Source of the DNA: Shimia isoporae
Lineage (GTDB): Bacteria; Pseudomonadota; Alphaproteobacteria; Rhodobacterales; Rhodobacteraceae
NCBI RefSeq assembly: GCF_004346865.1
Contig: NZ_SMGR01000001.1
Span: 682,001 to 746,000, forward strand
Reading direction: 5' to 3'
DNA: 64,000 nucleotides
A model generated the notes under the pieces. That model was not told the origin of the DNA and made no database searches. It was given only the letters and a program-made list of their open reading frames with translations. The position numbers and the translations under genes were made by a program. This document shows, one piece after another, positions 1 through 64,000 of the stretch. Every line of letters begins with the position of its first letter. Within the stretch, counting starts at the first letter, position 1.

Positions 1-801
1 GAAATCGAAGGACAGGTTCGGGACGTTGTGAACGAGGAACTGGACAAGTTCGAGGAGGATTTCGAGCCCGAGATTTCTGATGTGTCCGATCTGTTGGGTG
101 ATCCTGAGGAAGTTGAGGAGGCAGAGACCGTGCAGGGGCGGGATGTCGAGCGGGATCCGGAGGCCGTTTTGCTGGCGGCCATCGCCGCGGACGACCCCGC
201 CGGTCAACCAGACGACACGTCCGCCGAGGATGCGGCTTTCGAAGAATTTCTAAAGGAAGGCGGAAAGTCAGGCTCTCTTCCGGAACAGCATGGTCAAGAG
301 GAGGATGCGGAGCTTGCCGCCGAAAAGACCGAGTTGAACGAGGGGGAGCTGAGCGAGCGTGTGGCGCCCTCGGACGATCTGGCGCGGACCGCTGAAAACG
401 ACGCTCCTGACGATCTCTTGACCTCCGCAAACAAGAATAGTGCGGGCGCCGGACCGGTGGATTTTCTCGATTTGGGCGTGGAAGAAGCGACGTTGGAAAT
501 GGTTTCCGCGGAGAAGACGGAGACCTCTCTTGGTGAAACCGACATGTCGGCTGTTGTGTTCGAGGATGTGGACGCGGAGGGCGAGATGCTCGTGATCGAA
601 GCAGAAGCAAATCTAACAGCGGAAAGGGACTCGGAAAGCTCGTCCATTGTGGAAGTCGCGCTGGAGCATGCCGAAGACGGGCTGGACGTGATTCTAACCG
701 ACGAGGCCGGGCACGAAGCGGTGGTGCATGCCAAAACGGATCGGCCTGAAGACCTGCAAGTGATGGTCGTACAGGGCGAACGGGTAGTAGCACTGGCTTG
801 A
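1..801 (+). CDS. Acidic protein of unknown function (5' end outside window)
   Basis: The frame is open from base 1, so the protein very probably starts upstream. A GTG at 28 is the first start codon inside the window but has no convincing ribosome binding site. The visible 266 residues are extremely rich in Asp and Glu and poor in hydrophobic stretches, with no transmembrane segment, signal peptide or recognisable domain. Only the last 40 or so residues, with alternating hydrophobics (DVILTDEAGHEAVV, then LQVMVVQGERVVAL), look folded. I do not recognise the family. It converges on the next gene, separated by a shared hairpin terminator. Confidence 0.7.
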   Translation, partial: EIEGQVRDVVNEELDKFEEDFEPEISDVSDLLGDPEEVEEAETVQGRDVERDPEAVLLAAIAADDPAGQPDDTSAEDAAFEEFLKEGGKSGSLPEQHGQEEDAELAAEKTELNEGELSERVAPSDDLARTAENDAPDDLLTSANKNSAGAGPVDFLDLGVEEATLEMVSAEKTETSLGETDMSAVVFEDVDAEGEMLVIEAEANLTAERDSESSSIVEVALEHAEDGLDVILTDEAGHEAVVHAKTDRPEDLQVMVVQGERVVALA

Positions 802-820
802 CCCAGACGACGGCGGTCTG

Positions 821-849
821 AACAGCGCCCGGCGGATCGGGCGCTGTTT
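821..849. terminator. Bidirectional hairpin between convergent genes
   Basis: AACAGCGCCC (821-830) is the exact reverse complement of GGGCGCTGTT (839-848), with an 8-nt loop. It lies between the stop at 801 and the end of the convergent gene at 855. Tails are only moderately T-rich on either strand, so efficiency is uncertain. Confidence 0.6.
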
Positions 850-854
850 GCGTT

Positions 855-1268
855 TCAACCGACGAGCAATCCCACCAGCGCGCTGTAGTTCAGCAGCAGG
901 TAAGGCAAAATCGCAAGGTTGGCGAAGATCAGGATCGGCAAGGCCCAAAGCGCGGTGATTAACAGCGAGCCCTCCAACAAGTAGATCACGCCCAGCGACA
1001 GGAAGACGCTGATATAGAGATCCAGCCCGATTTGCCGACCCCAGAGGTACCTGTTGATCGTTCGCACAGTACGGAAGAAGTTTTCGGCCTTGGTTGCGTA
1101 GAGCGAAAAAGCTGTGAAAGCCACAAAGACGACCATCAGTGCAATTTTGCCTGTTGCATGGGTGTCAGGCAGGGCGAACAGCCCCTCTCTTCCGCCGAAC
1201 ATCAGGGCCGCTGCAAGAAAAACGGTGTAGAACAGCCAAAGCCGATAGCGTAGCCACAGTTTGAACAT
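855..1268 (-). CDS. Small multi-pass membrane protein, unknown function
   Basis: A 137-residue protein with about four hydrophobic segments (near residues 8-25, 42-60, 85-103 and 108-135) and an N-terminus rich in Arg, Leu and Trp. The start ATG at 1266-1268 is preceded by GGGAGG at good spacing. I recognise no catalytic motif or family. It is followed on its own strand by the hairpin at 821-849, and the YHS protein gene lies upstream in the same direction, so the two may be co-transcribed. No function is inferred beyond inner-membrane location. Confidence 0.65.
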   Translation of the reverse strand: MFKLWLRYRLWLFYTVFLAAALMFGGREGLFALPDTHATGKIALMVVFVAFTAFSLYATKAENFFRTVRTINRYLWGRQIGLDLYISVFLSLGVIYLLEGSLLITALWALPILIFANLAILPYLLLNYSALVGLLVG

Positions 1269-1345
1269 TACGAGCCTCCCGATCGCGATGTGGAAAGGCT
1301 CGCAGGTTTGGCTGCCCGATCAAGGAAAACGTAGGGGCAGGCAGG

Positions 1346-1801
1346 TTAGCCAAGGATGCCCGGCCAGTTGGCGAGGCCCTTTTCAATGTTGCCGGGGATA
1401 TCCTCTCGCCAAAGCGACTGAGCGTGCAGATTGTAATTCAGGTAGAGTTTGCCTTCGTGGATCGTCCAGGCTTCGGGCACGGTCGGGGCAAGGTAACCCT
1501 TGGATGCTGCATAGGCGCAGTAGCCGCCGAACACCGGCGCGAAGGATTCCGGGCTCTCAAGGAATTCCGCTGCGTTGCGCGCGTCCGAGAAATGCCAGTT
1601 CGCTCCATTCCATTCCACCAAGTTGGCTGCGGAGCCTTCAACAGGTTTGCTTTCCTTGAAATATGCGACCGGATCATAGCCATTGATCGCGGTTGGATTC
1701 TGGAACACCTCCGGTTCCTTGGCGAGTGCGACTTTGGAACTGATGCCAAAGGCGATTGGGGTGGCTGCAAAAAGGCCAAGAGCGGCGCGACGTGTGATCA
1801 T
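1346..1801 (-). CDS. YHS domain-containing exported protein
   Basis: The 151-residue protein starts MITRRAALG. The start at 1801 was chosen over an upstream in-frame start because AGGAGG precedes it. The N-terminus has a twin-arginine-like TRRAALG followed by a hydrophobic run ending SSKVALA, so export (Tat-like or Sec) is likely. The mature part carries the YHS-type core INGYDPVAYF, with aromatic and small-residue patterns typical of YHS proteins, sometimes linked to metal handling. The Cys of GGYCAYAASKG fits the family. Metal binding is inferred; the precise role is unknown. Confidence 0.8.
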   Translation of the reverse strand: MITRRAALGLFAATPIAFGISSKVALAKEPEVFQNPTAINGYDPVAYFKESKPVEGSAANLVEWNGANWHFSDARNAAEFLESPESFAPVFGGYCAYAASKGYLAPTVPEAWTIHEGKLYLNYNLHAQSLWREDIPGNIEKGLANWPGILG

Positions 1802-1888
1802 TCTGAGTCCTCCTGTTTGAAAAAGACTATAGGCACCGTTCGCTGCCTGTTGCACCCACCTGACCAGAAGGTGATCGGGGCGTGAGAC

Positions 1889-2659
1889 TCAGCAAATCGG
1901 AACCAAAAACGAAGGCAGGGTACTTGCAAAGCCGGAAGTCATGCGCGCTTTGTTCGCGGAAATATCCAGCAGAATTGCAAACAGGCAGACCATCAGGATT
2001 GAGTAGCCAAAACCCCAATAGTCCTGAAACAGGATGGCATAGAACCAATCGGTCCCAAAAACGTAGATGCCCGCGCCGAGGGCGAGAGCGGTGCTGAGCA
2101 AGGCGACGGGGTAGACAAGCATAGGACCTTTGCCGTTGCGCACAAAAGTTGCTGCAAATATCGCGGCAAAGGCGACCAGATTTGTGGTCAGGAAGATGGT
2201 CAAGTCGCGCATCAGGGCATCCAGCAGGCTGTTGTAGCGGCCTTGGATCACGGCTTCCAATCGTTCGCGCGCCGCAGCTACGGTGCCGATTTGGTCTTGC
2301 ATGGCGTTTTGTAGCGCAGTCGCGATTTTTGTTTTCGACGCTGAGTTGTTCTCACAATCACAAAGTCGCGCAACTGCGCTGGCGACGAACAGATGCGCGC
2401 CTTCGGCAAGCTTATTGCCGATGGCGGTTTCTTGGGACTTGAAGCGCTCTGTCAGTTTGGAGATTCCTGCCTCGGCGGAGCTGTCAACAAGCATTGGAAA
2501 ACGGTCGGCAACCTCTTGCTGGATTTGGGCGGTTACAAACCTCAGGGAAGAGTTTTTTATCAAATCCGAATTTGTGTGAATGAGTGCCAACAAAGCTGCC
2601 ATCAGCAGTGCGCCGAAGGCCGCGAAAACCCGAAAATTCAAAACCATTGCCGCAACCAT
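1889..2659 (-). CDS. Membrane protein of unknown function
   Basis: About 256 residues. There is an N-terminal hydrophobic segment (roughly residues 3-27), a polar and partly helical periplasm-sized stretch of about 110 residues containing a Cys-Asp-Cys (RLCDCENN), then three more hydrophobic segments in the C-terminal half. The start is uncertain: the longest frame begins with TTG at 2707 inside a terminator hairpin and lacks a ribosome binding site, so ATG at 2659 or 2647 is preferred. I do not recognise the family. It lies downstream of the thiolase gene but is separated from it by a strong terminator. Confidence 0.6.
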   Translation of the reverse strand: MVAAMVLNFRVFAAFGALLMAALLALIHTNSDLIKNSSLRFVTAQIQQEVADRFPMLVDSSAEAGISKLTERFKSQETAIGNKLAEGAHLFVASAVARLCDCENNSASKTKIATALQNAMQDQIGTVAAARERLEAVIQGRYNSLLDALMRDLTIFLTTNLVAFAAIFAATFVRNGKGPMLVYPVALLSTALALGAGIYVFGTDWFYAILFQDYWGFGYSILMVCLFAILLDISANKARMTSGFASTLPSFLVPIC

Positions 2660-2708
2660 TCCTGTCAAACTTCGCTCAAAGGTTGATTTTTGGCGCGGGG
2701 ATGTCAAC

Positions 2709-2738
2709 GAAAAAGGCGGCGCAAGGAGCGCCGCCTTT
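2709..2738 (-). terminator. Intrinsic terminator of the thiolase gene
   Basis: A perfect 10-bp stem, AAAGGCGGCG (2712-2721) with CGCCGCCTTT (2729-2738), 7-nt loop. Read on the minus strand it is followed by a T-run, 20 nt after the thiolase stop codon. Confidence 0.85.
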
Positions 2739-2757
2739 CAACTTCAATTTCAGAGAC

Positions 2758-3960
2758 TTAAAGAACTTCGAAAAGACCTGCAGCGCCCATACCGCCGCCG
2801 ACGCACATGGTGCAGACGACGTATTTGGCGCCGCGGCGTTTGCCTTCGATCAAGGCGTGGCCAACCATGCGGGCGCCGGACATGCCATAGGGGTGGCCGA
2901 CGGAGATCGCGCCGCCATTGACGTTTAGAATCTCGTTCGGGATGCCGAGAACACGTGCCGATTGCAGAACCTGACAGGCAAAGGCCTCGTTCAGCTCCCA
3001 GAGACCGATGTCATCCATTTTCAGGCCGTGCGCTTCAAGAAGTTTCGGCACAGCGTAGATCGGGCCAATGCCCATTTCGTCCGGCTCAAGACCCGCTGCC
3101 ATAACACCGACGTAGCGGCCGAGCGGCTCAAGTCCGCGTTGTTCTGCCATTTTTGCCTCCATCACAACGGAAGCGGAGGCGCCGTCTGACAGCTGACTTG
3201 CGTTGCCGGCAGTGATGTTCTGGCCTTCTTTGACCTGCTGACCGCCTTTGAAAACGGGGTTCAGACCTTGAAGGTTTTCCAGAGTGGTCGACGGGCGGTT
3301 GCCCTCGTCTTTGTCGAGAGTCACTTCGTGGAAGGAGATTTCCTTGGTCTCCTTGTCCATGACACCCATGGTCGATGTCAGAGGCACGATTTCATCGTCG
3401 AATTTGCCAGCTTCCTGTGCGGCGGCTGTACGCTGCTGAGATTGCAGAGCGTAGGCGTCCTGATCTTCGCGAGACACGCCGTAACGTTCCGCGACGATCT
3501 CCGCGGTCTCAAGCATGGTCATATAAAGCGCGGGCTTGTTTTCCTTGATCCAGGGATCGCCTGCGCGGTCCATGCGCATTTTTTCGTTTTGTACCAGAGA
3601 GATGGACTCGACGCCGCCGCCGATAGCGACATCCATGCCATCGTGCACAACCTGTTTGGCCGCGGTTGCGATTGCCATCATGCCGGAGGCGCACTGACGA
3701 TCCAGTGACATGCCAGCGACGGTAACAGGAAGGCCCGCGCGGATCGCGGCCTGACGGCCGATGTTGCCGCCTGTAGAGCCCTGTTGAAGCGCGGCACCGA
3801 TCACGCAGTCCTGCACCTCGGACCCGTCCAGACCGGCACGGGACACGGCGTGGGACACCGCATGGCCAATCAGTTCTTGCGCTTGAGTGTTGTTGAATGC
3901 CCCGCGATAGGCTTTGCCAATCGGCGTACGGGCGGTGGAGACGATCAAGGCGTCGCGCAT
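2758..3960 (-). CDS. Acetyl-CoA C-acyltransferase (thiolase)
   Basis: A 400-residue thiolase, the usual family length. The nucleophile Cys90 lies in [13 protein letters not shown], the catalytic His in [16 protein letters not shown], and the second Cys in [10 protein letters not shown] near the C-terminus. It cleaves 3-ketoacyl-CoA with CoA (beta-oxidation) or condenses two acyl-CoAs in reverse. The neighbouring MaoC-type hydratase on the same strand, 93 bp upstream, supports a role in acyl-CoA turnover. The intercistronic gap carries an 11-bp tandem repeat array. FadA, PaaJ or acetoacetyl-CoA thiolase activity cannot be separated by eye, so no symbol is given. Confidence 0.93.
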
Positions 3961-3982
3961 CTAATAATGTCCTATTTTCTAG

Positions 3983-4026
3983 CGTCTGTATGACGTCTGT
4001 ATAACGTCGGTATCGCGTCAGTGGCG
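3983..4026. repeat. 11-bp phased tandem repeat array (copy 1)
   Basis: Four consecutive 11-bp units: CGTCTGTATGA, CGTCTGTATAA, CGTCGGTATCG and CGTCAGTGGCG. Further isolated CGTC words follow at 4031 and 4050. It occupies the gap between the MaoC-like gene and the thiolase gene, beginning 23 bp before the thiolase start codon. Similar arrays occur at 24583 and 47768. Function unknown. Confidence 0.75.
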
Positions 4027-4053
4027 GTTGCGTCCCGTTTGGAACGTAACGTC

Positions 4054-4536
4054 CTAGCTGGCTTTCTTGAGGGGTTCCTCAGCGTTTTCAAAACGCAGAT
4101 TTTTCCACTGGGCGATCAGGGCGGGTTTGTCTTCCCCTTTGATCTCCACAGTGACATTCCACTGCATTTCGATCACGCCGGGCTGGGGTTCCGCGTATTT
4201 GGCGAGAGTGAAGCGGCCACGGATTTCGGCGCCTGCGCGGACTGGCGCGACAAAGCGGACCCTGTCAAAGCCATAGTTGACGCCAGTGGATTCTGCTTCG
4301 GTGCGGGGCACGGCATCAGCGATCATCTGGGACAACAGTGACAGCGTGAGAAACCCGTGCGCGATTGTGCCTCCGAAGGGAGAGTCTTTTGCCGACTCGG
4401 GGTCCGTGTGGATGTATTGGTGATCGCCCGTCGCTTTGGCAAAAGCGTCGATCATTTCCTGATCGATTTTGACCCATTTGGAGAGGCCGTATTCGCAGCC
4501 CACGCCGTCTTCAAAGTTCAGAAGTCTCGAAATCAT
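4054..4536 (-). CDS. MaoC-like (R)-enoyl-CoA hydratase
   Basis: A 160-residue single-hotdog protein. It has the MaoC/NodN signature with ATGDHQYIHTDPESA (the catalytic Asp and His of the hydratase 2 motif) and FGGTIAHGFLTLSL. It is predicted to hydrate trans-2-enoyl-CoA to (R)-3-hydroxyacyl-CoA or act in a related CoA pathway. The start at 4536 was chosen because GGGAGGA precedes this ATG; a longer in-frame extension upstream runs through the operator region. It is the first gene of a likely two-gene unit with the thiolase. Two inverted-repeat operators lie upstream. Confidence 0.88.
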   Translation of the reverse strand: MISRLLNFEDGVGCEYGLSKWVKIDQEMIDAFAKATGDHQYIHTDPESAKDSPFGGTIAHGFLTLSLLSQMIADAVPRTEAESTGVNYGFDRVRFVAPVRAGAEIRGRFTLAKYAEPQPGVIEMQWNVTVEIKGEDKPALIAQWKNLRFENAEEPLKKAS

Positions 4537-4576
4537 TTTATGTCCTCCCATCATGGCTTTTGCCAGAATTTCGCAA

Positions 4577-4655
4577 TGCGGAAAAACATTCCGCAACTTG
4601 ATCACAGGAGAGGGGATTCGGATGCGTCTGTCAATGTGCGGAATGAAATTCCACT
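4577..4655 (-). promoter_or_regulatory. Tandem inverted-repeat operators upstream of the MaoC-like gene
   Basis: Copy A is TGCGGAAAAACATTCCGCA (4577-4595), a perfect 7-bp inverted repeat with a 5-bp spacer. Copy B at 4637-4655 has TGCGGAA, 5 bp, then TTCCACT, an imperfect version of the same 19-mer. Between them on the minus strand is TTGACA (complement of 4629-4634), a possible -35 box. The arrangement suggests a dimeric TetR- or GntR-type repressor of acyl-CoA genes; the regulator is not identified. Confidence 0.55.
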
Positions 4656-4779
4656 ATGCAGAAAATAACACTGTTCGCCAAACAAATAAGGGGCGTGCGA
4701 AATCGATCGCAAAACCGTGAATACGGAACGTGGCGTAAGCTTTGGAGCGGCTAGAAGGCTTCTTCCGGAGTTTTCGCCG

Positions 4780-5724
4780 TCAAGACCGACGGGTGGACCG
4801 GCGCATCACTTCAAACAGAACCATCGCGCCCACGGGCCAAATCGCCCAGAAAGTGCCGTTCCATGTGAAGAGATTCATAAGAACGAGAAAACCGGCCATA
4901 ATCATGCCGCGGATTTGCAGGGGGTTCCAACGGCTGGTTGCCAAAAGAGGCGCCGCGTGCAGGCCCGCGAGGGTTGCGAGAACAAGGGCAGGGTAGTGGG
5001 CCCAAATGCCCCGACCGGAAAATGCGTCGATCAGGCACAGGCCGAGAATGGCGATGCCGAGCGGTTTGATCCGTTGGAGAATGATCTCTTTCGCCGAGGC
5101 GGAATTGTCGGGCGTAGGATGATGGGTCGGCGCACGTGGCGCAGGCTCGGGGTTTGTGTGGGAGGGCCGCTCAGGTTCCTTCAGGTGTACTGCTGGCCCG
5201 GCTGTGCCGAGTGTGGAAATGCCATAAACCTGGACGCCTTCGGAAAAATTGCGAGGGTGTTTTTCGCCAAGGTCCTGAAAGCTGACAGACAGTTTACCGT
5301 GCACTTGGTCGTAGACTTGCCGAGAAATAAGAATGCCGCCGGGTTCTGCCATGCTCTGAAGCCTGGCGGCGAGGTTCACACCTTCGCCCAACAAATCGTC
5401 CCCATCGATCATGACGTCTCCGAGGTGGATGCCAATACGGAAGTGCAGCGCGAGGTCGGGGTCCGCGGGCAACGCGCCGAGTTCTCGTTGTACTTCGATG
5501 GCGCATTGAACGGCCTCAACCACGGACGGGAAGTCTGCAATCAGGCCATCACCTGCGGTGTTGGCAACGCGACCGTGGTGACGCGCAATGAATTTTTTGA
5601 AAACCGCGCGGGCGGCTTTGAGCGCACGCAAACCTTCCTCTTCGTTGTGTTCCATGACGCGGCTGTAACCGGCCGCGTCGGCGGCGAGGATGGTTGTCAA
5701 CTTGCGTTGAATATCGGACGGCAT
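4780..5724 (-). CDS. Class III adenylate/guanylate cyclase with C-terminal membrane anchor
   Basis: A 314-residue protein. The N-terminal class III cyclase domain (about residues 7-175) shows metal-binding Asp16 (ILAADAAGYS) and Asp59 (NTAGDGLIADF), RIGIHLGDV and GEGVNLAARLQSMAEPGG, so it should convert ATP (or GTP) to the cyclic nucleotide. A Pro-rich linker (about 180-215) leads to several hydrophobic helices that anchor the C-terminus. The catalytic-then-membrane order differs from the common sensor-then-catalytic layout. ATP versus GTP specificity is not assigned. Terminal residues are strongly basic (MRRSTRRS). Confidence 0.85.
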   Translation of the reverse strand: MPSDIQRKLTTILAADAAGYSRVMEHNEEEGLRALKAARAVFKKFIARHHGRVANTAGDGLIADFPSVVEAVQCAIEVQRELGALPADPDLALHFRIGIHLGDVMIDGDDLLGEGVNLAARLQSMAEPGGILISRQVYDQVHGKLSVSFQDLGEKHPRNFSEGVQVYGISTLGTAGPAVHLKEPERPSHTNPEPAPRAPTHHPTPDNSASAKEIILQRIKPLGIAILGLCLIDAFSGRGIWAHYPALVLATLAGLHAAPLLATSRWNPLQIRGMIMAGFLVLMNLFTWNGTFWAIWPVGAMVLFEVMRRSTRRS

Positions 5725-5921
5725 CGGAAAACTCTCGAAATCAAATAACAGGTACGTGATCCTGATATGGGGCGTGTTAACCTTTGGTCAACGGCGGGTG
5801 TGTCGCAGGTCAGGGAATTGGCACCTGTGGCCCCGCTTTACGACCTTGGTGTGCTTGCAGGCCGCGCGCTGCCTGCCTAGGGTGCGCGAAAGTGAAGGGC
5901 AAAGGATCGGGAGGGTCAGCC

Positions 5922-6437
5922 ATGCATATGAGTGATGAACGCGAGATCGCGGCGCCGGTGGCGGACGTCTGGGCGGCATTGACCAGCGCGGAGACCTTGC
6001 AGGCCTGTGTGCCGGGGGCGAAAGAAGTGACCGGCAATGCCGAGGATGGCTTTGAGGCGACCGTGACCCAAAAGGTCGGTCCGGTTAAAGCAACCTTCAA
6101 AGGCAACGTGGTGTTGTCCAACATGATTGAAGGCGAAAGCCTGACGCTGACCGGAGAAGGCAAGGGCGGCGCGGCCGGTTTTGCCAAAGGTGGCGCGGAC
6201 GTGAAGCTGGTTGAGACCGAAGCCGGTACCCTGTTGAGCTATGAGGTTGACGCAAAGGTTGGCGGTAAGCTCGCCCAGCTTGGCAGTCGGTTGATTGATG
6301 GCTTTGCCAAAAAGATGGCGGACCAGTTTTTCACCAACCTTCAGGAAGCTCTTGAGGGGCCTGCCGAAGGCGGGGCGGATGAGGCTGCCCCTGAGGGTGA
6401 GAAGAAAGGACTTCTCAAGCGTTTGACTGGCGGCTGA
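5922..6437 (+). CDS. CoxG-like SRPBCC family protein
   Basis: 171 residues, starting MHMSDEREIAAPVADVWAAL. The ATG at 5922 is preceded by GGGAGG; a longer frame from 5784 has no such site. The fold is the START/SRPBCC type of carbon monoxide dehydrogenase subunit G: CVPGAKEV, then VGPVKATFKGNV and the conserved GGKLAQLGSRLIDGFAKKMA at the end of the domain. In CO oxidisers CoxG helps attach the enzyme to the membrane, but no coxMSL genes are visible here and isolated homologues are common. The last 20 residues are a charged tail. Confidence 0.8.
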   Translation: MHMSDEREIAAPVADVWAALTSAETLQACVPGAKEVTGNAEDGFEATVTQKVGPVKATFKGNVVLSNMIEGESLTLTGEGKGGAAGFAKGGADVKLVETEAGTLLSYEVDAKVGGKLAQLGSRLIDGFAKKMADQFFTNLQEALEGPAEGGADEAAPEGEKKGLLKRLTGG

Positions 6438-6453
6438 GCTCCGGTCGTCTGAC

Positions 6454-6486
6454 GCGCCTTTCCGGTTGGAACGATCTGGAAGGCGC
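6454..6486 (+). terminator. Weak hairpin after the coxG-like gene
   Basis: GCGCCTTTCC near 6454 pairs, with one bulge, to GGAAGGCGC ending at 6485. No real T-run follows, so termination is uncertain. Confidence 0.3.
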
Positions 6487-6586
6487 ACAGTCCAACCTGC
6501 GTTAGCGCACAAACAATTCCCCATGATTTGCCCTTTCGCTCAAATCTCGGCCTGCTAGGCTGCGCGGCGGAGAGAGAGGGACAATC

Positions 6587-7516
6587 ATGACTTCGATTGT
6601 GGACATTCGCGACCTGCGCAAAATTTACGACGGCGGGTTCGAAGCGCTGAAAGGCGTCAGCCTGAGCATTGAAGAGGGTGAGATTCTCGCGCTGCTTGGG
6701 CCAAATGGCGCTGGGAAAACCACCCTTATTTCAACGATTTGCGGAATCACAAACCCCAGTTCCGGGCATGTGAAGGTCGGTGGTTTCGACGTCGTGGAAC
6801 AATACCGCGGCGCGCGCTCGATGATTGGCCTTGTGCCGCAGGAAATGAGCCTTGAGCCGTTCACCAAGGTAAAAGACACGGTGGCGTTTTCTCGCGGTCT
6901 TTTCGGCAAGCCGCGGGATGATGCCAAGATGGAGAAGATCCTGCGGCAGCTGTCGCTGTGGGACAAGCGTGACGCGCGGATCATGGAGCTTTCGGGCGGG
7001 ATGAAACGTCGGGTTATGATTGCCAAGGCGTTGATACATGATCCGAAGGTGCTTTTTCTTGATGAGCCGACCGCAGGCGTGGACGTGGAATTGCGCAAAG
7101 ACATGTGGGATGTGGTGGCCGGCCTCAAGCAGGAGGGCGTGACCATAATTTTGACCACGCACTATATCGAGGAAGCGGAAGCGATTGCTGATCGGGTCGG
7201 GGTCATCAATGGAGGGGAGTTGCTTCTGGTCGAGGAAAAGAACGCGCTGATGCAGCGTCTTGGGCAAAAGACGCTTCAGATCGAGTTGCAGGAAGCTGCC
7301 AGTAACATTCCTGATGCGTTGTCAGCATACGAGGTTGAGCTGGTCAACGGCGGGACAGCGCTGCGCTACACATATGACACACGTGCCGAGAGCACAGGGA
7401 TTACCCGCTTGTTGGCAGCGCTGTCGGAAGCGGGGCTGCACATGCGTGATTTGCAAACAGAACAATCAAGCCTCGAGGACATCTTTGTCGGGCTGGTCAA
7501 GGAGGGCGCGGCATGA
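6587..7516 (+). CDS. ABC-2 type exporter, ATP-binding protein
   Basis: A 309-residue ATPase with Walker [10 protein letters not shown], signature LSGGMKRR, Walker [13 protein letters not shown] and the switch His in TTHYIEEAE. The C-terminal extension after about residue 220 is typical of ABC-2 exporters of the drug, polyketide or polysaccharide group. GAGGGA precedes the ATG. Its stop overlaps the start of the permease gene by 4 bp, so the two are translationally coupled and should form a homodimeric ATPase plus permease exporter. The substrate cannot be read from the sequence. Confidence 0.92.
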
Positions 7517-8274
7517 ACTGGGCGGCGGTTTCATCCATGTACGTGTCCGAGATGACGCGGTTTTTCCGGACCATAGCGCAGAGCTTTATCTCTCCGGTGA
7601 TTTCCACTTCGCTGTATTTTGTGGTCTTTGGAGCCGCGATCGGGAGCCGGATCGATCAGGTTGAAGGCGTGAGCTATGGCGCGTTTATCGTCCCGGGATT
7701 GATCATGCTGTCGGTAATGACGCAGGCGATTTCGAATGCCTCGTTCGGGATCTACTTTCCGAAGTTCATTGGCACGATTTACGAACTACTCTCCGCACCT
7801 GTGAACTTTCTCGAGGTGGTTTTGGGTTTTGTGGGGGCGGCTGCGACCAAGGCGCTCTTTATCGGGGTGGTCATTCTCGCGACGGCGTCTCTTTTTGTAG
7901 ACATCCAAATCCAGCATCCAGTTGCGATGGTGGTGTTTCTGTTGCTGACCTGTCTGAGCTTTTCGCTTTTCGGGTTCATCATCGGCATTTGGGCCCAGAA
8001 CTTTGAGCAGTTGCAGTTGATCCCGTTGTTGGTGATCACGCCACTCGTGTTCCTTGGTGGGTCCTTTTATTCGATCTCGATGTTGCCCCCGATCTGGCAG
8101 AAGATCACGCTCTTCAATCCTGTGGTCTATCTGATCAGCGGCTTTCGCTGGAGCTTCTTTGGCACCGCAGATGTGCCGGTGGGCCTTAGTTTGCTGGCTA
8201 TTGCCGGATTTACCGCGGTTTGTATGGGCGTGATTTGGTGGATTTTCCGCACAGGTTGGCGCATTCGTGCCTGA
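7513..8274 (+). CDS. ABC-2 type exporter, permease
   Basis: A 253-residue integral membrane protein with about six hydrophobic segments and the ABC-2 pattern. The motif [16 protein letters not shown] before the last segments matches the conserved region following the fifth helix in NodJ/ABC-2 permeases. It overlaps the ATPase gene (ATGA), confirming a pair. It probably exports a lipid, polysaccharide or small molecule; there is no evidence to choose. A hairpin follows the stop codon. Confidence 0.9.
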
Positions 8275-8308
8275 CCCGCATTTATCCGCCAGTTTCTTTG
8301 GCAAATTC

Positions 8309-8342
8309 GCAACGCCTTCGGTTTCCTGAGGGCGTTGCCTTG
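8309..8342 (+). terminator. Probable terminator of the ABC exporter operon
   Basis: GCAACGCC (8309-8316) pairs exactly with GGCGTTGC (8331-8338), with a 14-nt loop and a moderately T-rich tail (CTTGTTT). Confidence 0.55.
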
Positions 8343-8375
8343 TTTAACCTTTAGGCGCTCTCTACATCCCAACCC

Positions 8376-9173
8376 ATGAAACGCTGGATACCCTTTCTCA
8401 AATCTGAACCCACAGTGGCTGTTGTGCGCCTCAACGGAGTGATCGCAAGTGGCGCGCGCGGGCAGTTGAACGATCAGGCGATCGGCCCGATCCTCGAAAA
8501 AGCTTTCAGCCGCGGCAAACCCAAGGCTGTGGCGCTCGAAATCAACTCTCCGGGAGGCAGCCCGGTGCAGAGTGCGCTGATCGGGGCGCGTATCCGGCGA
8601 TTGGCCGAGGAGAAGGATATTCCGGTTCTGGCCTTCGTCGAGGACGTGGCTGCTTCTGGTGGGTACTGGCTGGCCGCAGCGGCGGACGAGATCTATGCGG
8701 ATCACAGTTCTGTTGTCGGATCAATCGGCGTGATCTCGGCGGGTTTTGGCGCGCATGTCTTTTTGTCACGGCAAGGGATCGAGCGCCGGGTGCACACTGC
8801 TGGAGAAAGCAAATCGATGCTGGATCCGTTCCGTCCGGAAAAGGAAGAGGACGTGGCGCGTCTCAAGCGGTTGCTGGGGCAGATCCACACCAACTTTATC
8901 GACCATGTGCAAAGCCGACGCGGGGACAAGCTGGACAAGAGCGAGGACCTGTTTACTGGCGAAATCTGGACCGGCAAGGATGCGCAGGACGTAGGATTGA
9001 TCGACGGGATCGGTCACATCGTACCGGTTTTGAAAGACCGTTTCGGGGACAAGGTCAAGCTGCGCCGGTATGGCGTACGCAAGTCGGTTTTCCAGCGGTT
9101 CGGCGCGACGCTGGCGCAAGATGCGTTGGCCGGTGTTGAAGAGCGTGCGGAATACGCGCGTTTTGGATTGTAG
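8376..9173 (+). CDS. S49 family signal-peptide-peptidase-like serine protease
   Basis: 265 residues, the short SppA/SohB form with one protease domain. The oxyanion region ALEINSPGGSPVQSA is followed by the nucleophile in VAASGGYWLAAAADEIYAD. The probable catalytic Lys is in GESKSMLDPFRP, matching the Ser-Lys dyad of the family. There is no clear N-terminal signal anchor in the chosen frame, unlike classical SppA, so it may be cytoplasmic-facing or peripheral. The next small gene starts 2 bp after its stop, so they are probably coupled. Confidence 0.9.
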   Translation: MKRWIPFLKSEPTVAVVRLNGVIASGARGQLNDQAIGPILEKAFSRGKPKAVALEINSPGGSPVQSALIGARIRRLAEEKDIPVLAFVEDVAASGGYWLAAAADEIYADHSSVVGSIGVISAGFGAHVFLSRQGIERRVHTAGESKSMLDPFRPEKEEDVARLKRLLGQIHTNFIDHVQSRRGDKLDKSEDLFTGEIWTGKDAQDVGLIDGIGHIVPVLKDRFGDKVKLRRYGVRKSVFQRFGATLAQDALAGVEERAEYARFGL

Positions 9174-9175
9174 AC

Positions 9176-9343
9176 GTGATTATAAAGATCGTCTCTCTGT
9201 TCCTGGTGGGCATGGCCGTGTTGGCCATGTTTGGCAAGCTGCGCTATCCGGGGCAGAAGCGGTTGCAGTCTGCGAAGTGCCCGAAGTGTGGGCGGTTTAA
9301 AATCGGCAAGGGGCCGTGTCCCTGTCGAAAGAACGTGGGGTAG
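9176..9343 (+). CDS. Small membrane-anchored zinc-ribbon protein (55 aa)
   Basis: Translation from GTG at 9176 gives 55 residues: an N-terminal hydrophobic helix (IVSLFLVGMAVLAMFG), a basic stretch, then CPKCGRF, 9 residues later CPC, and a basic tail. Four Cys in CxxC...CxC form suggest a minimal zinc ribbon held at the membrane. The start lies 2 bp after the peptidase stop and the stop lies 3 bp before the antiporter ATG, so the three genes form one tight unit. ATG codons inside the helix are alternatives but would cut the membrane segment. Function unknown. Confidence 0.7.
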   Translation: MIIKIVSLFLVGMAVLAMFGKLRYPGQKRLQSAKCPKCGRFKIGKGPCPCRKNVG

Positions 9344-9346
9344 AAC

Positions 9347-10300
9347 ATGGAGTGGTTGCTCGTCTCGCTGGGACTTGTGATCCTGCTTCTGGCAGGGGAC
9401 GCGCTTGTACGCGGCGCAGTGAACCTGTCGTTGCGGATCGGTATTCCGGCGTTGATGGTGTCACTGACGATCGTGGCCTTTGGCACATCTGCCCCAGAAT
9501 TGCTGATCTCACTGCAAGCCGCGCTGAAGAACGCGCCCGGCATTGCTCTCGGCAACGTGGTTGGTTCCAATATCGCCAACGTATTGTTGGTTCTTGGTGT
9601 GCCTGCGGCCATAACGGTCATGCACACCTCGGGCAGTGATACGCGCCGAAGTTTCGTTTTCATGATCATCGCAACCATCCTGTTTATCGGGTTGGCTGCC
9701 TTTGGAATCTTTACCTTCTGGTCAGGGGTAATTCTTCTGGGTGCACTGGCGCTGATGTTGCTGGACGCCGTGCGTGAGGCACACAAGCACCACAAGGAAA
9801 ACAAGGCCGCCTGCCTTGATCAGGATGAAGAGGTCGAAGGCGCTGACCCGAACATGCCGTGGTGGCGCATCATTGTCTTCCTCGTGCTTGGCCTTGCCGG
9901 ATTGCCGCTTGGCGCGGACCTGATGGTGGATAATGCCGAGGTTATCGCCCGCCGCTATGGCGTGAGTGACACTGTGATCGGGTTGACCCTGGTTGCGCTC
10001 GGAACCTCGTTGCCGGAACTGGCGACCACACTGATGGCCGCGTTGCGGCGTCAGGCCGATGTCGCCCTGGGCAATGTGATCGGGTCGAACATGTTCAACC
10101 TGCTGGCCATCATCGGCATCACGTCCGTGATTCATCCGATCGCGGTTGATCCCGACTTCCTGGAGTTCGATCTCTGGGTCATGCTGGGAGCATCGCTGCT
10201 GTTGATCCCGTTTGTGTTCATGAAGCGTGACATTAATCGGATCTGGGGTATCACATTTACCGTACTTTACGTGATTTTCGTATTGATTACGCTGTCCTGA
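9347..10300 (+). CDS. Calcium/sodium antiporter (YrbG-like, CaCA family)
   Basis: A 317-residue membrane protein with the two inverted alpha repeats of CaCA exchangers: GTSAPELLISLQAALKNA with GNVVGSNIANVLLVLG in the first half, and GTSLPELATTLMAAL with GNVIGSNMFNLLAIIG in the second. These carry the ion-binding Glu/Ser/Asn residues. A hydrophilic loop of about 45 residues rich in His, Lys and Glu lies between the halves. About ten helices are expected, in the inner membrane, exporting Ca2+ in exchange for Na+ (or K+). It is coupled to the small zinc-ribbon gene 3 bp upstream. Confidence 0.93.
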   Translation: MEWLLVSLGLVILLLAGDALVRGAVNLSLRIGIPALMVSLTIVAFGTSAPELLISLQAALKNAPGIALGNVVGSNIANVLLVLGVPAAITVMHTSGSDTRRSFVFMIIATILFIGLAAFGIFTFWSGVILLGALALMLLDAVREAHKHHKENKAACLDQDEEVEGADPNMPWWRIIVFLVLGLAGLPLGADLMVDNAEVIARRYGVSDTVIGLTLVALGTSLPELATTLMAALRRQADVALGNVIGSNMFNLLAIIGITSVIHPIAVDPDFLEFDLWVMLGASLLLIPFVFMKRDINRIWGITFTVLYVIFVLITLS

Positions 10301-10322
10301 CGCAGCGTGCGCGGGAGGTGTG

Positions 10323-11102
10323 ATGAAACGAGCTTTGGTTACTGGAGCGGGCAAACGGCTTGGCCGTGCCATGGCGCTCTATCTGGCGGATCGAGGATTT
10401 GATGTTGCTGTGCACTACAGCACGTCCCGAGATGCGGCCGAGGAGGTCGCAAGCCTCATCCGGAGCAAAGGTCAGCGGGCAGAAACATTGCAGGCAGACC
10501 TTCTGAACGAAGCCGAAGTTGAAAGCTTGCTTGCCGCCGCTGCTTCCTCTTTGGGGGGGGCAGTGACCTGCTTGGTCAACAACGCATCCATATTTGAACA
10601 CGACACCATCGAAAGCGCGACCCGCGGGAGCTGGGACCGGCACATGGAGAGTAACCTGCGCGCACCATTTGTGCTTATGCAGGCGATGGCCGCGCAGGGG
10701 CTTGAGCCGCATCTGGATGAGGCGAACGAGCCTGTGGCAAGCGGTTTGGTGGTCAATATGCTGGATCAGCGTGTACGCAAGCTGACACCGGACTTTTCTA
10801 CCTACACGCTGGCAAAAATGGGGCTTTGGGCGCTGACACAGACCGCAGCGCAAGGGCTTGCGCCTGCCATTCGCGTGAATGCAATAGGGCCCGGCCCGAC
10901 GTTGCAAGGGGCACGCCAAAGCGCGGATCAGTTTGCTGCCCAGCGTGCGGCAACTGTGCTGGGACGCGGTGTGGGCCCTGACGATATTTGCGCTGCGCTC
11001 GGCTACCTGCTTGATGCGAAGGGCGTAACGGGCCAGTTGATTTGCGTGGATGGTGGTCAGCACCTTGGATGGCAGACGCCGGATGTGCTTGGTCCCGAGT
11101 GA
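10323..11102 (+). CDS. Short-chain dehydrogenase, pteridine-reductase-like (FolM/PTR1 type)
   Basis: 259 residues; GGGAGG precedes the ATG. The cofactor motif is TGAGKRLG, the NADPH-type form seen in pteridine reductases. The active site has NMLD where most SDRs have a Ser, followed by YTLAK (Tyr-x3-Lys). The Asp-Tyr-Lys set is what PTR1/FolM enzymes use. I therefore infer reduction of a dihydropterin or dihydrofolate with NADPH rather than a generic alcohol dehydrogenase. It follows the antiporter by 22 bp and may share its transcript. Confidence 0.8.
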   Translation: MKRALVTGAGKRLGRAMALYLADRGFDVAVHYSTSRDAAEEVASLIRSKGQRAETLQADLLNEAEVESLLAAAASSLGGAVTCLVNNASIFEHDTIESATRGSWDRHMESNLRAPFVLMQAMAAQGLEPHLDEANEPVASGLVVNMLDQRVRKLTPDFSTYTLAKMGLWALTQTAAQGLAPAIRVNAIGPGPTLQGARQSADQFAAQRAATVLGRGVGPDDICAALGYLLDAKGVTGQLICVDGGQHLGWQTPDVLGPE

Positions 11103-11468
11103 AGTTTTGACACGATTACACGGCGAAGATGATCGCCCAACGACTGTGGTTTGGGGCTTCGCAGATGCAGCAAAAGATGCAGGTGCGGCACAAGTTTTGC
11201 ACCGTTCAAGAAACCGTTACAGAACTGTTAACAATTCTGCAATGTTTTCAATCGTTTGGCTGATGTGTAAATTCTTTGTTAATAAAATCAATGACTTGCA
11301 AAAGTGCCTATTTTTTGTGCAAATCAACGAAATGGGCCGAAAACAACGAAAAATCGCGGTTCCGGCAAAGTTATCTCCAAACTTATCCACAGGAACCGTG
11401 GATTTGTTTTCTCTTGAAACAAAATCCCGAAGATTGCAGGGCCACCCAAAGAATCATATTTCAGGGCT
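11103..11468. other. 366-bp AT-rich intergenic region upstream of uvrC
   Basis: No gene-like frame with a ribosome binding site is present. The middle (about 11200-11345) is clearly more AT-rich than its surroundings, with runs such as GTTAATAAAATCAATG and a T6 tract. The last 100 bp contain a perfect DnaA-box-like sequence and a weaker neighbour. It must contain the uvrC promoter, but I could not place -35 and -10 boxes with confidence. Confidence 0.6.
11371..11391 (+). promoter_or_regulatory. DnaA-box-like pair
   Basis: TTATCCACA at 11383-11391 is a perfect match to the consensus DnaA box. TTATCTCCA at 11371-11379, 12 bp upstream in the same orientation, is a one-base variant of it. They lie 78 bp before the uvrC start. 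DnaA binding here would be regulatory; a replication origin is not indicated by the gene context. Confidence 0.4.
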
Positions 11469-13343
11469 ATGAGCGAACAACATCCCCCCCAGACCGAAAC
11501 TGAGACCGGCTATGCCCGCATTCAGAGTTATTTGAAAACACTGGACGGATCGCCGGGAGTTTACCGGATGTTGGATGCTGAAAGTCGTGTGCTTTATGTC
11601 GGCAAGGCCCGGAACTTGAGAGCGCGCGTCAGCAACTACTCAAGACCCGGAAACCACACCGGACGGATCGCGCGCATGATCTCGGAAACATCGTCAATGA
11701 TGTTTCTCACAACCAAAACCGAGACCGAAGCCCTGTTGCTTGAGCAAAACCTGATCAAGCAGCTTAAGCCGAAGTACAACGTGCTGTTGCGGGACGATAA
11801 AAGCTTCCCGAACATTCTTGTGAGCAAGTCCCACAGCTTTCCACAGATCAAGAAGCACCGCGGCGCCAAGAAGGAAAAGGGCAGCTACTATGGTCCTTTC
11901 GCAAACGCCGGTGCCGTCAATCGTACTTTGAATCAGTTGCAGAAGGTTTTTCTTCTGCGCAATTGCTCGGACGCGATGTTTGAAAGTCGCACGCGGCCCT
12001 GCCTTTTGTATCAGATCAAGCGGTGTTCAGGGCCCTGTGTCGGCAAGATCAGTGCGGAAGACTACGCCACCAGTGTGAGCGATGCTGAGCGTTTCCTGTC
12101 GGGCCGTTCGACACAGATACAGGAAACACTGGCTGCGCAGATGCAGGCGGCGTCCGACGCCATGGAGTTCGAACGCGCCGCGGCGCTGAGAGATCGTATT
12201 CGCGCTTTGACAGCGGTGCAGGCGTCGCAGGGGATCAATCCGAGGGGCGTTGCGGAGGCAGATGTAATCGCGTTGCATCTGGAAAACGGACAGGCTTGCG
12301 TCCAAGTGTTCTTCATTCGCGCAAACCAGAACTGGGGCAATCGCGATTACTACCCGCGTGTGGGTGCCGATGTTGAGGCCGCAGAGGTTCTGGAAGCTTT
12401 TGTCGGGCAATTCTACGACACTAAAGAACCGCCGCGACAACTCATTATAAGCCATCCGATCGACAACTCCGATCTGATGGCGGAGGCCCTGAGTGGCAAG
12501 CTTGGGCGTAAGGTTGAGATATTGGTGCCTAAACGCGGCGAGAAGGCAGAGCTTGTTAGCGGCGCGGCGCGGAATGCGCGGGAAAGTCTGGCACGAAAAA
12601 TGAGCGAGACGGCAACCCAAGCCAAGTTGCTTAAGGGCGTTGCAGAGGCGTTTGACCTGGACGGGTCTCCCGAACGCATCGAGGTTTATGACAACAGCCA
12701 CATTCAGGGCACGAATGCTGTTGGCGGGATGATCGTTGCGGGGCCGGAAGGCTTTATGAAAAACAGCTATCGCAAGTTCAACATCAAAGGCGATGATCTG
12801 ACTCCGGGTGACGATTTTGGCATGATGAAAGAAGTGCTGACGCGTCGTTTCGAGAGGTTGCTCAAGGAAGATCCGGATCGAGAGCAAGGCATGTGGCCAG
12901 ATCTTTTGCTGATCGACGGCGGGGCCGGTCAGGTCAGTGCCGTACATGAGATAATGGCGGAATTTGGCGTTGAGGATATCCCCATGGTCGGGGTCGCCAA
13001 AGGGGTGGACAGGGATCACGGCAAGGAAGAATTCCATCGGATCGGGAAAAGCGTGATGGCGTTGCGGCGCAATGATCCGGTTTTGTATTTCATTCAGCGG
13101 TTGCGCGACGAGGCGCACCGTTTTGCCATCGGTACCCACCGGGCGAAGCGCGCCAAGGCGGTTGGGGCGACGCCGCTTGATGATGTGCCGGGTGTGGGCG
13201 CCACACGCAAGCGGGCGCTGCTGGCGCATTTTGGCTCCGCCAAGGCGGTCAGTCGGGCGAACCTCGCGGATCTGAAAGCAGTGGACGGCGTGTCCGATGC
13301 GCTGGCGGAAACGATTTATGATTTCTTCCACGAAGGCGGCTAG
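11469..13343 (+). CDS. uvrC: UvrABC excinuclease subunit C
   Basis: 624 residues. The N-terminal GIY-YIG nuclease domain ([10 protein letters not shown], then [13 protein letters not shown]) makes the 3' incision. A CxxxC-like region follows ([18 protein letters not shown]), then a UVR domain near residues 215-245 ([14 protein letters not shown]) that binds UvrB. The RNase H-like domain for the 5' incision ([17 protein letters not shown]) and a C-terminal tandem helix-hairpin-helix ([29 protein letters not shown]) complete the protein. Length and order are normal. Nucleotide excision repair in the cytoplasm. xerC converges on it from the other strand. Confidence 0.97.
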
Positions 13344-13351
13344 GCAGGACT

Positions 13352-14266
13352 TCAGGCCTTCGGGTGAGCCTTGTTGTAGACTTCCATCAATCGTGCGGTA
13401 TCTACCTGTGTATAGGCTTGCGTCGTGGAGAGAGACGCGTGCCCTAAAAGCTCCTGAATGGCGCGTAGATCGCCTCCTGCCGACAAAAGGTGCGTTGCGA
13501 AACTGTGGCGCATTGCATGGGGCGTTGCGCTTGCGGGTAGGCCGAGTTGCAGGCGGGTCTGTTCCATCGCCTTTTGAACGGCCCGGGCGCCCAACGGGCC
13601 GCCTCTGACGCCGCGAAACACCTCCATTTCGGGTGTTATTTCCATGGGACAAAGGCGCAGGTAGGTATCGACGGCCTCGCGCGCAGCATCGATGACAGGC
13701 ACCAGACGTTCCTTGCCGCCTTTTCCAACGATACGTAGCGAAGGCGGGAGCGGAACATCGGCGCCCGTCAGCCCGAGCGCTTCGGAAATCCGCAGCCCGC
13801 AGCCGTAGAGTAGGGTCACAACCGCGGTGTCACGGGCGCCGACCCAATCGTCGCGGGACTGAATTTCCACGGTATCGATCACCGCTCTTGCGGCGTCTTC
13901 GGCCAAAGGACGCGGTAGCTTTGCCTGAAACTTCGGCGCGCGTGTGGACAGGACAGCCGTGGGGTCAAATCCTTCGCGCTCAGCCAGCCAGCGATAGAAA
14001 CTTTTGACCGCGGACAGCTTGCGTGCCAGAGAACGGGCAGAAAGACCTTGGCCTCGCTCGGATGCCATCCAGCTGCGCATGTCGGGAACCCCGATTTTGG
14101 TTAGCGGGCCGAGCCCTTGTTGCGCCCCCTTGTGCAGGGTCATGAACGCAAGGTAATCGGCAATGTCGCGGCGATAGGCATCCAGCGTGTTTTCGGAGGC
14201 GCCGCCCAGAGCAGCCCGATGGGTCAGGAACGTGTCGAGAGCATCGTGGGCCGCGGGGCTGATCAC
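13352..14266 (-). CDS. xerC: Tyrosine recombinase XerC
   Basis: A 304-residue tyrosine recombinase with a SAM-like N-terminal core-binding domain (TLDAYRRDIADYLAFM) and a catalytic domain showing Arg in CGLRISEALGL, Lys in GKGGKERLVPV, His-x-x-Arg in PHAMRHSFATHLLSAGGD, His in LGHASLSTT and nucleophile Tyr in QAYTQVDTARL. It resolves chromosome dimers at dif with XerD. XerC rather than XerD is inferred from the coupling to a DUF484 gene (4-bp ATGA overlap), a classic xerC arrangement. The 3' end lies 8 bp from the end of uvrC on the opposite strand. Confidence 0.92.
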   Translation of the reverse strand: MISPAAHDALDTFLTHRAALGGASENTLDAYRRDIADYLAFMTLHKGAQQGLGPLTKIGVPDMRSWMASERGQGLSARSLARKLSAVKSFYRWLAEREGFDPTAVLSTRAPKFQAKLPRPLAEDAARAVIDTVEIQSRDDWVGARDTAVVTLLYGCGLRISEALGLTGADVPLPPSLRIVGKGGKERLVPVIDAAREAVDTYLRLCPMEITPEMEVFRGVRGGPLGARAVQKAMEQTRLQLGLPASATPHAMRHSFATHLLSAGGDLRAIQELLGHASLSTTQAYTQVDTARLMEVYNKAHPKA

Positions 14267-14973
14267 GACAGCCAGCGGCGCATGGCCCGTTCAAAGACTC
14301 CCGCAAAAAACGCGAGGAGATCAGTGCCTTGCTGAGGCGTGAACTGGTGCGGGTCTTCGGCGCCCATAACCAGCATGCCGGGCAACCGGCCTTCGCCAAG
14401 GTCGAGTCGCAAGCAGGCCTCTGAGCGTATCCAGTCGGCGTCCTCGCCATAAACGGCATCCGCGCCGGTCTGAAGCTGGCGCAAAGTAACCTGGCGTGAC
14501 GGCATCGCACGACCGCCGGTCAGATAGCCGTCGACAAAACCGGCTTCGGCCATGCACAGAACATCCCCAAGCTTCTGGATGTTGGCATCGCCCGTGGCGT
14601 CCTGCTCTGTTTCCAAAACCAGCCGGACAGAATCCACGCGGAGAATATCGGCCACTTCCGCGCCTAGATCACGCAGGAAACTCTCGAAGTCCACCGGATC
14701 AAGCATACGCAGGATCGCGCGGTGAACCTGATTGGTGCCGGCAAGATTGTCATAGGCGGCAGCAATCACGCTGCGATGCGTGTCTTCGAGCCGGTCAAGG
14801 CGGGCTTCGAGCCGCTCCATGGCTATACCGCGCAAATCCACGATGTTGCCGCCCATCGTTTTCTCGTTGGCCGCAATCAGCGCGCGCATTAGATCACGGT
14901 CTTCAAGAATCACGTCAGGAGACGAAATGATCTTGTCCCGCAGGGTGTCGTCGATCTGTGGAGTGCTGCTCAT
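14263..14973 (-). CDS. DUF484 family protein
   Basis: 236 residues. The ATG at 14973 (MSSTPQIDDTLRDKIISS) is preferred over a longer frame. The pattern is an N-terminal helix, PDVILEDRDLMRALIAANE, then a coiled segment (RGIAMERLEARLDRLEDTHRSVI) and a GAF-like C-terminal half, as in DUF484 proteins. Its function is unknown, but the family regularly precedes xerC. The stop overlaps the xerC start by 4 bp. Upstream it diverges from priA. Confidence 0.88.
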   Translation of the reverse strand: MSSTPQIDDTLRDKIISSPDVILEDRDLMRALIAANEKTMGGNIVDLRGIAMERLEARLDRLEDTHRSVIAAAYDNLAGTNQVHRAILRMLDPVDFESFLRDLGAEVADILRVDSVRLVLETEQDATGDANIQKLGDVLCMAEAGFVDGYLTGGRAMPSRQVTLRQLQTGADAVYGEDADWIRSEACLRLDLGEGRLPGMLVMGAEDPHQFTPQQGTDLLAFFAGVFERAMRRWLS

Positions 14974-15151
14974 GTCAGTGCCGTTTTTTCTCGTTGGCCG
15001 CACCTTAGCAGAGGGCCGCGCGGATTGCCGCAACTTTTTTGGTGACGGTTTGTGCTGTGGCAGAGGATCGCCGCCTTGCCTTTGCCGTTCAGATGCGGAT
15101 GCTTAGGGCTCGCCTTCATCTGGCGTGGCAGGCACAGCGGATCACACGAGC

Positions 15152-17359
15152 ATGACAGAGCCCGACATGGGACCGGAGTATTTTGAGGAAGGCGCGCTGG
15201 TGGCGGTTCTGACCACGCAGCCGCTGGACCGGTTTCTGGACTACAAGGCGCCAACTGGTGGGTGTTTCCGCGGTGCTTTTGTCGAGGTGCCATTGGGGCC
15301 GCGACGGGTGCTCGGGGTCATCTGGGGACCCGGCAAGGGCGACTTCGATATCTCCCGCATCCGCGCGGTCCAACGCGTTTTGGACGTGGCGCCGATGGGC
15401 GAGGACATGCGGCTGTTTCTGGAACGTGCTGCGGCGTATACATTAACGCCGATGCACGCGATGCTGCGCTTGGCGACGCGGGCGCCTGGGCTGTCGGATC
15501 CGCCTTCGATGCGCAAGATCTATCGGTTGGGCGAAGGTGAGCCGGATCGGCAAACCGACGCGCGAAGGCGTGTACTCGAGACTTTGCGCGAATATGGCGG
15601 GCTTTCCTTCACCATGGGCGAGTTGGCGCAAATGGCAGGCGTAACCAATTCGGTCATCAAAGGTCTGGTGAAACAGGGCGTCGTGCGAGAAGAGGACACA
15701 CCACGCGATGTGCCATTCATGCGCCTTGATCCGGACTATGGCGGAAAAGACCTGACTGAAGCACAGGCAAAAGGGGCCGACGCCTTGAGGGCTGGAGTGC
15801 GAAGCGGCGATTATGGGACAACGCTTTTGCGCGGGGTTACCGGTTCGGGCAAGACCGAAGTTTACCTCGAAGCGGTGGCTGAATGCCTGCGAAAGGGGCG
15901 GCAGGCTCTGGTGCTGCTGCCGGAGATTGCTTTGACGGCGGAGTTTCTTACACGCGTAGAAGCGCGGTTCGGGGCGAAGCCTGCCGAATGGCATTCCGGT
16001 GTGACCATGACAGAACGGCGGCGCACTTGGAAGATGGTCGGGCAGGGCGGTGCACAGATGGTGATCGGCGCGCGGTCCGCGCTGTTTTTGCCCTATCGTG
16101 ATCTAGGCTTGATCGTCGTCGACGAAGAACATGACACCTCATACAAACAGGAGGATGGCGTGCTGTACAATGCTCGGGACATGGCGGTGCTGCGGGCGTC
16201 TCTTGCTGCGTCTCGGGTGGTGCTGGCTTCTGCAACTCCTAGCCTTGAAAGTTGGACCAATGCCGAAGCCGGAAAATACGAAAAGCTGGAACTGACTTCA
16301 CGGTTCGGTGCGGCTGTGCTGCCCGAAATGCGCGCGATAGACATGCGGAGCGAGGATTTGCCACGGGACCGTTGGATTTCTCCGACGCTCAAACGCGCGG
16401 TGGATCGGCGTATTGAGAAAGGCGAGCAGTCCCTGTTGTTCATCAACCGTCGGGGCTACGCGCCGGTGACCATCTGCCGGGCCTGTGGGCATCAAGTGGG
16501 CTGCGATCATTGTGATGCGCGGATGGTGGAACACCGTTTTCTGAAACGGCTGGTGTGTCACCAGTGCGGCGAGACCAAACCTATGCCCGACACCTGTCCG
16601 AGTTGTGACGTCGAAGGAAAGCTTGCACCGGTTGGTCCGGGGGTGGAACGCCTCGCTGAAGAGGCCGAAAAACTCTGGCCGGATGCGCGTCAGGCGGTTC
16701 TCTCGTCTGACCTTTTCGGATCGGCCCGAGCCCTGAAGGAAGGTATCGAGAAAATCGCGAGCGGTGGCGCCGACATCATCATTGGCACCCAACTCGTAGC
16801 CAAGGGCCACAATTTTCCTTTGCTCACGTTGGTCGGTGTAATCGACGCCGACTTGGGCCTGCAAGGATCCGATCTGCGCGCCGCCGAACGCACATTTCAG
16901 TTGATGAGACAGGTTGCAGGGCGGGCGGGGCGTTCAGAAAAGCCAGGGCAGGCGCTCTTGCAGACCTATCAGCCCGAGCATCCGGTCATCCGCGCGACGC
17001 TGGCTGGCGACGAGCTCGGTTTCTGGCGTGCAGAAGCGGACGAGCGCCGCTTCGCCGGGGTACCGCCCTTCGGCCGGATGGCCGGAATTATCCTATCCGG
17101 TCCGGATGTGTCGCAGGTTTTCGACCTTGGGAACGCACTTGCGCGAAATGCTGGCATGCTGCGCGAGATCGGCGCAGAAGTTTATGGCCCTGCGCCAGCA
17201 CCGATTGCGCGCGTGCGCGGCCGGCACCGCGTGCGCTTGCTGGTCAAAGCGGACAAAGGTGCGCCTTTGCAGGCGGCGTTGGCCAAATGGGTTGGCCAGT
17301 TCAAGTTAAAGGGCGATCTGCGCCTGTCCGTCGACATCGACCCGCAGAGTTTTTACTGA
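15152..17359 (+). CDS. priA: Primosomal protein N', replication restart helicase
   Basis: About 735 residues from ATG 15152; a GTG at 15125 would add nine. An N-terminal DNA-binding domain recognises fork ends (LDYKAP, FVEVPLGPRRVLGVI). The superfamily 2 helicase core has Walker A GVTGSGKTEVYL and Walker B VVDEEHD. A zinc-binding insertion holds eight Cys (CRACGHQVGCDHC, then CHQCGE and CPSC), followed by GTQLVAKGHNFP and the QVAGRAGR motif. It reloads the replisome at stalled forks. It diverges from the DUF484-xerC pair, a normal alphaproteobacterial arrangement. Confidence 0.96.
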   Translation: MTEPDMGPEYFEEGALVAVLTTQPLDRFLDYKAPTGGCFRGAFVEVPLGPRRVLGVIWGPGKGDFDISRIRAVQRVLDVAPMGEDMRLFLERAAAYTLTPMHAMLRLATRAPGLSDPPSMRKIYRLGEGEPDRQTDARRRVLETLREYGGLSFTMGELAQMAGVTNSVIKGLVKQGVVREEDTPRDVPFMRLDPDYGGKDLTEAQAKGADALRAGVRSGDYGTTLLRGVTGSGKTEVYLEAVAECLRKGRQALVLLPEIALTAEFLTRVEARFGAKPAEWHSGVTMTERRRTWKMVGQGGAQMVIGARSALFLPYRDLGLIVVDEEHDTSYKQEDGVLYNARDMAVLRASLAASRVVLASATPSLESWTNAEAGKYEKLELTSRFGAAVLPEMRAIDMRSEDLPRDRWISPTLKRAVDRRIEKGEQSLLFINRRGYAPVTICRACGHQVGCDHCDARMVEHRFLKRLVCHQCGETKPMPDTCPSCDVEGKLAPVGPGVERLAEEAEKLWPDARQAVLSSDLFGSARALKEGIEKIASGGADIIIGTQLVAKGHNFPLLTLVGVIDADLGLQGSDLRAAERTFQLMRQVAGRAGRSEKPGQALLQTYQPEHPVIRATLAGDELGFWRAEADERRFAGVPPFGRMAGIILSGPDVSQVFDLGNALARNAGMLREIGAEVYGPAPAPIARVRGRHRVRLLVKADKGAPLQAALAKWVGQFKLKGDLRLSVDIDPQSFY

Positions 17360-17376
17360 CCTTCTTTGTGGCCTAA

Positions 17377-17434
17377 AATACCCTGGAGCGCGAGGCAGCG
17401 CCTCGCATCCTGCAAGCCTGAGCGCCGAAGGCGC
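17377..17434. repeat. AAATACCC-led double hairpin element (copy 1)
   Basis: AAATACCC is followed by two small-loop hairpins: GCGAGGC-AGC-GCCTCGC (17390-17406) and GCGCC-GAA-GGCGC (17422-17434). It sits just after priA. A similar AAATACCC-plus-hairpins element lies at 59718. It has no T-run, so it may be a dispersed repeat that also ends transcripts. Confidence 0.45.
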
Positions 17435-17518
17435 ACCGTTTGGTCACCTCTAGACAAACACACGCTCTGTGCAAATTTGTGTCTCGCCATTCGCACCGCA
17501 CAGGCGTAAAGCCGAAGC

Positions 17519-18751
17519 ATGTTCAAAAGAATTTCCCTTGATGACGCACAGCATCTGCCGGTTTGGCGGCGGCCTGTCGCTTTGTTGGTGCTGATGGCAA
17601 TCGGTATGCCGATTGCGTTCAATGTCTGGCTGGCACTTCTCAACAACTTTGTGACCGATGCGGCGGATTTTGATGGCCTCGACATTGGCATTTTGCATTT
17701 CGTCCGAGAAATTCCCGGCTTCCTCGCAATTCTGGTCATCTACCTCTTGTATCTGTTTCGGGAACAGACGCTTGGGCTTTTGTCGCTTTTTCTGTTGGGG
17801 GCCGCGACCGCCGTCACGGCCTATTTTCCGGAGATGTCCGGGATCTTGACGCTGACATTGCTGAGTTCGATCGGATTTCACTACTACGAGACAGTCAACC
17901 AATCGCTGCAGCTTCAGTGGCTTGACAAGAAAGTCGCGCCGAAAATTTTGGGGTATCTGGTCGGAATTGGATCGGCGGCGGCGCTTGTGCCTTACGCACT
18001 TTTGACCGTTGGCTGGAAGCGGTTTGAGTGGAGCTATGAGCAGGTCTACCTTGTTGGTGGCGGCGTCACGGCGTTGATCGCCATCTATTGCCTGTTTGCT
18101 TTTCCACAGTTTGAAAGCCCGACGCCACAAGCTCGAAAGATGGTGCTCAAGAAACGGTACTGGCTCTATTATGCCATGCAATTCATGTCTGGCGCGCGGC
18201 GACAGATATTTGTGATCTTTGCTGGGTTCATGATGGTGGAGCGGTTTGGTTTTGAAGTGCACGAAGTCGCGGGCCTCGCCTTGCTCAACCTTGTGGCCAA
18301 TATGGTGTTGGCGCCAGCGTTTGGTCATGCAGTGGCGCGATTTGGCGAGCGGCGCACATTGATTTTTGAATACACTGGGCTTGTGATCGTCTTCCTCGCT
18401 TATGGCGGCATTTACATGTTCGGTTGGGGGCTGCTTGTGGCTTGTTTGCTATATGTCGTCGACCACCTTCTGTTCTCGCTGGCCTTTGCTCTGAAGACTT
18501 ATTTCCAGAAGATTGCCGACCCTGAGGACATGGCACCGACGGCAGCCGTGGCCTTTACGATCAATCATATTGCCGCAGTCACGCTTCCGGTGCCGCTTGG
18601 GTTTTTATGGCTGGCCTCGCCCGGTGCTGTGTTCGTGTTGGCGGCGGCGATGGCGGGTGTCTCTTTGATCCTCGCGACGCTGATCCCGCGCCATCCTGAA
18701 AAGGGCAACGAAACCCGCTTCTCCGTGTTCGCGCGCGCACCCGCAGAGTAA
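17519..18751 (+). CDS. MFS transporter
   Basis: A 410-residue protein with about twelve hydrophobic segments. The two halves are split by a loop near residue 200 (PQFESPTPQARKMVLKKRYW). The usual MFS loop signature after helix 2 is weak (LFREQTLGLL), but FGHAVARFGERRTLIF in the second half resembles the repeated motif. The substrate is unknown. It is followed 3 bp later by a MATE transporter, so the two are probably co-transcribed. Confidence 0.85.
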   Translation: MFKRISLDDAQHLPVWRRPVALLVLMAIGMPIAFNVWLALLNNFVTDAADFDGLDIGILHFVREIPGFLAILVIYLLYLFREQTLGLLSLFLLGAATAVTAYFPEMSGILTLTLLSSIGFHYYETVNQSLQLQWLDKKVAPKILGYLVGIGSAAALVPYALLTVGWKRFEWSYEQVYLVGGGVTALIAIYCLFAFPQFESPTPQARKMVLKKRYWLYYAMQFMSGARRQIFVIFAGFMMVERFGFEVHEVAGLALLNLVANMVLAPAFGHAVARFGERRTLIFEYTGLVIVFLAYGGIYMFGWGLLVACLLYVVDHLLFSLAFALKTYFQKIADPEDMAPTAAVAFTINHIAAVTLPVPLGFLWLASPGAVFVLAAAMAGVSLILATLIPRHPEKGNETRFSVFARAPAE

Positions 18752-18754
18752 CAC

Positions 18755-20122
18755 ATGCAGAAGCGCGGTAGATTTCTCGACGGGTCCACAATGGGGCATG
18801 TGGTGCGCATGACCATGACCAGCGCCGTTGGCATCACCTTTGTCTTTCTGGTCGACCTCGCGAACCTGTTTTGGCTGTCACAGTTTGGCAATCCGAAGAT
18901 GGTTGCAGCCATGGGGTTCGCTTTCGCGATCCAATTTTTCTCGGTTTCCAGCGGCATTGGCCTGATGATCGCGACAACCGCGTTGGTCTCCCGGCGCATC
19001 GGTAAGGGTGAACAAGCCCGTGCGCGGGAGGATGCGACGGCCTCGATGGTGATTTCTGTGACGTTTCAGGCCATCGTTGCTGCGGTGGTGGTCGCGTTGC
19101 GGTATCCGTTGCTGGAGCTGGTGGGGGCGAGCGGTGAAACGCTCGAATACGCCGCGCGGTATCTGCTGATCACAATTCCTTCGTTGGCGGTTATGGCCTT
19201 TGGGCTCGTGGGGTCGGCGGTGTTGCGAGCTGAAGGAGACGGCAAGCGGGCAATGTTTGTTACGCTTACGTCGGGCACGATCTCCATGGCGGTTGATCCC
19301 TTTATGATCCTGTATCTGGGCTGGGGGATTGACGGCGCGGCCTGGGCGTTGGTGCTGTCGCGCGTTGTGCTGGCGGGAATGGCGCTGCGGTTTGCCGTTG
19401 GTACGCATGATCTGCTGGCCCGTCCGGCGGTCTTTGCGGTCAAGCGGGTCGCGAAGCCTTTTTTCGCCGTAGCATTACCAGCAATGTTGACGCAGCTTGC
19501 CGCGCCCTTTGGGAACTATTTGCTCACGGGTGTGATTGCCGGATTTGGTGACAATGCCGTCGCAGGTTGGGCGGTGCTGAACCGGCTCACTGTTGTGGCA
19601 TTTGGCGGGATATTCTCTTTGTCAGGCGCAATCGGTGGCATCTTCGGCCAGAATTACGGAGCCGGACAGTTCGACCGGCTGCGGAGCACTTTTCGCGACG
19701 CACTCGTCTTTGCGATGGGATATGCCTTTGTGACCTGGGTTATTCTCGCAGCCACTGCGGAGGCCGTTGTCGGAGGCTTCGGATTGGCAGAGCGGGGGCA
19801 GGACGTCTACCTCGCGTTTGCCTATGTAGGTGCAGGCGGCTTCATGCTTGTCGGGGCCCTGTTCGTGGCAACCGCGACGTTCAACAATTTGGGCAAACCC
19901 GGGCGGTCAACGTTGATCAACTGGGCTCGCGACGGCGTTTTCATTCTGCCGGCGGCGATGTTGGGTGCGGGCTGGTTTGCAGCCCCGGGTGTGGTCTATG
20001 GGCAGACGGTTGTCAGCGTTGTTGTTGGCATCATCGCGGCGCTCTGGGCATGGCACTTCTTGCGTGGCTTTGGCATTGAGAGCGGGTCCGCGACGCTTGA
20101 CCCTGCGCCAGAGAGGCCCTAA
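18755..20122 (+). CDS. MATE family efflux transporter
   Basis: A 455-residue multidrug and toxin extrusion family protein with twelve helices in two similar halves: an N-terminal MTMTSAVGITFVFLVDLANLF and a second-half AVALPAMLTQLAAPFGNYLL. It probably exports cationic compounds or metabolites using a Na+ or H+ gradient across the inner membrane. It starts 3 bp after the MFS gene and is followed by prmA. The long extracytoplasmic signature of NorM types is not obvious, so substrate prediction is not possible. Confidence 0.9.
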   Translation: MQKRGRFLDGSTMGHVVRMTMTSAVGITFVFLVDLANLFWLSQFGNPKMVAAMGFAFAIQFFSVSSGIGLMIATTALVSRRIGKGEQARAREDATASMVISVTFQAIVAAVVVALRYPLLELVGASGETLEYAARYLLITIPSLAVMAFGLVGSAVLRAEGDGKRAMFVTLTSGTISMAVDPFMILYLGWGIDGAAWALVLSRVVLAGMALRFAVGTHDLLARPAVFAVKRVAKPFFAVALPAMLTQLAAPFGNYLLTGVIAGFGDNAVAGWAVLNRLTVVAFGGIFSLSGAIGGIFGQNYGAGQFDRLRSTFRDALVFAMGYAFVTWVILAATAEAVVGGFGLAERGQDVYLAFAYVGAGGFMLVGALFVATATFNNLGKPGRSTLINWARDGVFILPAAMLGAGWFAAPGVVYGQTVVSVVVGIIAALWAWHFLRGFGIESGSATLDPAPERP

Positions 20123-20152
20123 GCGCAGCGCAGCGACATTCGGAGAGCTGTT

Positions 20153-21022
20153 ATGCCCACATTCACCGCACTAACCACTTTGACCGGCAAGGACCAGGCG
20201 GAGAAGCTTGGCGACGCCATGGAGCGCCTTGTCCCGGAGCCGACTGGTGTCGGTGTCTTCGAGGTAGAGGACGGATCCGGTCTGTGGGAGATCGGTGGCT
20301 ATTTCGTGGAGCAGCCTGACGAAGCCGGGCTTGCGGTGCTGGCAGCTGCCTTTGGCGCCAAACCTTTTGTGGTGAGCGAATTGCCGGAAACCGACTGGGT
20401 GGCTCATGTAAAGCGTGAGCTTGCACCGGTCGAGGCGGGCCGGTTCTTTGTTTATGGCAGTCATGACGCCGATAAGGTTCCTGCTGGGTCCGAACCTCTG
20501 CTGATCGAAGCGGCAATGGCTTTCGGTACCGGGCATCACGGAACAACACTTGGCTGTCTTAAAGCGCTGGATCGTCTTGCAAACGAAGGGTTTGTTGGCA
20601 AGAACGTCGCCGATATCGGCTGTGGTACAGCTGTTCTTGCGATGGGTGCGGCGCGCATCTGGCCGGATGTGGTGCTGGCAAGCGACATCGATGAGGTCGC
20701 GGTTGAAGTGGCGGAAGCCAACGTCAAAGCCAACGGGCTTGATGGGAAGGTGGTCTGCCTTGAAGCAGCTGGCTTCGGGCACCCCGAACTGGCGGCGAAA
20801 GCGCCGTACGATCTGGTGTTCGCGAACATTCTGAAGGCGCCGTTGGTGGATCTGGCGCCCGACATGGGAAGCAATGTATCCGCTTTGGGGCATGCGATCC
20901 TGTCCGGCATCCTGAACGAACAGGCGGACGACGTTGTCGCGGCTTATGACGCTGCCGGATTTGACGTGCACACCCGTGAGGAAGTCGGAGAGTGGACAAC
21001 CCTGACCCTAACGCGACGCTGA
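20153..21022 (+). CDS. prmA: Ribosomal protein L11 methyltransferase
   Basis: 289 residues, normal for PrmA. The small N-terminal recognition domain is followed by a linker and a Rossmann-type SAM domain with AFGTGHHGTTLGCL, VADIGCGTAVLAMGAARI (motif I), ASDIDEVAVEVAEAN and VFANILKAPL (motif IV). It trimethylates amino groups of L11 in the cytoplasm. GGAGAG precedes the ATG. A strong terminator follows 43 bp downstream, closing the MFS-MATE-prmA run. Confidence 0.95.
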   Translation: MPTFTALTTLTGKDQAEKLGDAMERLVPEPTGVGVFEVEDGSGLWEIGGYFVEQPDEAGLAVLAAAFGAKPFVVSELPETDWVAHVKRELAPVEAGRFFVYGSHDADKVPAGSEPLLIEAAMAFGTGHHGTTLGCLKALDRLANEGFVGKNVADIGCGTAVLAMGAARIWPDVVLASDIDEVAVEVAEANVKANGLDGKVVCLEAAGFGHPELAAKAPYDLVFANILKAPLVDLAPDMGSNVSALGHAILSGILNEQADDVVAAYDAAGFDVHTREEVGEWTTLTLTRR

Positions 21023-21064
21023 CACATTTTCGTTTAAGCGAATCTTAAGACTTCTTCAGAATCG

Positions 21065-21087
21065 GGCGGCGCTGGCCGCCTTTTTTT
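21065..21087 (+). terminator. Intrinsic terminator after prmA
   Basis: GGCGGC (21065-21070), loop GCTG, GCCGCC (21075-21080), then seven T residues. Textbook rho-independent structure. Confidence 0.92.
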
Positions 21088-21200
21088 GTGCTTGTGTTTT
21101 GCATATTGTTGGCAAATCTCGAACAGTCTAATTTCCTTCGAAATCACTGTTTCCAAAAGGCATTTCGGAATGAGGCATTCTCGCCAGATTTGTCCTGATT

Positions 21201-21218
21201 TTGCCGTATTTTCGGCAA
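21201..21218. promoter_or_regulatory. Inverted repeat upstream of the 21292 gene
   Basis: TTGCCG-TATTTT-CGGCAA, perfect 6-bp arms, 74 bp before the start codon and within a T-rich leader. It could be an operator or the stem of a short RNA hairpin; no regulator is implied. Confidence 0.35.
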
Positions 21219-21291
21219 CTTGCCTTACTTTCGCCACAATTCGGCGCGACTTTGACCATGTTTGGTGGGGGCCGAACAAAGAGCTAGTGCC

Positions 21292-21639
21292 ATGAGTGAA
21301 TCTTACGCAGAATTTCACGACCGTCTTGCAAAGATTTATCGTCAACAGGCCAAGACCGGCCGTGTGGGACGCAAAGCCGTAGCGATTGACCGCAACGGGT
21401 ATGTGATCGTCAAAGGCAAAGCGAACCGCCGCAGCTTCCCTTGGTCGGGATTGATGATGGTTGCAGTGGCGTTCTTTGCCATCAAAGGCATCATGATTGC
21501 TCAGTTTGGCCCCGACTTTTATTCCCAGCATGTGGCCCGTATGGCGGATGCTTCGGCCGCGGAGCAGGTGATGTCCTGGACCATGAGCCCGGACCCGGTA
21601 AGCCGGTGGGTCGCCACGCAGGTGAAAAGCGTTTTCTGA
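21292..21639 (+). CDS. Small membrane protein, unknown function
   Basis: 115 residues starting MSESYAEFHDRLAKIYRQQ; the ATG at 21292 is preferred to an upstream in-frame start. A basic N-terminal half (about residues 1-50) is followed by one hydrophobic helix (LMMVAVAFFAIKGIMIAQFG) and a polar C-terminal tail with MSPDPVSRWVATQ, suggesting a single-pass protein. I recognise no family with known function. It is monocistronic, flanked by strong terminators on both sides. Confidence 0.75.
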   Translation: MSESYAEFHDRLAKIYRQQAKTGRVGRKAVAIDRNGYVIVKGKANRRSFPWSGLMMVAVAFFAIKGIMIAQFGPDFYSQHVARMADASAAEQVMSWTMSPDPVSRWVATQVKSVF

Positions 21640-21677
21640 GACAAACACGAAATTTGACGATCCCTCCAAGATCGCAA

Positions 21678-21715
21678 AAACAGCCTCGGGTCTCTCTCCC
21701 CGAGGCTGTTTTTTT
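21678..21715 (+). terminator. Intrinsic terminator of the 21292 gene
   Basis: AAACAGCCTCGGG (21678-21690) pairs exactly with CCCGAGGCTGTTT (21699-21711), followed by more T residues. Confidence 0.92.
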
Positions 21716-21723
21716 GTCATTAC

Positions 21724-21761
21724 AGAAAAAGAAAACCGTGGTGCCTTTCGGCGCCACGGTT
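21724..21761 (-). terminator. Intrinsic terminator of the DUF1127 gene
   Basis: AACCGTGGTGCC (21734-21745), 4-nt loop, GGCGCCACGGTT (21750-21761): a 12-bp stem with one G-U pair. On the minus strand it is followed by a T-rich tail. Confidence 0.85.
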
Positions 21762-21806
21762 CCAAAGCGGTATGATCGACGCCCTGATCGGGCGGAGTTA
21801 TCCGGT

Positions 21807-22001
21807 TTAGCGGATACCGTTGATGTCGTCGCGGGACAGACCGATGTCTTCCAGTTCGCGATCGCTGAGCTGGCGCAGCGCGTTGCGGGTCAGGCGCGCG
21901 TCGTTCCATGCTGCGACAGATGCAACGATGGAGGAGATAAACGAGCCGAAATGGCCGTTAGTGGTGGTGTTCGAGGTGTTTTCAATCGAGGCCATTTCCA
22001 T
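21807..22001 (-). CDS. DUF1127 domain-containing micro-protein
   Basis: 64 residues. The C-terminal half WNDARLTRNALRQLSDRELEDIGLSRDDI is the DUF1127 (YjiS-like) signature: an Arg-rich helix followed by LSDRELxDIGLSR. In other alphaproteobacteria such proteins bind RNA or act in phosphate, carbon or RNA turnover, but the role of this copy is unknown. AAAGGA precedes the ATG at 22001. It has its own terminator and an upstream region with phased repeats, so it is an independent, probably highly regulated unit. Confidence 0.88.
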   Translation of the reverse strand: MEMASIENTSNTTTNGHFGSFISSIVASVAAWNDARLTRNALRQLSDRELEDIGLSRDDINGIR

Positions 22002-22090
22002 ATTCCTTTAAGCTGATGTTTTGGTGGTCCGCGTTGTTCTGATGACCGGCAAATATGGATAGGTCGTTAAGGAAACAAGAGGTATTACTT

Positions 22091-22119
22091 CATAGGTGGG
22101 ATGCAATTTTTGCATAGGT
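22091..22119 (-). promoter_or_regulatory. Operator-like repeats upstream of the DUF1127 gene
   Basis: The direct repeat CATAGGT occurs at 22091-22097 and 22113-22119, exactly 22 bp (two helical turns) apart. Between and overlapping them is the palindrome ATGCAATTTTTGCAT (22101-22115). Centre is about 100 bp upstream of the DUF1127 start. Confidence 0.45.
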
Positions 22120-22268
22120 AGAAATCCGCCTATTTCCCTTAAAATTAAGGCGGAAAACGACCTTTTGGGTGTCGTATTTGACCGCAAATTGTTGCTGGGG
22201 CGTTAACGATTGTCGGCAATAAGCATTCTTCTGTCGCAAATTCACAATGTGCTATTGTCTTGGAGTTT

Positions 22269-22283
22269 GTTCCCGTTTCGTGC
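22269..22283 (+). promoter_or_regulatory. LexA-like site upstream of ruvC
   Basis: GTTC-N7-GTGC, one mismatch from the alphaproteobacterial SOS box GTTC-N7-GTTC, 47 bp before the ruvC ATG. ruvCAB is often LexA-controlled in alphaproteobacteria, which makes the match plausible but not proven. Confidence 0.4.
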
Positions 22284-22329
22284 TACTGCATGAGAAAATG
22301 TGAAAAACTACTTGGCAGTGAGGCAAATT

Positions 22330-22836
22330 ATGCGGGTTTTGGGAATCGATCCCGGGTTGCGCAATATGGGGTGGGGCGTGATTGACGCCGACGGGAGTCG
22401 CCTTTCGCACGTGGCAAACGGGATTTGCCATTCTGTGGGCGCGGATCTGGCGGCACGCCTTCTGAGCCTACATGAGCAACTCACCGACGTGGTTGCGCGG
22501 TTCCAGCCAGACCACGCTGCGATTGAACAGACATTCGTGAACAAGGATGGTGCCGGCACTCTGAAGCTTGGGCAGGCCAGAGGGATCGCGTTGCTTGTTC
22601 CCGCGCAGGCCGGTTTGGTTATTGGAGAGTACGCGCCGAACAAGGTGAAGAAGACTGTGGTCGGGGTTGGCCATGCCGAGAAACATCAAGTCGAGCACAT
22701 GGTCAAACTGCAATTGCCGGGTGTGAGCATCAACGGCGCGGACGCAGCGGATGCGTTAGCGATCGCAATCTGTCATGCGCACTATGCCAAAGCGGGTGCG
22801 GGATATGATGCGGCACTGAAGAGGGCGAGCGCATGA
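22330..22836 (+). CDS. ruvC: Holliday junction endonuclease RuvC
   Basis: 168 residues from ATG 22330 ([16 protein letters not shown]), with GAGG upstream; a frame extension to 22300 is not needed. Acidic catalytic residues are visible: Asp7 (GIDPG), Glu in [11 protein letters not shown] and the two Asp of [16 protein letters not shown]. It cuts Holliday junctions symmetrically together with RuvAB. Its stop overlaps the ruvA start (ATGA), beginning the ruvCAB operon. Confidence 0.97.
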
Positions 22837-23543
22837 TTGGCAAGATTTCCGGAAGAGTGGAATACCGCACGACGGATCATGTGCTGATCGATGTGAACGG
22901 CGTTGGCTATGTCGTTTATTGCAGCGACCGCGTGTTGGCAACGTTGCCGCCTGCGGGTGAGGCTGTGGCGCTTTATACGGATTTGCTGGTGCGCGAAGAC
23001 CTGTTGCAGCTTTTTGGGTTTACCACGCTTTTTGAGAAAGAGTGGCACAGGCTCCTGATGAGCGTTCAGGGCATTGGGGCCAAAGCGTCGTTGGCTATTC
23101 TTGGCACTTTGGGTGCGGACGGTGTGAGCCGCGCCATAACGCTTGGTGATGTGACTGCGATCAAGGCGGCAAAAGGCATTGGTCCGAAAACTGCGCAAAG
23201 AGTCGTGATCGAGTTGAAGGACAAGGCGCCCGAGATCATGGCTCTGGGCGGGACTTTGTCTCAGGCGATGGGAGATGCCCCGGCAGAAGCGCCAGCATCC
23301 GAGGATGTTATTGACGATAGCGACGTCGCGCCTTCGCGTTTGAGATCCGGCGCATCTGCAAGCGGGGCCGCGGCCCAAGCTGCAGCGAGCGTTCAGGCGG
23401 ATGCGTTGTCAGCTTTGGGCAACCTTGGGTATGGCCCAAGCGAGGCCGCACAGGCCGTGGCGGAGGCGGCTGGAGAGATGCCGGACGCTGAAGCCGCAGA
23501 CCTGATCCGAACGGCTCTCAAGCTTTTGGCGCCGAAGGGATAA
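22833..23543 (+). CDS. ruvA: Holliday junction branch migration protein RuvA
   Basis: 236 residues, somewhat longer than the roughly 203 of E. coli. Domain I is an OB fold ([31 protein letters not shown]), and domain II has helix-hairpin-helix motifs ([13 protein letters not shown] and [19 protein letters not shown]). The extra length is an Ala-rich linker at about residues 145-190 before domain III ([19 protein letters not shown]), which contacts RuvB. Overlaps ruvC by 4 bp; ruvB begins 3 bp after its stop. Confidence 0.97.
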
Positions 23544-23546
23544 TTC

Positions 23547-24572
23547 ATGGACCAGCCGGACCCGACATTGCGCCCCGAAGCCCGACCGGAAGACGCTGAT
23601 AGAGCCTTGAGGCCGCAGGCGCTTGAAGAGTTTATCGGACAGCGAGAGGCACGCGCCAACCTGCGTGTCTTCATTGAGAGCGCAAAGCGGCGCGGTGAGG
23701 CGATGGACCACACGCTGTTTCATGGACCGCCCGGGCTGGGGAAAACCACCTTGGCGCAGATCATGGCACGAGAGTTGGGGGTGAACTTTCGTATGACGTC
23801 TGGTCCGGTGCTGGCAAAGGCAGGCGATCTGGCCGCGATCCTGACCAACCTTGAAGCGCGAGACGTCCTTTTTATTGATGAAATTCACAGGCTAAATCCC
23901 GCTGTGGAGGAAGTTCTCTATCCGGCGATGGAAGATTTCGAGCTTGATCTTGTGATTGGTGAGGGGCCGGCTGCGCGGACGGTACGGATTGAGTTGCAGC
24001 CTTTTACGCTGGTCGGGGCGACCACCCGTTTGGGCTTGCTGACAACACCTTTGCGGGACCGTTTCGGGATTCCGACGCGGCTGCAGTTCTACACCGAGGA
24101 CGAACTCAACGAGATCGTAACGCGTAACGCGCGCAAGCTTGGTGTTCCAGCGGATGAAGCAGGTGCCCGCGAGATCGCGCGGCGATCGAGAGGAACACCC
24201 AGGATTGCCGGAAGATTGCTGCGTCGGGTGGTCGATTTCGCCCTCGTCGAAGGTGATGGGAAGATAACAAAACCTCTTGCAGACGGGGCGCTTACGCGGT
24301 TGGGCGTGGACAATCTCGGGCTGGATGGGGCTGACCGACGGTACCTGACGTTCATTGCTGAGAACTATGGTGGCGGGCCGGTTGGGATCGACACAATTTC
24401 TGCGGCATTGAGCGAAAGCCGGGACGCGATTGAGGAAGTGATCGAGCCGTTTTTGTTGCAGCAAGGTCTGGTGCAGCGCACCCCCAGAGGAAGAATGTTG
24501 GCGCAAAAGGCATGGCGTCATCTTGGGCTGGAGGCGCCACGCAAAAATGAACAATCGAACCTGTTTGGGTGA
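23547..24572 (+). CDS. ruvB: Holliday junction branch migration ATPase RuvB
   Basis: 341 residues. It has AAA+ motifs: Walker [13 protein letters not shown], Walker [11 protein letters not shown], sensor 1 [19 protein letters not shown] (with arginine finger) and sensor 2 [16 protein letters not shown]. The C-terminal winged helix includes [27 protein letters not shown]. It drives branch migration as hexameric rings with RuvA. It is the last gene of the operon; an 11-bp repeat array begins 11 bp after its stop. Confidence 0.98.
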
Positions 24573-24582
24573 GGCTGCAAAG

Positions 24583-24615
24583 CGTCTGCAAAACGTCGGT
24601 TTGGCGTCGGTATGG
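24583..24615. repeat. 11-bp phased tandem repeat array (copy 2)
   Basis: Three consecutive units: CGTCTGCAAAA, CGTCGGTTTGG and CGTCGGTATGG. They are in the same strand orientation and phase as the arrays at 3983 and 47768, just downstream of ruvB. The remaining 220 bp to the next gene show no other clear feature. Confidence 0.75.
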
Positions 24616-24834
24616 TATTTGCGCCTGCTGGAACAGTGAGATTTGTTTGCGACAGTTTGAAGAGCTTGGCGTCGCGCGGATTTGGCATCGGATGCTATGC
24701 AATCTGATATTGATGACAATTAGCCGACCTTTTTGGCTTCTTGCGTTTTTTTGGCCAATGTCAGGGGGTGGACCTTGGCGCTGCTTTGGACAAGAAGTGG
24801 GGCGCCTATTTGAGATCGGTAGAGGATACCCGAG

Positions 24835-25464
24835 ATGACACCTGAAGACGTAGAGCGCCTGTTCACACGTGAGGACGGAAGCTACGGCTTTGCCCGTTGG
24901 GGACGGCCAATCGCGCCGGTGGTTTTTGGTGTGCAGGACGAGACGCTGGCGACCGTGAAAGGCGCGATCGAAGCGGTTGCAACTCTCGTTGGGCACCAGA
25001 TGGCGGAGACCGACCCTGAACTTGGCAGCAACCTGATGGTGTTCTTTTTCCGCGAATGGGCGGAATTGTTGGATGTGCCCGATCTTGAGCGGATGATCCC
25101 CGGGCTGGAAGAACTGGTCGGCAAGCTGCAGACCGCAGACGCCACGCAGTATCGGGCCTTCCGGTTTGACAATGACGGCTCCATTCAGGCGGCTTTTGTG
25201 TTTTTGCGCATGAATGCAGCGATGTCGAAAATTCCGGCAGAGGCGCTGGCGTTGGGCGAGGCGGTGCAGGTGATTGTCACTTGGGGGCCGGAGGCTTTCC
25301 GCGACAGCTCGCCGCTTGCGGTGGTGCCTGACAGCGGCGCGACGGTCCTGCGGCCCGAGATTGCTGCCGTGGCAGCGGCGGCCTATGACCGGATGATGCC
25401 GCCGGCGAGTGTGGATGCCAGCCATGCTTTGAGGCTATTCGCAAGACTGCGGCTGGACAACTGA
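24835..25464 (+). CDS. Conserved-looking protein of unknown function
   Basis: 209 residues, soluble and mildly acidic, no signal peptide or membrane segment. It begins MTPEDVERLFTREDGSYGFARWGRP, and its middle contains FFFREWAELLDVPDLERMIPGL and YRAFRFDNDGSIQAAFVFLRM. The end is LRPEIAAVAAAAYDRMMPP. The composition and codon use resemble neighbouring genes, so it is very likely translated. I do not recognise a family and propose no function. It stands alone between ruvCAB and the CDGSH-glutamate synthase fusion. Confidence 0.75.
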   Translation: MTPEDVERLFTREDGSYGFARWGRPIAPVVFGVQDETLATVKGAIEAVATLVGHQMAETDPELGSNLMVFFFREWAELLDVPDLERMIPGLEELVGKLQTADATQYRAFRFDNDGSIQAAFVFLRMNAAMSKIPAEALALGEAVQVIVTWGPEAFRDSSPLAVVPDSGATVLRPEIAAVAAAAYDRMMPPASVDASHALRLFARLRLDN

Positions 25465-25606
25465 CAAGGCGGCCAAAGCCGGCCTTGCTGTCTTCCGGCT
25501 ACCTCTGCGCTTCTACGCACCTTGATGTGCATTTCTATAGGGTTTTGTGCGTTAGATCTTCCGTGCAGTGTGAATCGTACCAACCTTATGCGAACGGGAG
25601 AACATC

Positions 25607-27139
25607 ATGGCAGGCGACGTGCCCATCATTGCGGCGACCAACCCCACCAAAGTCGAGTTGGAAGAAGGGAAGAGTTATTTCTGGTGCAGTTGCGGGCGGT
25701 CCAAAAACCAACCGTTCTGTGACGGAAGTCACGCTGGCACAGGAATGACACCCAAGAAATTTGTCGCCGAAAAGAGCGGCACTGCCTTTTTGTGTCAGTG
25801 TAAAGCCAGTGCGAATGCGCCGTTTTGCGATGGAACACACGCCAAACTTGGGGAACTCAAAATCGGTGATCCGGCGCCGAAGCCGGTGTCGGATGTGCCG
25901 GAGGCCGTGCCGACGCCGGAAGAACCCACTGTGGCGCGAATTCATGAACTGGCGCGCGACGGGTTAAGCAAGCTTGGTCACCACGGCGAGATGGGGTCGA
26001 TGGGTGTGCCCCGCAAAGATCTACCGCATTGGGACGATATTCAGGTCCTGCCCGCACAAGTGGCGCGAAAGCCCTTGTTGGACGATGCTCCGGTTGCGAC
26101 TTCGGTGGTGATTGGACCACGTGCGAAGAAGCCGCTGACGCTGGAAATTCCGCTGTTTGTGTCCGACATGAGCTATGGGGCCTTGAGCGAAGAGGCAAAG
26201 ACCGCATTGGCGCGGGGCGCGCAGATGGCAGGGACAGGTATCTGCTCCGGTGAAGGCGGCATGCTTCCAGAGGAGCAGGCGGAAAACTCACGTTATTTCT
26301 ATGAGTTGGCGAGCGCCCAATTTGGATGGGATGTGGCGTTGACAGAGCGCGTGCAGGCATTCCATTTCAAAGGTGGACAAGGGGCAAAGACCGGCACTGG
26401 CGGCCATCTGCCGGGGGAGAAAGTACAGGGAAAGATCGCGGATGTGCGGGGTTTGGAGCCCGGGCAGGCCGCCATTTCCCCAAGCACGTTTTTGGATCTC
26501 AAGACCCCTGCGGACTTTGCGAAAGTAGCGGATCAGGTTCGGGAAAGGTCCGGAGGCATTCCGATCGGGTTCAAGCTGTCTGCCAACCACATCGAAGCTG
26601 ATATCGATTTTGCACTGGAAGCGGGTGCAGATTACATCATTCTGGATGGACGCGGCGGCGGAACCGGTGCCGCGCCTCTGATATTCCGCGACCATATTTC
26701 AGTGCCCACCATTCCGGCCCTCGCACGGGCGCGCCGACATCTGGACAGCAAGGCAGGCAGCGAAGTTACTTTGGTGATCACCGGCGGTTTGCGGGTGGCC
26801 GAGGACTTTGTGAAAGCGATGGCATTGGGAGCGGATGCGGTGGCGGTGTCCAATTCGGCGATGCAAGCCGTAGGCTGTATCGCGGCGCGGATGTGCAACT
26901 CCAACAATTGTCCGGTCGGGGTGGCCACGCAAAAGCCCGAACTTCGCAAGCGGCTTGATGTGCAGGTGGGCGCCCAGAAATTGGCACGGTACTTTGGTGC
27001 AAGCGTTGAACTGATGCAGGTTCTGGCGCGGGCGTGCGGACATTCCAGCCTGTCAGATCTCAATCGCGACGACATCACAACCTGGAAGCGCGAAATGGCC
27101 GACCTGAGCGGTGTTCGCTTCGCGGGTATCGGTATCTAG
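25607..27139 (+). CDS. CDGSH iron-sulfur / FMN glutamate-synthase-domain fusion protein
   Basis: 510 residues. The N-terminal 80 residues hold two CDGSH motifs, CSCGRSKNQPFCDGSH (ligands Cys27, Cys29, Cys38, His42) and CQCKASANAPFCDGTH (Cys63, Cys65, Cys74, His78), each expected to hold a 2Fe-2S cluster. From about residue 110 it matches the central FMN and 3Fe-4S part of glutamate synthase: GRGGGTGAAPLIF, ITGGLRVAEDFVKAMALGAD and C424-x5-C430-x4-C435. No glutaminase domain is present. The fusion implies electron transfer from CDGSH clusters to FMN; the reaction is unknown and true glutamate synthesis is doubtful. Confidence 0.9.
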   Translation: MAGDVPIIAATNPTKVELEEGKSYFWCSCGRSKNQPFCDGSHAGTGMTPKKFVAEKSGTAFLCQCKASANAPFCDGTHAKLGELKIGDPAPKPVSDVPEAVPTPEEPTVARIHELARDGLSKLGHHGEMGSMGVPRKDLPHWDDIQVLPAQVARKPLLDDAPVATSVVIGPRAKKPLTLEIPLFVSDMSYGALSEEAKTALARGAQMAGTGICSGEGGMLPEEQAENSRYFYELASAQFGWDVALTERVQAFHFKGGQGAKTGTGGHLPGEKVQGKIADVRGLEPGQAAISPSTFLDLKTPADFAKVADQVRERSGGIPIGFKLSANHIEADIDFALEAGADYIILDGRGGGTGAAPLIFRDHISVPTIPALARARRHLDSKAGSEVTLVITGGLRVAEDFVKAMALGADAVAVSNSAMQAVGCIAARMCNSNNCPVGVATQKPELRKRLDVQVGAQKLARYFGASVELMQVLARACGHSSLSDLNRDDITTWKREMADLSGVRFAGIGI

Positions 27140-27161
27140 ACAATTTACCCGGACCAGTTTT

Positions 27162-27191
27162 GGCCATCCGCTCAACCGCGGGTGGCCTTTT
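27162..27191 (+). terminator. Intrinsic terminator after the CDGSH fusion gene
   Basis: GGCCATCCGC (27162-27171), loop TCAACC, GCGGGTGGCC (27178-27187) with one G-U pair, then TTTT. Confidence 0.85.
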
Positions 27192-27263
27192 GATTTGTCA
27201 AACTTGAAAAGCGCTAAGCGAAAGGGAAAGATGCTGGGTAGTTGATTTGAAAGGTTTTGGAAC

Positions 27264-28547
27264 ATGGCGAATTTCAGAACGTTGCCCCAGTGGCTGATGT
27301 GCGTTTTCACGATTTTCCTATTCGGAGTATGGGCGGCGTGCGCACAGGCGTCTTCGGAAGACATGGTGTCACAAGCCAGTGATCCGACTGTTGAAACCGA
27401 AAAATTGGAACTGTTTGTGGTTCCGCTGACCGTTGCGCAGATTTCGGAGCTTGCTGATGTGTGGCAGGGTCACCTTTCGGACGTCATCTCCGAGTTTGTG
27501 GAATTGAGCCAGAAAGACGATGGCGGAGATAGTGACGCAGCAAAAGCGGCGCGGGCACAGGTTGAGGCGACGCTGGAACAGCAGACGCGCGTGGCTGACA
27601 ATTATCGTGCCGTTATTGCCAGTTGGACCGCCAAGGGCGGCAAGGCAGAAGAAATTGACCCCCACCAAAGGTATTTGACCGTGGTTGCAGGGGCGACGAT
27701 TCGAGCAACCAATCCGGCAACGCTGTTTTCCATTGCTTGGGATTGGTTGGGATCGCGCGATGGCGGGCTGGGCTTTTTGATGAAGACGTCCGTGTTCTTT
27801 GTTTCCCTGATTGTCTTGTTGTTTGTTGCACGGTTTGTGCGCAATCTCGCGGCCCGCGGATTGCGGCGGCTGCCCGCGATGTCGAACCTTTTGCGTGGGT
27901 TTGTTTTGACCGTAGTCTATTGGATCACAGTTGTTGTCGGGCTGATGATTGCGCTGGGCATCGCAGGGGTAAACGTCACACCTCTGTTTGCCGTGTTTGG
28001 CGGGTTGAGCTTTATCCTCGGTTTTGCGCTACAGGACACGCTCGGCAATCTGGCGAGCGGCTTGATGATCATGGTTCTCAAACCCTTCGATACCGGCGAT
28101 TTTATCGAAGTGTCGGGGGCCAGCGGTGTGGTGGATGACATGTCGGTCGTTTCCACGCAAATCCGCACGTTCGACAACCAGATCATCGTTGTGCCGAACT
28201 CCAAGATCTGGGGGGATGTGATTACCAACGTGAGTGCGGCCAAAACCCGTCGTGTGGATCTGGTGTTTGGTATCGCCTATTCCGATAGCGCGCCGGAAGC
28301 CCTTGAGGTTTTGAAGGGACTTGTGGCTGCGGACAAACGTTGTTTGCCGGATCCGGCGCCTGCGATTTTTGTCGGGGAACTCGGGGAAAGTTCGGTCAAT
28401 CTGTTCTGTCGTCCTTGGGTGCGGACGGAAGATTATTGGGACGTGTACTGGGACCTGACGGGGCTGGTGAAAGAGACCTTTGACGCCGAAGGCATCTCCA
28501 TCCCGTTCCCGCAGCGCGATGTGCATCTGATCCAGGCGGATGGGTGA
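27264..28547 (+). CDS. MscS-family mechanosensitive channel
   Basis: 427 residues. A signal-peptide-like N-terminus (LMCVFTIFLFGVWAACAQA) and a periplasmic coiled region (about 35-150) come before transmembrane helices from about residue 170. The pore helix and beta domain follow the MscS pattern: FAVFGGLSFILGFALQDTLGNLASG, then FDTGDFIEV and the cytoplasmic NQIIVVPNSKIWGDVITN. It should open under membrane tension to relieve osmotic downshock. Isolated gene. Confidence 0.92.
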   Translation: MANFRTLPQWLMCVFTIFLFGVWAACAQASSEDMVSQASDPTVETEKLELFVVPLTVAQISELADVWQGHLSDVISEFVELSQKDDGGDSDAAKAARAQVEATLEQQTRVADNYRAVIASWTAKGGKAEEIDPHQRYLTVVAGATIRATNPATLFSIAWDWLGSRDGGLGFLMKTSVFFVSLIVLLFVARFVRNLAARGLRRLPAMSNLLRGFVLTVVYWITVVVGLMIALGIAGVNVTPLFAVFGGLSFILGFALQDTLGNLASGLMIMVLKPFDTGDFIEVSGASGVVDDMSVVSTQIRTFDNQIIVVPNSKIWGDVITNVSAAKTRRVDLVFGIAYSDSAPEALEVLKGLVAADKRCLPDPAPAIFVGELGESSVNLFCRPWVRTEDYWDVYWDLTGLVKETFDAEGISIPFPQRDVHLIQADG

Positions 28548-28619
28548 GGGCACGGTGGGTATTGCCCAAACGTCGGTTTCCTCCTACGCATTTGACAACC
28601 TTATTCCGGAGCACCTGCC

Positions 28620-29006
28620 ATGATCTACACCCTGCCGATCCGCGTCTACTATGAAGACACCGACATGGCGGGGATCGTCTATTACGCCAACTATCTCAAG
28701 TTCATCGAACGTGGTCGCAGCGAGTGGGTGCGCGAGATCGGGATGGATCAGCTTAAGATGAAGGAAGAAGGTATCGTCTTTGCGGTGCGGCGGGTGGAAT
28801 GTGACTACCTTGGCAGCGCCGTTCTGGACGACCAGTTGACCGTCGAGACGAAGGTGAGCAGCGTTTCCGCAGCGCGACTGGTCATGGATCAGTGGGTAAA
28901 ACGGGGCGAGGAGCTGTTGTTTCAGGCGACTGTGACCGTGGTTTGCATGAACGAAACAGGCCAACCGGTGCGTTTACCGGCGGATATCCGCCAAATGGTG
29001 CACTAA
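28620..29006 (+). CDS. ybgC: Tol-Pal-associated acyl-CoA thioesterase YbgC
   Basis: A 128-residue 4-hydroxybenzoyl-CoA-thioesterase-type hotdog protein. The catalytic Asp lies in YYEDTDMAGIVYYANYLKF and the conserved ERGRSEWVREIG follows. It hydrolyses acyl-CoA, with a presumed link to phospholipid metabolism at the cell envelope. GGAG precedes the ATG. It opens the tol-pal cluster, 111 bp before tolQ, the usual gene order. Confidence 0.94.
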   Translation: MIYTLPIRVYYEDTDMAGIVYYANYLKFIERGRSEWVREIGMDQLKMKEEGIVFAVRRVECDYLGSAVLDDQLTVETKVSSVSAARLVMDQWVKRGEELLFQATVTVVCMNETGQPVRLPADIRQMVH

Positions 29007-29117
29007 TCAGGGGCATTTGCTGCCTCTGACGCCAAATTGATAGCTTTCGCACTGGACCTGCGTTAACTTTCCAGCAAATCAAAGCCCCAGAAGAGGGCCG
29101 AAAGCAGAGCAGGCAGT

Positions 29118-29792
29118 ATGGAAGCAGCAGTCGATTTTTCGATGTGGGCGTTATTTGCGCGCGCAACCCTGACCGTAAAACTAGTGATGATCATGCTGAT
29201 CGTGGCCTCGTTTTGGGCCTGGTCGGTGATTATCCAGAAACACATCATGTATCGCAAAGCGCGGCGCGAGGCGGCGCGGTTTGACCGGGCTTTCTGGTCT
29301 GGAGAACCACTGGACAAGCTGTTCGAAGAGATTGGGCCGGAACCCAGTGGGCGTTCGGCGCGGGTTTTTGCAGCCGGAATGGTCGAATGGCAGCGCAGCC
29401 ACCGTCAGGATGGCGGGCTGATCGCGAACGCCACAAGCCGGATTGACCGGTCTATGGATGTGGCCATCGCCAAGGAAGCAGACGAGCTGCAACACGGTTT
29501 GCCCATTCTCGCGACGGTCGGATCGACGGCGCCATTTGTGGGGCTGTTCGGAACCGTCTGGGGCATCATGAATGCCTTTATCGAGATCGCCGCGCAGCAG
29601 AACACCAATCTTGCAGTTGTGGCACCGGGTATTGCCGAGGCGCTTTTGGCGACGGGGCTGGGTTTGCTTGCCGCAATCCCCGCGGTGATCTTCTACAACA
29701 AGCTGAGCGCGGACAGCGACCGGATCATCGCCGGATATGAGGCCTTTGCCGATGAGTTTGCCACCATCCTCAGCCGTCAGTTGGACGCCTGA
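29118..29792 (+). CDS. tolQ: Tol-Pal system protein TolQ
   Basis: 224 residues. It has an N-terminal helix (TVKLVMIMLIVASFWAWSVII), a cytoplasmic loop, and two C-terminal helices, with the ExbB/TolQ signature ATVGSTAPFVGLFGTVWGIM and APGIAEALLATGLGLLAAIPAV. It forms the proton channel with TolR that energises TolA during outer-membrane constriction at division. TolR starts 3 bp after its stop. Confidence 0.96.
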   Translation: MEAAVDFSMWALFARATLTVKLVMIMLIVASFWAWSVIIQKHIMYRKARREAARFDRAFWSGEPLDKLFEEIGPEPSGRSARVFAAGMVEWQRSHRQDGGLIANATSRIDRSMDVAIAKEADELQHGLPILATVGSTAPFVGLFGTVWGIMNAFIEIAAQQNTNLAVVAPGIAEALLATGLGLLAAIPAVIFYNKLSADSDRIIAGYEAFADEFATILSRQLDA

Positions 29793-29795
29793 GTT

Positions 29796-30275
29796 ATGGG
29801 CGCGGGTGTAATGAAATCAGGCGGAGGCGGCGGCAAACGGCGTCGCCGCAGCCGGCGTGGCAGCCAGCCGATGAGCGAAATCAACGTGACACCGTTTGTG
29901 GACGTCATGCTGGTGTTACTCATCATCTTCATGGTGGCAGCGCCGCTCCTGACCGTCGGAGTGCCCGTGGAATTGCCCAAGACAGCGGCGAACCCTTTGC
30001 CGGGCGAACAGGAAGAACCCCTGACCGTGACCATCGCCGCAGACCTGTCCATCAGCGTGATGACGACGCAAGTTGCTGCCGACGAGCTCGTGCCTATGCT
30101 GCGTGCGGTTGCCGCAGAGCGCGACAGTGATCGCGTATATCTGCGCGCCGACGGGGCAATCCCCTATGAGGCCGTGGTGCAGGTCATGGGAGCGCTCAAT
30201 GCGGGCGGGTTCTCAAACGTGGGTCTTGTGACCGATGTCGGCGGGCCGACACTTGACGGGCAAGACGGGCAATAA
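29796..30275 (+). CDS. tolR: Tol-Pal system protein TolR
   Basis: 159 residues. A very basic, Gly-rich N-terminal tail (GGGGGKRRRRSRRGSQP) leads to SEINVTPFVDVMLVLLIIFM, the single membrane helix with the proton-path Asp in FVDVML. A periplasmic ExbD-like domain follows (DRVYLRADGAIPYEAVVQVM). It couples the proton motive force to TolA. It is directly followed by tolA, 16 bp later. Confidence 0.95.
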   Translation: MGAGVMKSGGGGGKRRRRSRRGSQPMSEINVTPFVDVMLVLLIIFMVAAPLLTVGVPVELPKTAANPLPGEQEEPLTVTIAADLSISVMTTQVAADELVPMLRAVAAERDSDRVYLRADGAIPYEAVVQVMGALNAGGFSNVGLVTDVGGPTLDGQDGQ

Positions 30276-30291
30276 GCCGGAGCGCGAATAG

Positions 30292-31377
30292 GTGCATATC
30301 GGACATTATATCTCTGGCGCGGCCCATGTGGGGCTGATCGGCTGGGTTCTGTTTGGCGGTGCTTTCCGCTCGGACCTGCCGCCTGTCGAGGTGTCTGAAG
30401 TAGCGATCATTACGGCAGAAGAGTTCGCAGCGCTAACGCCACCGGGAGAAGCGCCGGACCTGAGTTCCGAGGTTGTCGCTCCCAAACCGCCAGAAGCAAC
30501 CGAAGCACCCGAAGTTGCAGAGCAGCCCGACGAGGACGTTGCGCAGGTTGCTCCCGAAGAGATTGTCGAAACCGAGCCGGATACGGCTCCGGTTGTGCCC
30601 GACCCGCAGCCGCCCGAACCGGAAGACGTGATGGATGATGCACCGGTTTTGCCCGAACCGGAGGTCGATACCGCTGTTGTAATTCCCAATACACCGGTTC
30701 AGCCTGATCCTGTGCCGGCAGACCGGGTGGCACCCGAGCCTGTGGCACAACCCAAACCTGACACCACGATTGCGGACGATGTTCAGGAAGCCACCCAGCC
30801 TGACGAGTCCGGTCAGGCAGCGGAAGAGGTGCTTGAGGACACTGCTCCAGAGGCGGCCTCATCGGAAATCATCACGGAACCAAAACAGGAAGACGTGGCC
30901 AGCGCAGCCCCCACAAGCTCGTTGCGCCCGAAACTGCGCCCGGCACGCCCTGCTGTGACCGAGCCGGAGCCGACACCCACCCCCACGCCAACGGACGACG
31001 CAGTTGCCGCGGCACTGGCAGAGGCCGCGGAGAGCGAGCCGTCTCCAGCGCCTTCGGGACCACCGCTGACCGGTGGAGAGAAAGATGCGTTGCGCCTTTC
31101 CGTGCAACAATGCTGGGTCGTGGATGTGGGCAGCCGTGCTGCGGACGTGACCGTGATTGTCGGGCTGTCACTCGATCGCAACGGCAAGGTGCAGGGTGAT
31201 GTGAGGCTGATTGATGCCACTGGCGGCGATGAAGCCGCTGTGCGCACGGCATTTCAGGCGGCACGAAGAGCCGTTCTTCGATGCCAGAAAAGCGGCTATG
31301 ATCTGCCACAAGAAAAATACGACCACTGGAAAGACGTGGAAATTACCTTCAATCCGGAGAAAATGAGGCGCAAATGA
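30292..31377 (+). CDS. tolA: TolA-like cell envelope integrity protein
   Basis: 361 residues from GTG 30292. There is a short N-terminal hydrophobic anchor ([16 protein letters not shown]), a long linker rich in Pro, Glu and Ala (about residues 40-260) instead of the helical Ala-Lys repeat of E. coli, and a C-terminal TonB/TolA-type domain ([11 protein letters not shown], then [23 protein letters not shown]). It spans the periplasm to contact Pal and TolB. Sequence identity to classical TolA is low, so the name rests on position and architecture. Overlaps tolB by 4 bp. Confidence 0.88.
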
Positions 31378-32699
31378 AGAAACTGGCTGCGACCCTTCTG
31401 ATCGGACTCTGTGCCTTGGGTGCCTTTGGGCAATCGGCACAGGCGCAAAGTGGACCTTTGCGGATCGAGATCACTGATGGTGTGATCGAGCCTTTGCCTT
31501 ATGCCGTGCCGGATTTTGTGGCTGAGACCCCGGGGTCAAACCAGATCTCCAAAGATCTGGCCCGGGTTATCGCGGCGGACCTGAATGGAACCGGCTTGTT
31601 CCGCGAAATTCCGGCCAAGGCGCATATCTCGACGATCACGCATTTCGGCAGTCCTGTGCAGTTCGCGGACTGGAAAGCGATCAACGCGCAAGCGCTGATC
31701 ACCGGTGGCGTTTCGGTGTCGGGCAATCAGCTTGAGGTGAAGTTCCGGGTTTTTGACGTGTTTGCCGGGCAGGAGCTTGGTAACGGTTTGCGGTTCAAAG
31801 GTACCACGGACGGTTGGCGGCGTATGGCGCACAAGGTTGCGGACGCGGTGTATAGCCGGATTACTGGCGAAGGCGGCTACTTTGACAGCCGCGTCGTGTT
31901 CGTCAGCGAGACGGGCCCCAAAAACGACCGCAAGAAGCGCCTTGCCGTGATGGATTATGACGGGGCGAACCTGACCTATCTTACAGACAGCAAGGATATT
32001 GTCCTTGCGCCGCGTTTCTCGCCCACCGGCGACCGGGTTCTGTACACGAGCTATGAAACAGGATTTCCGCAGGTCTATCTGTTGAACGTGGGTTCTGCTC
32101 AGCGCCGCGTATTGAGCAACCAGAGCGGGACGATGAGTTTTGCACCGCGTTTCAGTCCGGACGGAAAGAGCGTGGTGATGTCTGTGACAGAGGGGGGCAA
32201 CACCGACCTGTACAAGATGGACATCGGAAGCGGGAAGCGCAGTCGATTGACATCGACACCTTCAATCGAGACCGCGCCGAGTTTCAGCCCCGATGGCAAG
32301 CAGATCGTATTCGAAAGCGACCGATCCGGCAGTCCGCAACTTTACGTTATGAATGCAGGTGGCGGCGAGGCAAAGCGCATCAGTTTCGGTCAGGGGCGCT
32401 ATGGCACGCCGGTCTGGAGCCCGCGCGGGGATCTGATCGCCTTCACCAAACAGAACAAAGGCCGGTTCCACATCGGCGTTATGCGCACGGATGGCAGCGA
32501 AGAGCGGTTGCTGACCGCCTCGTTCCTTGATGAGGGGCCGACATGGGCGCCCAACGGTCGGGTCATTATGTTCACACGCGAGACACGGGGATCGGATGGC
32601 GTAAGCGCGCTTTATTCGGTCGATGTTTCCGGGCGCAACCTGAAGCGTGTCGAAGTGGGTGGCGGCGGGTCTGACCCCGCATGGTCGCCGCTTCAGTAA
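31374..32699 (+). CDS. tolB: Tol-Pal system beta-propeller protein TolB
   Basis: 441 residues. A signal peptide is followed by an N-terminal domain ([13 protein letters not shown]) and a six-bladed propeller with repeated FSPDGK-like blade motifs ([68 protein letters not shown]). A periplasmic protein that binds Pal and is released by TolA. Its ATG overlaps the tolA stop. Confidence 0.96.
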
Positions 32700-32775
32700 G
32701 GCAATATTTTATCAGAGCGGCGGTTGTGGTAGGACTGGCGCAAGAACAGGCAAGGAAACGAAGAGGCACATTGAG

Positions 32776-33276
32776 ATGAAACATCTGAGCAAAGTGGCGC
32801 TTGTCGTGGCAGGGCTGGCTTTGGCCGCCTGTAGTCAACCGCATCTGGACGGTAGTGGTACCGGTCCGGGCACCGGTGTCGGCGAGAATGGCAACCCGTC
32901 TGATCCGACGTCTGTTGCCTATTTCAACGAAACGATCGGAGATCGTGTCCTGTTTGAGGTGGATCAGTCCACTTTGAGCGAACAGGGGCGGCTTGTGGTG
33001 TTGGCGCAGGCCAACTGGCTGTTGGCAAACACGGATTACACAGCCGTTATTGAAGGTCATGCCGACGAGCAGGGCACACGTGAATACAACCTCGCGCTTG
33101 GCGCGCGACGTGCGGCGTCGGTGCAAGAACTTCTGGTGTCCCAAGGTGTCGCGGCGAACCGTTTGAGCACAGTGAGCTATGGTAAAGAGCGTCCGATCGA
33201 GGTTTGCTCGCAAGAGGCATGTTATGCGCAGAACCGTCGGTCTGTGACGGTGCTGACAGCGGGCTTGTCGGGCTAA
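32776..33276 (+). CDS. pal: Peptidoglycan-associated lipoprotein Pal
   Basis: 166 residues from ATG 32776. The lipoprotein signal peptide ends in the lipobox LAAC, so the mature protein starts at that Cys and is anchored in the outer membrane. The OmpA-like domain has VLFEVDQSTLSEQGR, IEGHADEQGTREYNLALGAR and the Arg/Asp contacts with peptidoglycan diaminopimelate. It binds cell wall and TolB. A frame extension upstream into the tolB end is not used. Confidence 0.96.
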   Translation: MKHLSKVALVVAGLALAACSQPHLDGSGTGPGTGVGENGNPSDPTSVAYFNETIGDRVLFEVDQSTLSEQGRLVVLAQANWLLANTDYTAVIEGHADEQGTREYNLALGARRAASVQELLVSQGVAANRLSTVSYGKERPIEVCSQEACYAQNRRSVTVLTAGLSG

Positions 33277-33289
33277 GCGCGCGGAGAAT

Positions 33290-34141
33290 ATGGAAATGAA
33301 GAGCACGGTTTTTGGCGGCTTGACCGCATTGGCCCTGGCGCTGGCCCCGATGATGGGGGCGGCGCAGGAGAGCAGCGACGAAACGCTGGCGGATATCCGT
33401 CAGCAATTGACTGTGCTTTATGTCGATATTCAGCGGCTGAAACGCGAACTGTCGACCACTGGCGGGGCTGGTAGCACGGCGCCCGCGGGTGCGAGTACGC
33501 TGGAGCGGGTGGATGCAATCGAGCGGCAGTTGCAAGTGCTCACGGGCAAAACCGAGGAGTTGCAGTTTCGTGTCGAACGGATCGTCGAAGACGGTACCAA
33601 CCGTATTGGGGACCTAGAATTCCGGCTTGTCGAGCTTGAGGGCGGCGATCTGAGCGCTTTGGGCGAAACCACGACACTTGGTGGTGATGTCGAGGACAGC
33701 CGCGTTGTTGAAACCGATACCAGCGGTTCTGGTGATGCGGTGGACAGTAGTGAGCTAGCCGTGGGCGAAGAAGCCGATTTTGGGCGTGCCATGACGGCCT
33801 TGGACGGTGCCGACTTTGGAGCGGCAGCGGACCAGTTCGCAGCGTTTGTACAAACTTACCCCGGAAGCCCGCTTGAAGCGGAAGCACACCTTCGTCGTGG
33901 GCAGGCTCTGGAAGGTATGAACGCGAATACGGATGCCGCACGCGCGTTTCTGGAAGCCTATTCCGGTGGTCCGCAGGCCGGCACCGCGCCAGAGGCCCTA
34001 TTTCGCCTAGGCAAATCGCTGGGCGCGTTGGGGCAGACCAATGAGGCTTGTGTGACGTTGAACGAGGTCGGCGTACGGTATCCGGCCAGCGGGTTCGTAA
34101 CGCAGGCGCGGGATGAAATGATGTCGCTGCAGTGTTCCTGA
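33290..34141 (+). CDS. cpoB: Cell division coordinator CpoB (YbgF)
   Basis: 283 residues from 33290; a second ATG at 33296 has better spacing from GGAG and may be the real start. A signal peptide ends near AAQES, a coiled-coil segment follows (ETLADIRQQLTVLYVDIQRLKRELS and VDAIERQLQVLTGKTEELQFRVERI in part), then a Ser/Asp/Gly linker and TPR repeats (DFGAAADQFAAFVQTYPGSP, ALFRLGKSLGALGQ). It coordinates Tol-Pal with peptidoglycan synthesis at the septum. Position after pal is canonical. Confidence 0.93.
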   Translation: MEMKSTVFGGLTALALALAPMMGAAQESSDETLADIRQQLTVLYVDIQRLKRELSTTGGAGSTAPAGASTLERVDAIERQLQVLTGKTEELQFRVERIVEDGTNRIGDLEFRLVELEGGDLSALGETTTLGGDVEDSRVVETDTSGSGDAVDSSELAVGEEADFGRAMTALDGADFGAAADQFAAFVQTYPGSPLEAEAHLRRGQALEGMNANTDAARAFLEAYSGGPQAGTAPEALFRLGKSLGALGQTNEACVTLNEVGVRYPASGFVTQARDEMMSLQCS

Positions 34142-34144
34142 GCG

Positions 34145-35359
34145 GTGCATGCGCTTGACGAGATGATGGCAAAGGCGCTGCAAGGTGCCTTTGAACAAAA
34201 TGTCCCAGAGACAATTGGTGTGGCCGTCAGTGGCGGTGGGGACAGCATGGCCGTGCTCGACCTTTTGCGCCGGTGGGGGCGCGCGACACTCGCCGTGGCC
34301 AGCGTGAACCACGGTTTGCGAGACGCGGCCGCCGATGAAATAGCCCTGGTTTCAAACTACGTATCGGAGCACGGCCTCCGCCACGACGTTCTGGACTGGA
34401 AGTGGGACCGTGGTGGCAATTTGCAGGCGTCGGCCCGTGAAGGGCGGCGTGAGGCGCTTCGGGTATGGGCCCGGTCGCATGGCATTTCCCACGTGGTTTT
34501 GGGGCATACAGCGGACGATCAGGCCGAGACGTTTTTGATGCGGTTGGCGCGCGGTTCCGGCGTGGACGGTTTGGCCGGCATGGCGGAAGTTCGAAAAGAG
34601 GGCGAGATTACGTGGTTGCGGCCTTTGTTGAGTGCACGCCGCGAGGATCTCCGTTCATACTTGCGCACGGAAAAAATCATCTGGGCCGACGATCCAAGTA
34701 ACGAGGATACGACCTTTGACCGTGTTAAAGCGCGGCAAATGATGGATGTCCTGAAACCATTGGGGTTGACCGTCGAACGCCTTGTGCAGACCGCGGACCA
34801 TATGGGACGCGAGAGAACCACGCTTCATTGGGCGGCTGCGGAGGCCAAGGCGCAATTCGCACAGCAGTCCCGTGGCGACATTGTACTGGACGCCGCAGTT
34901 TGGAGCGCGCTGCCTCAATCGCTTGCCTTCCGGCTGCTTGCGGATGCCCTGTCTTTTGTGTCGGGGCAGGCCTACCGGCCCAGATTTAAGACGCTGGCAG
35001 CCGTCTTTGACGCGGAGAAGGTTACGAGCCTGCACGGCTGTTTGATCTTGAAGGGAAAAAACAGCGTAACCATCACCAGAGAACTGAGGGCGGTTCAGTC
35101 CGAAGTTGTCGCATTCGGCAGCGTCTGGGACGGACGTTGGATGGTTCGGGGCCCTGACGTTGAGGGCGGGGTCGTTGGTGCGCTGGGAGAAGCCGGGTTG
35201 GCGCTCTGCGGGAACTGGAGGGAAACGGGTGTGCCGCGTGTGAGCTTATTGTCCTCGCCTGCAGTCTGGCGTGGCGAGGAATTGATCGCCGCTCCGCTGG
35301 CTGGATTTGGTGAAGGCTGGTATGCTGAGTTGATCAACGGGCGGGACGTGTTTGGATGA
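34145..35359 (+). CDS. tilS: tRNA(Ile)-lysidine synthase
   Basis: 404 residues from GTG 34145, 3 bp after cpoB. The N-type ATP pyrophosphatase loop is AVSGGGDSMAVLDLL (SGGxDS motif), with VNHGLRDAAADE and VLGHTADDQAETFLMRLARGSG typical of TilS. It converts the wobble cytidine of the AUA-reading tRNA-Ile to lysidine. The C-terminal domain is reduced and divergent compared with E. coli. tilS upstream of ftsH is a widespread order. Confidence 0.94.
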   Translation: MHALDEMMAKALQGAFEQNVPETIGVAVSGGGDSMAVLDLLRRWGRATLAVASVNHGLRDAAADEIALVSNYVSEHGLRHDVLDWKWDRGGNLQASAREGRREALRVWARSHGISHVVLGHTADDQAETFLMRLARGSGVDGLAGMAEVRKEGEITWLRPLLSARREDLRSYLRTEKIIWADDPSNEDTTFDRVKARQMMDVLKPLGLTVERLVQTADHMGRERTTLHWAAAEAKAQFAQQSRGDIVLDAAVWSALPQSLAFRLLADALSFVSGQAYRPRFKTLAAVFDAEKVTSLHGCLILKGKNSVTITRELRAVQSEVVAFGSVWDGRWMVRGPDVEGGVVGALGEAGLALCGNWRETGVPRVSLLSSPAVWRGEELIAAPLAGFGEGWYAELINGRDVFG

Positions 35360-35386
35360 ATGGAGACAAACAAGCGCAAAAACGCA

Positions 35387-35414
35387 TTGAACTGTGCTCT
35401 GTGATGTCTATTTA
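35387..35414 (+). promoter_or_regulatory. Possible ftsH promoter (sigma-70 or heat-shock type)
   Basis: TTGAAC (35387-35392), a 16-bp spacer, TATTTA (35409-35414). The -10 region TCTATTT also resembles alphaproteobacterial RpoH promoters (CYTATNT), as expected for ftsH. The start of transcription would be near 35421. Confidence 0.4.
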
Positions 35415-35422
35415 ACTCTAAT

Positions 35423-35453
35423 CGCCGCCATGTTAGGAACCGCGGCGGTTTTT
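35423..35453 (+). terminator. Hairpin with T-run in the tilS-ftsH gap
   Basis: CGCCGC (35423-35428), 13-nt loop, GCGGCG (35442-35447), then GTTTTT. It ends 15 bp before the ftsH start codon and 3 bp before its ribosome binding site, so it could end the tilS transcript or act as a leader attenuator for ftsH. Confidence 0.5.
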
Positions 35454-35467
35454 ACGGGAGATTTGCC

Positions 35468-37393
35468 TTGGGCAACGCGCGCAATATAGCCTTTTGGGTC
35501 GTCATTTTCTTGCTGATCCTGGCCTTGTTCAACCTTTTTGACAGCAACGGATCGGCACTCCAGAGCCGCGATCAGAGCTACTCTGATTTTGTGGCCGCAG
35601 TGGACAGAGACGAAGTGGCGTCGGTCACGCTGGACGGTGAGAAGGCAGTTTACACAACCAAGAGCGGCGAGAGTTTCGTTGCCATCATGCCTGGCGATGC
35701 CGAGGTGACCAACTTGTTGATTGATAACAATATTCCGGTCACAGCGAAGAGCCAGGAAACCTCCGGATTCCAGGCGCTTCTGTTCAGCATGCTGCCGGTT
35801 CTGCTGTTGGTCGGTGTGTGGATCTACTTCATGAATCGCATGCAGGGCGGTGGCAAGGGCGGCGCGATGGGCTTTGGTAAATCCAAGGCCAAGATGTTGA
35901 CCGAGAAACATGGTCGCGTGACTTTTGACGACGTGGCCGGCATCGACGAAGCCAAGGAAGAGCTTGAAGAGATTGTCGAATTCCTGCGCAACCCGCAGAA
36001 ATTCTCGCGACTCGGTGGTAAGATTCCAAAAGGCGCTCTGCTAGTCGGCCCTCCGGGTACTGGTAAGACGTTGCTGGCGCGCGCGATTGCGGGCGAGGCG
36101 GGCGTGCCGTTTTTCACAATCTCCGGTTCCGATTTTGTGGAAATGTTCGTTGGCGTGGGCGCCTCACGTGTGCGCGACATGTTCGAGCAGGCTAAGAAAA
36201 ACGCGCCCTGTATTGTCTTTATCGACGAGATTGACGCCGTAGGCCGCCACCGTGGTGCAGGTTATGGCGGTGGCAACGACGAGCGCGAACAGACGCTCAA
36301 CCAGCTACTGGTAGAGATGGACGGCTTTGAGGCCAACGAAGGTGTGATCATCCTCGCGGCCACCAACCGCAAGGACGTTCTGGACCCTGCGCTTCTGCGT
36401 CCGGGTCGTTTTGACCGCAACGTGACTGTGGGCAATCCCGACATTAAGGGCCGCGAAAAGATTCTGGGCGTGCATGCCCGCAAAACGCCTCTGGGTCCTG
36501 ACGTGGACCTGCGTATCATTGCGCGAGGCACGCCGGGCTTCTCTGGTGCGGATTTGGCAAACCTCGTGAATGAAGCTGCGCTTATGGCAGCACGCGTGGG
36601 TCGTCGTTTCGTCACGATGGAAGACTTTGAAGCTGCCAAAGACAAGGTTATGATGGGCGCCGAGCGCCGGTCGATGGTCTTGACGCAAGACCAGAAAGAG
36701 AAAACGGCCTATCACGAAGCAGGTCACGCCGTCGTCGGTCTTGAACTGCCGCTGTGTGATCCGGTGTACAAGGCGACGATCATTCCGCGCGGTGGCGCGC
36801 TGGGCATGGTTGTCAGCCTGCCTGAAATGGACCGCCTGAACTATCACCGTGATGAATGTCAGCAGAAGCTGGCGATGACCATGGCAGGCAAGGCGGCCGA
36901 GGTGATCAAATACGGTGAAGACCACGTGTCTAACGGCCCAGCCGGTGACATTCAGCAGGCCAGTGCCCTAGCGCGTGCCATGGTGATGCAATGGGGCATG
37001 TCCGACAAGGTGGGCAACATTGACTACCAGGAAGCGGCGGCGGGTTACCAAGCCAACGGCGGTGCAGGCGGGTTCTCCGTGTCTGCGACCACCAAGGAGC
37101 TGATCGAAGAAGAAGTGAAGCGCTTCATCCAGCAGGGCTATGACGACGCCTTGAAGATCCTGACCGAGAAAAATGAGGAATGGGAACGTTTGGCGCAGGG
37201 TCTGCTTGAATATGAGACGCTGACCGGTGACGAGATCAAACGCGTCATGAACGGTGAGCCGCCGAACACAGGTGATGACGATGAGTCCTCTGACCAAGGC
37301 AACGCGCCCAGCGTGACTGCCATTCCGAAAACCAAACCCCGCAGCAAGCCGTCTGGTGATGATGGCGGGATGGAGCCGGAACCCACCGGCTGA
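35468..37393 (+). CDS. ftsH: ATP-dependent zinc metalloprotease FtsH
   Basis: 641 residues from TTG 35468, with GGGAG upstream. Two N-terminal membrane helices (about 8-26 and 105-121) flank a periplasmic domain. The AAA module has Walker [10 protein letters not shown], Walker [13 protein letters not shown] and the second region of homology [20 protein letters not shown]. The zinc protease has HEAGH (AYHEAGHAV) and the third ligand Asp in [10 protein letters not shown]. It degrades membrane and regulatory proteins such as sigma-32 and LpxC. Strong terminator downstream. Confidence 0.97.
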
Positions 37394-37430
37394 TCCGAGG
37401 GACAGACCCTGAGAAGGGACCCAAGACTAG

Positions 37431-37467
37431 AAACCCCCAAGGTGTGAGGGCACCTTGGGGGTTTTTT
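37431..37467 (+). terminator. Intrinsic terminator after ftsH
   Basis: AAACCCCCAAGGTG (37431-37444), 6-nt loop, CACCTTGGGGGTTT (37451-37464), then more T residues: a perfect 14-bp stem. The following 200 bp up to the MOSC gene show nothing I can support. Confidence 0.95.
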
Positions 37468-37674
37468 TGTGGGCTGCACGACGAGAACGGGCTTGGGCGG
37501 TGACCTTTTGTGGCACCCATCCGGTGCGAGAAGAACGGTAACGCTGCCGATGGGGCTGCATCGGGTCAGCCAAAGGATCACGACCCCTGATTGCCCCCGT
37601 CACCAAACGTGCGTTGTCTGAGAGACGGTGGTTGTCTACTCCTTTGGCAAAGCAATTCGAGAGGGAGCGGCAGA

Positions 37675-38274
37675 ATGCCTGCGTTGAAACCAACGAGATT
37701 TGAAGCGGAAGTTGTCTGGCTGGGACGGGTTTCTGACAGAGGTACGGATTTGCAGGCACAGGGCGCCACGACGTTGCCGCTTGCCTTTGGTGGGGCCGAC
37801 AACGAAAGCCACGCCGGTGTGACGCGGGCCTCTTGTGTGCGGGTCTCGGCGCTTTATCCGAAGGGCACCGAGATCGTAAATGTGCGCCAGATGTCTGTTC
37901 TGAGTCAGGAAGAGCTAGATGAGATCGCCGCCGAAATGGGGTTGGCAAGCCTTGATCCGGCCTGGGTAGGGGCGTCGCTGGTGATCAAGGGGATACCCGA
38001 TTTTACGCACGTGCCGCCGAACTCGCGCCTTCAGGGGCCGGATGGTGTGACGATCACCATCGATATGGAAAACCGTCCCTGTGTATTTCCGGGTCGTGTG
38101 ATTGAAGGTGTGCACGAGGGCTTCGGCAAGAAGTTCAAACCGGCCGCCAACAACCGGCGCGGTGTAACGGCCTGGGTCGAGCGGCCGGGAACGCTCAATC
38201 TGGGAGACAAATTGCGGCTGTTTATTCCCGATCAACCGGTCTGGAGTGAACTGGAGACCGCGCGGGCACAGTGA
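37675..38274 (+). CDS. MOSC domain-containing protein
   Basis: 199 residues from ATG 37675, with GAGGGAG upstream; a longer frame from 37591 is not used. It has the MOSC core: GGADNESHAGVTRASCVRV near the N-terminus and MENRPCVFPGRVIEGV, whose Cys is the conserved sulfur-carrying position, then NNRRGVTAWVERPG. Such proteins handle molybdenum cofactor or carry sulfane sulfur in metal-sulfur biosynthesis. No molybdoenzyme gene is adjacent, so the target is unknown. Confidence 0.88.
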   Translation: MPALKPTRFEAEVVWLGRVSDRGTDLQAQGATTLPLAFGGADNESHAGVTRASCVRVSALYPKGTEIVNVRQMSVLSQEELDEIAAEMGLASLDPAWVGASLVIKGIPDFTHVPPNSRLQGPDGVTITIDMENRPCVFPGRVIEGVHEGFGKKFKPAANNRRGVTAWVERPGTLNLGDKLRLFIPDQPVWSELETARAQ

Positions 38275-38451
38275 GTCTCAATTTTTGACACGGACGGTGC
38301 CGATGTTGACGTTACGTTTCCAAAACGAAACGGGTGCCGCGCATGTCGACGCAAGAAGCGCTCTAAATGTCGGAAATGCATCTCGCCGGCGCCTTTGTGA
38401 GCGCTACAAAAGAAGCAGAGAGAGCGCCAACATTTTGCGACAGGGACCGTC
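38275..38451 (+). promoter_or_regulatory. Leader region upstream of fhs with structured potential
   Basis: The hairpin CGTTTC-CAAAAC-GAAACG (38315-38332) is flanked by the direct repeat GGTGCCG (38296 and 38333), each followed by a related GT-GACG word. GCGCTC further on can pair with GAGCGC. No known riboswitch class is recognised. Confidence 0.25.
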
Positions 38452-40128
38452 ATGAGTTTCAAAACCGACATCGAAATCGCCCGCGAGGCCAAGAAACGCC
38501 CGATTCAGGAAATCGGCGCCAAGCTGGGTATCGGAAGCGATGACCTGCTGCCCTATGGCCACGACAAGGCCAAGGTGAGCCAAGACTTCATCAATTCTGT
38601 TCAGGGCAACAAAAACGGCAAGCTGATCCTTGTCACCGCGATCAACCCGACTCCGGCTGGCGAAGGCAAGACAACCACGACCGTGGGCCTTGGTGACGGG
38701 CTTTGCGCGATCGGAAAGAAGGCGGCGATCTGCATTCGCGAGGCATCGCTTGGGCCGAACTTCGGTATGAAGGGTGGCGCCGCCGGCGGTGGCTATGCTC
38801 AGGTTGTTCCGATGGAAGAGATGAACCTGCACTTCACAGGCGACTTCCACGCGATCACTTCGGCGCACAACCTCCTTTCGGCGATGATCGACAACCATAT
38901 TTACTGGGGCAACGAGCTCGAGATCGATGAGCGTCGGGTGAGCTGGCGTCGCGTGCTGGATATGAACGACCGAGCGCTGCGTGACACCGTGACTTCGCTT
39001 GGCGGCGTGGCCAATGGCTTCCCACGTCAGACAGGTTTTGACATCACCGTGGCGTCTGAAGTCATGGCGATCCTGTGTCTCGCGACCGATCTGGAAGACC
39101 TGCAGAAACGTCTGGGAGACATGATTGTCGCCTATCGTCGTGACCGCAGCCCGATTTATGCCCGCGACATCAAAGCGGATGGCGCTATGACCGTGCTGCT
39201 GAAGGATGCGATGCAGCCAAACATCGTGCAGACGCTGGAAAACAACCCAGCGTTCGTTCATGGCGGGCCGTTTGCCAACATCGCGCACGGCTGTAACTCA
39301 GTGATTGCCACTACCACTGCGCTGAAAATCGCGGACTATGTCGTCACAGAGGCGGGCTTTGGTGCGGACCTAGGTGCCGAGAAGTTCATGAACATCAAGT
39401 GCCGCAAGGCCGGCCTTGCGCCTGACGCCGTTGTACTGGTGGCAACGATCCGTGCCATGAAGATGAACGGTGGCGTAGCCAAGGCAGATCTTGGCGCGGA
39501 AAATGTGGATGCAGTGAACGAAGGGTGCGCTAACCTTGGGCGTCACATCGGCAACCTCAAACAATTTGGCGTGCCGGTTGTTGTCGCGATCAACCACTTT
39601 GTCAGCGACACCGACGCAGAAGTTCAAGCCGTGAAGGACTATGTTGAGGGGCAGGGCTCTGAAGCGATCCTATGTCAGCACTGGGAAAAAGGGTCCGAAG
39701 GTACCAAGGAACTGGCTACCCGGGTTGCAGAGATTGCGGATGCCGGTGTGAGCCAATTCGCGCCCCTTTACAAAGACGAACTGTCGCTGTTCGAGAAAAT
39801 CGAACGTGTCGCGACCTCGATCTATCGTGCGGACGAAGTGTTGGCGGACAAGAAGATCCGTGACCAGCTGCGTCAGTGGGAAGAAGCTGGCTATGGTCAT
39901 CTGCCGGTTTGTATGGCCAAAACCCAGTATTCCTTCTCGACCGATCCGAACCTTCGCGGTGCGCCGACAGGCCACTCTGTTCCGGTGCGGGAAGTGCGTC
40001 TGAGCGCGGGCGCTGGCTTTGTGGTGGTGATCTGCGGTGAGATCATGACCATGCCGGGTCTGCCGCGTCATCCGGCGGCAGAGAACATTCGCATCAACGA
40101 AGAAGGTCTGGTCGAAGGCCTGTTCTGA
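38452..40128 (+). CDS. fhs: Formate-tetrahydrofolate ligase
   Basis: 558 residues, normal for Fhs. The ATP-binding loop is [18 protein letters not shown], with the folate-site region [20 protein letters not shown] and [20 protein letters not shown]. It makes 10-formyl-THF from formate, THF and ATP, or runs in reverse to harvest ATP during one-carbon oxidation. It heads a one-carbon block with two folD genes downstream; in Roseobacters such genes process methyl groups from DMSP and methylated amines. Confidence 0.97.
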
Positions 40129-40191
40129 TCCGCATTGCGGTTTGGCAAAAGGCGGGGTAGGGCATGCGCGAGAAATTCCGAGAGGAACGCC

Positions 40192-40488
40192 ATGCTTGAC
40201 CCCGCCGATTGCCCCGACATGCCGACTTTGCGCGATCAGATTGACGCGCTTGACCGTGATCTGGTGCGGCTTCTGGCAAAGCGCACGGGCTATATCGATC
40301 GGGCGGTAGAGATCAAGACGGAGGCCGGGCTGCCTGCCTCCATTCCGGCCCGCGTCGAAGACGTGGTGGCCAAAGTGAAAGCCACGGCCGAAACCGAAGG
40401 GTTGGACCCGTCGATCGTAGAGGTCATGTGGCGAGAATTGATCGACTGGTCCATCGCGCGCGAAGCGCGGACCATCGATTTCGAATAG
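40192..40488 (+). CDS. Chorismate mutase, AroQ type
   Basis: 98 residues from ATG 40192 (GAGAGGA upstream). The helical AroQ pattern is clear: MPTLRDQIDALDRDLVRLLAKRTGYI has the Arg and Asp of helix 1, and later AVEIK and WRELIDWSIARE supply the remaining active-site Arg/Lys/Glu. It converts chorismate to prephenate (or acts as the isochorismate-pyruvate lyase relative). The single-domain form sits within the folate genes, where chorismate is also the precursor of the folate aminobenzoate moiety. Confidence 0.88.
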   Translation: MLDPADCPDMPTLRDQIDALDRDLVRLLAKRTGYIDRAVEIKTEAGLPASIPARVEDVVAKVKATAETEGLDPSIVEVMWRELIDWSIAREARTIDFE

Positions 40489-40499
40489 CGGAGCGAACC

Positions 40500-41393
40500 A
40501 TGCGCGCAGCAGTGATTGACGGAAAAGCAGTGGCCGCGGAGCTGCGGGCCAACGTCAGGGCGGAGGCGCAGAAGTTGAGCGAGCTGGGTTGGTCGCCTCG
40601 GCTGGTGTCTGTGAGCGTGGGTGAAACGGCGGCAGCCGAACTCTATGTGCGCAACCAGCAGAAGCAGGCCGAAAGCGCGGGAGTGCAGTTTGAGGCGCGC
40701 AACTATCCGGCCGAGACCTCCTTGGAGCAGCTGATCGGAATTCTACAGGGGTTGAATCACGACCCACGGGTGAATGGCATCATCATCCAGCGTCCGCTGC
40801 CCGAGCATATTCCAGTTAAATCGCTGCAAAAAGCCGTGCATCCGTTGAAGGACGTGGAAGGCATGCATCCGGCCTCTATCGGCAACATCGTTTACAACGA
40901 TCTTGCGCTAGGTCCCTGTACTGCGGTGGCGGCCGTGGAAATTCTGAAAACGTTGCCTTTGCAGATGGAAGGTTTGAACGTGACGGTGATCGGGCATTCC
41001 GAAATTGTCGGTAAACCCATTGCCTTTTTGATGATGGGCCTAGGGGCGACGGTCACGGTGTGTCACCACATGACGCGTTCGGTGGCGATGCACAGCCGAG
41101 CCGCAGATGCCGTGTTTGTTGCCGTTGGGAAACCCGGTCTGGTGACCGGAGACATGATCAAGCCGGGGGCCGCGGTGATCGATATCGGGATTAACCGTGT
41201 GGAAACACCGGACGGGCCGCGCACTGTGGGCGATGCGGATTTTGAAAGCTGCGCCGAAGTGGCGGGTTGGATCACGCCGGTTCCGGGCGGTGTAGGGCCC
41301 GTGACGGTGGCAACTCTGATGAAAAACGCCGTGTTGGCAACGCGGATGCAAATGGACCACTACCGGGACAGCTATGCCCGGACAGACGTTTAA
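40500..41393 (+). CDS. FolD-like methylene-THF dehydrogenase with altered active site
   Basis: 297 residues, aligned end to end with the next gene and FolD. The active-site Tyr49 is kept, but the essential Lys (Lys54 of E. coli FolD) is Gln53 in YVRNQQK. Gln97 is kept (IIQRPLP). The folate-site Asp (Asp121) is Glu120 (KDVEGMH). The cofactor loop is GHSEIVGKP rather than GRSNIVGKP. The C-terminal [19 protein letters not shown] is normal. The fold and cofactor site look intact; cyclohydrolase activity is predicted lost, dehydrogenase possibly kept. Starts 12 bp after the chorismate mutase stop codon. Confidence 0.9.
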   Translation: MRAAVIDGKAVAAELRANVRAEAQKLSELGWSPRLVSVSVGETAAAELYVRNQQKQAESAGVQFEARNYPAETSLEQLIGILQGLNHDPRVNGIIIQRPLPEHIPVKSLQKAVHPLKDVEGMHPASIGNIVYNDLALGPCTAVAAVEILKTLPLQMEGLNVTVIGHSEIVGKPIAFLMMGLGATVTVCHHMTRSVAMHSRAADAVFVAVGKPGLVTGDMIKPGAAVIDIGINRVETPDGPRTVGDADFESCAEVAGWITPVPGGVGPVTVATLMKNAVLATRMQMDHYRDSYARTDV

Positions 41394-41405
41394 CGGGAGA
41401 TCAAG

Positions 41406-42308
41406 ATGACAGCGCAAGTGATTGACGGCAAAGCCTTTGCGGCGACGGTCCGCGAAAAGGTGGCAGGCCATGTGGCACGCCTGAAAGAAGAGCACGGCAT
41501 CACGCCCGGGCTGGCTGTTGTGTTGGTTGGTGAAGACCCCGCAAGCCAGGTTTATGTGCGCTCGAAAGGCAAACAGACCGTAGAAGCCGGCATGAACAGC
41601 TATGAACATAAGCTGGAGGCAGACACTTCCGAAGCGGATCTTCTGGCGGTTGTGGATCAGCTTAACAACGATCCCAATGTGCATGGCATTCTGGTTCAGC
41701 TTCCGTTGCCGGGGCATCTGAACGAAGATCTGATTATCAACTCGATTGCGCCCGAAAAGGACGTTGACGGGTTCCACATTTCGAACGTGGGTCTGCTGGG
41801 TACGGGTCAGAAATCCATGGTGCCTTGCACACCGCTTGGATGTCTGATGATGCTGCGCGACCATCACGGTAGCCTGTCCGGCATGGATGCGGTTGTGATT
41901 GGGCGCTCCAACATTGTGGGCAAGCCGATGGCACAGCTTTTGCTGGGCGACAGCTGCACCGTGACCATCGCGCACTCCCGTACCAAGGACCTGCCGGAAG
42001 TTGTGAGGCGCGCGGACATTGTTGTGGCGGCCGTGGGTCGTCCGGAAATGGTGCCCGGCGACTGGATCAAGGAAGGCGCAACAGTGATTGACGTTGGCAT
42101 CAATCGCATTGATGCACCGGAAAAGGGCGAAGGCAAAACCCGGCTTGTGGGCGACGTGCACTACGAAAGCGCGGCGGCCGTTGCTGGCGCAATCACACCT
42201 GTGCCGGGTGGCGTCGGCCCGATGACGATTGCCTGCCTACTGGCCAACACGGTGACGGCCTGTTGCCGGGCAAATGGTCTGGCTGAGCCCGAGGGCTTAA
42301 CTGCGTAA
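41406..42308 (+). CDS. folD: Bifunctional methylene-THF dehydrogenase/cyclohydrolase FolD
   Basis: 300 residues with the complete active site: Tyr50 and Lys54 (YVRSKGK), Gln98 (VQLPLP) and Asp121 (KDVDGFH), plus the NADP site GRSNIVGKP and the C-terminal [15 protein letters not shown]. It interconverts 5,10-methylene-THF, methenyl-THF and 10-formyl-THF. It lies 12 bp downstream of its divergent paralog, so the fhs-aroQ-folD-folD block is likely one transcript supplying C1 units. Confidence 0.97.
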
Positions 42309-42312
42309 ATGG

Positions 42313-42360
42313 CCGCCTTGTGAACAGCTTGGAAGGCGGTCCTGACGCGGGCCGCCTTTT
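42313..42360. terminator. Hairpins between folD and the thioesterase gene
   Basis: AAGGCGG (42333-42339) can pair either with CCGCCTT upstream (42313-42319) or with CCGCCTT downstream (42352-42358), which is followed by TT. The second hairpin is a terminator for the plus strand; the first is one for the convergent thioesterase gene. Only one can form at a time. Confidence 0.6.
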
Positions 42361-42787
42361 ACTTTGGCAGAACAGGCACCATGGTTCCGGTCATCAACGC
42401 GACCTGTGTGCGTGTGCTATCGGAGACGGCGAACACTTCTGCTTGAACAATCACCAGCCGTTTGCCCGGTTTGATGACTTTGCCGACGGCCTCAAGCCGT
42501 TCACCTTTTGCTGGTGCGAGCAGGTGAATCTTCATTTCACTTGTCAGAACTTCGGCCTCTAACGGCATGACAGACAACGCGGAATATCCAGCGGCAGAAT
42601 CCCCTAACCCAAACGTCAGAGCTGCGTGTGCGAAGCCGTGCTGTTGCATGCATCCCTCATTGATGGGCGCATGCAGTGTGACTTGGCCGTGCCTGATCTC
42701 ATCGATCCGGGCACCGAAAGTCGACATCATGGACTGTTTGGCGAAGCTCTCGTGGAGTTTTTCGGAGATCTCGGGTGTCATACTCAT
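42359..42787 (-). CDS. PaaI-family acyl-CoA thioesterase
   Basis: 142 residues from ATG 42787; an ATG at 42781 is possible. It is a single hotdog domain with the PaaI pattern: NEGCMQQHGFAHAALTFGLGDSAAGYSAL, where Asp/Ser sit at the catalytic position, then EVLTSEMKIHLLAPAKGERLEAVGKVIKPGKRL. It is predicted to hydrolyse an aromatic or short-chain acyl-CoA in the cytoplasm. It converges on folD and stands alone. Confidence 0.85.
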   Translation of the reverse strand: MSMTPEISEKLHESFAKQSMMSTFGARIDEIRHGQVTLHAPINEGCMQQHGFAHAALTFGLGDSAAGYSALSVMPLEAEVLTSEMKIHLLAPAKGERLEAVGKVIKPGKRLVIVQAEVFAVSDSTRTQVALMTGTMVPVLPK

Positions 42788-42893
42788 GAAAAGATCCGGA
42801 AGTGAACGGCTGGTCAATATGAGAAGGTCAAACGCTTGCGTTGGTCAATGGGCATAATTTTTTGACGCCGGGTTAATAATTTATCCGCAAAAG

Positions 42894-43556
42894 TTAACGC
42901 GGCATGGGCACCATGCGTGGGGTCTGTCCCGTGATGATCGCCGTGGCTTCGGGACGCATAAGGGTTTTGAGCACGTCATCCGAACTGCGCAAGCCTCCGG
43001 TATAGGTGCCATAGGCCGGCATGATGACGCGGTCGCTGTCGATCAGAAAGGCTGGACGGGTAATGCTGCGCAGCCGCGTTTGTACACGAACTTTCGGGTG
43101 ATAATGGCCGGAGATTTCGCCGCTTTTGCCTGTTTCTGCAATGTGGCGAAATGTGAGGGGTGGAAGCGGAAGCTCTGCGAGATGGGTGCCCCCGAGATCG
43201 ATTGGCCCCGGGTCGTGGTTGCCTTCGATCCAGACCCAGCGGCGTCCGGCTTGGAGACGGGAAATCCAGAGACGGTCCGACTCGGGCAATGTGCGGGCCG
43301 CTTCGACGTCGTCGAAGCTGTCTCCGAGGCAAACCACGGTCGCCGCGTTGGTTGCATTGAGGTCGTTCTCAAGACGGATCAGCGTGTCGCGAGTCTCGTA
43401 CGGAGGTAAAGAGGGGCCGCCACGCCGCAGAATTCGTTCGGTTTTTCCAAGGTGCAGGTCGGAGACAACAAGCAAGCGTTGGTCTGCCCACCAAAGGGCT
43501 CCGGAGCCAAGTGCAGTGAGGCGTGCACCAGCGAGGGAGAAGTCTGCGCCGTTCAT
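42894..43556 (-). CDS. pdeM: Ligase-associated DNA damage response endonuclease PdeM
   Basis: A 220-residue calcineurin-like metallophosphoesterase. Metal ligands are visible in VVSDLHLGKTERILRRGG, CLGDSFDDVEAA, IEGNHDPGP and SGHYHPKVRV. The family is encoded with an Lhr-type helicase (and in many genomes an ATP-dependent ligase and an exonuclease) in a DNA repair set. Here the helicase gene lies 108 bp upstream on the same strand, but no ligase or exonuclease gene is in the window. Confidence 0.93.
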   Translation of the reverse strand: MNGADFSLAGARLTALGSGALWWADQRLLVVSDLHLGKTERILRRGGPSLPPYETRDTLIRLENDLNATNAATVVCLGDSFDDVEAARTLPESDRLWISRLQAGRRWVWIEGNHDPGPIDLGGTHLAELPLPPLTFRHIAETGKSGEISGHYHPKVRVQTRLRSITRPAFLIDSDRVIMPAYGTYTGGLRSSDDVLKTLMRPEATAIITGQTPRMVPMPR

Positions 43557-43664
43557 GGTACGTTCCTATCCCGAAGGGCCAATCCAGACAAGTGGCGGAC
43601 TCGAAAACTTACACAAATGGAACAAATTTTAGCGAAATTGTTAACGTTCCGCCGTTAACACAAA

Positions 43665-46088
43665 TTAACCTTCGACATTGTAGAGACCACTGTCGCGCAT
43701 CAGGCTTGCGGTCTCTTCGGCAAGCAATCTTTCTTCGGCGCTGCCGCTCTGAACGGGAACTTTTCCGACTTCTAGAAACAGTGGGGCGGACAATGGTGTC
43801 ACGTGAGGCGTGCGGACGTGATCAATGCGGCCTCCGACGCGCGTAAGCATGTCTTCAATGCGTGCGAAATCGACAAGACCGCTGAGTGCCTCATTTCGCG
43901 TGACTTTCATCAGAAGATGATCCGGATCGTATTTCAGCAGCGTGTCGTAGAGAATGTCAGAGCTGAAGGTCGCTTGCCGTCCCGACTTGCGCTGACCTGG
44001 GGTGTTACGCTCGATTAGGCCTGCGATTGTTGCAGCCCCGCGGAAGGTACGTTTCATCAGTGCATTTCCCGCGAGCCAGCCATCAAGACCGTCGCGCAAA
44101 GCGTTGAGATCAAAAAGAGGTTCCGGATCTGCTATTTCGTCCAACCCCCAGATCAAGGTGGCATAGTCAGTAGAGACAAAACCCATCGGAGCGAGGTCGA
44201 GGTCTTCCATGCGCTTGGTAAGCAACAACCCGAGCGTCTGCTGTGCGTTGCGACCGGCAAAGCCGTAGACGACCATATTTTCACGGCCGTCCCGGGGAAA
44301 CGTTTCCACCAGAAGTCGACCGGGCTCCGGCAGACGAGACATGTCGCGCTGAAGGCGTAGCCAGTCCGCAGTGTGCTCAGGCAATTCCGGCCAACTGTCT
44401 TGTTGCAGAAAGCGGAGAGTGCGTTGACTGAGTTGTGTGGATGTCGCGAATTTGGTTCCGGAGAATACAGCGACCCGAGGCTTTTTTGCGGCATTGCGGG
44501 AAACTTCGACCGTCATTTCACGTAAGCCTTCGTAACGGACGATCTGTCCGCCGATCAAAAAAGTGTCCCCTTGTGACAACGATGCCGCAAAGGCTTCTTC
44601 GACTTCGCCAAGAGGTTTGCCGCCACGATTGCGCTTGAGACGGACCTTGAGTGTGTCGGCGTCCTGAATGGTTCCTGCGTTCATGCGTATCCGCGCGGCT
44701 GCGCGCGGATCGCGCAGGTGCCAGAGGCCGTCACGTTCTTGCAGCCGTTGCCACCGGTCATAAGCCCGAAAGGCGTAGCCGCCAGTCGCGCAAAACTCGA
44801 GGCAGGCATCAAACTCCTCTCGAGTCAGATCGGCATAGGCACCTGAAGAGGTCATCTCGGTAAACAGGGCATCGGCGGAAAAGGGAGCCGATGCTGCGGC
44901 GAGCAAGATGTGTTGGCAAAGTACGTCTTGGGGTCCACGCGCGCGGGGATCGCCGTCAAGGTCGCCTTCGCGGACGGCCTGCAGCGCGTTAACGCATTCC
45001 ACAACTTCCCAGCGGTTGGCCGGCACGAGTAAGGCTTTGGAGGGAGCGTTGTAGCGATGGTTGGCGCGACCGATGCGCTGCACCAGCCGTTTTACGTTCT
45101 TGGGGGCACCAACCTGAATGACGAGGTCCACATCACCCCAGTCGATGCCAAGATCGAGGGAACCGGTACAAACGATTGCCCTTAGATCGCCCCGCACCAT
45201 TGCAGCTTCGACCCTTTCGCGTTGCTGCCTGTCGAGGCTGCCGTGGTGGATGCCGATGGGAAGACTGTCTTCGTTAGCAAGCCACAGATTATGAAAGAAA
45301 ATTTCCGCCTGCGCACGTGTATTGTGAAAGATCAGTGTGGTCTTGTGTTGCCTCACCTGTTCCAGAACAGCGGGGATGGCATAGGCAGCCCCGCCGCCTG
45401 ACCAAGGGGGCGCTTCGTTGGGTTGAAGCATGGCGATATCCGGCGCTGGCCCAGGGTCTGCCGTGATGATCGAGCAGGGGTCGGGGTGCCGCGCGAGCAG
45501 GTCTGCGATCTCGCTTGGCCGGTCAACCGTGGCCGACAGGCCGACACGTCGTAGGTCAGGACAGAGGCTTTGCAAACGGGCAAGTGCGAGGAACAGTTGG
45601 TCGCCGCGTTTGGAATCAGCCAGAGCGTGGATTTCGTCGACAATAACGCGCTTGAGGCCTTTGAAGATGCGCGGTGCATCCTCGTATGACGTCAGGAGAG
45701 CGAGGCTTTCCGGCGTGGTCAGCAATATGTGCGGAGGGTCGACACGCTGGCGTTTTTTCGCAGTTTGCGAGGTGTCGCCGGTGCGGTCCTCGATGCGGAT
45801 CGGAAGCCCGATGTCCTCGACCGGCGTGCGTAAATTGCGTTTGATGTCGGCAGCAAGGGCCTTGAGTGGCGAGACATAGAGTGTGTGCAGGCCCGCGTGG
45901 TTTCCATCGGCCAATTCGGCAAGTGTCGGCAGGAAACCCGCCATCGTCTTGCCACCGCCGGTTGGCGCAATCAGCAGCGTGCATGGGTCGGCCGCACGTG
46001 CGAGCATTTCGCGTTGATGCGGGTGGATGTCCCAACCGCGCGTGGCAAACCAGCCTTCCAAAGCGGCGGGCAGTTGAGGCGATGTCAC
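43665..46088 (-). CDS. Ligase-associated DNA damage response DEXH helicase (Lhr-like)
   Basis: 807 residues. SF2 motifs: Q-like HPHQREMLARA, Walker A APTGGGKTMAGF, motif Ia YVSPLKALAADI, DEIH box VIVDEIHALADSKRGDQLF, motif III GLSATVDRPSE, and QRIGRANHR with CTGSLDLGIDWGDVDLVIQVG. The C-terminal Lhr/DUF4010-like half is complete. It pairs with PdeM in DNA repair. The start overlaps the stop of the ArsR gene (ATGA), so regulator and helicase are translationally coupled. Confidence 0.94.
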   Translation of the reverse strand: MTSPQLPAALEGWFATRGWDIHPHQREMLARAADPCTLLIAPTGGGKTMAGFLPTLAELADGNHAGLHTLYVSPLKALAADIKRNLRTPVEDIGLPIRIEDRTGDTSQTAKKRQRVDPPHILLTTPESLALLTSYEDAPRIFKGLKRVIVDEIHALADSKRGDQLFLALARLQSLCPDLRRVGLSATVDRPSEIADLLARHPDPCSIITADPGPAPDIAMLQPNEAPPWSGGGAAYAIPAVLEQVRQHKTTLIFHNTRAQAEIFFHNLWLANEDSLPIGIHHGSLDRQQRERVEAAMVRGDLRAIVCTGSLDLGIDWGDVDLVIQVGAPKNVKRLVQRIGRANHRYNAPSKALLVPANRWEVVECVNALQAVREGDLDGDPRARGPQDVLCQHILLAAASAPFSADALFTEMTSSGAYADLTREEFDACLEFCATGGYAFRAYDRWQRLQERDGLWHLRDPRAAARIRMNAGTIQDADTLKVRLKRNRGGKPLGEVEEAFAASLSQGDTFLIGGQIVRYEGLREMTVEVSRNAAKKPRVAVFSGTKFATSTQLSQRTLRFLQQDSWPELPEHTADWLRLQRDMSRLPEPGRLLVETFPRDGRENMVVYGFAGRNAQQTLGLLLTKRMEDLDLAPMGFVSTDYATLIWGLDEIADPEPLFDLNALRDGLDGWLAGNALMKRTFRGAATIAGLIERNTPGQRKSGRQATFSSDILYDTLLKYDPDHLLMKVTRNEALSGLVDFARIEDMLTRVGGRIDHVRTPHVTPLSAPLFLEVGKVPVQSGSAEERLLAEETASLMRDSGLYNVEG

Positions 46089-46417
46089 TTGGCGTTAGGC
46101 GCGCAAAAGAGGTTGTAAAGCAATGAGATAACCTCTGCCGTGTTGCGGTCCGCCAGCGTGTAGTAGATGGTTTTGCCCTCTCGGCGCGTGGCGACAAGGC
46201 CTTCTTCGCGCAGGCGGGAAAGCATCTGACTTACAGCGGCCTGACGCAGGTCGAGGAGATCCTCAAGTTCGCCAACAGATTTCTCACCGGAGCCGAGATG
46301 ACACAGGATCATCAGACGTCCTTCGTGCGCCAACGTCTTGAGATAGGCGGCGGCGGCTTGTGCATTTTGCGCCATTTCCGTTGGGGGCGCTGGCGGTTTC
46401 TGAAGGGTCTCGGTCAT
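46085..46417 (-). CDS. ArsR-family regulator with SqrR/BigR-type cysteine pair
   Basis: 110 residues from ATG 46417; a GTG one codon earlier is possible. The winged helix-turn-helix includes LKTLAHEGRLMILCHLGSGEKS and the recognition segment RQAAVSQMLSRLREEGLVATRREGKTIYYTL. Two Cys, 39 (MILCHL) and 105 (LFCAP), are 66 residues apart, the same spacing as the sulfide-sensing pair of SqrR/BigR. No metal-binding ELxVCDL motif is present. It overlaps the helicase gene by 4 bp. A persulfide-sensing role is inferred. Confidence 0.88.
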   Translation of the reverse strand: MTETLQKPPAPPTEMAQNAQAAAAYLKTLAHEGRLMILCHLGSGEKSVGELEDLLDLRQAAVSQMLSRLREEGLVATRREGKTIYYTLADRNTAEVISLLYNLFCAPNAK

Positions 46418-46478
46418 CACGTCTGCTCTCTTGCGTCAGAGAGATATAGCATCGGCGAGAAAGGTTTTCGAGATGTCT

Positions 46479-47708
46479 TCAGGTTTTTGGAGGCGCGCCG
46501 CCTTCGAAACTGTTTCCGTTGACGTAGTCACAGGGTTCGTCCTGCATTTGCAAGTGAAGTCCGGTGTCGGTGAAAGGGTGCGCTCGGGCAAGGTCTTCGT
46601 TGACCTCAATGCCGAGCCCCGCGGCCGTGGGCGGGGTCACGAAACCGTCCTCGACTGAGATCGATGAGGATATCAGCGCGTCGTGGAATTCGGTTTCGAT
46701 GGTCTCGATCATTAGCAGGTTGGGGATGGACGCTGCGAGGTGGATGTTGGCAGCCCACTCCACCGGCCCGGCATAAAGGTGGGGTGCCATTTGAGCGTTG
46801 TAACATTCTGCAATTGCAGCAACTTTCTTCATTTCCCAAATGCCGCCGGCACGCCCGAGGGCAGGTTGCAGAATTTCGGCCGCACCGGTGCGAAGCACGG
46901 TTGCGAATTCCGATTTGGTCGTCATGCGCTCACCCGTTGCGACCGGAATACGCACGTTGCGAGCCACTCGGGCCATGTCTTCGATGTTATCAGGCGGTGT
47001 CGGTTCTTCGAACCAGAGCGGGCTGTATGGCTCCAGTGCCTGACCGAGGCGGATGGCGCCCGCTGTGTTGAATTGTCCGTGGGTGCCGAAAAGCAGGTCT
47101 GCTCTGTCGCCGACTGCTTCTCTTATGGCTTTGCAGAAGGCGACAGACATGGAGATGTCGGACATGGCGGGCATATGTCCGCCGCGCATGGTGTAAGGGC
47201 CGGCGGGATCGAACTTTACAGCGGTATAGCCTTGGCGCACCATTTCGGCGGCGGTTTCTCCCGCCATTTCTGGGGAAGTCCAGAAATCGGAAACCTTATG
47301 ATGATCAAGGGGATAGAGATAGGTATAGGCGCGCAAGCGCTCGTTCATCAAGCCGCCGAGCAGAGCATAAACCGGGCGATCGCGGTCTTTGCCAAGAATG
47401 TCCCAACAGGCAATTTCGAGGCCGGAAAATGCACCCATCACAGTCAGGTCAGGACGCTGGGTGAAGCCGGATGAATAGGTCCGGCGGAAAAGGCGCTCGA
47501 TGTTTTCGGGGTTTTCGTCAAGGAAGTAGCGGTCAAACACGTCGCGAATAACGTGGGTCATCGCGTCCGGACCTACTGATGAGGCGTAGCATTCACCCCA
47601 GCCGGTGACGCCGGTGTTTGTGGTCAGCTTGACGAGTATCCAGTAGCGGCCACCCCAACCGGGCGCGGGCGGCGCAGTGACGATGACGTCGAGATCTGTG
47701 AGTTTCAT
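46479..47708 (-). CDS. Enolase-superfamily (mandelate racemase type) enzyme
   Basis: 409 residues from ATG 47708 (AGGGA upstream). N-terminal capping domain (GWGECYASSVGPDAM), then the TIM barrel: Lys165 in TAVKFDP, LLFGTHGQF (208-210), FEEPTPPDN (Glu234), ATGER (Glu260) and His310 in APHLYAGPVEW. Where the family has its first metal ligand Asp (DxH or DxN), this protein has Gly208, with His210 kept. It is related to sugar acid dehydratases of the ManD/GalD type, but the substrate is unknown. It lies downstream of the tmpB-like gene, across the third repeat array. Confidence 0.85.
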   Translation of the reverse strand: MKLTDLDVIVTAPPAPGWGGRYWILVKLTTNTGVTGWGECYASSVGPDAMTHVIRDVFDRYFLDENPENIERLFRRTYSSGFTQRPDLTVMGAFSGLEIACWDILGKDRDRPVYALLGGLMNERLRAYTYLYPLDHHKVSDFWTSPEMAGETAAEMVRQGYTAVKFDPAGPYTMRGGHMPAMSDISMSVAFCKAIREAVGDRADLLFGTHGQFNTAGAIRLGQALEPYSPLWFEEPTPPDNIEDMARVARNVRIPVATGERMTTKSEFATVLRTGAAEILQPALGRAGGIWEMKKVAAIAECYNAQMAPHLYAGPVEWAANIHLAASIPNLLMIETIETEFHDALISSSISVEDGFVTPPTAAGLGIEVNEDLARAHPFTDTGLHLQMQDEPCDYVNGNSFEGGAPPKT

Positions 47709-47767
47709 GGTCTTGTCCCTGTGGTCAGTCGCTCTCTGACGAACGGTCTGAATTTTGCTGTTTCTGA

Positions 47768-47811
47768 CGTCTGCAAAACGTCGGTATTTCGTCGGCACCG
47801 CATCTGTGCCG
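47768..47811. repeat. 11-bp phased tandem repeat array (copy 3)
   Basis: Units CGTCTGCAAAA, CGTCGGTATTT, CGTCGGCACCG and a decayed CATCTGTGCCG. The first unit is identical to the first unit of the array at 24583. It occupies the 119-bp gap between the HD oxygenase gene and the enolase-superfamily gene. Confidence 0.75.
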
Positions 47812-47827
47812 ATTGGGTGGGCTTGAT

Positions 47828-48409
47828 TTATCTCTGGTGGCTCATGTGGGCGTCGACAACTCTTTGAACCATTGGCGCAAAATGGGCGTAGTCGGGCGTC
47901 GGCATGTCCGGGCGTTTTCCGGCTTCGTCCAAGTAGCGGACCTGTATGATTTTCTCCAAATTCGGGTTCTGTTCGAATTCGGTAACTTCGGCGTCGGACA
48001 TTGGGCCGCCTTGAAGATTGAGCGAATGGATCGACGCGTCTGACAGGCGGTCAAAATATTCCGGCTTGGTGGCGCAAAGATATCGTTTTGCGGCCACATG
48101 AAACCGCACGCAATCGGTGACCACCGACGGGAAGAATTCGGCCAATACCTTGGCGCCGGCTTCCTCGTGAAACCGGTCTTTGGTGTCTTCCATGGAAAAC
48201 GTTCCGAATTCGGAAGTAAAATGGCCGATGTCGTGCAGGAGCGCTGCAACTATGATGTCCTCGCTCATGCCGTTCTGTTCCGCGATTGTCGCCCCCTGAA
48301 GCATGTGTTCAGCCATGGTGACGGGTTCGCCCAGATATTCTTCGTCGCCGCATCGCGCAAAGATGTCGCCGATGAAATCAACGATGGTGTCTTGTGTGAG
48401 TTCGGTCAT
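47828..48409 (-). CDS. TmpB/PhnZ-like HD-domain mixed-valent diiron oxygenase
   Basis: 193 residues. The diiron ligands line up with PhnZ: His35, His59-Asp60 (LLHDIGHF), His81 (RFHEEAGA), His104 (VRFHVAAKRYL) and Asp161 (VRYLDEAGK). Active-site residues Tyr25, Glu28, His63, Lys108 and Arg158 are also present. PhnZ and TmpB cleave the C-P bond of a 1-hydroxyphosphonate with O2, giving a carboxylate and phosphate. The start overlaps the stop of a GBBH-like dioxygenase gene by 4 bp. That partner type favours TmpB ((R)-1-hydroxy-2-trimethylaminoethylphosphonate to glycine betaine) over PhnZ. Usually annotated only as HD domain protein. Confidence 0.85.
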   Translation of the reverse strand: MTELTQDTIVDFIGDIFARCGDEEYLGEPVTMAEHMLQGATIAEQNGMSEDIIVAALLHDIGHFTSEFGTFSMEDTKDRFHEEAGAKVLAEFFPSVVTDCVRFHVAAKRYLCATKPEYFDRLSDASIHSLNLQGGPMSDAEVTEFEQNPNLEKIIQVRYLDEAGKRPDMPTPDYAHFAPMVQRVVDAHMSHQR

Positions 48410-49530
48410 GGTTCGATCTCCAACGCGGCAAGCGTCGACAGCAGGCCGTCCTTATCTGCGTAACAGCCTTGGAGCCAGCGATTGCCCGCGCCCGAGTATC
48501 CTTTGCGGGCGTGAAGAACGCGGGTGTTGTCAACGATGAATGCTTCTCCCGGGACCAGTTTGAACCGGACCTCCGACGCAGGGTCGTCGATGATGTCGCT
48601 CAGCTGGCGCAGCGCAGTGTAGTAATCTGTCATTTTGTCAAATGGTACGTCCAGTGGCGGAGCAGCGGAACGTGCGTTGAACCGGATGGAGTTCAATGTG
48701 CCCTCCGGTGTGAGTTCGATGACCGGACGGCGTGACGTGAGCTTTACGCCGGCCTCGCCAGCATATTCGAAACGGGCGGAGTGGCTGTGCAAAAGCGCAA
48801 AGCCATCCGGATTGTCTTGTCGCAACCTTTGCACAGCTGCAAATCCATCAACCACCATGTTGTCGCCGCCTTCAGCAGAATTCTCAAGACAGGCAAGGAC
48901 TTGAAGGGTCGGAACAGGGTCGCGATAGGGGTTGTCTGTGTGGGCCTGAAGGCCGAGGCCTGTAAAGGCGAGATTGGTTGGATTGACCTCGGTACGGACT
49001 TCGAAATGCCGACCATAGTTGGTTTCCCGCACAAAGCCAAAAAGGGCAACGATGTCGAATAGTGCACCCGGTTTCGGTGGCATACCGGATACTTTGGCAA
49101 ACCCGTAGCGGCGGATGGCCGCAAGCCAGTCGCGTTTGGCACGGTTGCTGCTTTGCAGGTCGGGCAGGTGTCCGGTCGGCACGCGCTCCATCAAAGACGC
49201 GTCCCATGTCTCAGCGTGTTCCGGCAAATGTCCTTTGTCGGTTTTGAGAACACGGTCATAGGCGTTGGCTGCGAGCCACTCGACGGGGAAAGCCGTGGAC
49301 TTGCCGTCTGTAAAGGTCATCGAGACGGTTGTGTCCGACGCTTCGGCAGTCGCGAGTTTGCAGGTGTCTGGCAGGTCGGCGAGCGTTGTGAGGCGTTGCC
49401 CGTTGTTTTGATCCCGATTGGATGGGTCAAGGGCGTTGTGGCGGAGCCAGACTGCGTGAAATCGGAGCACACCTTGCGGCAAGGAAAGAGCGAGAACTTG
49501 GCCTTGGTCTTGCAATGTGGCGTCGGTCAT
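48406..49530 (-). CDS. TmpA-like 2-oxoglutarate/Fe(II) dioxygenase (GBBH family)
   Basis: 374 residues; AGGAG precedes the ATG. It has an N-terminal DUF971-like domain (FHAVWLRHNA) without the Zn-binding Cys of human BBOX1, then a TauD-type dioxygenase core with iron ligands His197, Asp199 (AHTD) and His340 (RVLHARKGY) and 2-oxoglutarate-binding Arg351 (GNRWLQG). Aromatics at the BBOX1 trimethylammonium cage positions are kept: Tyr172, Phe176, Phe189. Coupled to the HD oxygenase gene, it probably hydroxylates C1 of 2-trimethylaminoethylphosphonate. True gamma-butyrobetaine hydroxylase is the alternative, but would not explain the partner. Confidence 0.85.
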   Translation of the reverse strand: MTDATLQDQGQVLALSLPQGVLRFHAVWLRHNALDPSNRDQNNGQRLTTLADLPDTCKLATAEASDTTVSMTFTDGKSTAFPVEWLAANAYDRVLKTDKGHLPEHAETWDASLMERVPTGHLPDLQSSNRAKRDWLAAIRRYGFAKVSGMPPKPGALFDIVALFGFVRETNYGRHFEVRTEVNPTNLAFTGLGLQAHTDNPYRDPVPTLQVLACLENSAEGGDNMVVDGFAAVQRLRQDNPDGFALLHSHSARFEYAGEAGVKLTSRRPVIELTPEGTLNSIRFNARSAAPPLDVPFDKMTDYYTALRQLSDIIDDPASEVRFKLVPGEAFIVDNTRVLHARKGYSGAGNRWLQGCYADKDGLLSTLAALEIEP

Positions 49531-49625
49531 TTCTGAACTCCTGCTGTGTTGCGGCGCCGGCGTTTCGCCCGGGGGCTGGCTATCGTCTGCCTGTCGCGAC
49601 GGAAGATGGGTCGGGATGCGCCAAC

Positions 49626-49997
49626 TCAGGTCCCCATTGATGCTGCGAAGGCTTCAAGTTCGCGCTCGATTTCGGTGATCGCTGCTTGCGTGCTGAAGAA
49701 ATAGAGATCGGGCGCGTCAACATCGTCCATGAAGACCTCGATCTCCATGGCGATGTCTTCTCCGTCAAAACCGCATGTGATTTTCCAGCGCCTTGTGTCT
49801 TCGACGGGGATATCGGAAAGGCCATCGCCGATGGCCGTGGCCACATCTGCGGGCAGTTCAAAGCGCGGATGGTTGGTCAGCCGTGTCAGAAAAGGCGCGA
49901 CCTCGACGGCGTCAAAATTCATGGACGTCGTCGAGGTGATCGGCGGCGGCGGTTTCGGCGCCGACGGTTTGAAGAGGTCTGTGACGAATTTCAGCAC
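49626..49997 (-). CDS. Small protein of unknown function in the tmpAB-like cluster
   Basis: 123 residues, soluble and acidic. A Pro/Lys-rich N-terminal stretch (LFKPSAPKPPPPITS) is followed by a compact alpha/beta region (WKITCGFDGEDIAMEIEVFMDD) and a C-terminal helix. I do not recognise the family. It lies 24 bp after the alcohol dehydrogenase gene and 95 bp before the dioxygenase gene, all on the minus strand, so it is probably co-transcribed with them. Confidence 0.65.
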   Translation of the reverse strand: MLKFVTDLFKPSAPKPPPPITSTTSMNFDAVEVAPFLTRLTNHPRFELPADVATAIGDGLSDIPVEDTRRWKITCGFDGEDIAMEIEVFMDDVDAPDLYFFSTQAAITEIERELEAFAASMGT

Positions 49998-50021
49998 GGC
50001 TGTCCTCCGGATACGGACTGA

Positions 50022-51110
50022 TTAGCGGTCAAACACAATCACGTTGCGCTTCGCGCTGCCGGTTTTGGTGTCGGCGATGGCCTCGTTGATCTGGTCAAGT
50101 GTCCAGCGGCCCGAGATCAGTTCGTCAAGCTTCAGGCGGCCCTGCTGGTAAAGGTCCACCATCCACGGAATGTCACGCTTGATGACCACGTCGCCCATCT
50201 TGCTGCCTTGCATGCCCTGACCGATGGCAGCGAGGATAACCGGCTCATAAGTGGATTTGGCGCCGGAATGCGGCATGCCAACCATGATGACCTTGCCACC
50301 AGGCGCGAGATAGCGGGGGGCGTCGTCATAGGCGGGGATCGCGCCGACGGTGACAATAACCGCGTCGGCGCCGCGGCCCATTGCGCGCATTGCTTTCACA
50401 AAGGGCTTCTTTTCGGTTGCCAGAACCCCGTCTGTGGCGCCGAATTCCTTCGCGATTTCAAGCTTTTCCTCGCTCATGTCCACCGCGACGATCCGGCGGG
50501 CTCCAGCGATGCGGGCGCCTTGAATGGCGTTCAGGCCCACGCCGCCGGCGCCGATCACGACCACATCCTGACCGGCGCGAATTTGGGCGGCGTTTACCAC
50601 GGCTCCGACGCCGGTGATCACGCCGCACGCAATTAGGCTGGCGGCCTCCATCGGAATGTCTTCGGAGATTTTCACAACCTGCGACTGGTCGACCACGACC
50701 TTCTCGGCAAAGGCCCCGCAGGCCATGGCCTGATGCAGTTTGCCGCCATCTGTTGTGCTCAAAGGCCCCTTGTCGCCGTCGTAGGGCGTACCACAGATCA
50801 CCGGCTTGCCCTCGGAGCAGGAGGGGCATGTGCCGCAGGCACGGATCAACGTGACAATAACAGGGTCGCCTTCGGCCAGACCGGTGACGCCCGCGCCCAC
50901 CGACGTAATGCGTCCTGAAGCTTCGTGGCCGTAAACGGCAGGCAGGCTTCCGCCCCAAGCGCCGTCAGCGAAGGAAATATCGGAATGGCAAATTGCCACC
51001 GCGGACAATTCAACTTCGATTTCGCCCATTTGGGGCGCACGCAGAGTGACGTCTTCGACAACGAGGGGTTGGCCGAACTCGTGGCAAACAGCGGCTTTGA
51101 TGGTGGTCAT
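50022..51110 (-). CDS. Zn-dependent alcohol dehydrogenase (class III-like MDR)
   Basis: 362 residues of the medium-chain dehydrogenase family. Catalytic zinc ligands: Cys in AVAICHSDIS, His in YGHEASGRI and Cys in LIACGVITGVG. The structural zinc lobe is CGTCPSCSEGKPVIC. NAD is bound by GAGGVGLNAIQGARIAGARRIVAVD, with Asp selecting NAD. It resembles class III (S-hydroxymethyl-glutathione) or NDMA-dependent enzymes, but the substrate is not fixed by sequence. Upstream of the tmpAB-like genes on the same strand, it may process an alcohol or aldehyde from quaternary amine or C1 metabolism. Confidence 0.88.
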   Translation of the reverse strand: MTTIKAAVCHEFGQPLVVEDVTLRAPQMGEIEVELSAVAICHSDISFADGAWGGSLPAVYGHEASGRITSVGAGVTGLAEGDPVIVTLIRACGTCPSCSEGKPVICGTPYDGDKGPLSTTDGGKLHQAMACGAFAEKVVVDQSQVVKISEDIPMEAASLIACGVITGVGAVVNAAQIRAGQDVVVIGAGGVGLNAIQGARIAGARRIVAVDMSEEKLEIAKEFGATDGVLATEKKPFVKAMRAMGRGADAVIVTVGAIPAYDDAPRYLAPGGKVIMVGMPHSGAKSTYEPVILAAIGQGMQGSKMGDVVIKRDIPWMVDLYQQGRLKLDELISGRWTLDQINEAIADTKTGSAKRNVIVFDR

Positions 51111-51197
51111 GTGGTCTGATCCTCTCCTGTTCCCAACAGTTTGGGGCAGGATAGGGAGGCTGTCATGCTAAACCAGACAAAGAGCGTCGTTTTTGGG

Positions 51198-52400
51198 TTA
51201 TTTGCCGCCACGTGAGTTTTGGAAAACCACAAAGGACAAGACCATCAACAGGGCCGCCAGCAGGAACGGAGCGCCGGGCAGGTAGAGAATCGCGTGCTCT
51301 TTGGAGAAGAAGGCGAAGGTCTGTGTCATCACCAAGGGTGCGGCGATGTGGGCGAGGGATGTGAGCGAGGCCGAGACACCTTGTAGCTCGCCTTGAGCGT
51401 CGTCCGGAACGCGGCGGGACATGATCCCCTGAAGCGCCGGCAGACCGATGCCGCCAAGCGCGGCGATCGGCACTGTTGCGAGCACGAGCCAGCCGATGGA
51501 TACAAAACCGAGGAAGAGCAACGCTGCCACCTCGATAGCCAACCCGATCAGCACCGTGCGACGGTTGCCGAAAATGCGCACGGACGGCGCGATCAAAAAG
51601 CCCTGAACCAGTGCAAATCCAATGCCGTAGACCGCCAGTGACACGCCGATCATGCGAGGTTCCCAGCCGAAGCGCTCGGCTGTGAAATACGGCCAGATAG
51701 CCGGGTAAACGGCGGTTGCGATCTGATACAACAGAAAGACAGTAAGCAGGCGGGTCATGGCTGGCAGCTTGCCCAACGCCTTGAGTGAACCGAGTGGGTT
51801 CGCGCGTCGCCATTCAAAGGTGCGGCGGTTCTTTTCTGTCACCGTTTCCGTGAGTGTGAACCAGCCGAGAAGGGCGTTTGCACCCGCGAGAATTGCGGCG
51901 GCCCAGAATGGAGCGCGGGTACCGAATTCGCCAAGAATGCCACCAATTGCCGGGCCAAGCACGAAGCCGATGCCGAAACCTGCGCCCACGATCCCGAAGG
52001 CCTTGGCTTTGTCCTCGGGTTTGGAAATATCGGCCATATAGGCCAACGCGGTTGCATAGGTCGCGGCGGTGATGCCCGCAATGATGCGCCCGACAACCAG
52101 AAGCCACATGGAATTTGCCAACGCCATGATCACGTAGTCTGCGGACATAACAGCGAGGCTAACCAGAAGTACTTTGCGCCGTCCGTAGCGGTCAGAAAGG
52201 TTGCCCAGAAGAGGGCCGCACAGAAACTGCATTACCGCGAAAACGGTGGCGAGAATACCGCCCCAGACCGCCGCTTGCGCCAGATCACCGCCCATCACCT
52301 CGCGGATCAGGTCCGGCATGACCGGGATAATCAAACCGATGCCCATGGCGTCTATGGTCACAGTGGCCAGAATGACCAGTATGGGTAGGCGGTTCGTCAT
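51198..52400 (-). CDS. MFS exporter, TetA-like
   Basis: 400 residues, twelve helices. The drug:H+ antiporter motifs of the TetA group are visible: DAMGIGLIIPVMPDLIREV in helix 1, LGNLSDRYGRRKVLLVSL in loop 2-3 and GAGFGIGFVLGPAIGGILGEFG in helix 5 (motif C of exporters). It exports an unknown compound by proton exchange; tetracycline is only one member's substrate and resistance should not be assumed. It stands between the dehydrogenase and the esterase gene. Confidence 0.9.
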   Translation of the reverse strand: MTNRLPILVILATVTIDAMGIGLIIPVMPDLIREVMGGDLAQAAVWGGILATVFAVMQFLCGPLLGNLSDRYGRRKVLLVSLAVMSADYVIMALANSMWLLVVGRIIAGITAATYATALAYMADISKPEDKAKAFGIVGAGFGIGFVLGPAIGGILGEFGTRAPFWAAAILAGANALLGWFTLTETVTEKNRRTFEWRRANPLGSLKALGKLPAMTRLLTVFLLYQIATAVYPAIWPYFTAERFGWEPRMIGVSLAVYGIGFALVQGFLIAPSVRIFGNRRTVLIGLAIEVAALLFLGFVSIGWLVLATVPIAALGGIGLPALQGIMSRRVPDDAQGELQGVSASLTSLAHIAAPLVMTQTFAFFSKEHAILYLPGAPFLLAALLMVLSFVVFQNSRGGK

Positions 52401-52514
52401 AAGTCGGTCCAGTTCGTCAATCGCGAGTGCTACGCGGTAGAGCAGAACATGGGGGCAATTTTTTTAAATGGGAAGTGCGGACACCCCTAATTTTCAAAGA
52501 ATTCTGAAAGGGAG

Positions 52515-53225
52515 TTATTTGGTGATGATCCGGTGAACCAACGCAGCCAGCTCTTCTGGAGCAGCAAGAAACGGCGAGTGACTCGTGTCCATTTCATAGA
52601 CGTCTTCGCTGGGCCAGTCCTTGGTCATGGTGTGCTGGAACTCGGGCGGAATGGTTTGGTCATTGTTACAGCGGATGTAGGACTTTGGCGTTTTTGCGTA
52701 GCCGCTGCCTAAGGAAATCGGAGTTTCTTGCGGCAGGATGGGTTGCGGGCAGAGGTGATCATTTGCGAAGTCTTCGGTGCCTTCGGGCGTGTCGTGATAA
52801 AACACGCGGCGTGTCTTCGCTGGATCGATGGTGTAGCTGAGGCCGTCCTCCGATTTGATGACGGCATCCAGTATCGGCTGGCGCGGCGCTGCGCGGCGCA
52901 TATCGGCGAGCGAATGCCGGTCCCAAGGGGCATAAGCACAGAGAAAGATCAAACGCGCAATTTTCCCGTCTGCCAGGTCAGCAGCCCTCGAAATGGGATA
53001 GCCGCCCCAGCTGTGCCCCAGAACGAAGGTGTTGTCGCCGAGTGCATCAGCAACGGTTTGTCCACAGGTATCCAGCGTGACATCTTCAATGGGGGTACTG
53101 TCCTGACCGTGACTGGGCAGGTCTATCGCGCGGGCGGAGTGGCCGAGGGCTTCGAGTGCCGGTATGAGATCGCGAAAACACCACGCTCCGTGACAGGAAC
53201 CATGCACCAGGAGAATGTCAGACAT
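52515..53225 (-). CDS. Alpha/beta hydrolase, esterase (methylesterase/HNL-like)
   Basis: A 236-residue alpha/beta hydrolase of the plant methylesterase/hydroxynitrile lyase-like group. Oxyanion start ILLVHGSCHGAWCF, nucleophile Ser in VLGHSWGGYP, catalytic His in DTSHSPFLAAPEELA. It probably hydrolyses an ester; the natural substrate is unknown. Its start overlaps the pcaD stop by 8 bp, so it is coupled in an operon with pcaD. Confidence 0.85.
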   Translation of the reverse strand: MSDILLVHGSCHGAWCFRDLIPALEALGHSARAIDLPSHGQDSTPIEDVTLDTCGQTVADALGDNTFVLGHSWGGYPISRAADLADGKIARLIFLCAYAPWDRHSLADMRRAAPRQPILDAVIKSEDGLSYTIDPAKTRRVFYHDTPEGTEDFANDHLCPQPILPQETPISLGSGYAKTPKSYIRCNNDQTIPPEFQHTMTKDWPSEDVYEMDTSHSPFLAAPEELAALVHRIITK

Positions 53226-54006
53226 GAGCGGTTTCCTTGAGAAAGCCGTTGATGAGGGCTGCGTAGTCTTCCGGTTTTTCTGCGCAGGGCAGGTGGCCGG
53301 TACGCCGCATCAATTCCATCCGCGCGCCCGGAATCAGTTCTACTGTTTCTCGCACAAGGTCCGGTGGCGTCGCCCCGTCTTCTGATCCCGCTATGCCCAA
53401 GGTGGACAGGCGCAACCCCGATGTGGGGGTGTAGAAGTCAGTGCCTTTGATCGCGGCACAACAGCCCATGTATCCTTCTGGTGGCGTACTTTCGAACATC
53501 GCTTGCCAGTGCGCGAGTTCAGGCCGGGCAAGAAAGTCACGACTGAACCAGCGCTGCATTGTGGCGTTTGCCATGGAGGTGAGCCCACCTTTGCGAACTT
53601 GTTCGATCCGGTCGTCCCAGAGCTTTGGTGAACCGATTTTGGCTGCTGTGTTGGAAAGGACCATGGCACGCACAAGATCGAGGCGTTTTACCGCCAGACC
53701 CTGAGCAATCATACCGCCGATCGAAAGGCCTACGACGAGTGCATCCTTGATTTCCAGATGATCCAGAAGGGCCTCAGCATCCTTGACGAGCGTTCCCATC
53801 GCGTAGGGGGCAGGCGGCACATCTGTCTCGCCGTGCCCCCGCATGTCATAGCGGATGATACGCAGACCTTTGGTCAGGAACGGCAGGATGGGTTCCCAAA
53901 GGCCCATATTGGTGCCAAGCGAATTGATGAAAACAACTGGCGCTCCATTCGGGTCGCCATCTTCGCGAAAGTGGGTGGAAATTCCATTGAGATTTGCGAG
54001 GGGCAT
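53218..54006 (-). CDS. pcaD: 3-oxoadipate enol-lactonase-like alpha/beta hydrolase
   Basis: 262 residues, typical PcaD length. Oxyanion FINSLGTNMGLWEP, nucleophile Ser in VGLSIGGMIAQGLA, acid Asp in GSEDGATPP and His in TGHLPCAEKPEDYAALI. It opens 3-oxoadipate enol-lactone in the beta-ketoadipate pathway. No other pca gene is in the window, so the assignment rests on the sequence; related lactonases or esterases are possible. Its start overlaps the end of the upstream nuclease-like gene. Confidence 0.8.
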   Translation of the reverse strand: MPLANLNGISTHFREDGDPNGAPVVFINSLGTNMGLWEPILPFLTKGLRIIRYDMRGHGETDVPPAPYAMGTLVKDAEALLDHLEIKDALVVGLSIGGMIAQGLAVKRLDLVRAMVLSNTAAKIGSPKLWDDRIEQVRKGGLTSMANATMQRWFSRDFLARPELAHWQAMFESTPPEGYMGCCAAIKGTDFYTPTSGLRLSTLGIAGSEDGATPPDLVRETVELIPGARMELMRRTGHLPCAEKPEDYAALINGFLKETAHV

Positions 54007-55202
54007 CAGTCGTCCTTAAGCCGGATGTGGGCCATGATCTGCCCGTGATCGGAAGCAAGTTTATTATAAGGTGCTTCGGCATGGCTGCCGTCTGTCAGAT
54101 GGTCGTTCAAAACCGAGAAATACTCCATTTCGCCAATCGCCGCGGCATTGTCCGGATGGAAATGCTGGCTGAGGTAGATCTGATCAATGCTTTCGTAAAC
54201 GCCACCAAAGGCCGTGGTGTAGACCATGTCGCGCATGGATTTCTTCACAAAAAGGCTTTCTGCGGAGGTCAGGCGGACCTTGTTCACAGCCTTTTGGATG
54301 AGGTCGTTTTCTTCGCGCGAATATCTGTCGGCGCCGTGTTTGGCGTCGTGTCTGAGCATCCATGAGTAGTTGCGGAAGGGCACTTCGCCGGAGATGATTT
54401 CTGAACTGACCGCATGTTCGCCGTCGTTGAAGTCACCCATAACCATGACGGGGTGTCCTGCGTTGAGTTCGGCCACGATTTCCCGGCGCAAAACCCAGGC
54501 TTCGGCCATACGGCGCAGGGCGGCACGCATGGCGCCCATGGCCCGGCCTACGGGGTCGTATTGCGTGAGATCCGCCTCCGGTGCCCTGCCATCATCACCG
54601 CGGGGAAATTCGCCGAGCTTGGATTTCAAGTGGCAGTTGAAGACGGTGATGGTGGTGGTTTCGGAGACCCGTATGCGGGCTTTCAAAATCGGGCGGGAGA
54701 GGCGGGTAAGGCGATAATGGCCCCCGTCCTCGCCGGTGAGGTCTCGGAAGGGAATGTCGAGTGGTTTGGGTAGGTCTTGGATGATCTCGGGCGTACCGGC
54801 AAAGCCGAAGCGCGAAAGGATCGCGACACCGGGGCGGCGTTGGCCGGGTTCGCCGGTGTCGTTGATGTTGGGAGCGACAAAAAGGCTTTTGTCTTCGTAC
54901 GGGGTGTAGCCCAGTTTGCGGAAGATGGCCTTGCGGTGGTAGCGCTTGGATTTGTCGGGGAGAACAGCTTTGTTGCTTTCGATGCCGTTGCGGTCGGCCT
55001 CGGCAATGACATTGCGCAGGGTGGCCTCGTCAAAGATTTCCTGAAAGCCGATGATGTCGGCGTCCATGGAGAAAATCTGCGAGGCGGTCCAGTCTTCTTT
55101 CCAAGCGTATTCTTCGGGAGTGTACGACTGGAACGGATAATATTCCTGATCCGGGCCGATGAGGTTTTTGACGTTGAAAGAGGCGATGGTGAAACGGGTC
55201 AT
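54006..55202 (-). CDS. Endonuclease/exonuclease/phosphatase family protein
   Basis: 398 residues from ATG 55202 (AGGA upstream); a longer frame to 55334 is unsupported. EEP fold motifs: TIASFNVKNLIGP, Glu in IIGFQEIFDEATLRN, VFNCHLKSKLGEF, VMGDFNDGEHAVSSEI and the final SDHGQIMAHI. It is a Mg-dependent phosphodiesterase acting on nucleic acid, lipid or a small phosphoester; no signal peptide is seen. It heads the overlapping trio with pcaD and the esterase gene. Confidence 0.87.
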   Translation of the reverse strand: MTRFTIASFNVKNLIGPDQEYYPFQSYTPEEYAWKEDWTASQIFSMDADIIGFQEIFDEATLRNVIAEADRNGIESNKAVLPDKSKRYHRKAIFRKLGYTPYEDKSLFVAPNINDTGEPGQRRPGVAILSRFGFAGTPEIIQDLPKPLDIPFRDLTGEDGGHYRLTRLSRPILKARIRVSETTTITVFNCHLKSKLGEFPRGDDGRAPEADLTQYDPVGRAMGAMRAALRRMAEAWVLRREIVAELNAGHPVMVMGDFNDGEHAVSSEIISGEVPFRNYSWMLRHDAKHGADRYSREENDLIQKAVNKVRLTSAESLFVKKSMRDMVYTTAFGGVYESIDQIYLSQHFHPDNAAAIGEMEYFSVLNDHLTDGSHAEAPYNKLASDHGQIMAHIRLKDD

Positions 55203-55417
55203 GGGATTATCCTGAGAAACAGAAATCCGAGGCGCGCAGCGGCTCGGATCGTACCCGACCCCGCCTTGTCGCACCGGAGGTGCGCCATGCCTGAATGGGT
55301 GCGCGTCCGGCGTGACGGCGGGTGCGAATTTCAAACTGATTTGAGCGATGGGGCATCGCGTTGGTCCTTGTTGATGCGGTGACGATGGCCGCCATTGGTG
55401 CGGGTGCGATCCTAGTG

Positions 55418-56392
55418 TTAGTCAAACCTGGTGATGGCATTGGCGAAAATCTCGGCATCCACATTGCCGCCCGTGCAGACGGCAACAACGGCGTCGCCCT
55501 CGATGTTTTCACCATGGAAGAGGGCTGCAGCGAGCGCGACTGCACCGCCGGGTTCCACCACGATTTTCAGGCGTTTGAAAGCCAAAGCCATCGCACGAAG
55601 TGCCTCGTCTTCGGTGACCACCAAACCCGGGCCGCAAAGACGGGACATGATCGGAAACGTCAGGTTGCCGGGTTGGGGCGTTATGATAGCATCGCAAAGC
55701 GATCCGGATTGGGTCGGATTGGACTGGATTTCACCGGTTCGGAGCGACCGTGCGACATCGTCAAATCCTTCGGGCTCGCAGGGGCGGACGCGCAAGTCAG
55801 GTGCATCGGCCTCCAGCGCCAAGGCGATTCCGGAAGACAGACCGCCGCCGCCGCAACAGACCAGAACGTCGCCCGAGGTCACGCCGAACTCGGCGGCTTG
55901 GGCCGCGATTTCGAGGCCGGTGGTGCCTTGACCGGCGATGACTTGCGGCTCGTCATAGGGACGGATCAGGGTAAGACCGCGTTCTTCGGCAATCCTGCCG
56001 CCGACTTCTTCGCGTTGTTCCCCGCCTGCGCGGTCATAAAGCACGACTTCGGCCCCAAGTGCGCGTGTGTTGGCGATTTTCAGTTTGGGTGCGTTTTTCG
56101 GCATCACAATGACGGCAGGCGCCCCATGCTTGGCGGCGGCTAGGGCAACGCCCTGTGCGTGGTTTCCTGAACTGTAGGCGATGATGCCGCGCTTAAGGGT
56201 AACCTCGTCCAGAGCCGAGACCGCCGACCAACCACCGCGGAATTTAAAGGAGCCGGTGTGTTGCAGGCACTCCGGTTTAACCAACACCTGACGACCGGCG
56301 ATCTCGTCCAGAAACGGCGAGGTCAAAATTGGTGTGCGTCGTGCGTGACCTTGCAGCCGGTCGGCTGCTGCACGGATCATGTCGATGTTCAT
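55418..56392 (-). CDS. PLP-dependent threonine/serine dehydratase
   Basis: A 324-residue fold-type II PLP enzyme. The PLP lysine is Lys50 in HTGSFKFRGG, with SSGNHAQGVALAA for the substrate carboxylate and CCGGGGLSSGIAL for the PLP phosphate. There is no ACT domain, so it is a catabolic type (threonine, serine or hydroxyaspartate dehydratase, or serine racemase relative). Its start overlaps the stop of the upstream alpha/beta hydrolase gene (ATGA). A 215-bp gap with no feature separates it from the next gene. Confidence 0.88.
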   Translation of the reverse strand: MNIDMIRAAADRLQGHARRTPILTSPFLDEIAGRQVLVKPECLQHTGSFKFRGGWSAVSALDEVTLKRGIIAYSSGNHAQGVALAAAKHGAPAVIVMPKNAPKLKIANTRALGAEVVLYDRAGGEQREEVGGRIAEERGLTLIRPYDEPQVIAGQGTTGLEIAAQAAEFGVTSGDVLVCCGGGGLSSGIALALEADAPDLRVRPCEPEGFDDVARSLRTGEIQSNPTQSGSLCDAIITPQPGNLTFPIMSRLCGPGLVVTEDEALRAMALAFKRLKIVVEPGGAVALAAALFHGENIEGDAVVAVCTGGNVDAEIFANAITRFD

Positions 56393-57228
56393 GAAGGGCT
56401 CTCCAGTTGGTCTATCCAGCTTTGCAGGATGGCGACTGCATCCGGTTCGTCGAGAAAGAGAACATGACCGCGGTCGGGGATTTCTGCCGCAAGAATCGGG
56501 CCGCGATTTAGCATCTCGGAATATGTCTGCGCGGACAGAATGTCAGAGTTTGCACCGCGGATCACTGCAAGAGGCATGCCCTTTAGAGCATCAAAGAGCG
56601 GCCAGAGATCGGGCTGTTCCGCGCGGGGATCAAAGGTCGCAAGCGTCGCATTACGCAGTTTGGGATCATAGTTGATCGCGAGGCCGTCCGGCGTTTCAAC
56701 GAAGTGTTTTGTCACTTCTTGCCGCCAGCGGCTTGGCGGCACCCCGTCAAAGCCGGGTATGCGCGTGGCGAAGGCTTCGGCGGCTTCATCAAGCGTTTTC
56801 CAGACGGGGTTGCGCCCGATAAAAACGAGGATGATCTCAAGCCCGTCGGTTTCGATCACCGGTCCGACATCGTTAAAGCACACGCCATTCAACCGCTGCG
56901 GTGCTATTTGACCGAGATGCATGGCAATAAGGCCGCCGCGGGATGTGCCGAGAACAGCTGCCTTTTCAATCCTCAAGTGATCCAGCAGTTCGATTGCATC
57001 GCGTGCTTCGCGGTCCACCGAATAAGACATGAAGTCTTCTGCCCAGTCTGACTGGCCACGACCGCGATAATCCAACCGGATCACCCGCGCGGCTGTCATT
57101 GCGGGTAGGGCGTAATCAAAATCGGTGCTATTGCGGGTTAACCCAGCAAGGCACAGGACGACGGGTCCGTCGCCGCCAGTATCTTCAAAAAAGAGCGAAA
57201 GACCGTCTGATGTTGTAAATCTGGGCAT
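56389..57228 (-). CDS. Alpha/beta hydrolase
   Basis: 279 residues. Oxyanion motif VLCLAGLTRNSTDFDY, RVIRLDYRGRGQSDWAED, nucleophile Ser in VLGTSRGGLIAMHLG, and catalytic His in IPDRGHVLFLDEPDAV. It is a soluble ester, lactone or C-C hydrolase of unknown substrate. It lies between the dehalogenase (3 bp upstream) and the dehydratase (4-bp overlap), so the three proteins are made from one message and may serve one pathway. Confidence 0.87.
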   Translation of the reverse strand: MPRFTTSDGLSLFFEDTGGDGPVVLCLAGLTRNSTDFDYALPAMTAARVIRLDYRGRGQSDWAEDFMSYSVDREARDAIELLDHLRIEKAAVLGTSRGGLIAMHLGQIAPQRLNGVCFNDVGPVIETDGLEIILVFIGRNPVWKTLDEAAEAFATRIPGFDGVPPSRWRQEVTKHFVETPDGLAINYDPKLRNATLATFDPRAEQPDLWPLFDALKGMPLAVIRGANSDILSAQTYSEMLNRGPILAAEIPDRGHVLFLDEPDAVAILQSWIDQLESPS

Positions 57229-57231
57229 GCG

Positions 57232-57915
57232 TCAAACTGCGTGATCAGGGATGGTTGTTAGGTCGGACAGGATGATCGCTGGTTTCCACGGCATCCGGTC
57301 AACGGGTTCGCCCGCGCGGTTCACCCATGCGGTTTTGAAGCCGTAGCCAGTTGCGCAAGCCGCGTCCCATCCATTTGAGGAGACAAAAAGCACTTCGTCG
57401 CGCGCGCAACCAAACCGCTTGGTGACCAGTTCATAAACGGACTCTGCAGGCTTGAAGATACCGACGCTCTCCACACTCAACACATCATCCAGAAATTCCT
57501 GAACGCCCGCGCTCTCGACCGCCCCGCTCAGCATTTCAGGCGATCCGTTGGAGAGTATCGCCGTGTTCAGGCCGCGGGATTTCAGATCCGCAAGCATTTG
57601 CGGGACTTCGGGATAGGCTGACAGCTCCCAGTAGAGTGCGAGCAGGCGTTCTCGGAGTTCCGCATCGCCTTGCAGGCCGGAGGCTTCAAGCGCCCAATCC
57701 AAACCGTTCTGGGTGACCTCCCAGAAATCTGTATGTGCATTGGCGACAGCTCGCAGCCAGGTGTATTGCAACTGCTTCAGTCGCCAGTCATTCGCGACTT
57801 TCATCCAGTGTTTTGCAAAGGCGTCCCGACCGGGTTCGGCCGCGGCTTCCCGAGCGGCTGCGGCCACGTCGAAGAGCGTTCCGTATGCGTCGAAAATGCA
57901 AGTTGTGATGGCCAT
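57232..57915 (-). CDS. L-2-haloacid dehalogenase (type II)
   Basis: A 227-residue HAD-superfamily enzyme with the full type II dehalogenase set: Asp8 nucleophile and Thr12 in FDAYGTLFDV, Arg in QLQYTWLRAV, Ser in LSNGSPEML, Lys and Tyr in GIFKPAESVYEL, and Ser/Asn/Asp in FVSSNGWDAACATGYGF. It hydrolyses L-2-haloalkanoic acids to D-2-hydroxy acids. Marine bacteria carry these for natural organohalides. It is the first gene of a three-gene unit; the upstream region diverges from the FKBP gene. Confidence 0.92.
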   Translation of the reverse strand: MAITTCIFDAYGTLFDVAAAAREAAAEPGRDAFAKHWMKVANDWRLKQLQYTWLRAVANAHTDFWEVTQNGLDWALEASGLQGDAELRERLLALYWELSAYPEVPQMLADLKSRGLNTAILSNGSPEMLSGAVESAGVQEFLDDVLSVESVGIFKPAESVYELVTKRFGCARDEVLFVSSNGWDAACATGYGFKTAWVNRAGEPVDRMPWKPAIILSDLTTIPDHAV

Positions 57916-58055
57916 GTGATCCTCCCGTTATGGCGCAGATTGTCAGGTTTCGCAGGGGGCGGAAAGGGGCGTTTGCACTTTCGGACCTACGACTTTAGGG
58001 TGCGGCCTTTATGCGGGCCGGTGGGGTGCGCACTTAGACAATGATGGGACACACC

Positions 58056-58484
58056 ATGACAGCCGCAAAATCGGGCGATACCGTTCGCATTCACTACACT
58101 GGCACTCTGAGCGACGGATCGGTCTTTGACAGCTCCGAGGGGCGTGATCCGCTTGAGTTCACTCTCGGGTCAGGGCAGGTCATTCCGGGCTTTGACAATG
58201 CCGTGGATGGCATGAGCGTAGGCGACAAGAAGGTTGCGGAGATTCCTGCAGATCAGGCGTATGGCCCGCGCCACGAAGAAGCCATTCAGGACGTCCCGCG
58301 CGAACAGATTCCGGCGGAGATCCCGCTTGAGATCGGTCTGCAACTGCAGATGCAGTCGCCGACCGGGCAGGTTGTGCCTGTGACTGTGGTGGAAATCACG
58401 GACGAGATCGTGAAGCTCGACGCCAACCACATGCTGGCGGGCAAGGATCTGACATTTGCGATCGAGCTGGTATCAATCAACTGA
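58056..58484 (+). CDS. FKBP-type peptidyl-prolyl isomerase (SlyD-like)
   Basis: 142 residues from ATG 58056 (MTAAKSGDTVRIHYTGTL); ATGs at 58041 and 58044 are alternatives and no start has a strong ribosome binding site. The FKBP core has GSVFDSSEGRDPLEFTLGSGQVIPGFDNAV, followed by an insert-in-flap region (AYGPRHEEAIQDVPREQIP) typical of SlyD. There is no His-rich metal tail. Cytoplasmic folding helper. A terminator-like hairpin follows. Confidence 0.9.
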   Translation: MTAAKSGDTVRIHYTGTLSDGSVFDSSEGRDPLEFTLGSGQVIPGFDNAVDGMSVGDKKVAEIPADQAYGPRHEEAIQDVPREQIPAEIPLEIGLQLQMQSPTGQVVPVTVVEITDEIVKLDANHMLAGKDLTFAIELVSIN

Positions 58485-58515
58485 CCCCGTATTCGCAGAT
58501 TTAGGACAGAAGCTC

Positions 58516-58538
58516 GCCCGTATTTTGGCGGGCTTTTT
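58516..58538 (+). terminator. Probable terminator after the FKBP gene
   Basis: GCCCG (58516-58520), 8-nt loop, CGGGC (58529-58533), then TTTTT. Short but GC-only stem. Confidence 0.65.
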
Positions 58539-58583
58539 CTTTGGGCGGGCAAGGCCTAGCGTGGAACCGGAGGGAGACATGTC

Positions 58584-59663
58584 ATGGACTTGATCACAAA
58601 GCTTGGCCTGCGCTGGCCGATTTTTCAGGCACCCATGGCGGGCGTTTCGACCCCCGCAATGGCAGCCGCGGTAAGCAACGCCGGAGGGCTTGGCGCGATG
58701 GGGCTTGGCGCGGCCGGCGTCGACGGCGCCCGCACCATGCTGCGCGCCGCGCGAGCACTGACCGACAAGCCGATCAATGCAAACCTGTTTTGCCATGCCC
58801 CTGCCGTTCGCGATGCCGGAAAAGAGGCCGATTGGATCAAAGCGTTGCGGCCGGTTTTTGAAGGTTTTGGCGCTTCGCCACCGGATTCACTGTCGGAAAT
58901 CTACCGTACGTTCCTCGAGGATCGCCTCATGATGGACATGCTGCTTGAGGAAAAACCAGGCGTGGTCAGCCTGCACTTTGGCTTGCCCGCAACCGGATGG
59001 ATTGCCGAACTGCAAGCAGCGGGTAACCTTGTCTTTGCCAGTGCGACATCCGTGGAAGAGGCAGAGGCTTGTGTTGCGGCCGGTGTCGATGCGGTTGTAG
59101 CCCAAGGAATCGAGGCCGGCGGCCACCGGGGGGTATTTGATCCGGCGTCTGAAGACAGTGCGATGACAACTCTGGAGTTGGTCGGCGCGTTGAATGCAGC
59201 AGTAGACGTGCCGGTTATCGCTGCGGGCGGTATCATGGACGGGCGAGGCGTGGCGGCGGCGCTGGATGCCGGTGCTGTGGCGGCGCAACTTGGCACGGCC
59301 TTTATTGACACTGATGAATCCGCTGCGGACGCGGGGTATCGCGCTGCTTTGAGGCAGGCCGGCGCCGGTTCAACGGTCCTGACCCGCGTCATTTCGGGTC
59401 GGGCGGCGCGTTGCCTGTCAAACCGGTTTGTGGTGTTGGGCGAGGCGCTGGGCGAGGTGTCGGCACCGGATTATCCGGTGGCTTACGACATCGGAAAAGC
59501 GCTGAATGCGGCTGCAAAAAATGCAGGCGAGGCAGGCTATGGCGCCCAATGGGCGGGCACTGGCGCAGGGCAGATCAGGCGAGGAACATCAGCCGATATC
59601 CTGCGCGCCATCGCATCGGAACTCTACACCACGAAATCTGACGACCTGCCCCCAAGGGGATAA
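58584..59663 (+). CDS. Nitronate monooxygenase-like FMN enzyme
   Basis: 359 residues with a TIM barrel of the NMO/2-nitropropane dioxygenase family: PIFQAPMAGVSTPAMAAAVSN, INANLFCHAP, the catalytic His in QGIEAGGHRG, VIAAGGIMDGRG and LGTAFIDTDESAA for FMN phosphate. It oxidises alkyl nitronates such as propionate 3-nitronate, or acts as a related enoyl reductase. It is probably transcribed alone; an AAATACCC-led hairpin element follows. Confidence 0.87.
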   Translation: MDLITKLGLRWPIFQAPMAGVSTPAMAAAVSNAGGLGAMGLGAAGVDGARTMLRAARALTDKPINANLFCHAPAVRDAGKEADWIKALRPVFEGFGASPPDSLSEIYRTFLEDRLMMDMLLEEKPGVVSLHFGLPATGWIAELQAAGNLVFASATSVEEAEACVAAGVDAVVAQGIEAGGHRGVFDPASEDSAMTTLELVGALNAAVDVPVIAAGGIMDGRGVAAALDAGAVAAQLGTAFIDTDESAADAGYRAALRQAGAGSTVLTRVISGRAARCLSNRFVVLGEALGEVSAPDYPVAYDIGKALNAAAKNAGEAGYGAQWAGTGAGQIRRGTSADILRAIASELYTTKSDDLPPRG

Positions 59664-59717
59664 AGTGGCCGTTGTCGAGACGGAAAGATGCGTGTTCCCT
59701 GATCTTCTGACTGGTTT

Positions 59718-59780
59718 CAAATACCCGAAGGCTCAAGCCGGAGGCTTGAGCCGGGCCCAACCCCGATAGGGGGCGGGAGC
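59718..59780. repeat. AAATACCC-led double hairpin element (copy 2)
   Basis: AAATACCC is followed by a perfect 10-bp hairpin GGCTCAAGCC-GGA-GGCTTGAGCC (59730-59752). Then comes a second structure, CCCC-GATA-GGGG, with GGGC/GCCC outside it. It lies between convergent genes and may terminate both. Compare the element at 17377. Confidence 0.55.
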
Positions 59781-59802
59781 CCGTTTGCAGGAATTCAAGC
59801 GC

Positions 59803-60594
59803 TTAGAGGTTTTCTGGCTGTGGCATGCCCAGGACGTGATAGCCGCCATCCACACGCAGAATTTCTCCAGTGGTGCAGGCGCCGGCCTCCGACGCCAGGT
59901 AGACCGCAGTACCGCCGATGGCTTCGAGTGTGGCGTTGGCGCGCAAAGGCGCGTTCTGCTCGGTTTGGCGGAACGTTTTGCGCGCGCCGCCAATAACGGC
60001 GCCGGCAAGCGTCTTCATCGGGCCGGGAGAAATCGCATTTACGCGAATGCCGTCAGGGCCAAGATCGTTTGCCAGATAGCGGGTTGCGCTTTCCAGTGCC
60101 GCTTTTGCCACGCCCATCACGTTGTAAAAGGGGGTGACGCGGGTCGATCCCTGGTAAGTCAACGTCAGGATCGTTCCGCCGTTCTCCGCCATCATCGGAT
60201 GCGCGCGGCGCGCGACTTCAATGAGCGAATAGCAGGAGATGTCCATCGAGTTCTTGAAGTTGTCACGCGAGGTGTCCACAAACCGACCGGTGAGTTCGTC
60301 CTTGTTGGAATAGGCAATCGCGTGCACCAGAAAGTCGATGGTCGGCCATTTTGCGCCAAGCTGTTCGAACGCGGCATCCAGTGAGGCGTCGTCGGTCACA
60401 TCCACATCGACAAGGAAATCGCTTCCAAGACTTTCTGCCAATGGTGCGACCCGCTTGCCGAATGCGTCTCCCTGATGGGTGAATGCCAACTCCGCGCCTG
60501 CGTCATGCATCGCCTTGGCGATGCCCCAAGCAATCGAGCGTTCGTTGGCGACGCCCATAATCAGGCCGCGCTTGCCCTGCAGTGTATTCCGCAT
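59803..60594 (-). CDS. fabI: Enoyl-[acyl-carrier-protein] reductase (NADH) FabI
   Basis: 263 residues from ATG 60594; a longer frame to 60648 overlaps fabB. The FabI cofactor motif is GLIMGVANERSIAWGIAKA, the catalytic Tyr-x6-Lys is YNVMGVAK, and the ISPGPMKTLAGAVIGG region follows. It performs the last reduction of each fatty acid elongation cycle. It lies 7 bp after the fabB stop on the same strand and is co-transcribed. Confidence 0.96.
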   Translation of the reverse strand: MRNTLQGKRGLIMGVANERSIAWGIAKAMHDAGAELAFTHQGDAFGKRVAPLAESLGSDFLVDVDVTDDASLDAAFEQLGAKWPTIDFLVHAIAYSNKDELTGRFVDTSRDNFKNSMDISCYSLIEVARRAHPMMAENGGTILTLTYQGSTRVTPFYNVMGVAKAALESATRYLANDLGPDGIRVNAISPGPMKTLAGAVIGGARKTFRQTEQNAPLRANATLEAIGGTAVYLASEAGACTTGEILRVDGGYHVLGMPQPENL

Positions 60595-60601
60595 GGTCTC
60601 G

Positions 60602-61831
60602 TTATCCCTCGAACTTCGACAAGAGCATCGAGCCGTTGGTGCCACCAAAGCCGAAGCTGTTTGTCATCACCGTATCAAGACCGGCGTTTTCAATTGTTTT
60701 GGTCGCAATCTCGTCAGGGTTGATCGCCGGATCGAGGGTCTCGACATTGATAGAAGGGGTGATGAAGTCACCGTCCAGCATCAAGAGGCAGAAAATAGCC
60801 TCCAGAGCACCGGCCGCGCCCTGGGCGTGGCCGGTCATCGATTTCGTGGAAGAAATGGGAGGCGTGCTGCCTTCGCCAAAGACGCGGCGCACGGCCTCGA
60901 CTTCGCCGACGTCGCCGACTGGTGTGGATGTGCCGTGGGCGTTGATGTAGCTGACAGAACGACCTTCCGGCAGGGTCGACACCGCAAGGCGCATGGCGCG
61001 TTCGCCGCCTTCACCGCTCGGGGCAACCATATCGTGGCCATCAGACGTTGCCGCAAAGCCGGTGACCTCGGCGTAAATTTTTGCACCACGGGCCAGCGCG
61101 TGCTCAAGGTCTTCCAGAACCACGATGCCGCCGCCGCCGGAAATCACGAAACCATCGCGGTTTTCATCAAAGGCGCGGGAGGCTTTTTCCGGAGTGTCGT
61201 TGTATTTGCTGCTCATTGCGCCCATGGCGTCAAAGAGGCAGGACAGGGTCCAGTCGAGTTCTTCGCCACCACCAGCGAACATCACGTCCTGTTTGCCCAT
61301 CATGATCTGTTCCGCGGCGTTGCCGATGCAATGCAGAGACGTCGAACAGGCTGAGGTGATCGAGTAGTTGATGCCTTTGATTTTGAAGGCGGTTGCCAGA
61401 TTTGCAGAAATGGTCGAGCTCATGCACTTCGGCACGGCGAACGGTCCGATACGCTTGGTCGCGCCGGTCTTTTCGACCGTCTGGTGGGCCACAAGCATGG
61501 CAGAGGTCGAGGGCCCGCCGGAACCAGCCACGAGGCCGGTGCGTTCGTTGACGATCTGCTCTTCGGTCAGGCCCGCATCAGCAATCGCCTGCTGCATGGC
61601 AATATGGGCGTATGCGGCGCCAGGACCCATGAAACGCAGGGTGCGTTTGTCGACCAGTTCCTTGATGTCGATGTCGATATGGCCCGCGATCTGGCTGCGG
61701 AAACCATGTTCGGCCATTTCGGCACTGGCGGAAATGCCGGATTTGCCTGCCTTGAGCGAGGCTGTGACTTCTTCGGCATTGTTGCCGATCGAGGAAACGA
61801 TACCCAGTCCGGTAACGACGACGCGACGCAT
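60602..61831 (-). CDS. fabB: Beta-ketoacyl-ACP synthase I
   Basis: A 409-residue condensing enzyme. The catalytic triad is Cys in [14 protein letters not shown], His in [13 protein letters not shown] and His in [11 protein letters not shown]; the Lys of SSTKSMTG is also present. FabB rather than FabF is inferred from the coupling with fabI and the [12 protein letters not shown] pattern. It is needed for elongating unsaturated fatty acids. fabA, which normally precedes it in this group, is not in the adjacent position here. Confidence 0.93.
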
Positions 61832-61860
61832 GTGCGCTCTCCCTTAGATGTGTTGCTGCC

Positions 61861-61890
61861 TATGTAGGGCATTGGGCGGGCAGGGCGCAA
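61861..61890 (-). promoter_or_regulatory. Possible promoter of fabB-fabI
   Basis: On the minus strand, TTGCGC (complement of 61885-61890), an 18-bp spacer and TACATA (complement of 61861-61866), 30 bp before the fabB start. The -10 match is modest. Confidence 0.3.
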
Positions 61891-61932
61891 GGTGGGGCCG
61901 CGAGTTCTGCGGTTTCGCGCCCCGTTTTGCCA

Positions 61933-62739
61933 TCAGTCGTTGGGGCGCACGCGCGCAGCGCTTTTGTCCGCGAAAGCCGCCAGTCGCGTGCGGGCGTCCG
62001 GCTGCGTGTTTACGACGCCTGCCACAACCGCTTCGGCATAGGCACCATCCAGTGCGGACATGTTCTGGATGTGGCTGACGGCAGAGCAAATGGCGAAGTT
62101 GGACAGCGGCAGGTTCTGTGCAATCCGATCTGCCAGTTCCAGAGCGCGGTCGAGGCTGGAGCCTTCCACGATGTATTGTGCGAGACCAAGATCGACCGCT
62201 TCCTGGCCTTGATAGACCCGACCTGTCAGCATCATGTCGATCATGCGTGCTTTGCCAACGAGATCGGTTACACGAATTGTCGCGCCGCCACCTGTAAAGA
62301 GGCCGCGTTGACCCTCGGGCAGTGCGAAATATGTGGTTTCGTTCATAACGCGAACATGGGCCGAGCTGGCCAATTCCAGTCCCCCTCCGACAACGGCGCC
62401 CTGAAGGGCGGCAACCACCGGGACGCCGCCGTATTCCATTTTGTTGAAAGCTTCGTGCCAGCGCAGGCAAACATGCATGAAGTCCGCCGGACTACGATCT
62501 TCGTCGTGGTGCTCGATGAGATCAAGTCCCGCGCAGAAATGGTCACCGGAGCCGGCGAGAACCGCCACGCTCACACCGGCGCGCGGAGCCAGCGAGAAGA
62601 ACTCCACGAGTTCTTCAATGGTGTCGATGTCGAGTGCGTTGCGCTTGCTGGGACGGTTCAGGGTCACAACCCAGACGCCATTGTCGCGTTCTTCAACAGC
62701 CAGATTGGAGAAGCGGGATTTATCGATTTGAATCGCCAT
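61933..62739 (-). CDS. Enoyl-CoA hydratase/isomerase (crotonase) family protein
   Basis: 268 residues from ATG 62739 (GGAG upstream); the longer frame to 62949 is not used. Crotonase motifs: [16 protein letters not shown], the oxyanion segments [11 protein letters not shown] and [13 protein letters not shown], a Glu in [14 protein letters not shown], and [20 protein letters not shown]. It hydrates or isomerises an enoyl-CoA; the substrate is unassigned. It is upstream of fabB on the same strand with a 101-bp gap that has its own promoter-like sequence. Confidence 0.88.
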
Positions 62740-63018
62740 TCGGTGGCTCCGGAATTGAATGAGAATTTCGTCAGGTTGAACAGGTTCTTGACGGAGGGGC
62801 AACGCAGATAATTTGCGACGTCGCGACATACACCGTGAATAGGTTGCCATGGTAGCGACGGCAGGCCCTCGCAAGGCGAAACACTTTTGTAGCGCCGTGG
62901 CCGCGAGGTGTGGCCGCGTCGGTTGGGACTTAACGGAACTGTGGCGCACGGCACGGTCATGGTCTTAGATGGGTGCAACTTGTGTTGCAGGAACCGGGCG
63001 TCCGGTTGAGAGGAAGAC

Positions 63019-64000
63019 ATGCTATTGAAAGCGCTGAAGTATGGGGTTGGACTGGTCCTTGTCGGGTTTGCCGGTCTGGTGGTCTTTTTGTTTGTCTCAC
63101 CGCCCGCGTTGTTGAAGGTGGGAACGAACTATTCTGCTAAAATAGTATGTTCCAATGTGTTCATTGCCAATCGCGACGCGCAGGAGGTGCTGACTGTTGA
63201 TGTGCAAGCGCCGGGGCATCCGTTGTTGAAGCACATCTCCGTCGATGTCGACGCGGAAGCCCAGCGTGTCGAAGCACGGGTTTTTCGGTTTTTTGCTCCG
63301 GCGGTATCGCAGTACCGAAGCGGCCTTGGATGCACCAACGTGCATGACGCTGATCTGAGTTCTGCCAAGCTTGAGTCCCTGCCGGATGCTGGTCCGGGAG
63401 TTTGGCCGGTGGGCAACGACGTGACGCCAATCGATAATGCGGCGTTGTCAGATGCGCTTTCCGATCCGGATTTGCTGGGGGAAGGAGCCCGTGCTGTTGT
63501 GGTGGTGAAGAACGGGCGTGTCGTGGGCGAGGCCTATGCAGAGGGGTTTGATGAAACGACACCTTTGCTTGGCTGGTCCATGACCAAAACCGTAACGGCA
63601 AGCATCATTGGCGCATTGGTCCAAAACGGCGACATGACGGTCGAGGACACGTTGGAGAACACCTATCCGGAGTGGGCACAGGATGGGCGAAACGCGGTGC
63701 AAGTCGGCGACATGCTGGCAATGGCGAGCGGACTTGATTGGAATGAAGACTACGGCAATGTGTCGGATGTCACGCAGATGCTTTACCTGAACGACGACAT
63801 GGCAGGTTTCGCTGCCAATCGGGACTTGGCCAGCGAAGTCGGGACGGCCTTTAATTACTCTTCCGGAACGTCGACAATGTTGTCTCGCGTCTGGCAGGAT
63901 CACCTCGACGATGATGGTTTGTCTTATCCTCAGGAGGCGCTTTTCGGGCCGCTGGGGATGACCTCCGCGATTATGGAGACGGACGCCTTAGATACCTACG
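63019..64000 (+). CDS. Beta-lactamase-family serine hydrolase (3' end outside window)
   Basis: The frame runs from ATG 63019 (GAGAGGA upstream) past the window end; 327 residues are visible. An N-terminal membrane anchor or signal (VGLVLVGFAGLVVFLFV) precedes an extra domain of about 110 residues. The class C/esterase-like serine hydrolase domain has the Ser-x-x-Lys motif WSMTKT, GDMLAMASGLDW and the Tyr motif FNYSSGTS. It resembles 6-aminohexanoate-dimer hydrolase-type amidases and esterases rather than true antibiotic-degrading enzymes. The substrate is unknown; it acts in the periplasm or at the outer face of the inner membrane. Confidence 0.88.
   Translation, partial: MLLKALKYGVGLVLVGFAGLVVFLFVSPPALLKVGTNYSAKIVCSNVFIANRDAQEVLTVDVQAPGHPLLKHISVDVDAEAQRVEARVFRFFAPAVSQYRSGLGCTNVHDADLSSAKLESLPDAGPGVWPVGNDVTPIDNAALSDALSDPDLLGEGARAVVVVKNGRVVGEAYAEGFDETTPLLGWSMTKTVTASIIGALVQNGDMTVEDTLENTYPEWAQDGRNAVQVGDMLAMASGLDWNEDYGNVSDVTQMLYLNDDMAGFAANRDLASEVGTAFNYSSGTSTMLSRVWQDHLDDDGLSYPQEALFGPLGMTSAIMETDALDTY

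Follow-up and report, generated by a model that had tools for sequence, protein, structure and literature searches.

Genes at the locus

The 64,000-nucleotide stretch of DNA analysed here (the window) contains two overlapping open reading frames on the minus strand. The upstream gene, tmpA (48406..49530, minus strand), encodes a 374-residue Fe(II)/2-oxoglutarate dioxygenase, the predicted 2-trimethylaminoethylphosphonate 1-hydroxylase. The downstream gene, tmpB (47828..48409, minus strand), encodes a 193-residue HD-domain diiron oxygenase, predicted to act on (R)-1-hydroxy-2-trimethylaminoethylphosphonate. The stop codon of tmpA and the start codon of tmpB share 4 bp (48406..48409, minus strand), which suggests that the two genes are translationally coupled. 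Both frames and their overlap agree with the preliminary description of this DNA.

The dioxygenase matches the TmpA equivalog model NF049936 over residues 22-371 with 537.9 bits (E 1e-161; curated cut-off 400 bits). The HD protein matches the TmpB equivalog model NF049941 with 364.7 bits (E 9.1e-110; curated cut-off 300 bits). The best relatives in the Protein Data Bank are TmpA (PDB ID: 6npb, E 6.1e-143) and TmpB (PDB ID: 6npa, E 1.3e-100) of Leisingera caerulea, with 59% and 79% identity, respectively. With both scores above the cut-offs and these nearest structures, the pair had been named correctly as tmpAB-like. A search of the own genome with the TmpA model at E 0.001 found no second match besides this tmpA. 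In the comparison with Shimia haliotis, the NG86 dN/dS ratios are about 0.10 for tmpA and 0.04 for tmpB, with dS saturated.

Active-site residues

Conservation was assessed in alignments of 111 TmpA and 111 TmpB rows. Each set holds one locus that the other lacks, and at least four rows are apparent duplicates (L116/L047, L117/L077, L119/L066 and L120/L039). The passages of PMC8177086 on TmpB describe an H...HD...H...H...D diiron ligand motif together with a YxxE lid. The window TmpB has the corresponding ligands His35, His59, Asp60, His81, His104 and Asp161, as well as Tyr25 and Glu28 of the lid, His63 and Lys108. All of these residues are invariant in the 111 TmpB rows, and the PhnZ-type iron ligands and active-site residues that had been predicted for the HD protein are thus complete.

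In TmpA, the facial triad for Fe(II) (H197, D199 and H340) and R351, which we take to be the 2-oxoglutarate arginine, are present in the window and in 111 of 111 rows. The trimethylammonium cage consists of Y172, F176, F189 and Y357. Its columns were located by alignment with human BBOX, whose cage residues served as the reference. The three aromatic residues named earlier (Tyr172, Phe176 and Phe189) are all found in the window protein, and Tyr172 and Phe176 are invariant among the 111 rows. Position 189 varies: it is Phe in the window and in 30 of 111 rows, and Tyr in the other 81 and in L. caerulea (Tyr190).

The phosphonate contacts of L. caerulea TmpA are given as N187, N287 and R288 in the part of PMC9296572 that deals with these residues; the numbering of the PDB chain is 6 higher for all three. 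N187 corresponds to N186 in the window, invariant among the 111 TmpA rows, and R288 corresponds to R287, which is Arg in 111 of 111 TmpA rows vs 0 of 20 GBBH-like rows (described below). The third contact is replaced. The window has Ala286 in place of Asn287, and this column holds Asn in 66, Ala in 28 and Ser in 17 of the 111 rows, so that the contact Asn is absent from 45 of them. The combination of F189 and A286 is limited to the window and eight of the 111 rows, all from near kin of the Shimia type (the apparent duplicates L120 and L039 are both counted among the eight). The window enzyme therefore differs from the characterised enzyme at two substrate-contact positions, an observation that counts against a TmpAB reading. 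The natural variation between Asn, Ala and Ser at one phosphonate contact of TmpA orthologs is open to experimental comparison.

In summary of the likeness, the L. caerulea pair (PDB IDs: 6npb-6npd for TmpA and 6npa for TmpB) is the same two-enzyme pair with homology over almost the full length, and it shares the iron ligands, the phosphonate contacts R288 and N187, the Tyr and Phe of the cage, and the YxxE lid. The differences in TmpA are Asn287 to Ala286 and Tyr190 to Phe189.

Separation of TmpA from γ-butyrobetaine hydroxylases

Human BBOX (γ-butyrobetaine dioxygenase, PDB ID: 4bg1) belongs to the same family as the window TmpA and shares its Fe ligands and aromatic cage columns, but has Ala in the column where the window protein has Arg287. 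The substrate of γ-butyrobetaine dioxygenase is a carboxylate. On the γ-butyrobetaine hydroxylase (GBBH) model TIGR02409, the window TmpA scores 380.8 bits (E 6.4e-114), which is below the cut-off of 414.75 bits. The score is not far below, and this speaks against the TmpAB reading.

As a comparison set, we used 20 of the 46 near-full-length matches that fall below the cut-off of the TmpA model (238.6-336.1 bits); these proteins are GBBH by resemblance, not by proven activity. TIGR02409 matches all 20, the best with E 6.6e-105, weaker than the match of the window protein, and one of them with 343.8 bits, below the cut-off of the model. None of the 20 genes has tmpB beside it (loci of 2.7-3.2 kb).

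A search of 299 genomes of the phylum with TIGR02409 found eight with a match above the cut-off. Five of the matching proteins (L193-L197, all from a single family in the window's class) score 513-541 bits on TIGR02409 and 544-553 bits on the TmpA model. They have Arg in the 287 column and an adjacent tmpB relative with 59-60% identity to the window TmpB, and since these marks and the TmpA scores agree, we read them as TmpA. The remaining three (L198-L200) have no tmpB match, carry Phe in the 287 column and reach 327-329 bits on the TmpA model. Among the 15 loci added for the careful tree below, Arg287 is found in 10 of 10 that have a tmpB match and in 0 of 5 that do not.

In a careful tree of 66 rows, a branch with 99/100 support separates two groups. 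The first comprises the window and Leisingera TmpA together with all tmpB-linked rows (L193-L197 included). The second comprises the 20 GBBH-like rows, L198-L200 and another two rows without tmpB. The preliminary description had named clustering with true γ-butyrobetaine hydroxylases as the outcome that would speak against its reading; the window protein instead groups with tmpB-linked TmpA, separated by the 99/100 branch from the three GBBH-model proteins without tmpB, in a tree that is without a bacterial GBBH of proven activity. A quick tree of 128 rows, which carried long-branch warnings, gave the same split, with 107 TmpA rows beside the window and Leisingera and 21 rows beside human BBOX (SH-aLRT 100). 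A distant pair (L208:1474-3146) joins the TmpA side at its base. Its dioxygenase is 34% identical to the window TmpA and scores 468.1 bits, above the TmpA cut-off, and its HD protein is 41.5% identical to the window TmpB.

The NCBI model for GBBH itself seems to take in TmpA, as five of the eight proteins above its cut-off are TmpA by other marks. For the same reason, a TIGR02409 score is weak evidence for or against a GBBH. Generic naming is a real hazard for TmpA, with five TmpA proteins of other genomes passed by the GBBH model. One arginine and an adjacent tmpB separate TmpA from GBBH-like proteins where this model fails.

Predicted pathway and competing assignments

We consider it highly probable that the gene pair is a TmpAB operon acting on 2-trimethylaminoethylphosphonate, with the substrate and the C-P cleavage deduced from orthology. 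TmpA would use Fe(II), 2-oxoglutarate and O2 to hydroxylate 2-(trimethylammonio)ethylphosphonate at C1, giving the (R)-1-hydroxy compound. TmpB, as an Fe(II)/Fe(III) diiron HD oxygenase, would then cleave the C-P bond of this compound with O2 to yield phosphate and glycine betaine. The substrate, the stereochemistry and the products in this scheme are carried over from those that the relevant passages of PMC8177086 and PMC10574752 report for the Leisingera pair. The genes, their orthology, the catalytic residues, the constant pairing and the position inside a conserved gene order are supported directly.

The dioxygenase could be a carnitine-making γ-butyrobetaine hydroxylase with an unrelated phosphohydrolase beside it. 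The two enzymes belong to the same superfamily, the aromatic cage and Fe ligands are common to both, and the window protein scores higher on TIGR02409 than any of the 20 GBBH-like proteins. The score on the TmpA model is nevertheless far above the cut-off, both trees place the protein apart from the GBBH-like rows, R287 is a feature of TmpA rows that GBBH-like rows lack, and the near-constant tmpB partner is missing at all 20 GBBH-like loci (and at the three GBBH-model proteins without tmpB, by definition of that set). The tree, the residues and the tmpB partner led us to reject a GBBH identity for the dioxygenase, a decision for which the GBBH model score alone is not decisive, and we regard this combination of functions as very unlikely. 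A pair of the PhnY/PhnZ type for 2-aminoethylphosphonate, or a pair for methylphosphonate, is more improbable still. PhnY/PhnZ of bacterium HF130_AEPn_1 share the two-step logic of oxidative C-P cleavage and the diiron ligand set of the HD protein, and the window HD protein aligns with PhnZ over almost its full length (E 2.7e-31). The homology between the two pairs is only distant, however, and the substrate of PhnY/PhnZ, which the section of PMC8177086 on these enzymes gives as 2-aminoethylphosphonate, is unlike the one predicted here. The HD protein reaches 364.7 bits on the TmpB model vs 143.2 bits on the hydroxymethylphosphonate enzyme model (cut-off 300) and 203.8 bits on the generic Phn-HD model TIGR03276 (cut-off 214.6), both below the cut-offs, and its partner is a TmpA with an aromatic cage.

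The residue differences in TmpA raise a further alternative, namely that the pair is TmpAB-like but serves another quaternary, dimethylated or monomethylated aminophosphonate, since TmpA of the Shimia clade is without one contact Asn and one cage hydroxyl. The restriction of F189 with A286 to the window and its near kin is in favour of such a change. The remaining pocket is constant, though, with N186, N285, R287, Y172, F176 and Y357 invariant in 111 of 111 rows, and the mixture of Asn, Ala and Ser at position 286 shows that Asn is not strictly needed. We think a change of substrate unlikely and prefer 2-trimethylaminoethylphosphonate.

The TmpAB assignment makes the window pair a new copy of an already known pathway. 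According to the pertinent passage of PMC10590968 (2023), no pathway other than TmpAB has been described for the degradation of 2-trimethylaminoethylphosphonate. The present case adds a well-supported instance from a marine genome of the Shimia type, with phosphate and glycine betaine predicted to be released at once.

Uptake and other phosphonate routes

A search with PF12974 found no PhnD-type binding protein within the 64-kb window. The genome has seven matches, all of them elsewhere, which bears out the earlier remark that no phosphonate transporter is adjacent. Six of the seven were scanned. Two are above the PhnD cut-off of 261.1 bits (280.6 and 302.4 bits), one is a TAXI-TRAP protein, and three are relatives below the PhnD cut-off. 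The two above the cut-off are encoded near two genes for PhnJ, the C-P lyase core protein (G000:C1:303959-304762, L012, and G000:C2:24011-24823, L011), at distances of about 3.7 and 7.5 kb. The two PhnJ genes score unequally (383.6 and 471.9 bits). This arrangement suggests two C-P lyase loci in the genome, and phosphonates could be broken down by C-P lyase as a second route. No 2-aminoethylphosphonate transaminase PhnW was found in the genome above the cut-off of 400.8 bits; the best match has 70.2 bits. Entry of the phosphonate would probably depend on a transporter of the PhnCDE or another type encoded elsewhere in the genome, and PhnCDE-type transporters for this uptake may be located at the two PhnD/PhnJ loci. 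The expectation that uptake is encoded elsewhere is consistent with these two candidate PhnD proteins. The uptake route and the use of the phosphate and betaine are our own inference.

Distribution and genomic site

Of 248 genomes of the family, 33 encode a TmpA above the curated cut-off. For named genomes, we used the best 80 of 507 confirmed TmpA loci, the nearest of which come from Shimia. A tmpB gene is present at 99 of 100 TmpA loci (these 80 and 20 others). In 79 of the same best 80 of 507, tmpB starts between -12 and +21 nt from the tmpA stop, with the tmpB starts estimated from the alignment. The only locus of the 100 at which tmpB was not detectable (L085) is on a MAG contig of 3,378 bases with about 850 bases downstream of tmpA.

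The window pair is flanked upstream by a gene for a 123-residue protein with no NCBIfam or Pfam match (49626..49997, minus strand) and a zinc alcohol dehydrogenase (ADH) gene (50022..51110, minus strand), and downstream by an enolase-superfamily (MR_MLE) gene (46479..47708, minus strand). Many relatives have the gene order MFS, zinc ADH, sometimes the 123-residue protein, tmpAB where present, enolase-superfamily protein and ArsR. The MFS protein of this order is encoded at 51198-52400 on the minus strand and matches the tetracycline-efflux class A/B/C/D model with 377 bits, below the cut-off of 475. The enolase-superfamily frame is open from a GTG at 47798 (46479-47798); we placed the start at the ATG at 47708 because the start of the relative L160 aligns there. 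In L160 (genome G073, no tmpAB at the site), the 123-residue gene ends 2 nt before the enolase-superfamily start.

A search of 120 family genomes for the enolase-superfamily gene gave 84 with a match at E 1e-100 or better. Among the best 30 of these 84 loci, four have adjacent tmpB (own genome included), 21 have ADH upstream with no tmpAB between the two genes (within about 250 bp in 17 and about 550 bp in 4), and five have neither tmpB nor ADH within the 1.5 kb covered. Of the 26 genomes that are without tmpAB here, eight (G031, G038, G043, G072, G073, G075, G086 and G100) carry TmpA elsewhere, either on a different contig or at a distance of about 250 kb. In the window, the conserved succession of ADH and enolase-superfamily gene is broken by tmpAB. 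As its site varies while the neighbours are constant, tmpAB can be regarded as a movable module set among backbone neighbours (the 123-residue gene, ADH and enolase-superfamily genes). The enolase-superfamily gene and ADH were judged not to belong to the pathway, being neighbours without tmpAB between them in 21 of the 30 loci. There is also no compositional sign of a recent foreign island, with a G+C content of 56.8% for tmpAB vs 58.1% for the window. At third codon positions, the G+C is 0.64 and 0.66 for the two tmpAB genes, compared with 0.66 for the enolase-superfamily gene and 0.73 for ADH.

The tmpAB pair of Shimia haliotis DSM 28453 (L036) occupies the same site between ADH and the enolase-superfamily gene. 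Its TmpA and TmpB are 80% and 89% identical to those of the window, and F189 and A286 are found in both. S. haliotis keeps a divergent LysR gene (L036:7010-7885) that the window is without.

A divergent LysR gene stands beside tmpA in 43 of the 79 loci judged (the window and 78 named loci from the best 80 of 507; L057 and L068 have too little upstream DNA and were left out). This count covers homologs of the S. haliotis LysR with more than 35% identity within 400 nt and would miss more distant ones; a LysR-like cluster was not used because it included frames antisense to tmpA and ADH. In the window, no LysR or other regulator gene is adjacent to tmpAB, and the 95-bp gap upstream of tmpA (49531..49625, minus strand) leaves no room for a LysR gene in comparison with relatives. 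An ortholog of the S. haliotis LysR was not found elsewhere in the genome. The best match has 32% identity vs 74-77% between S. haliotis and seven Shimia-type loci, so the LysR ortholog looks lost. A Pho box was not found near tmpAB; the whole window has 2 matches vs 3.5 expected by chance. The lack of a neighbouring regulator gene and of a nearby Pho box counts against the TmpAB reading.

Different histories of tmpA and tmpB

The TmpA tree joins the window and S. haliotis to L035, L037-L041 and L042 in a group of 9 rows (SH-aLRT 100). The TmpB tree separates them from L035 and L037-L041 and places them next to S. marina (support 89), as part of a larger set of 18 rows (support 95). When a 39-row TmpB tree is constrained to the TmpA grouping, its log-likelihood falls by 59 units; the p-AU of 0.0001 is optimistic, as the trees had already been inspected when the constrained group was picked. 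Since the trees of tmpA and tmpB conflict, the two genes were not inherited together as one unit, a point that counts against the TmpAB reading. Recombination inside the operon would be the simplest reading of this conflict.

A more far-reaching proposal is that the Shimia clade carries a mosaic, in which recombination re-paired a TmpA with a remodelled phosphonate pocket (F189, A286) with a TmpB of another lineage, free of LysR in the window. Compared with the Leisingera enzyme, such a pair may oxidise different or a wider range of N-methylated phosphonates, independent of substrate induction. We regard this as a speculative possibility with a small chance of being correct.

A second TmpB lineage of 18 rows (SH-aLRT 98) is 56-63% identical to the window TmpB. 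Its members (L042, L053, L055, L061, L075, L081 and others) are paired with TmpA of several lineages, a variety of partners that suggests partner exchange within the operon. All five scanned members of this lineage score above the TmpB cut-off.
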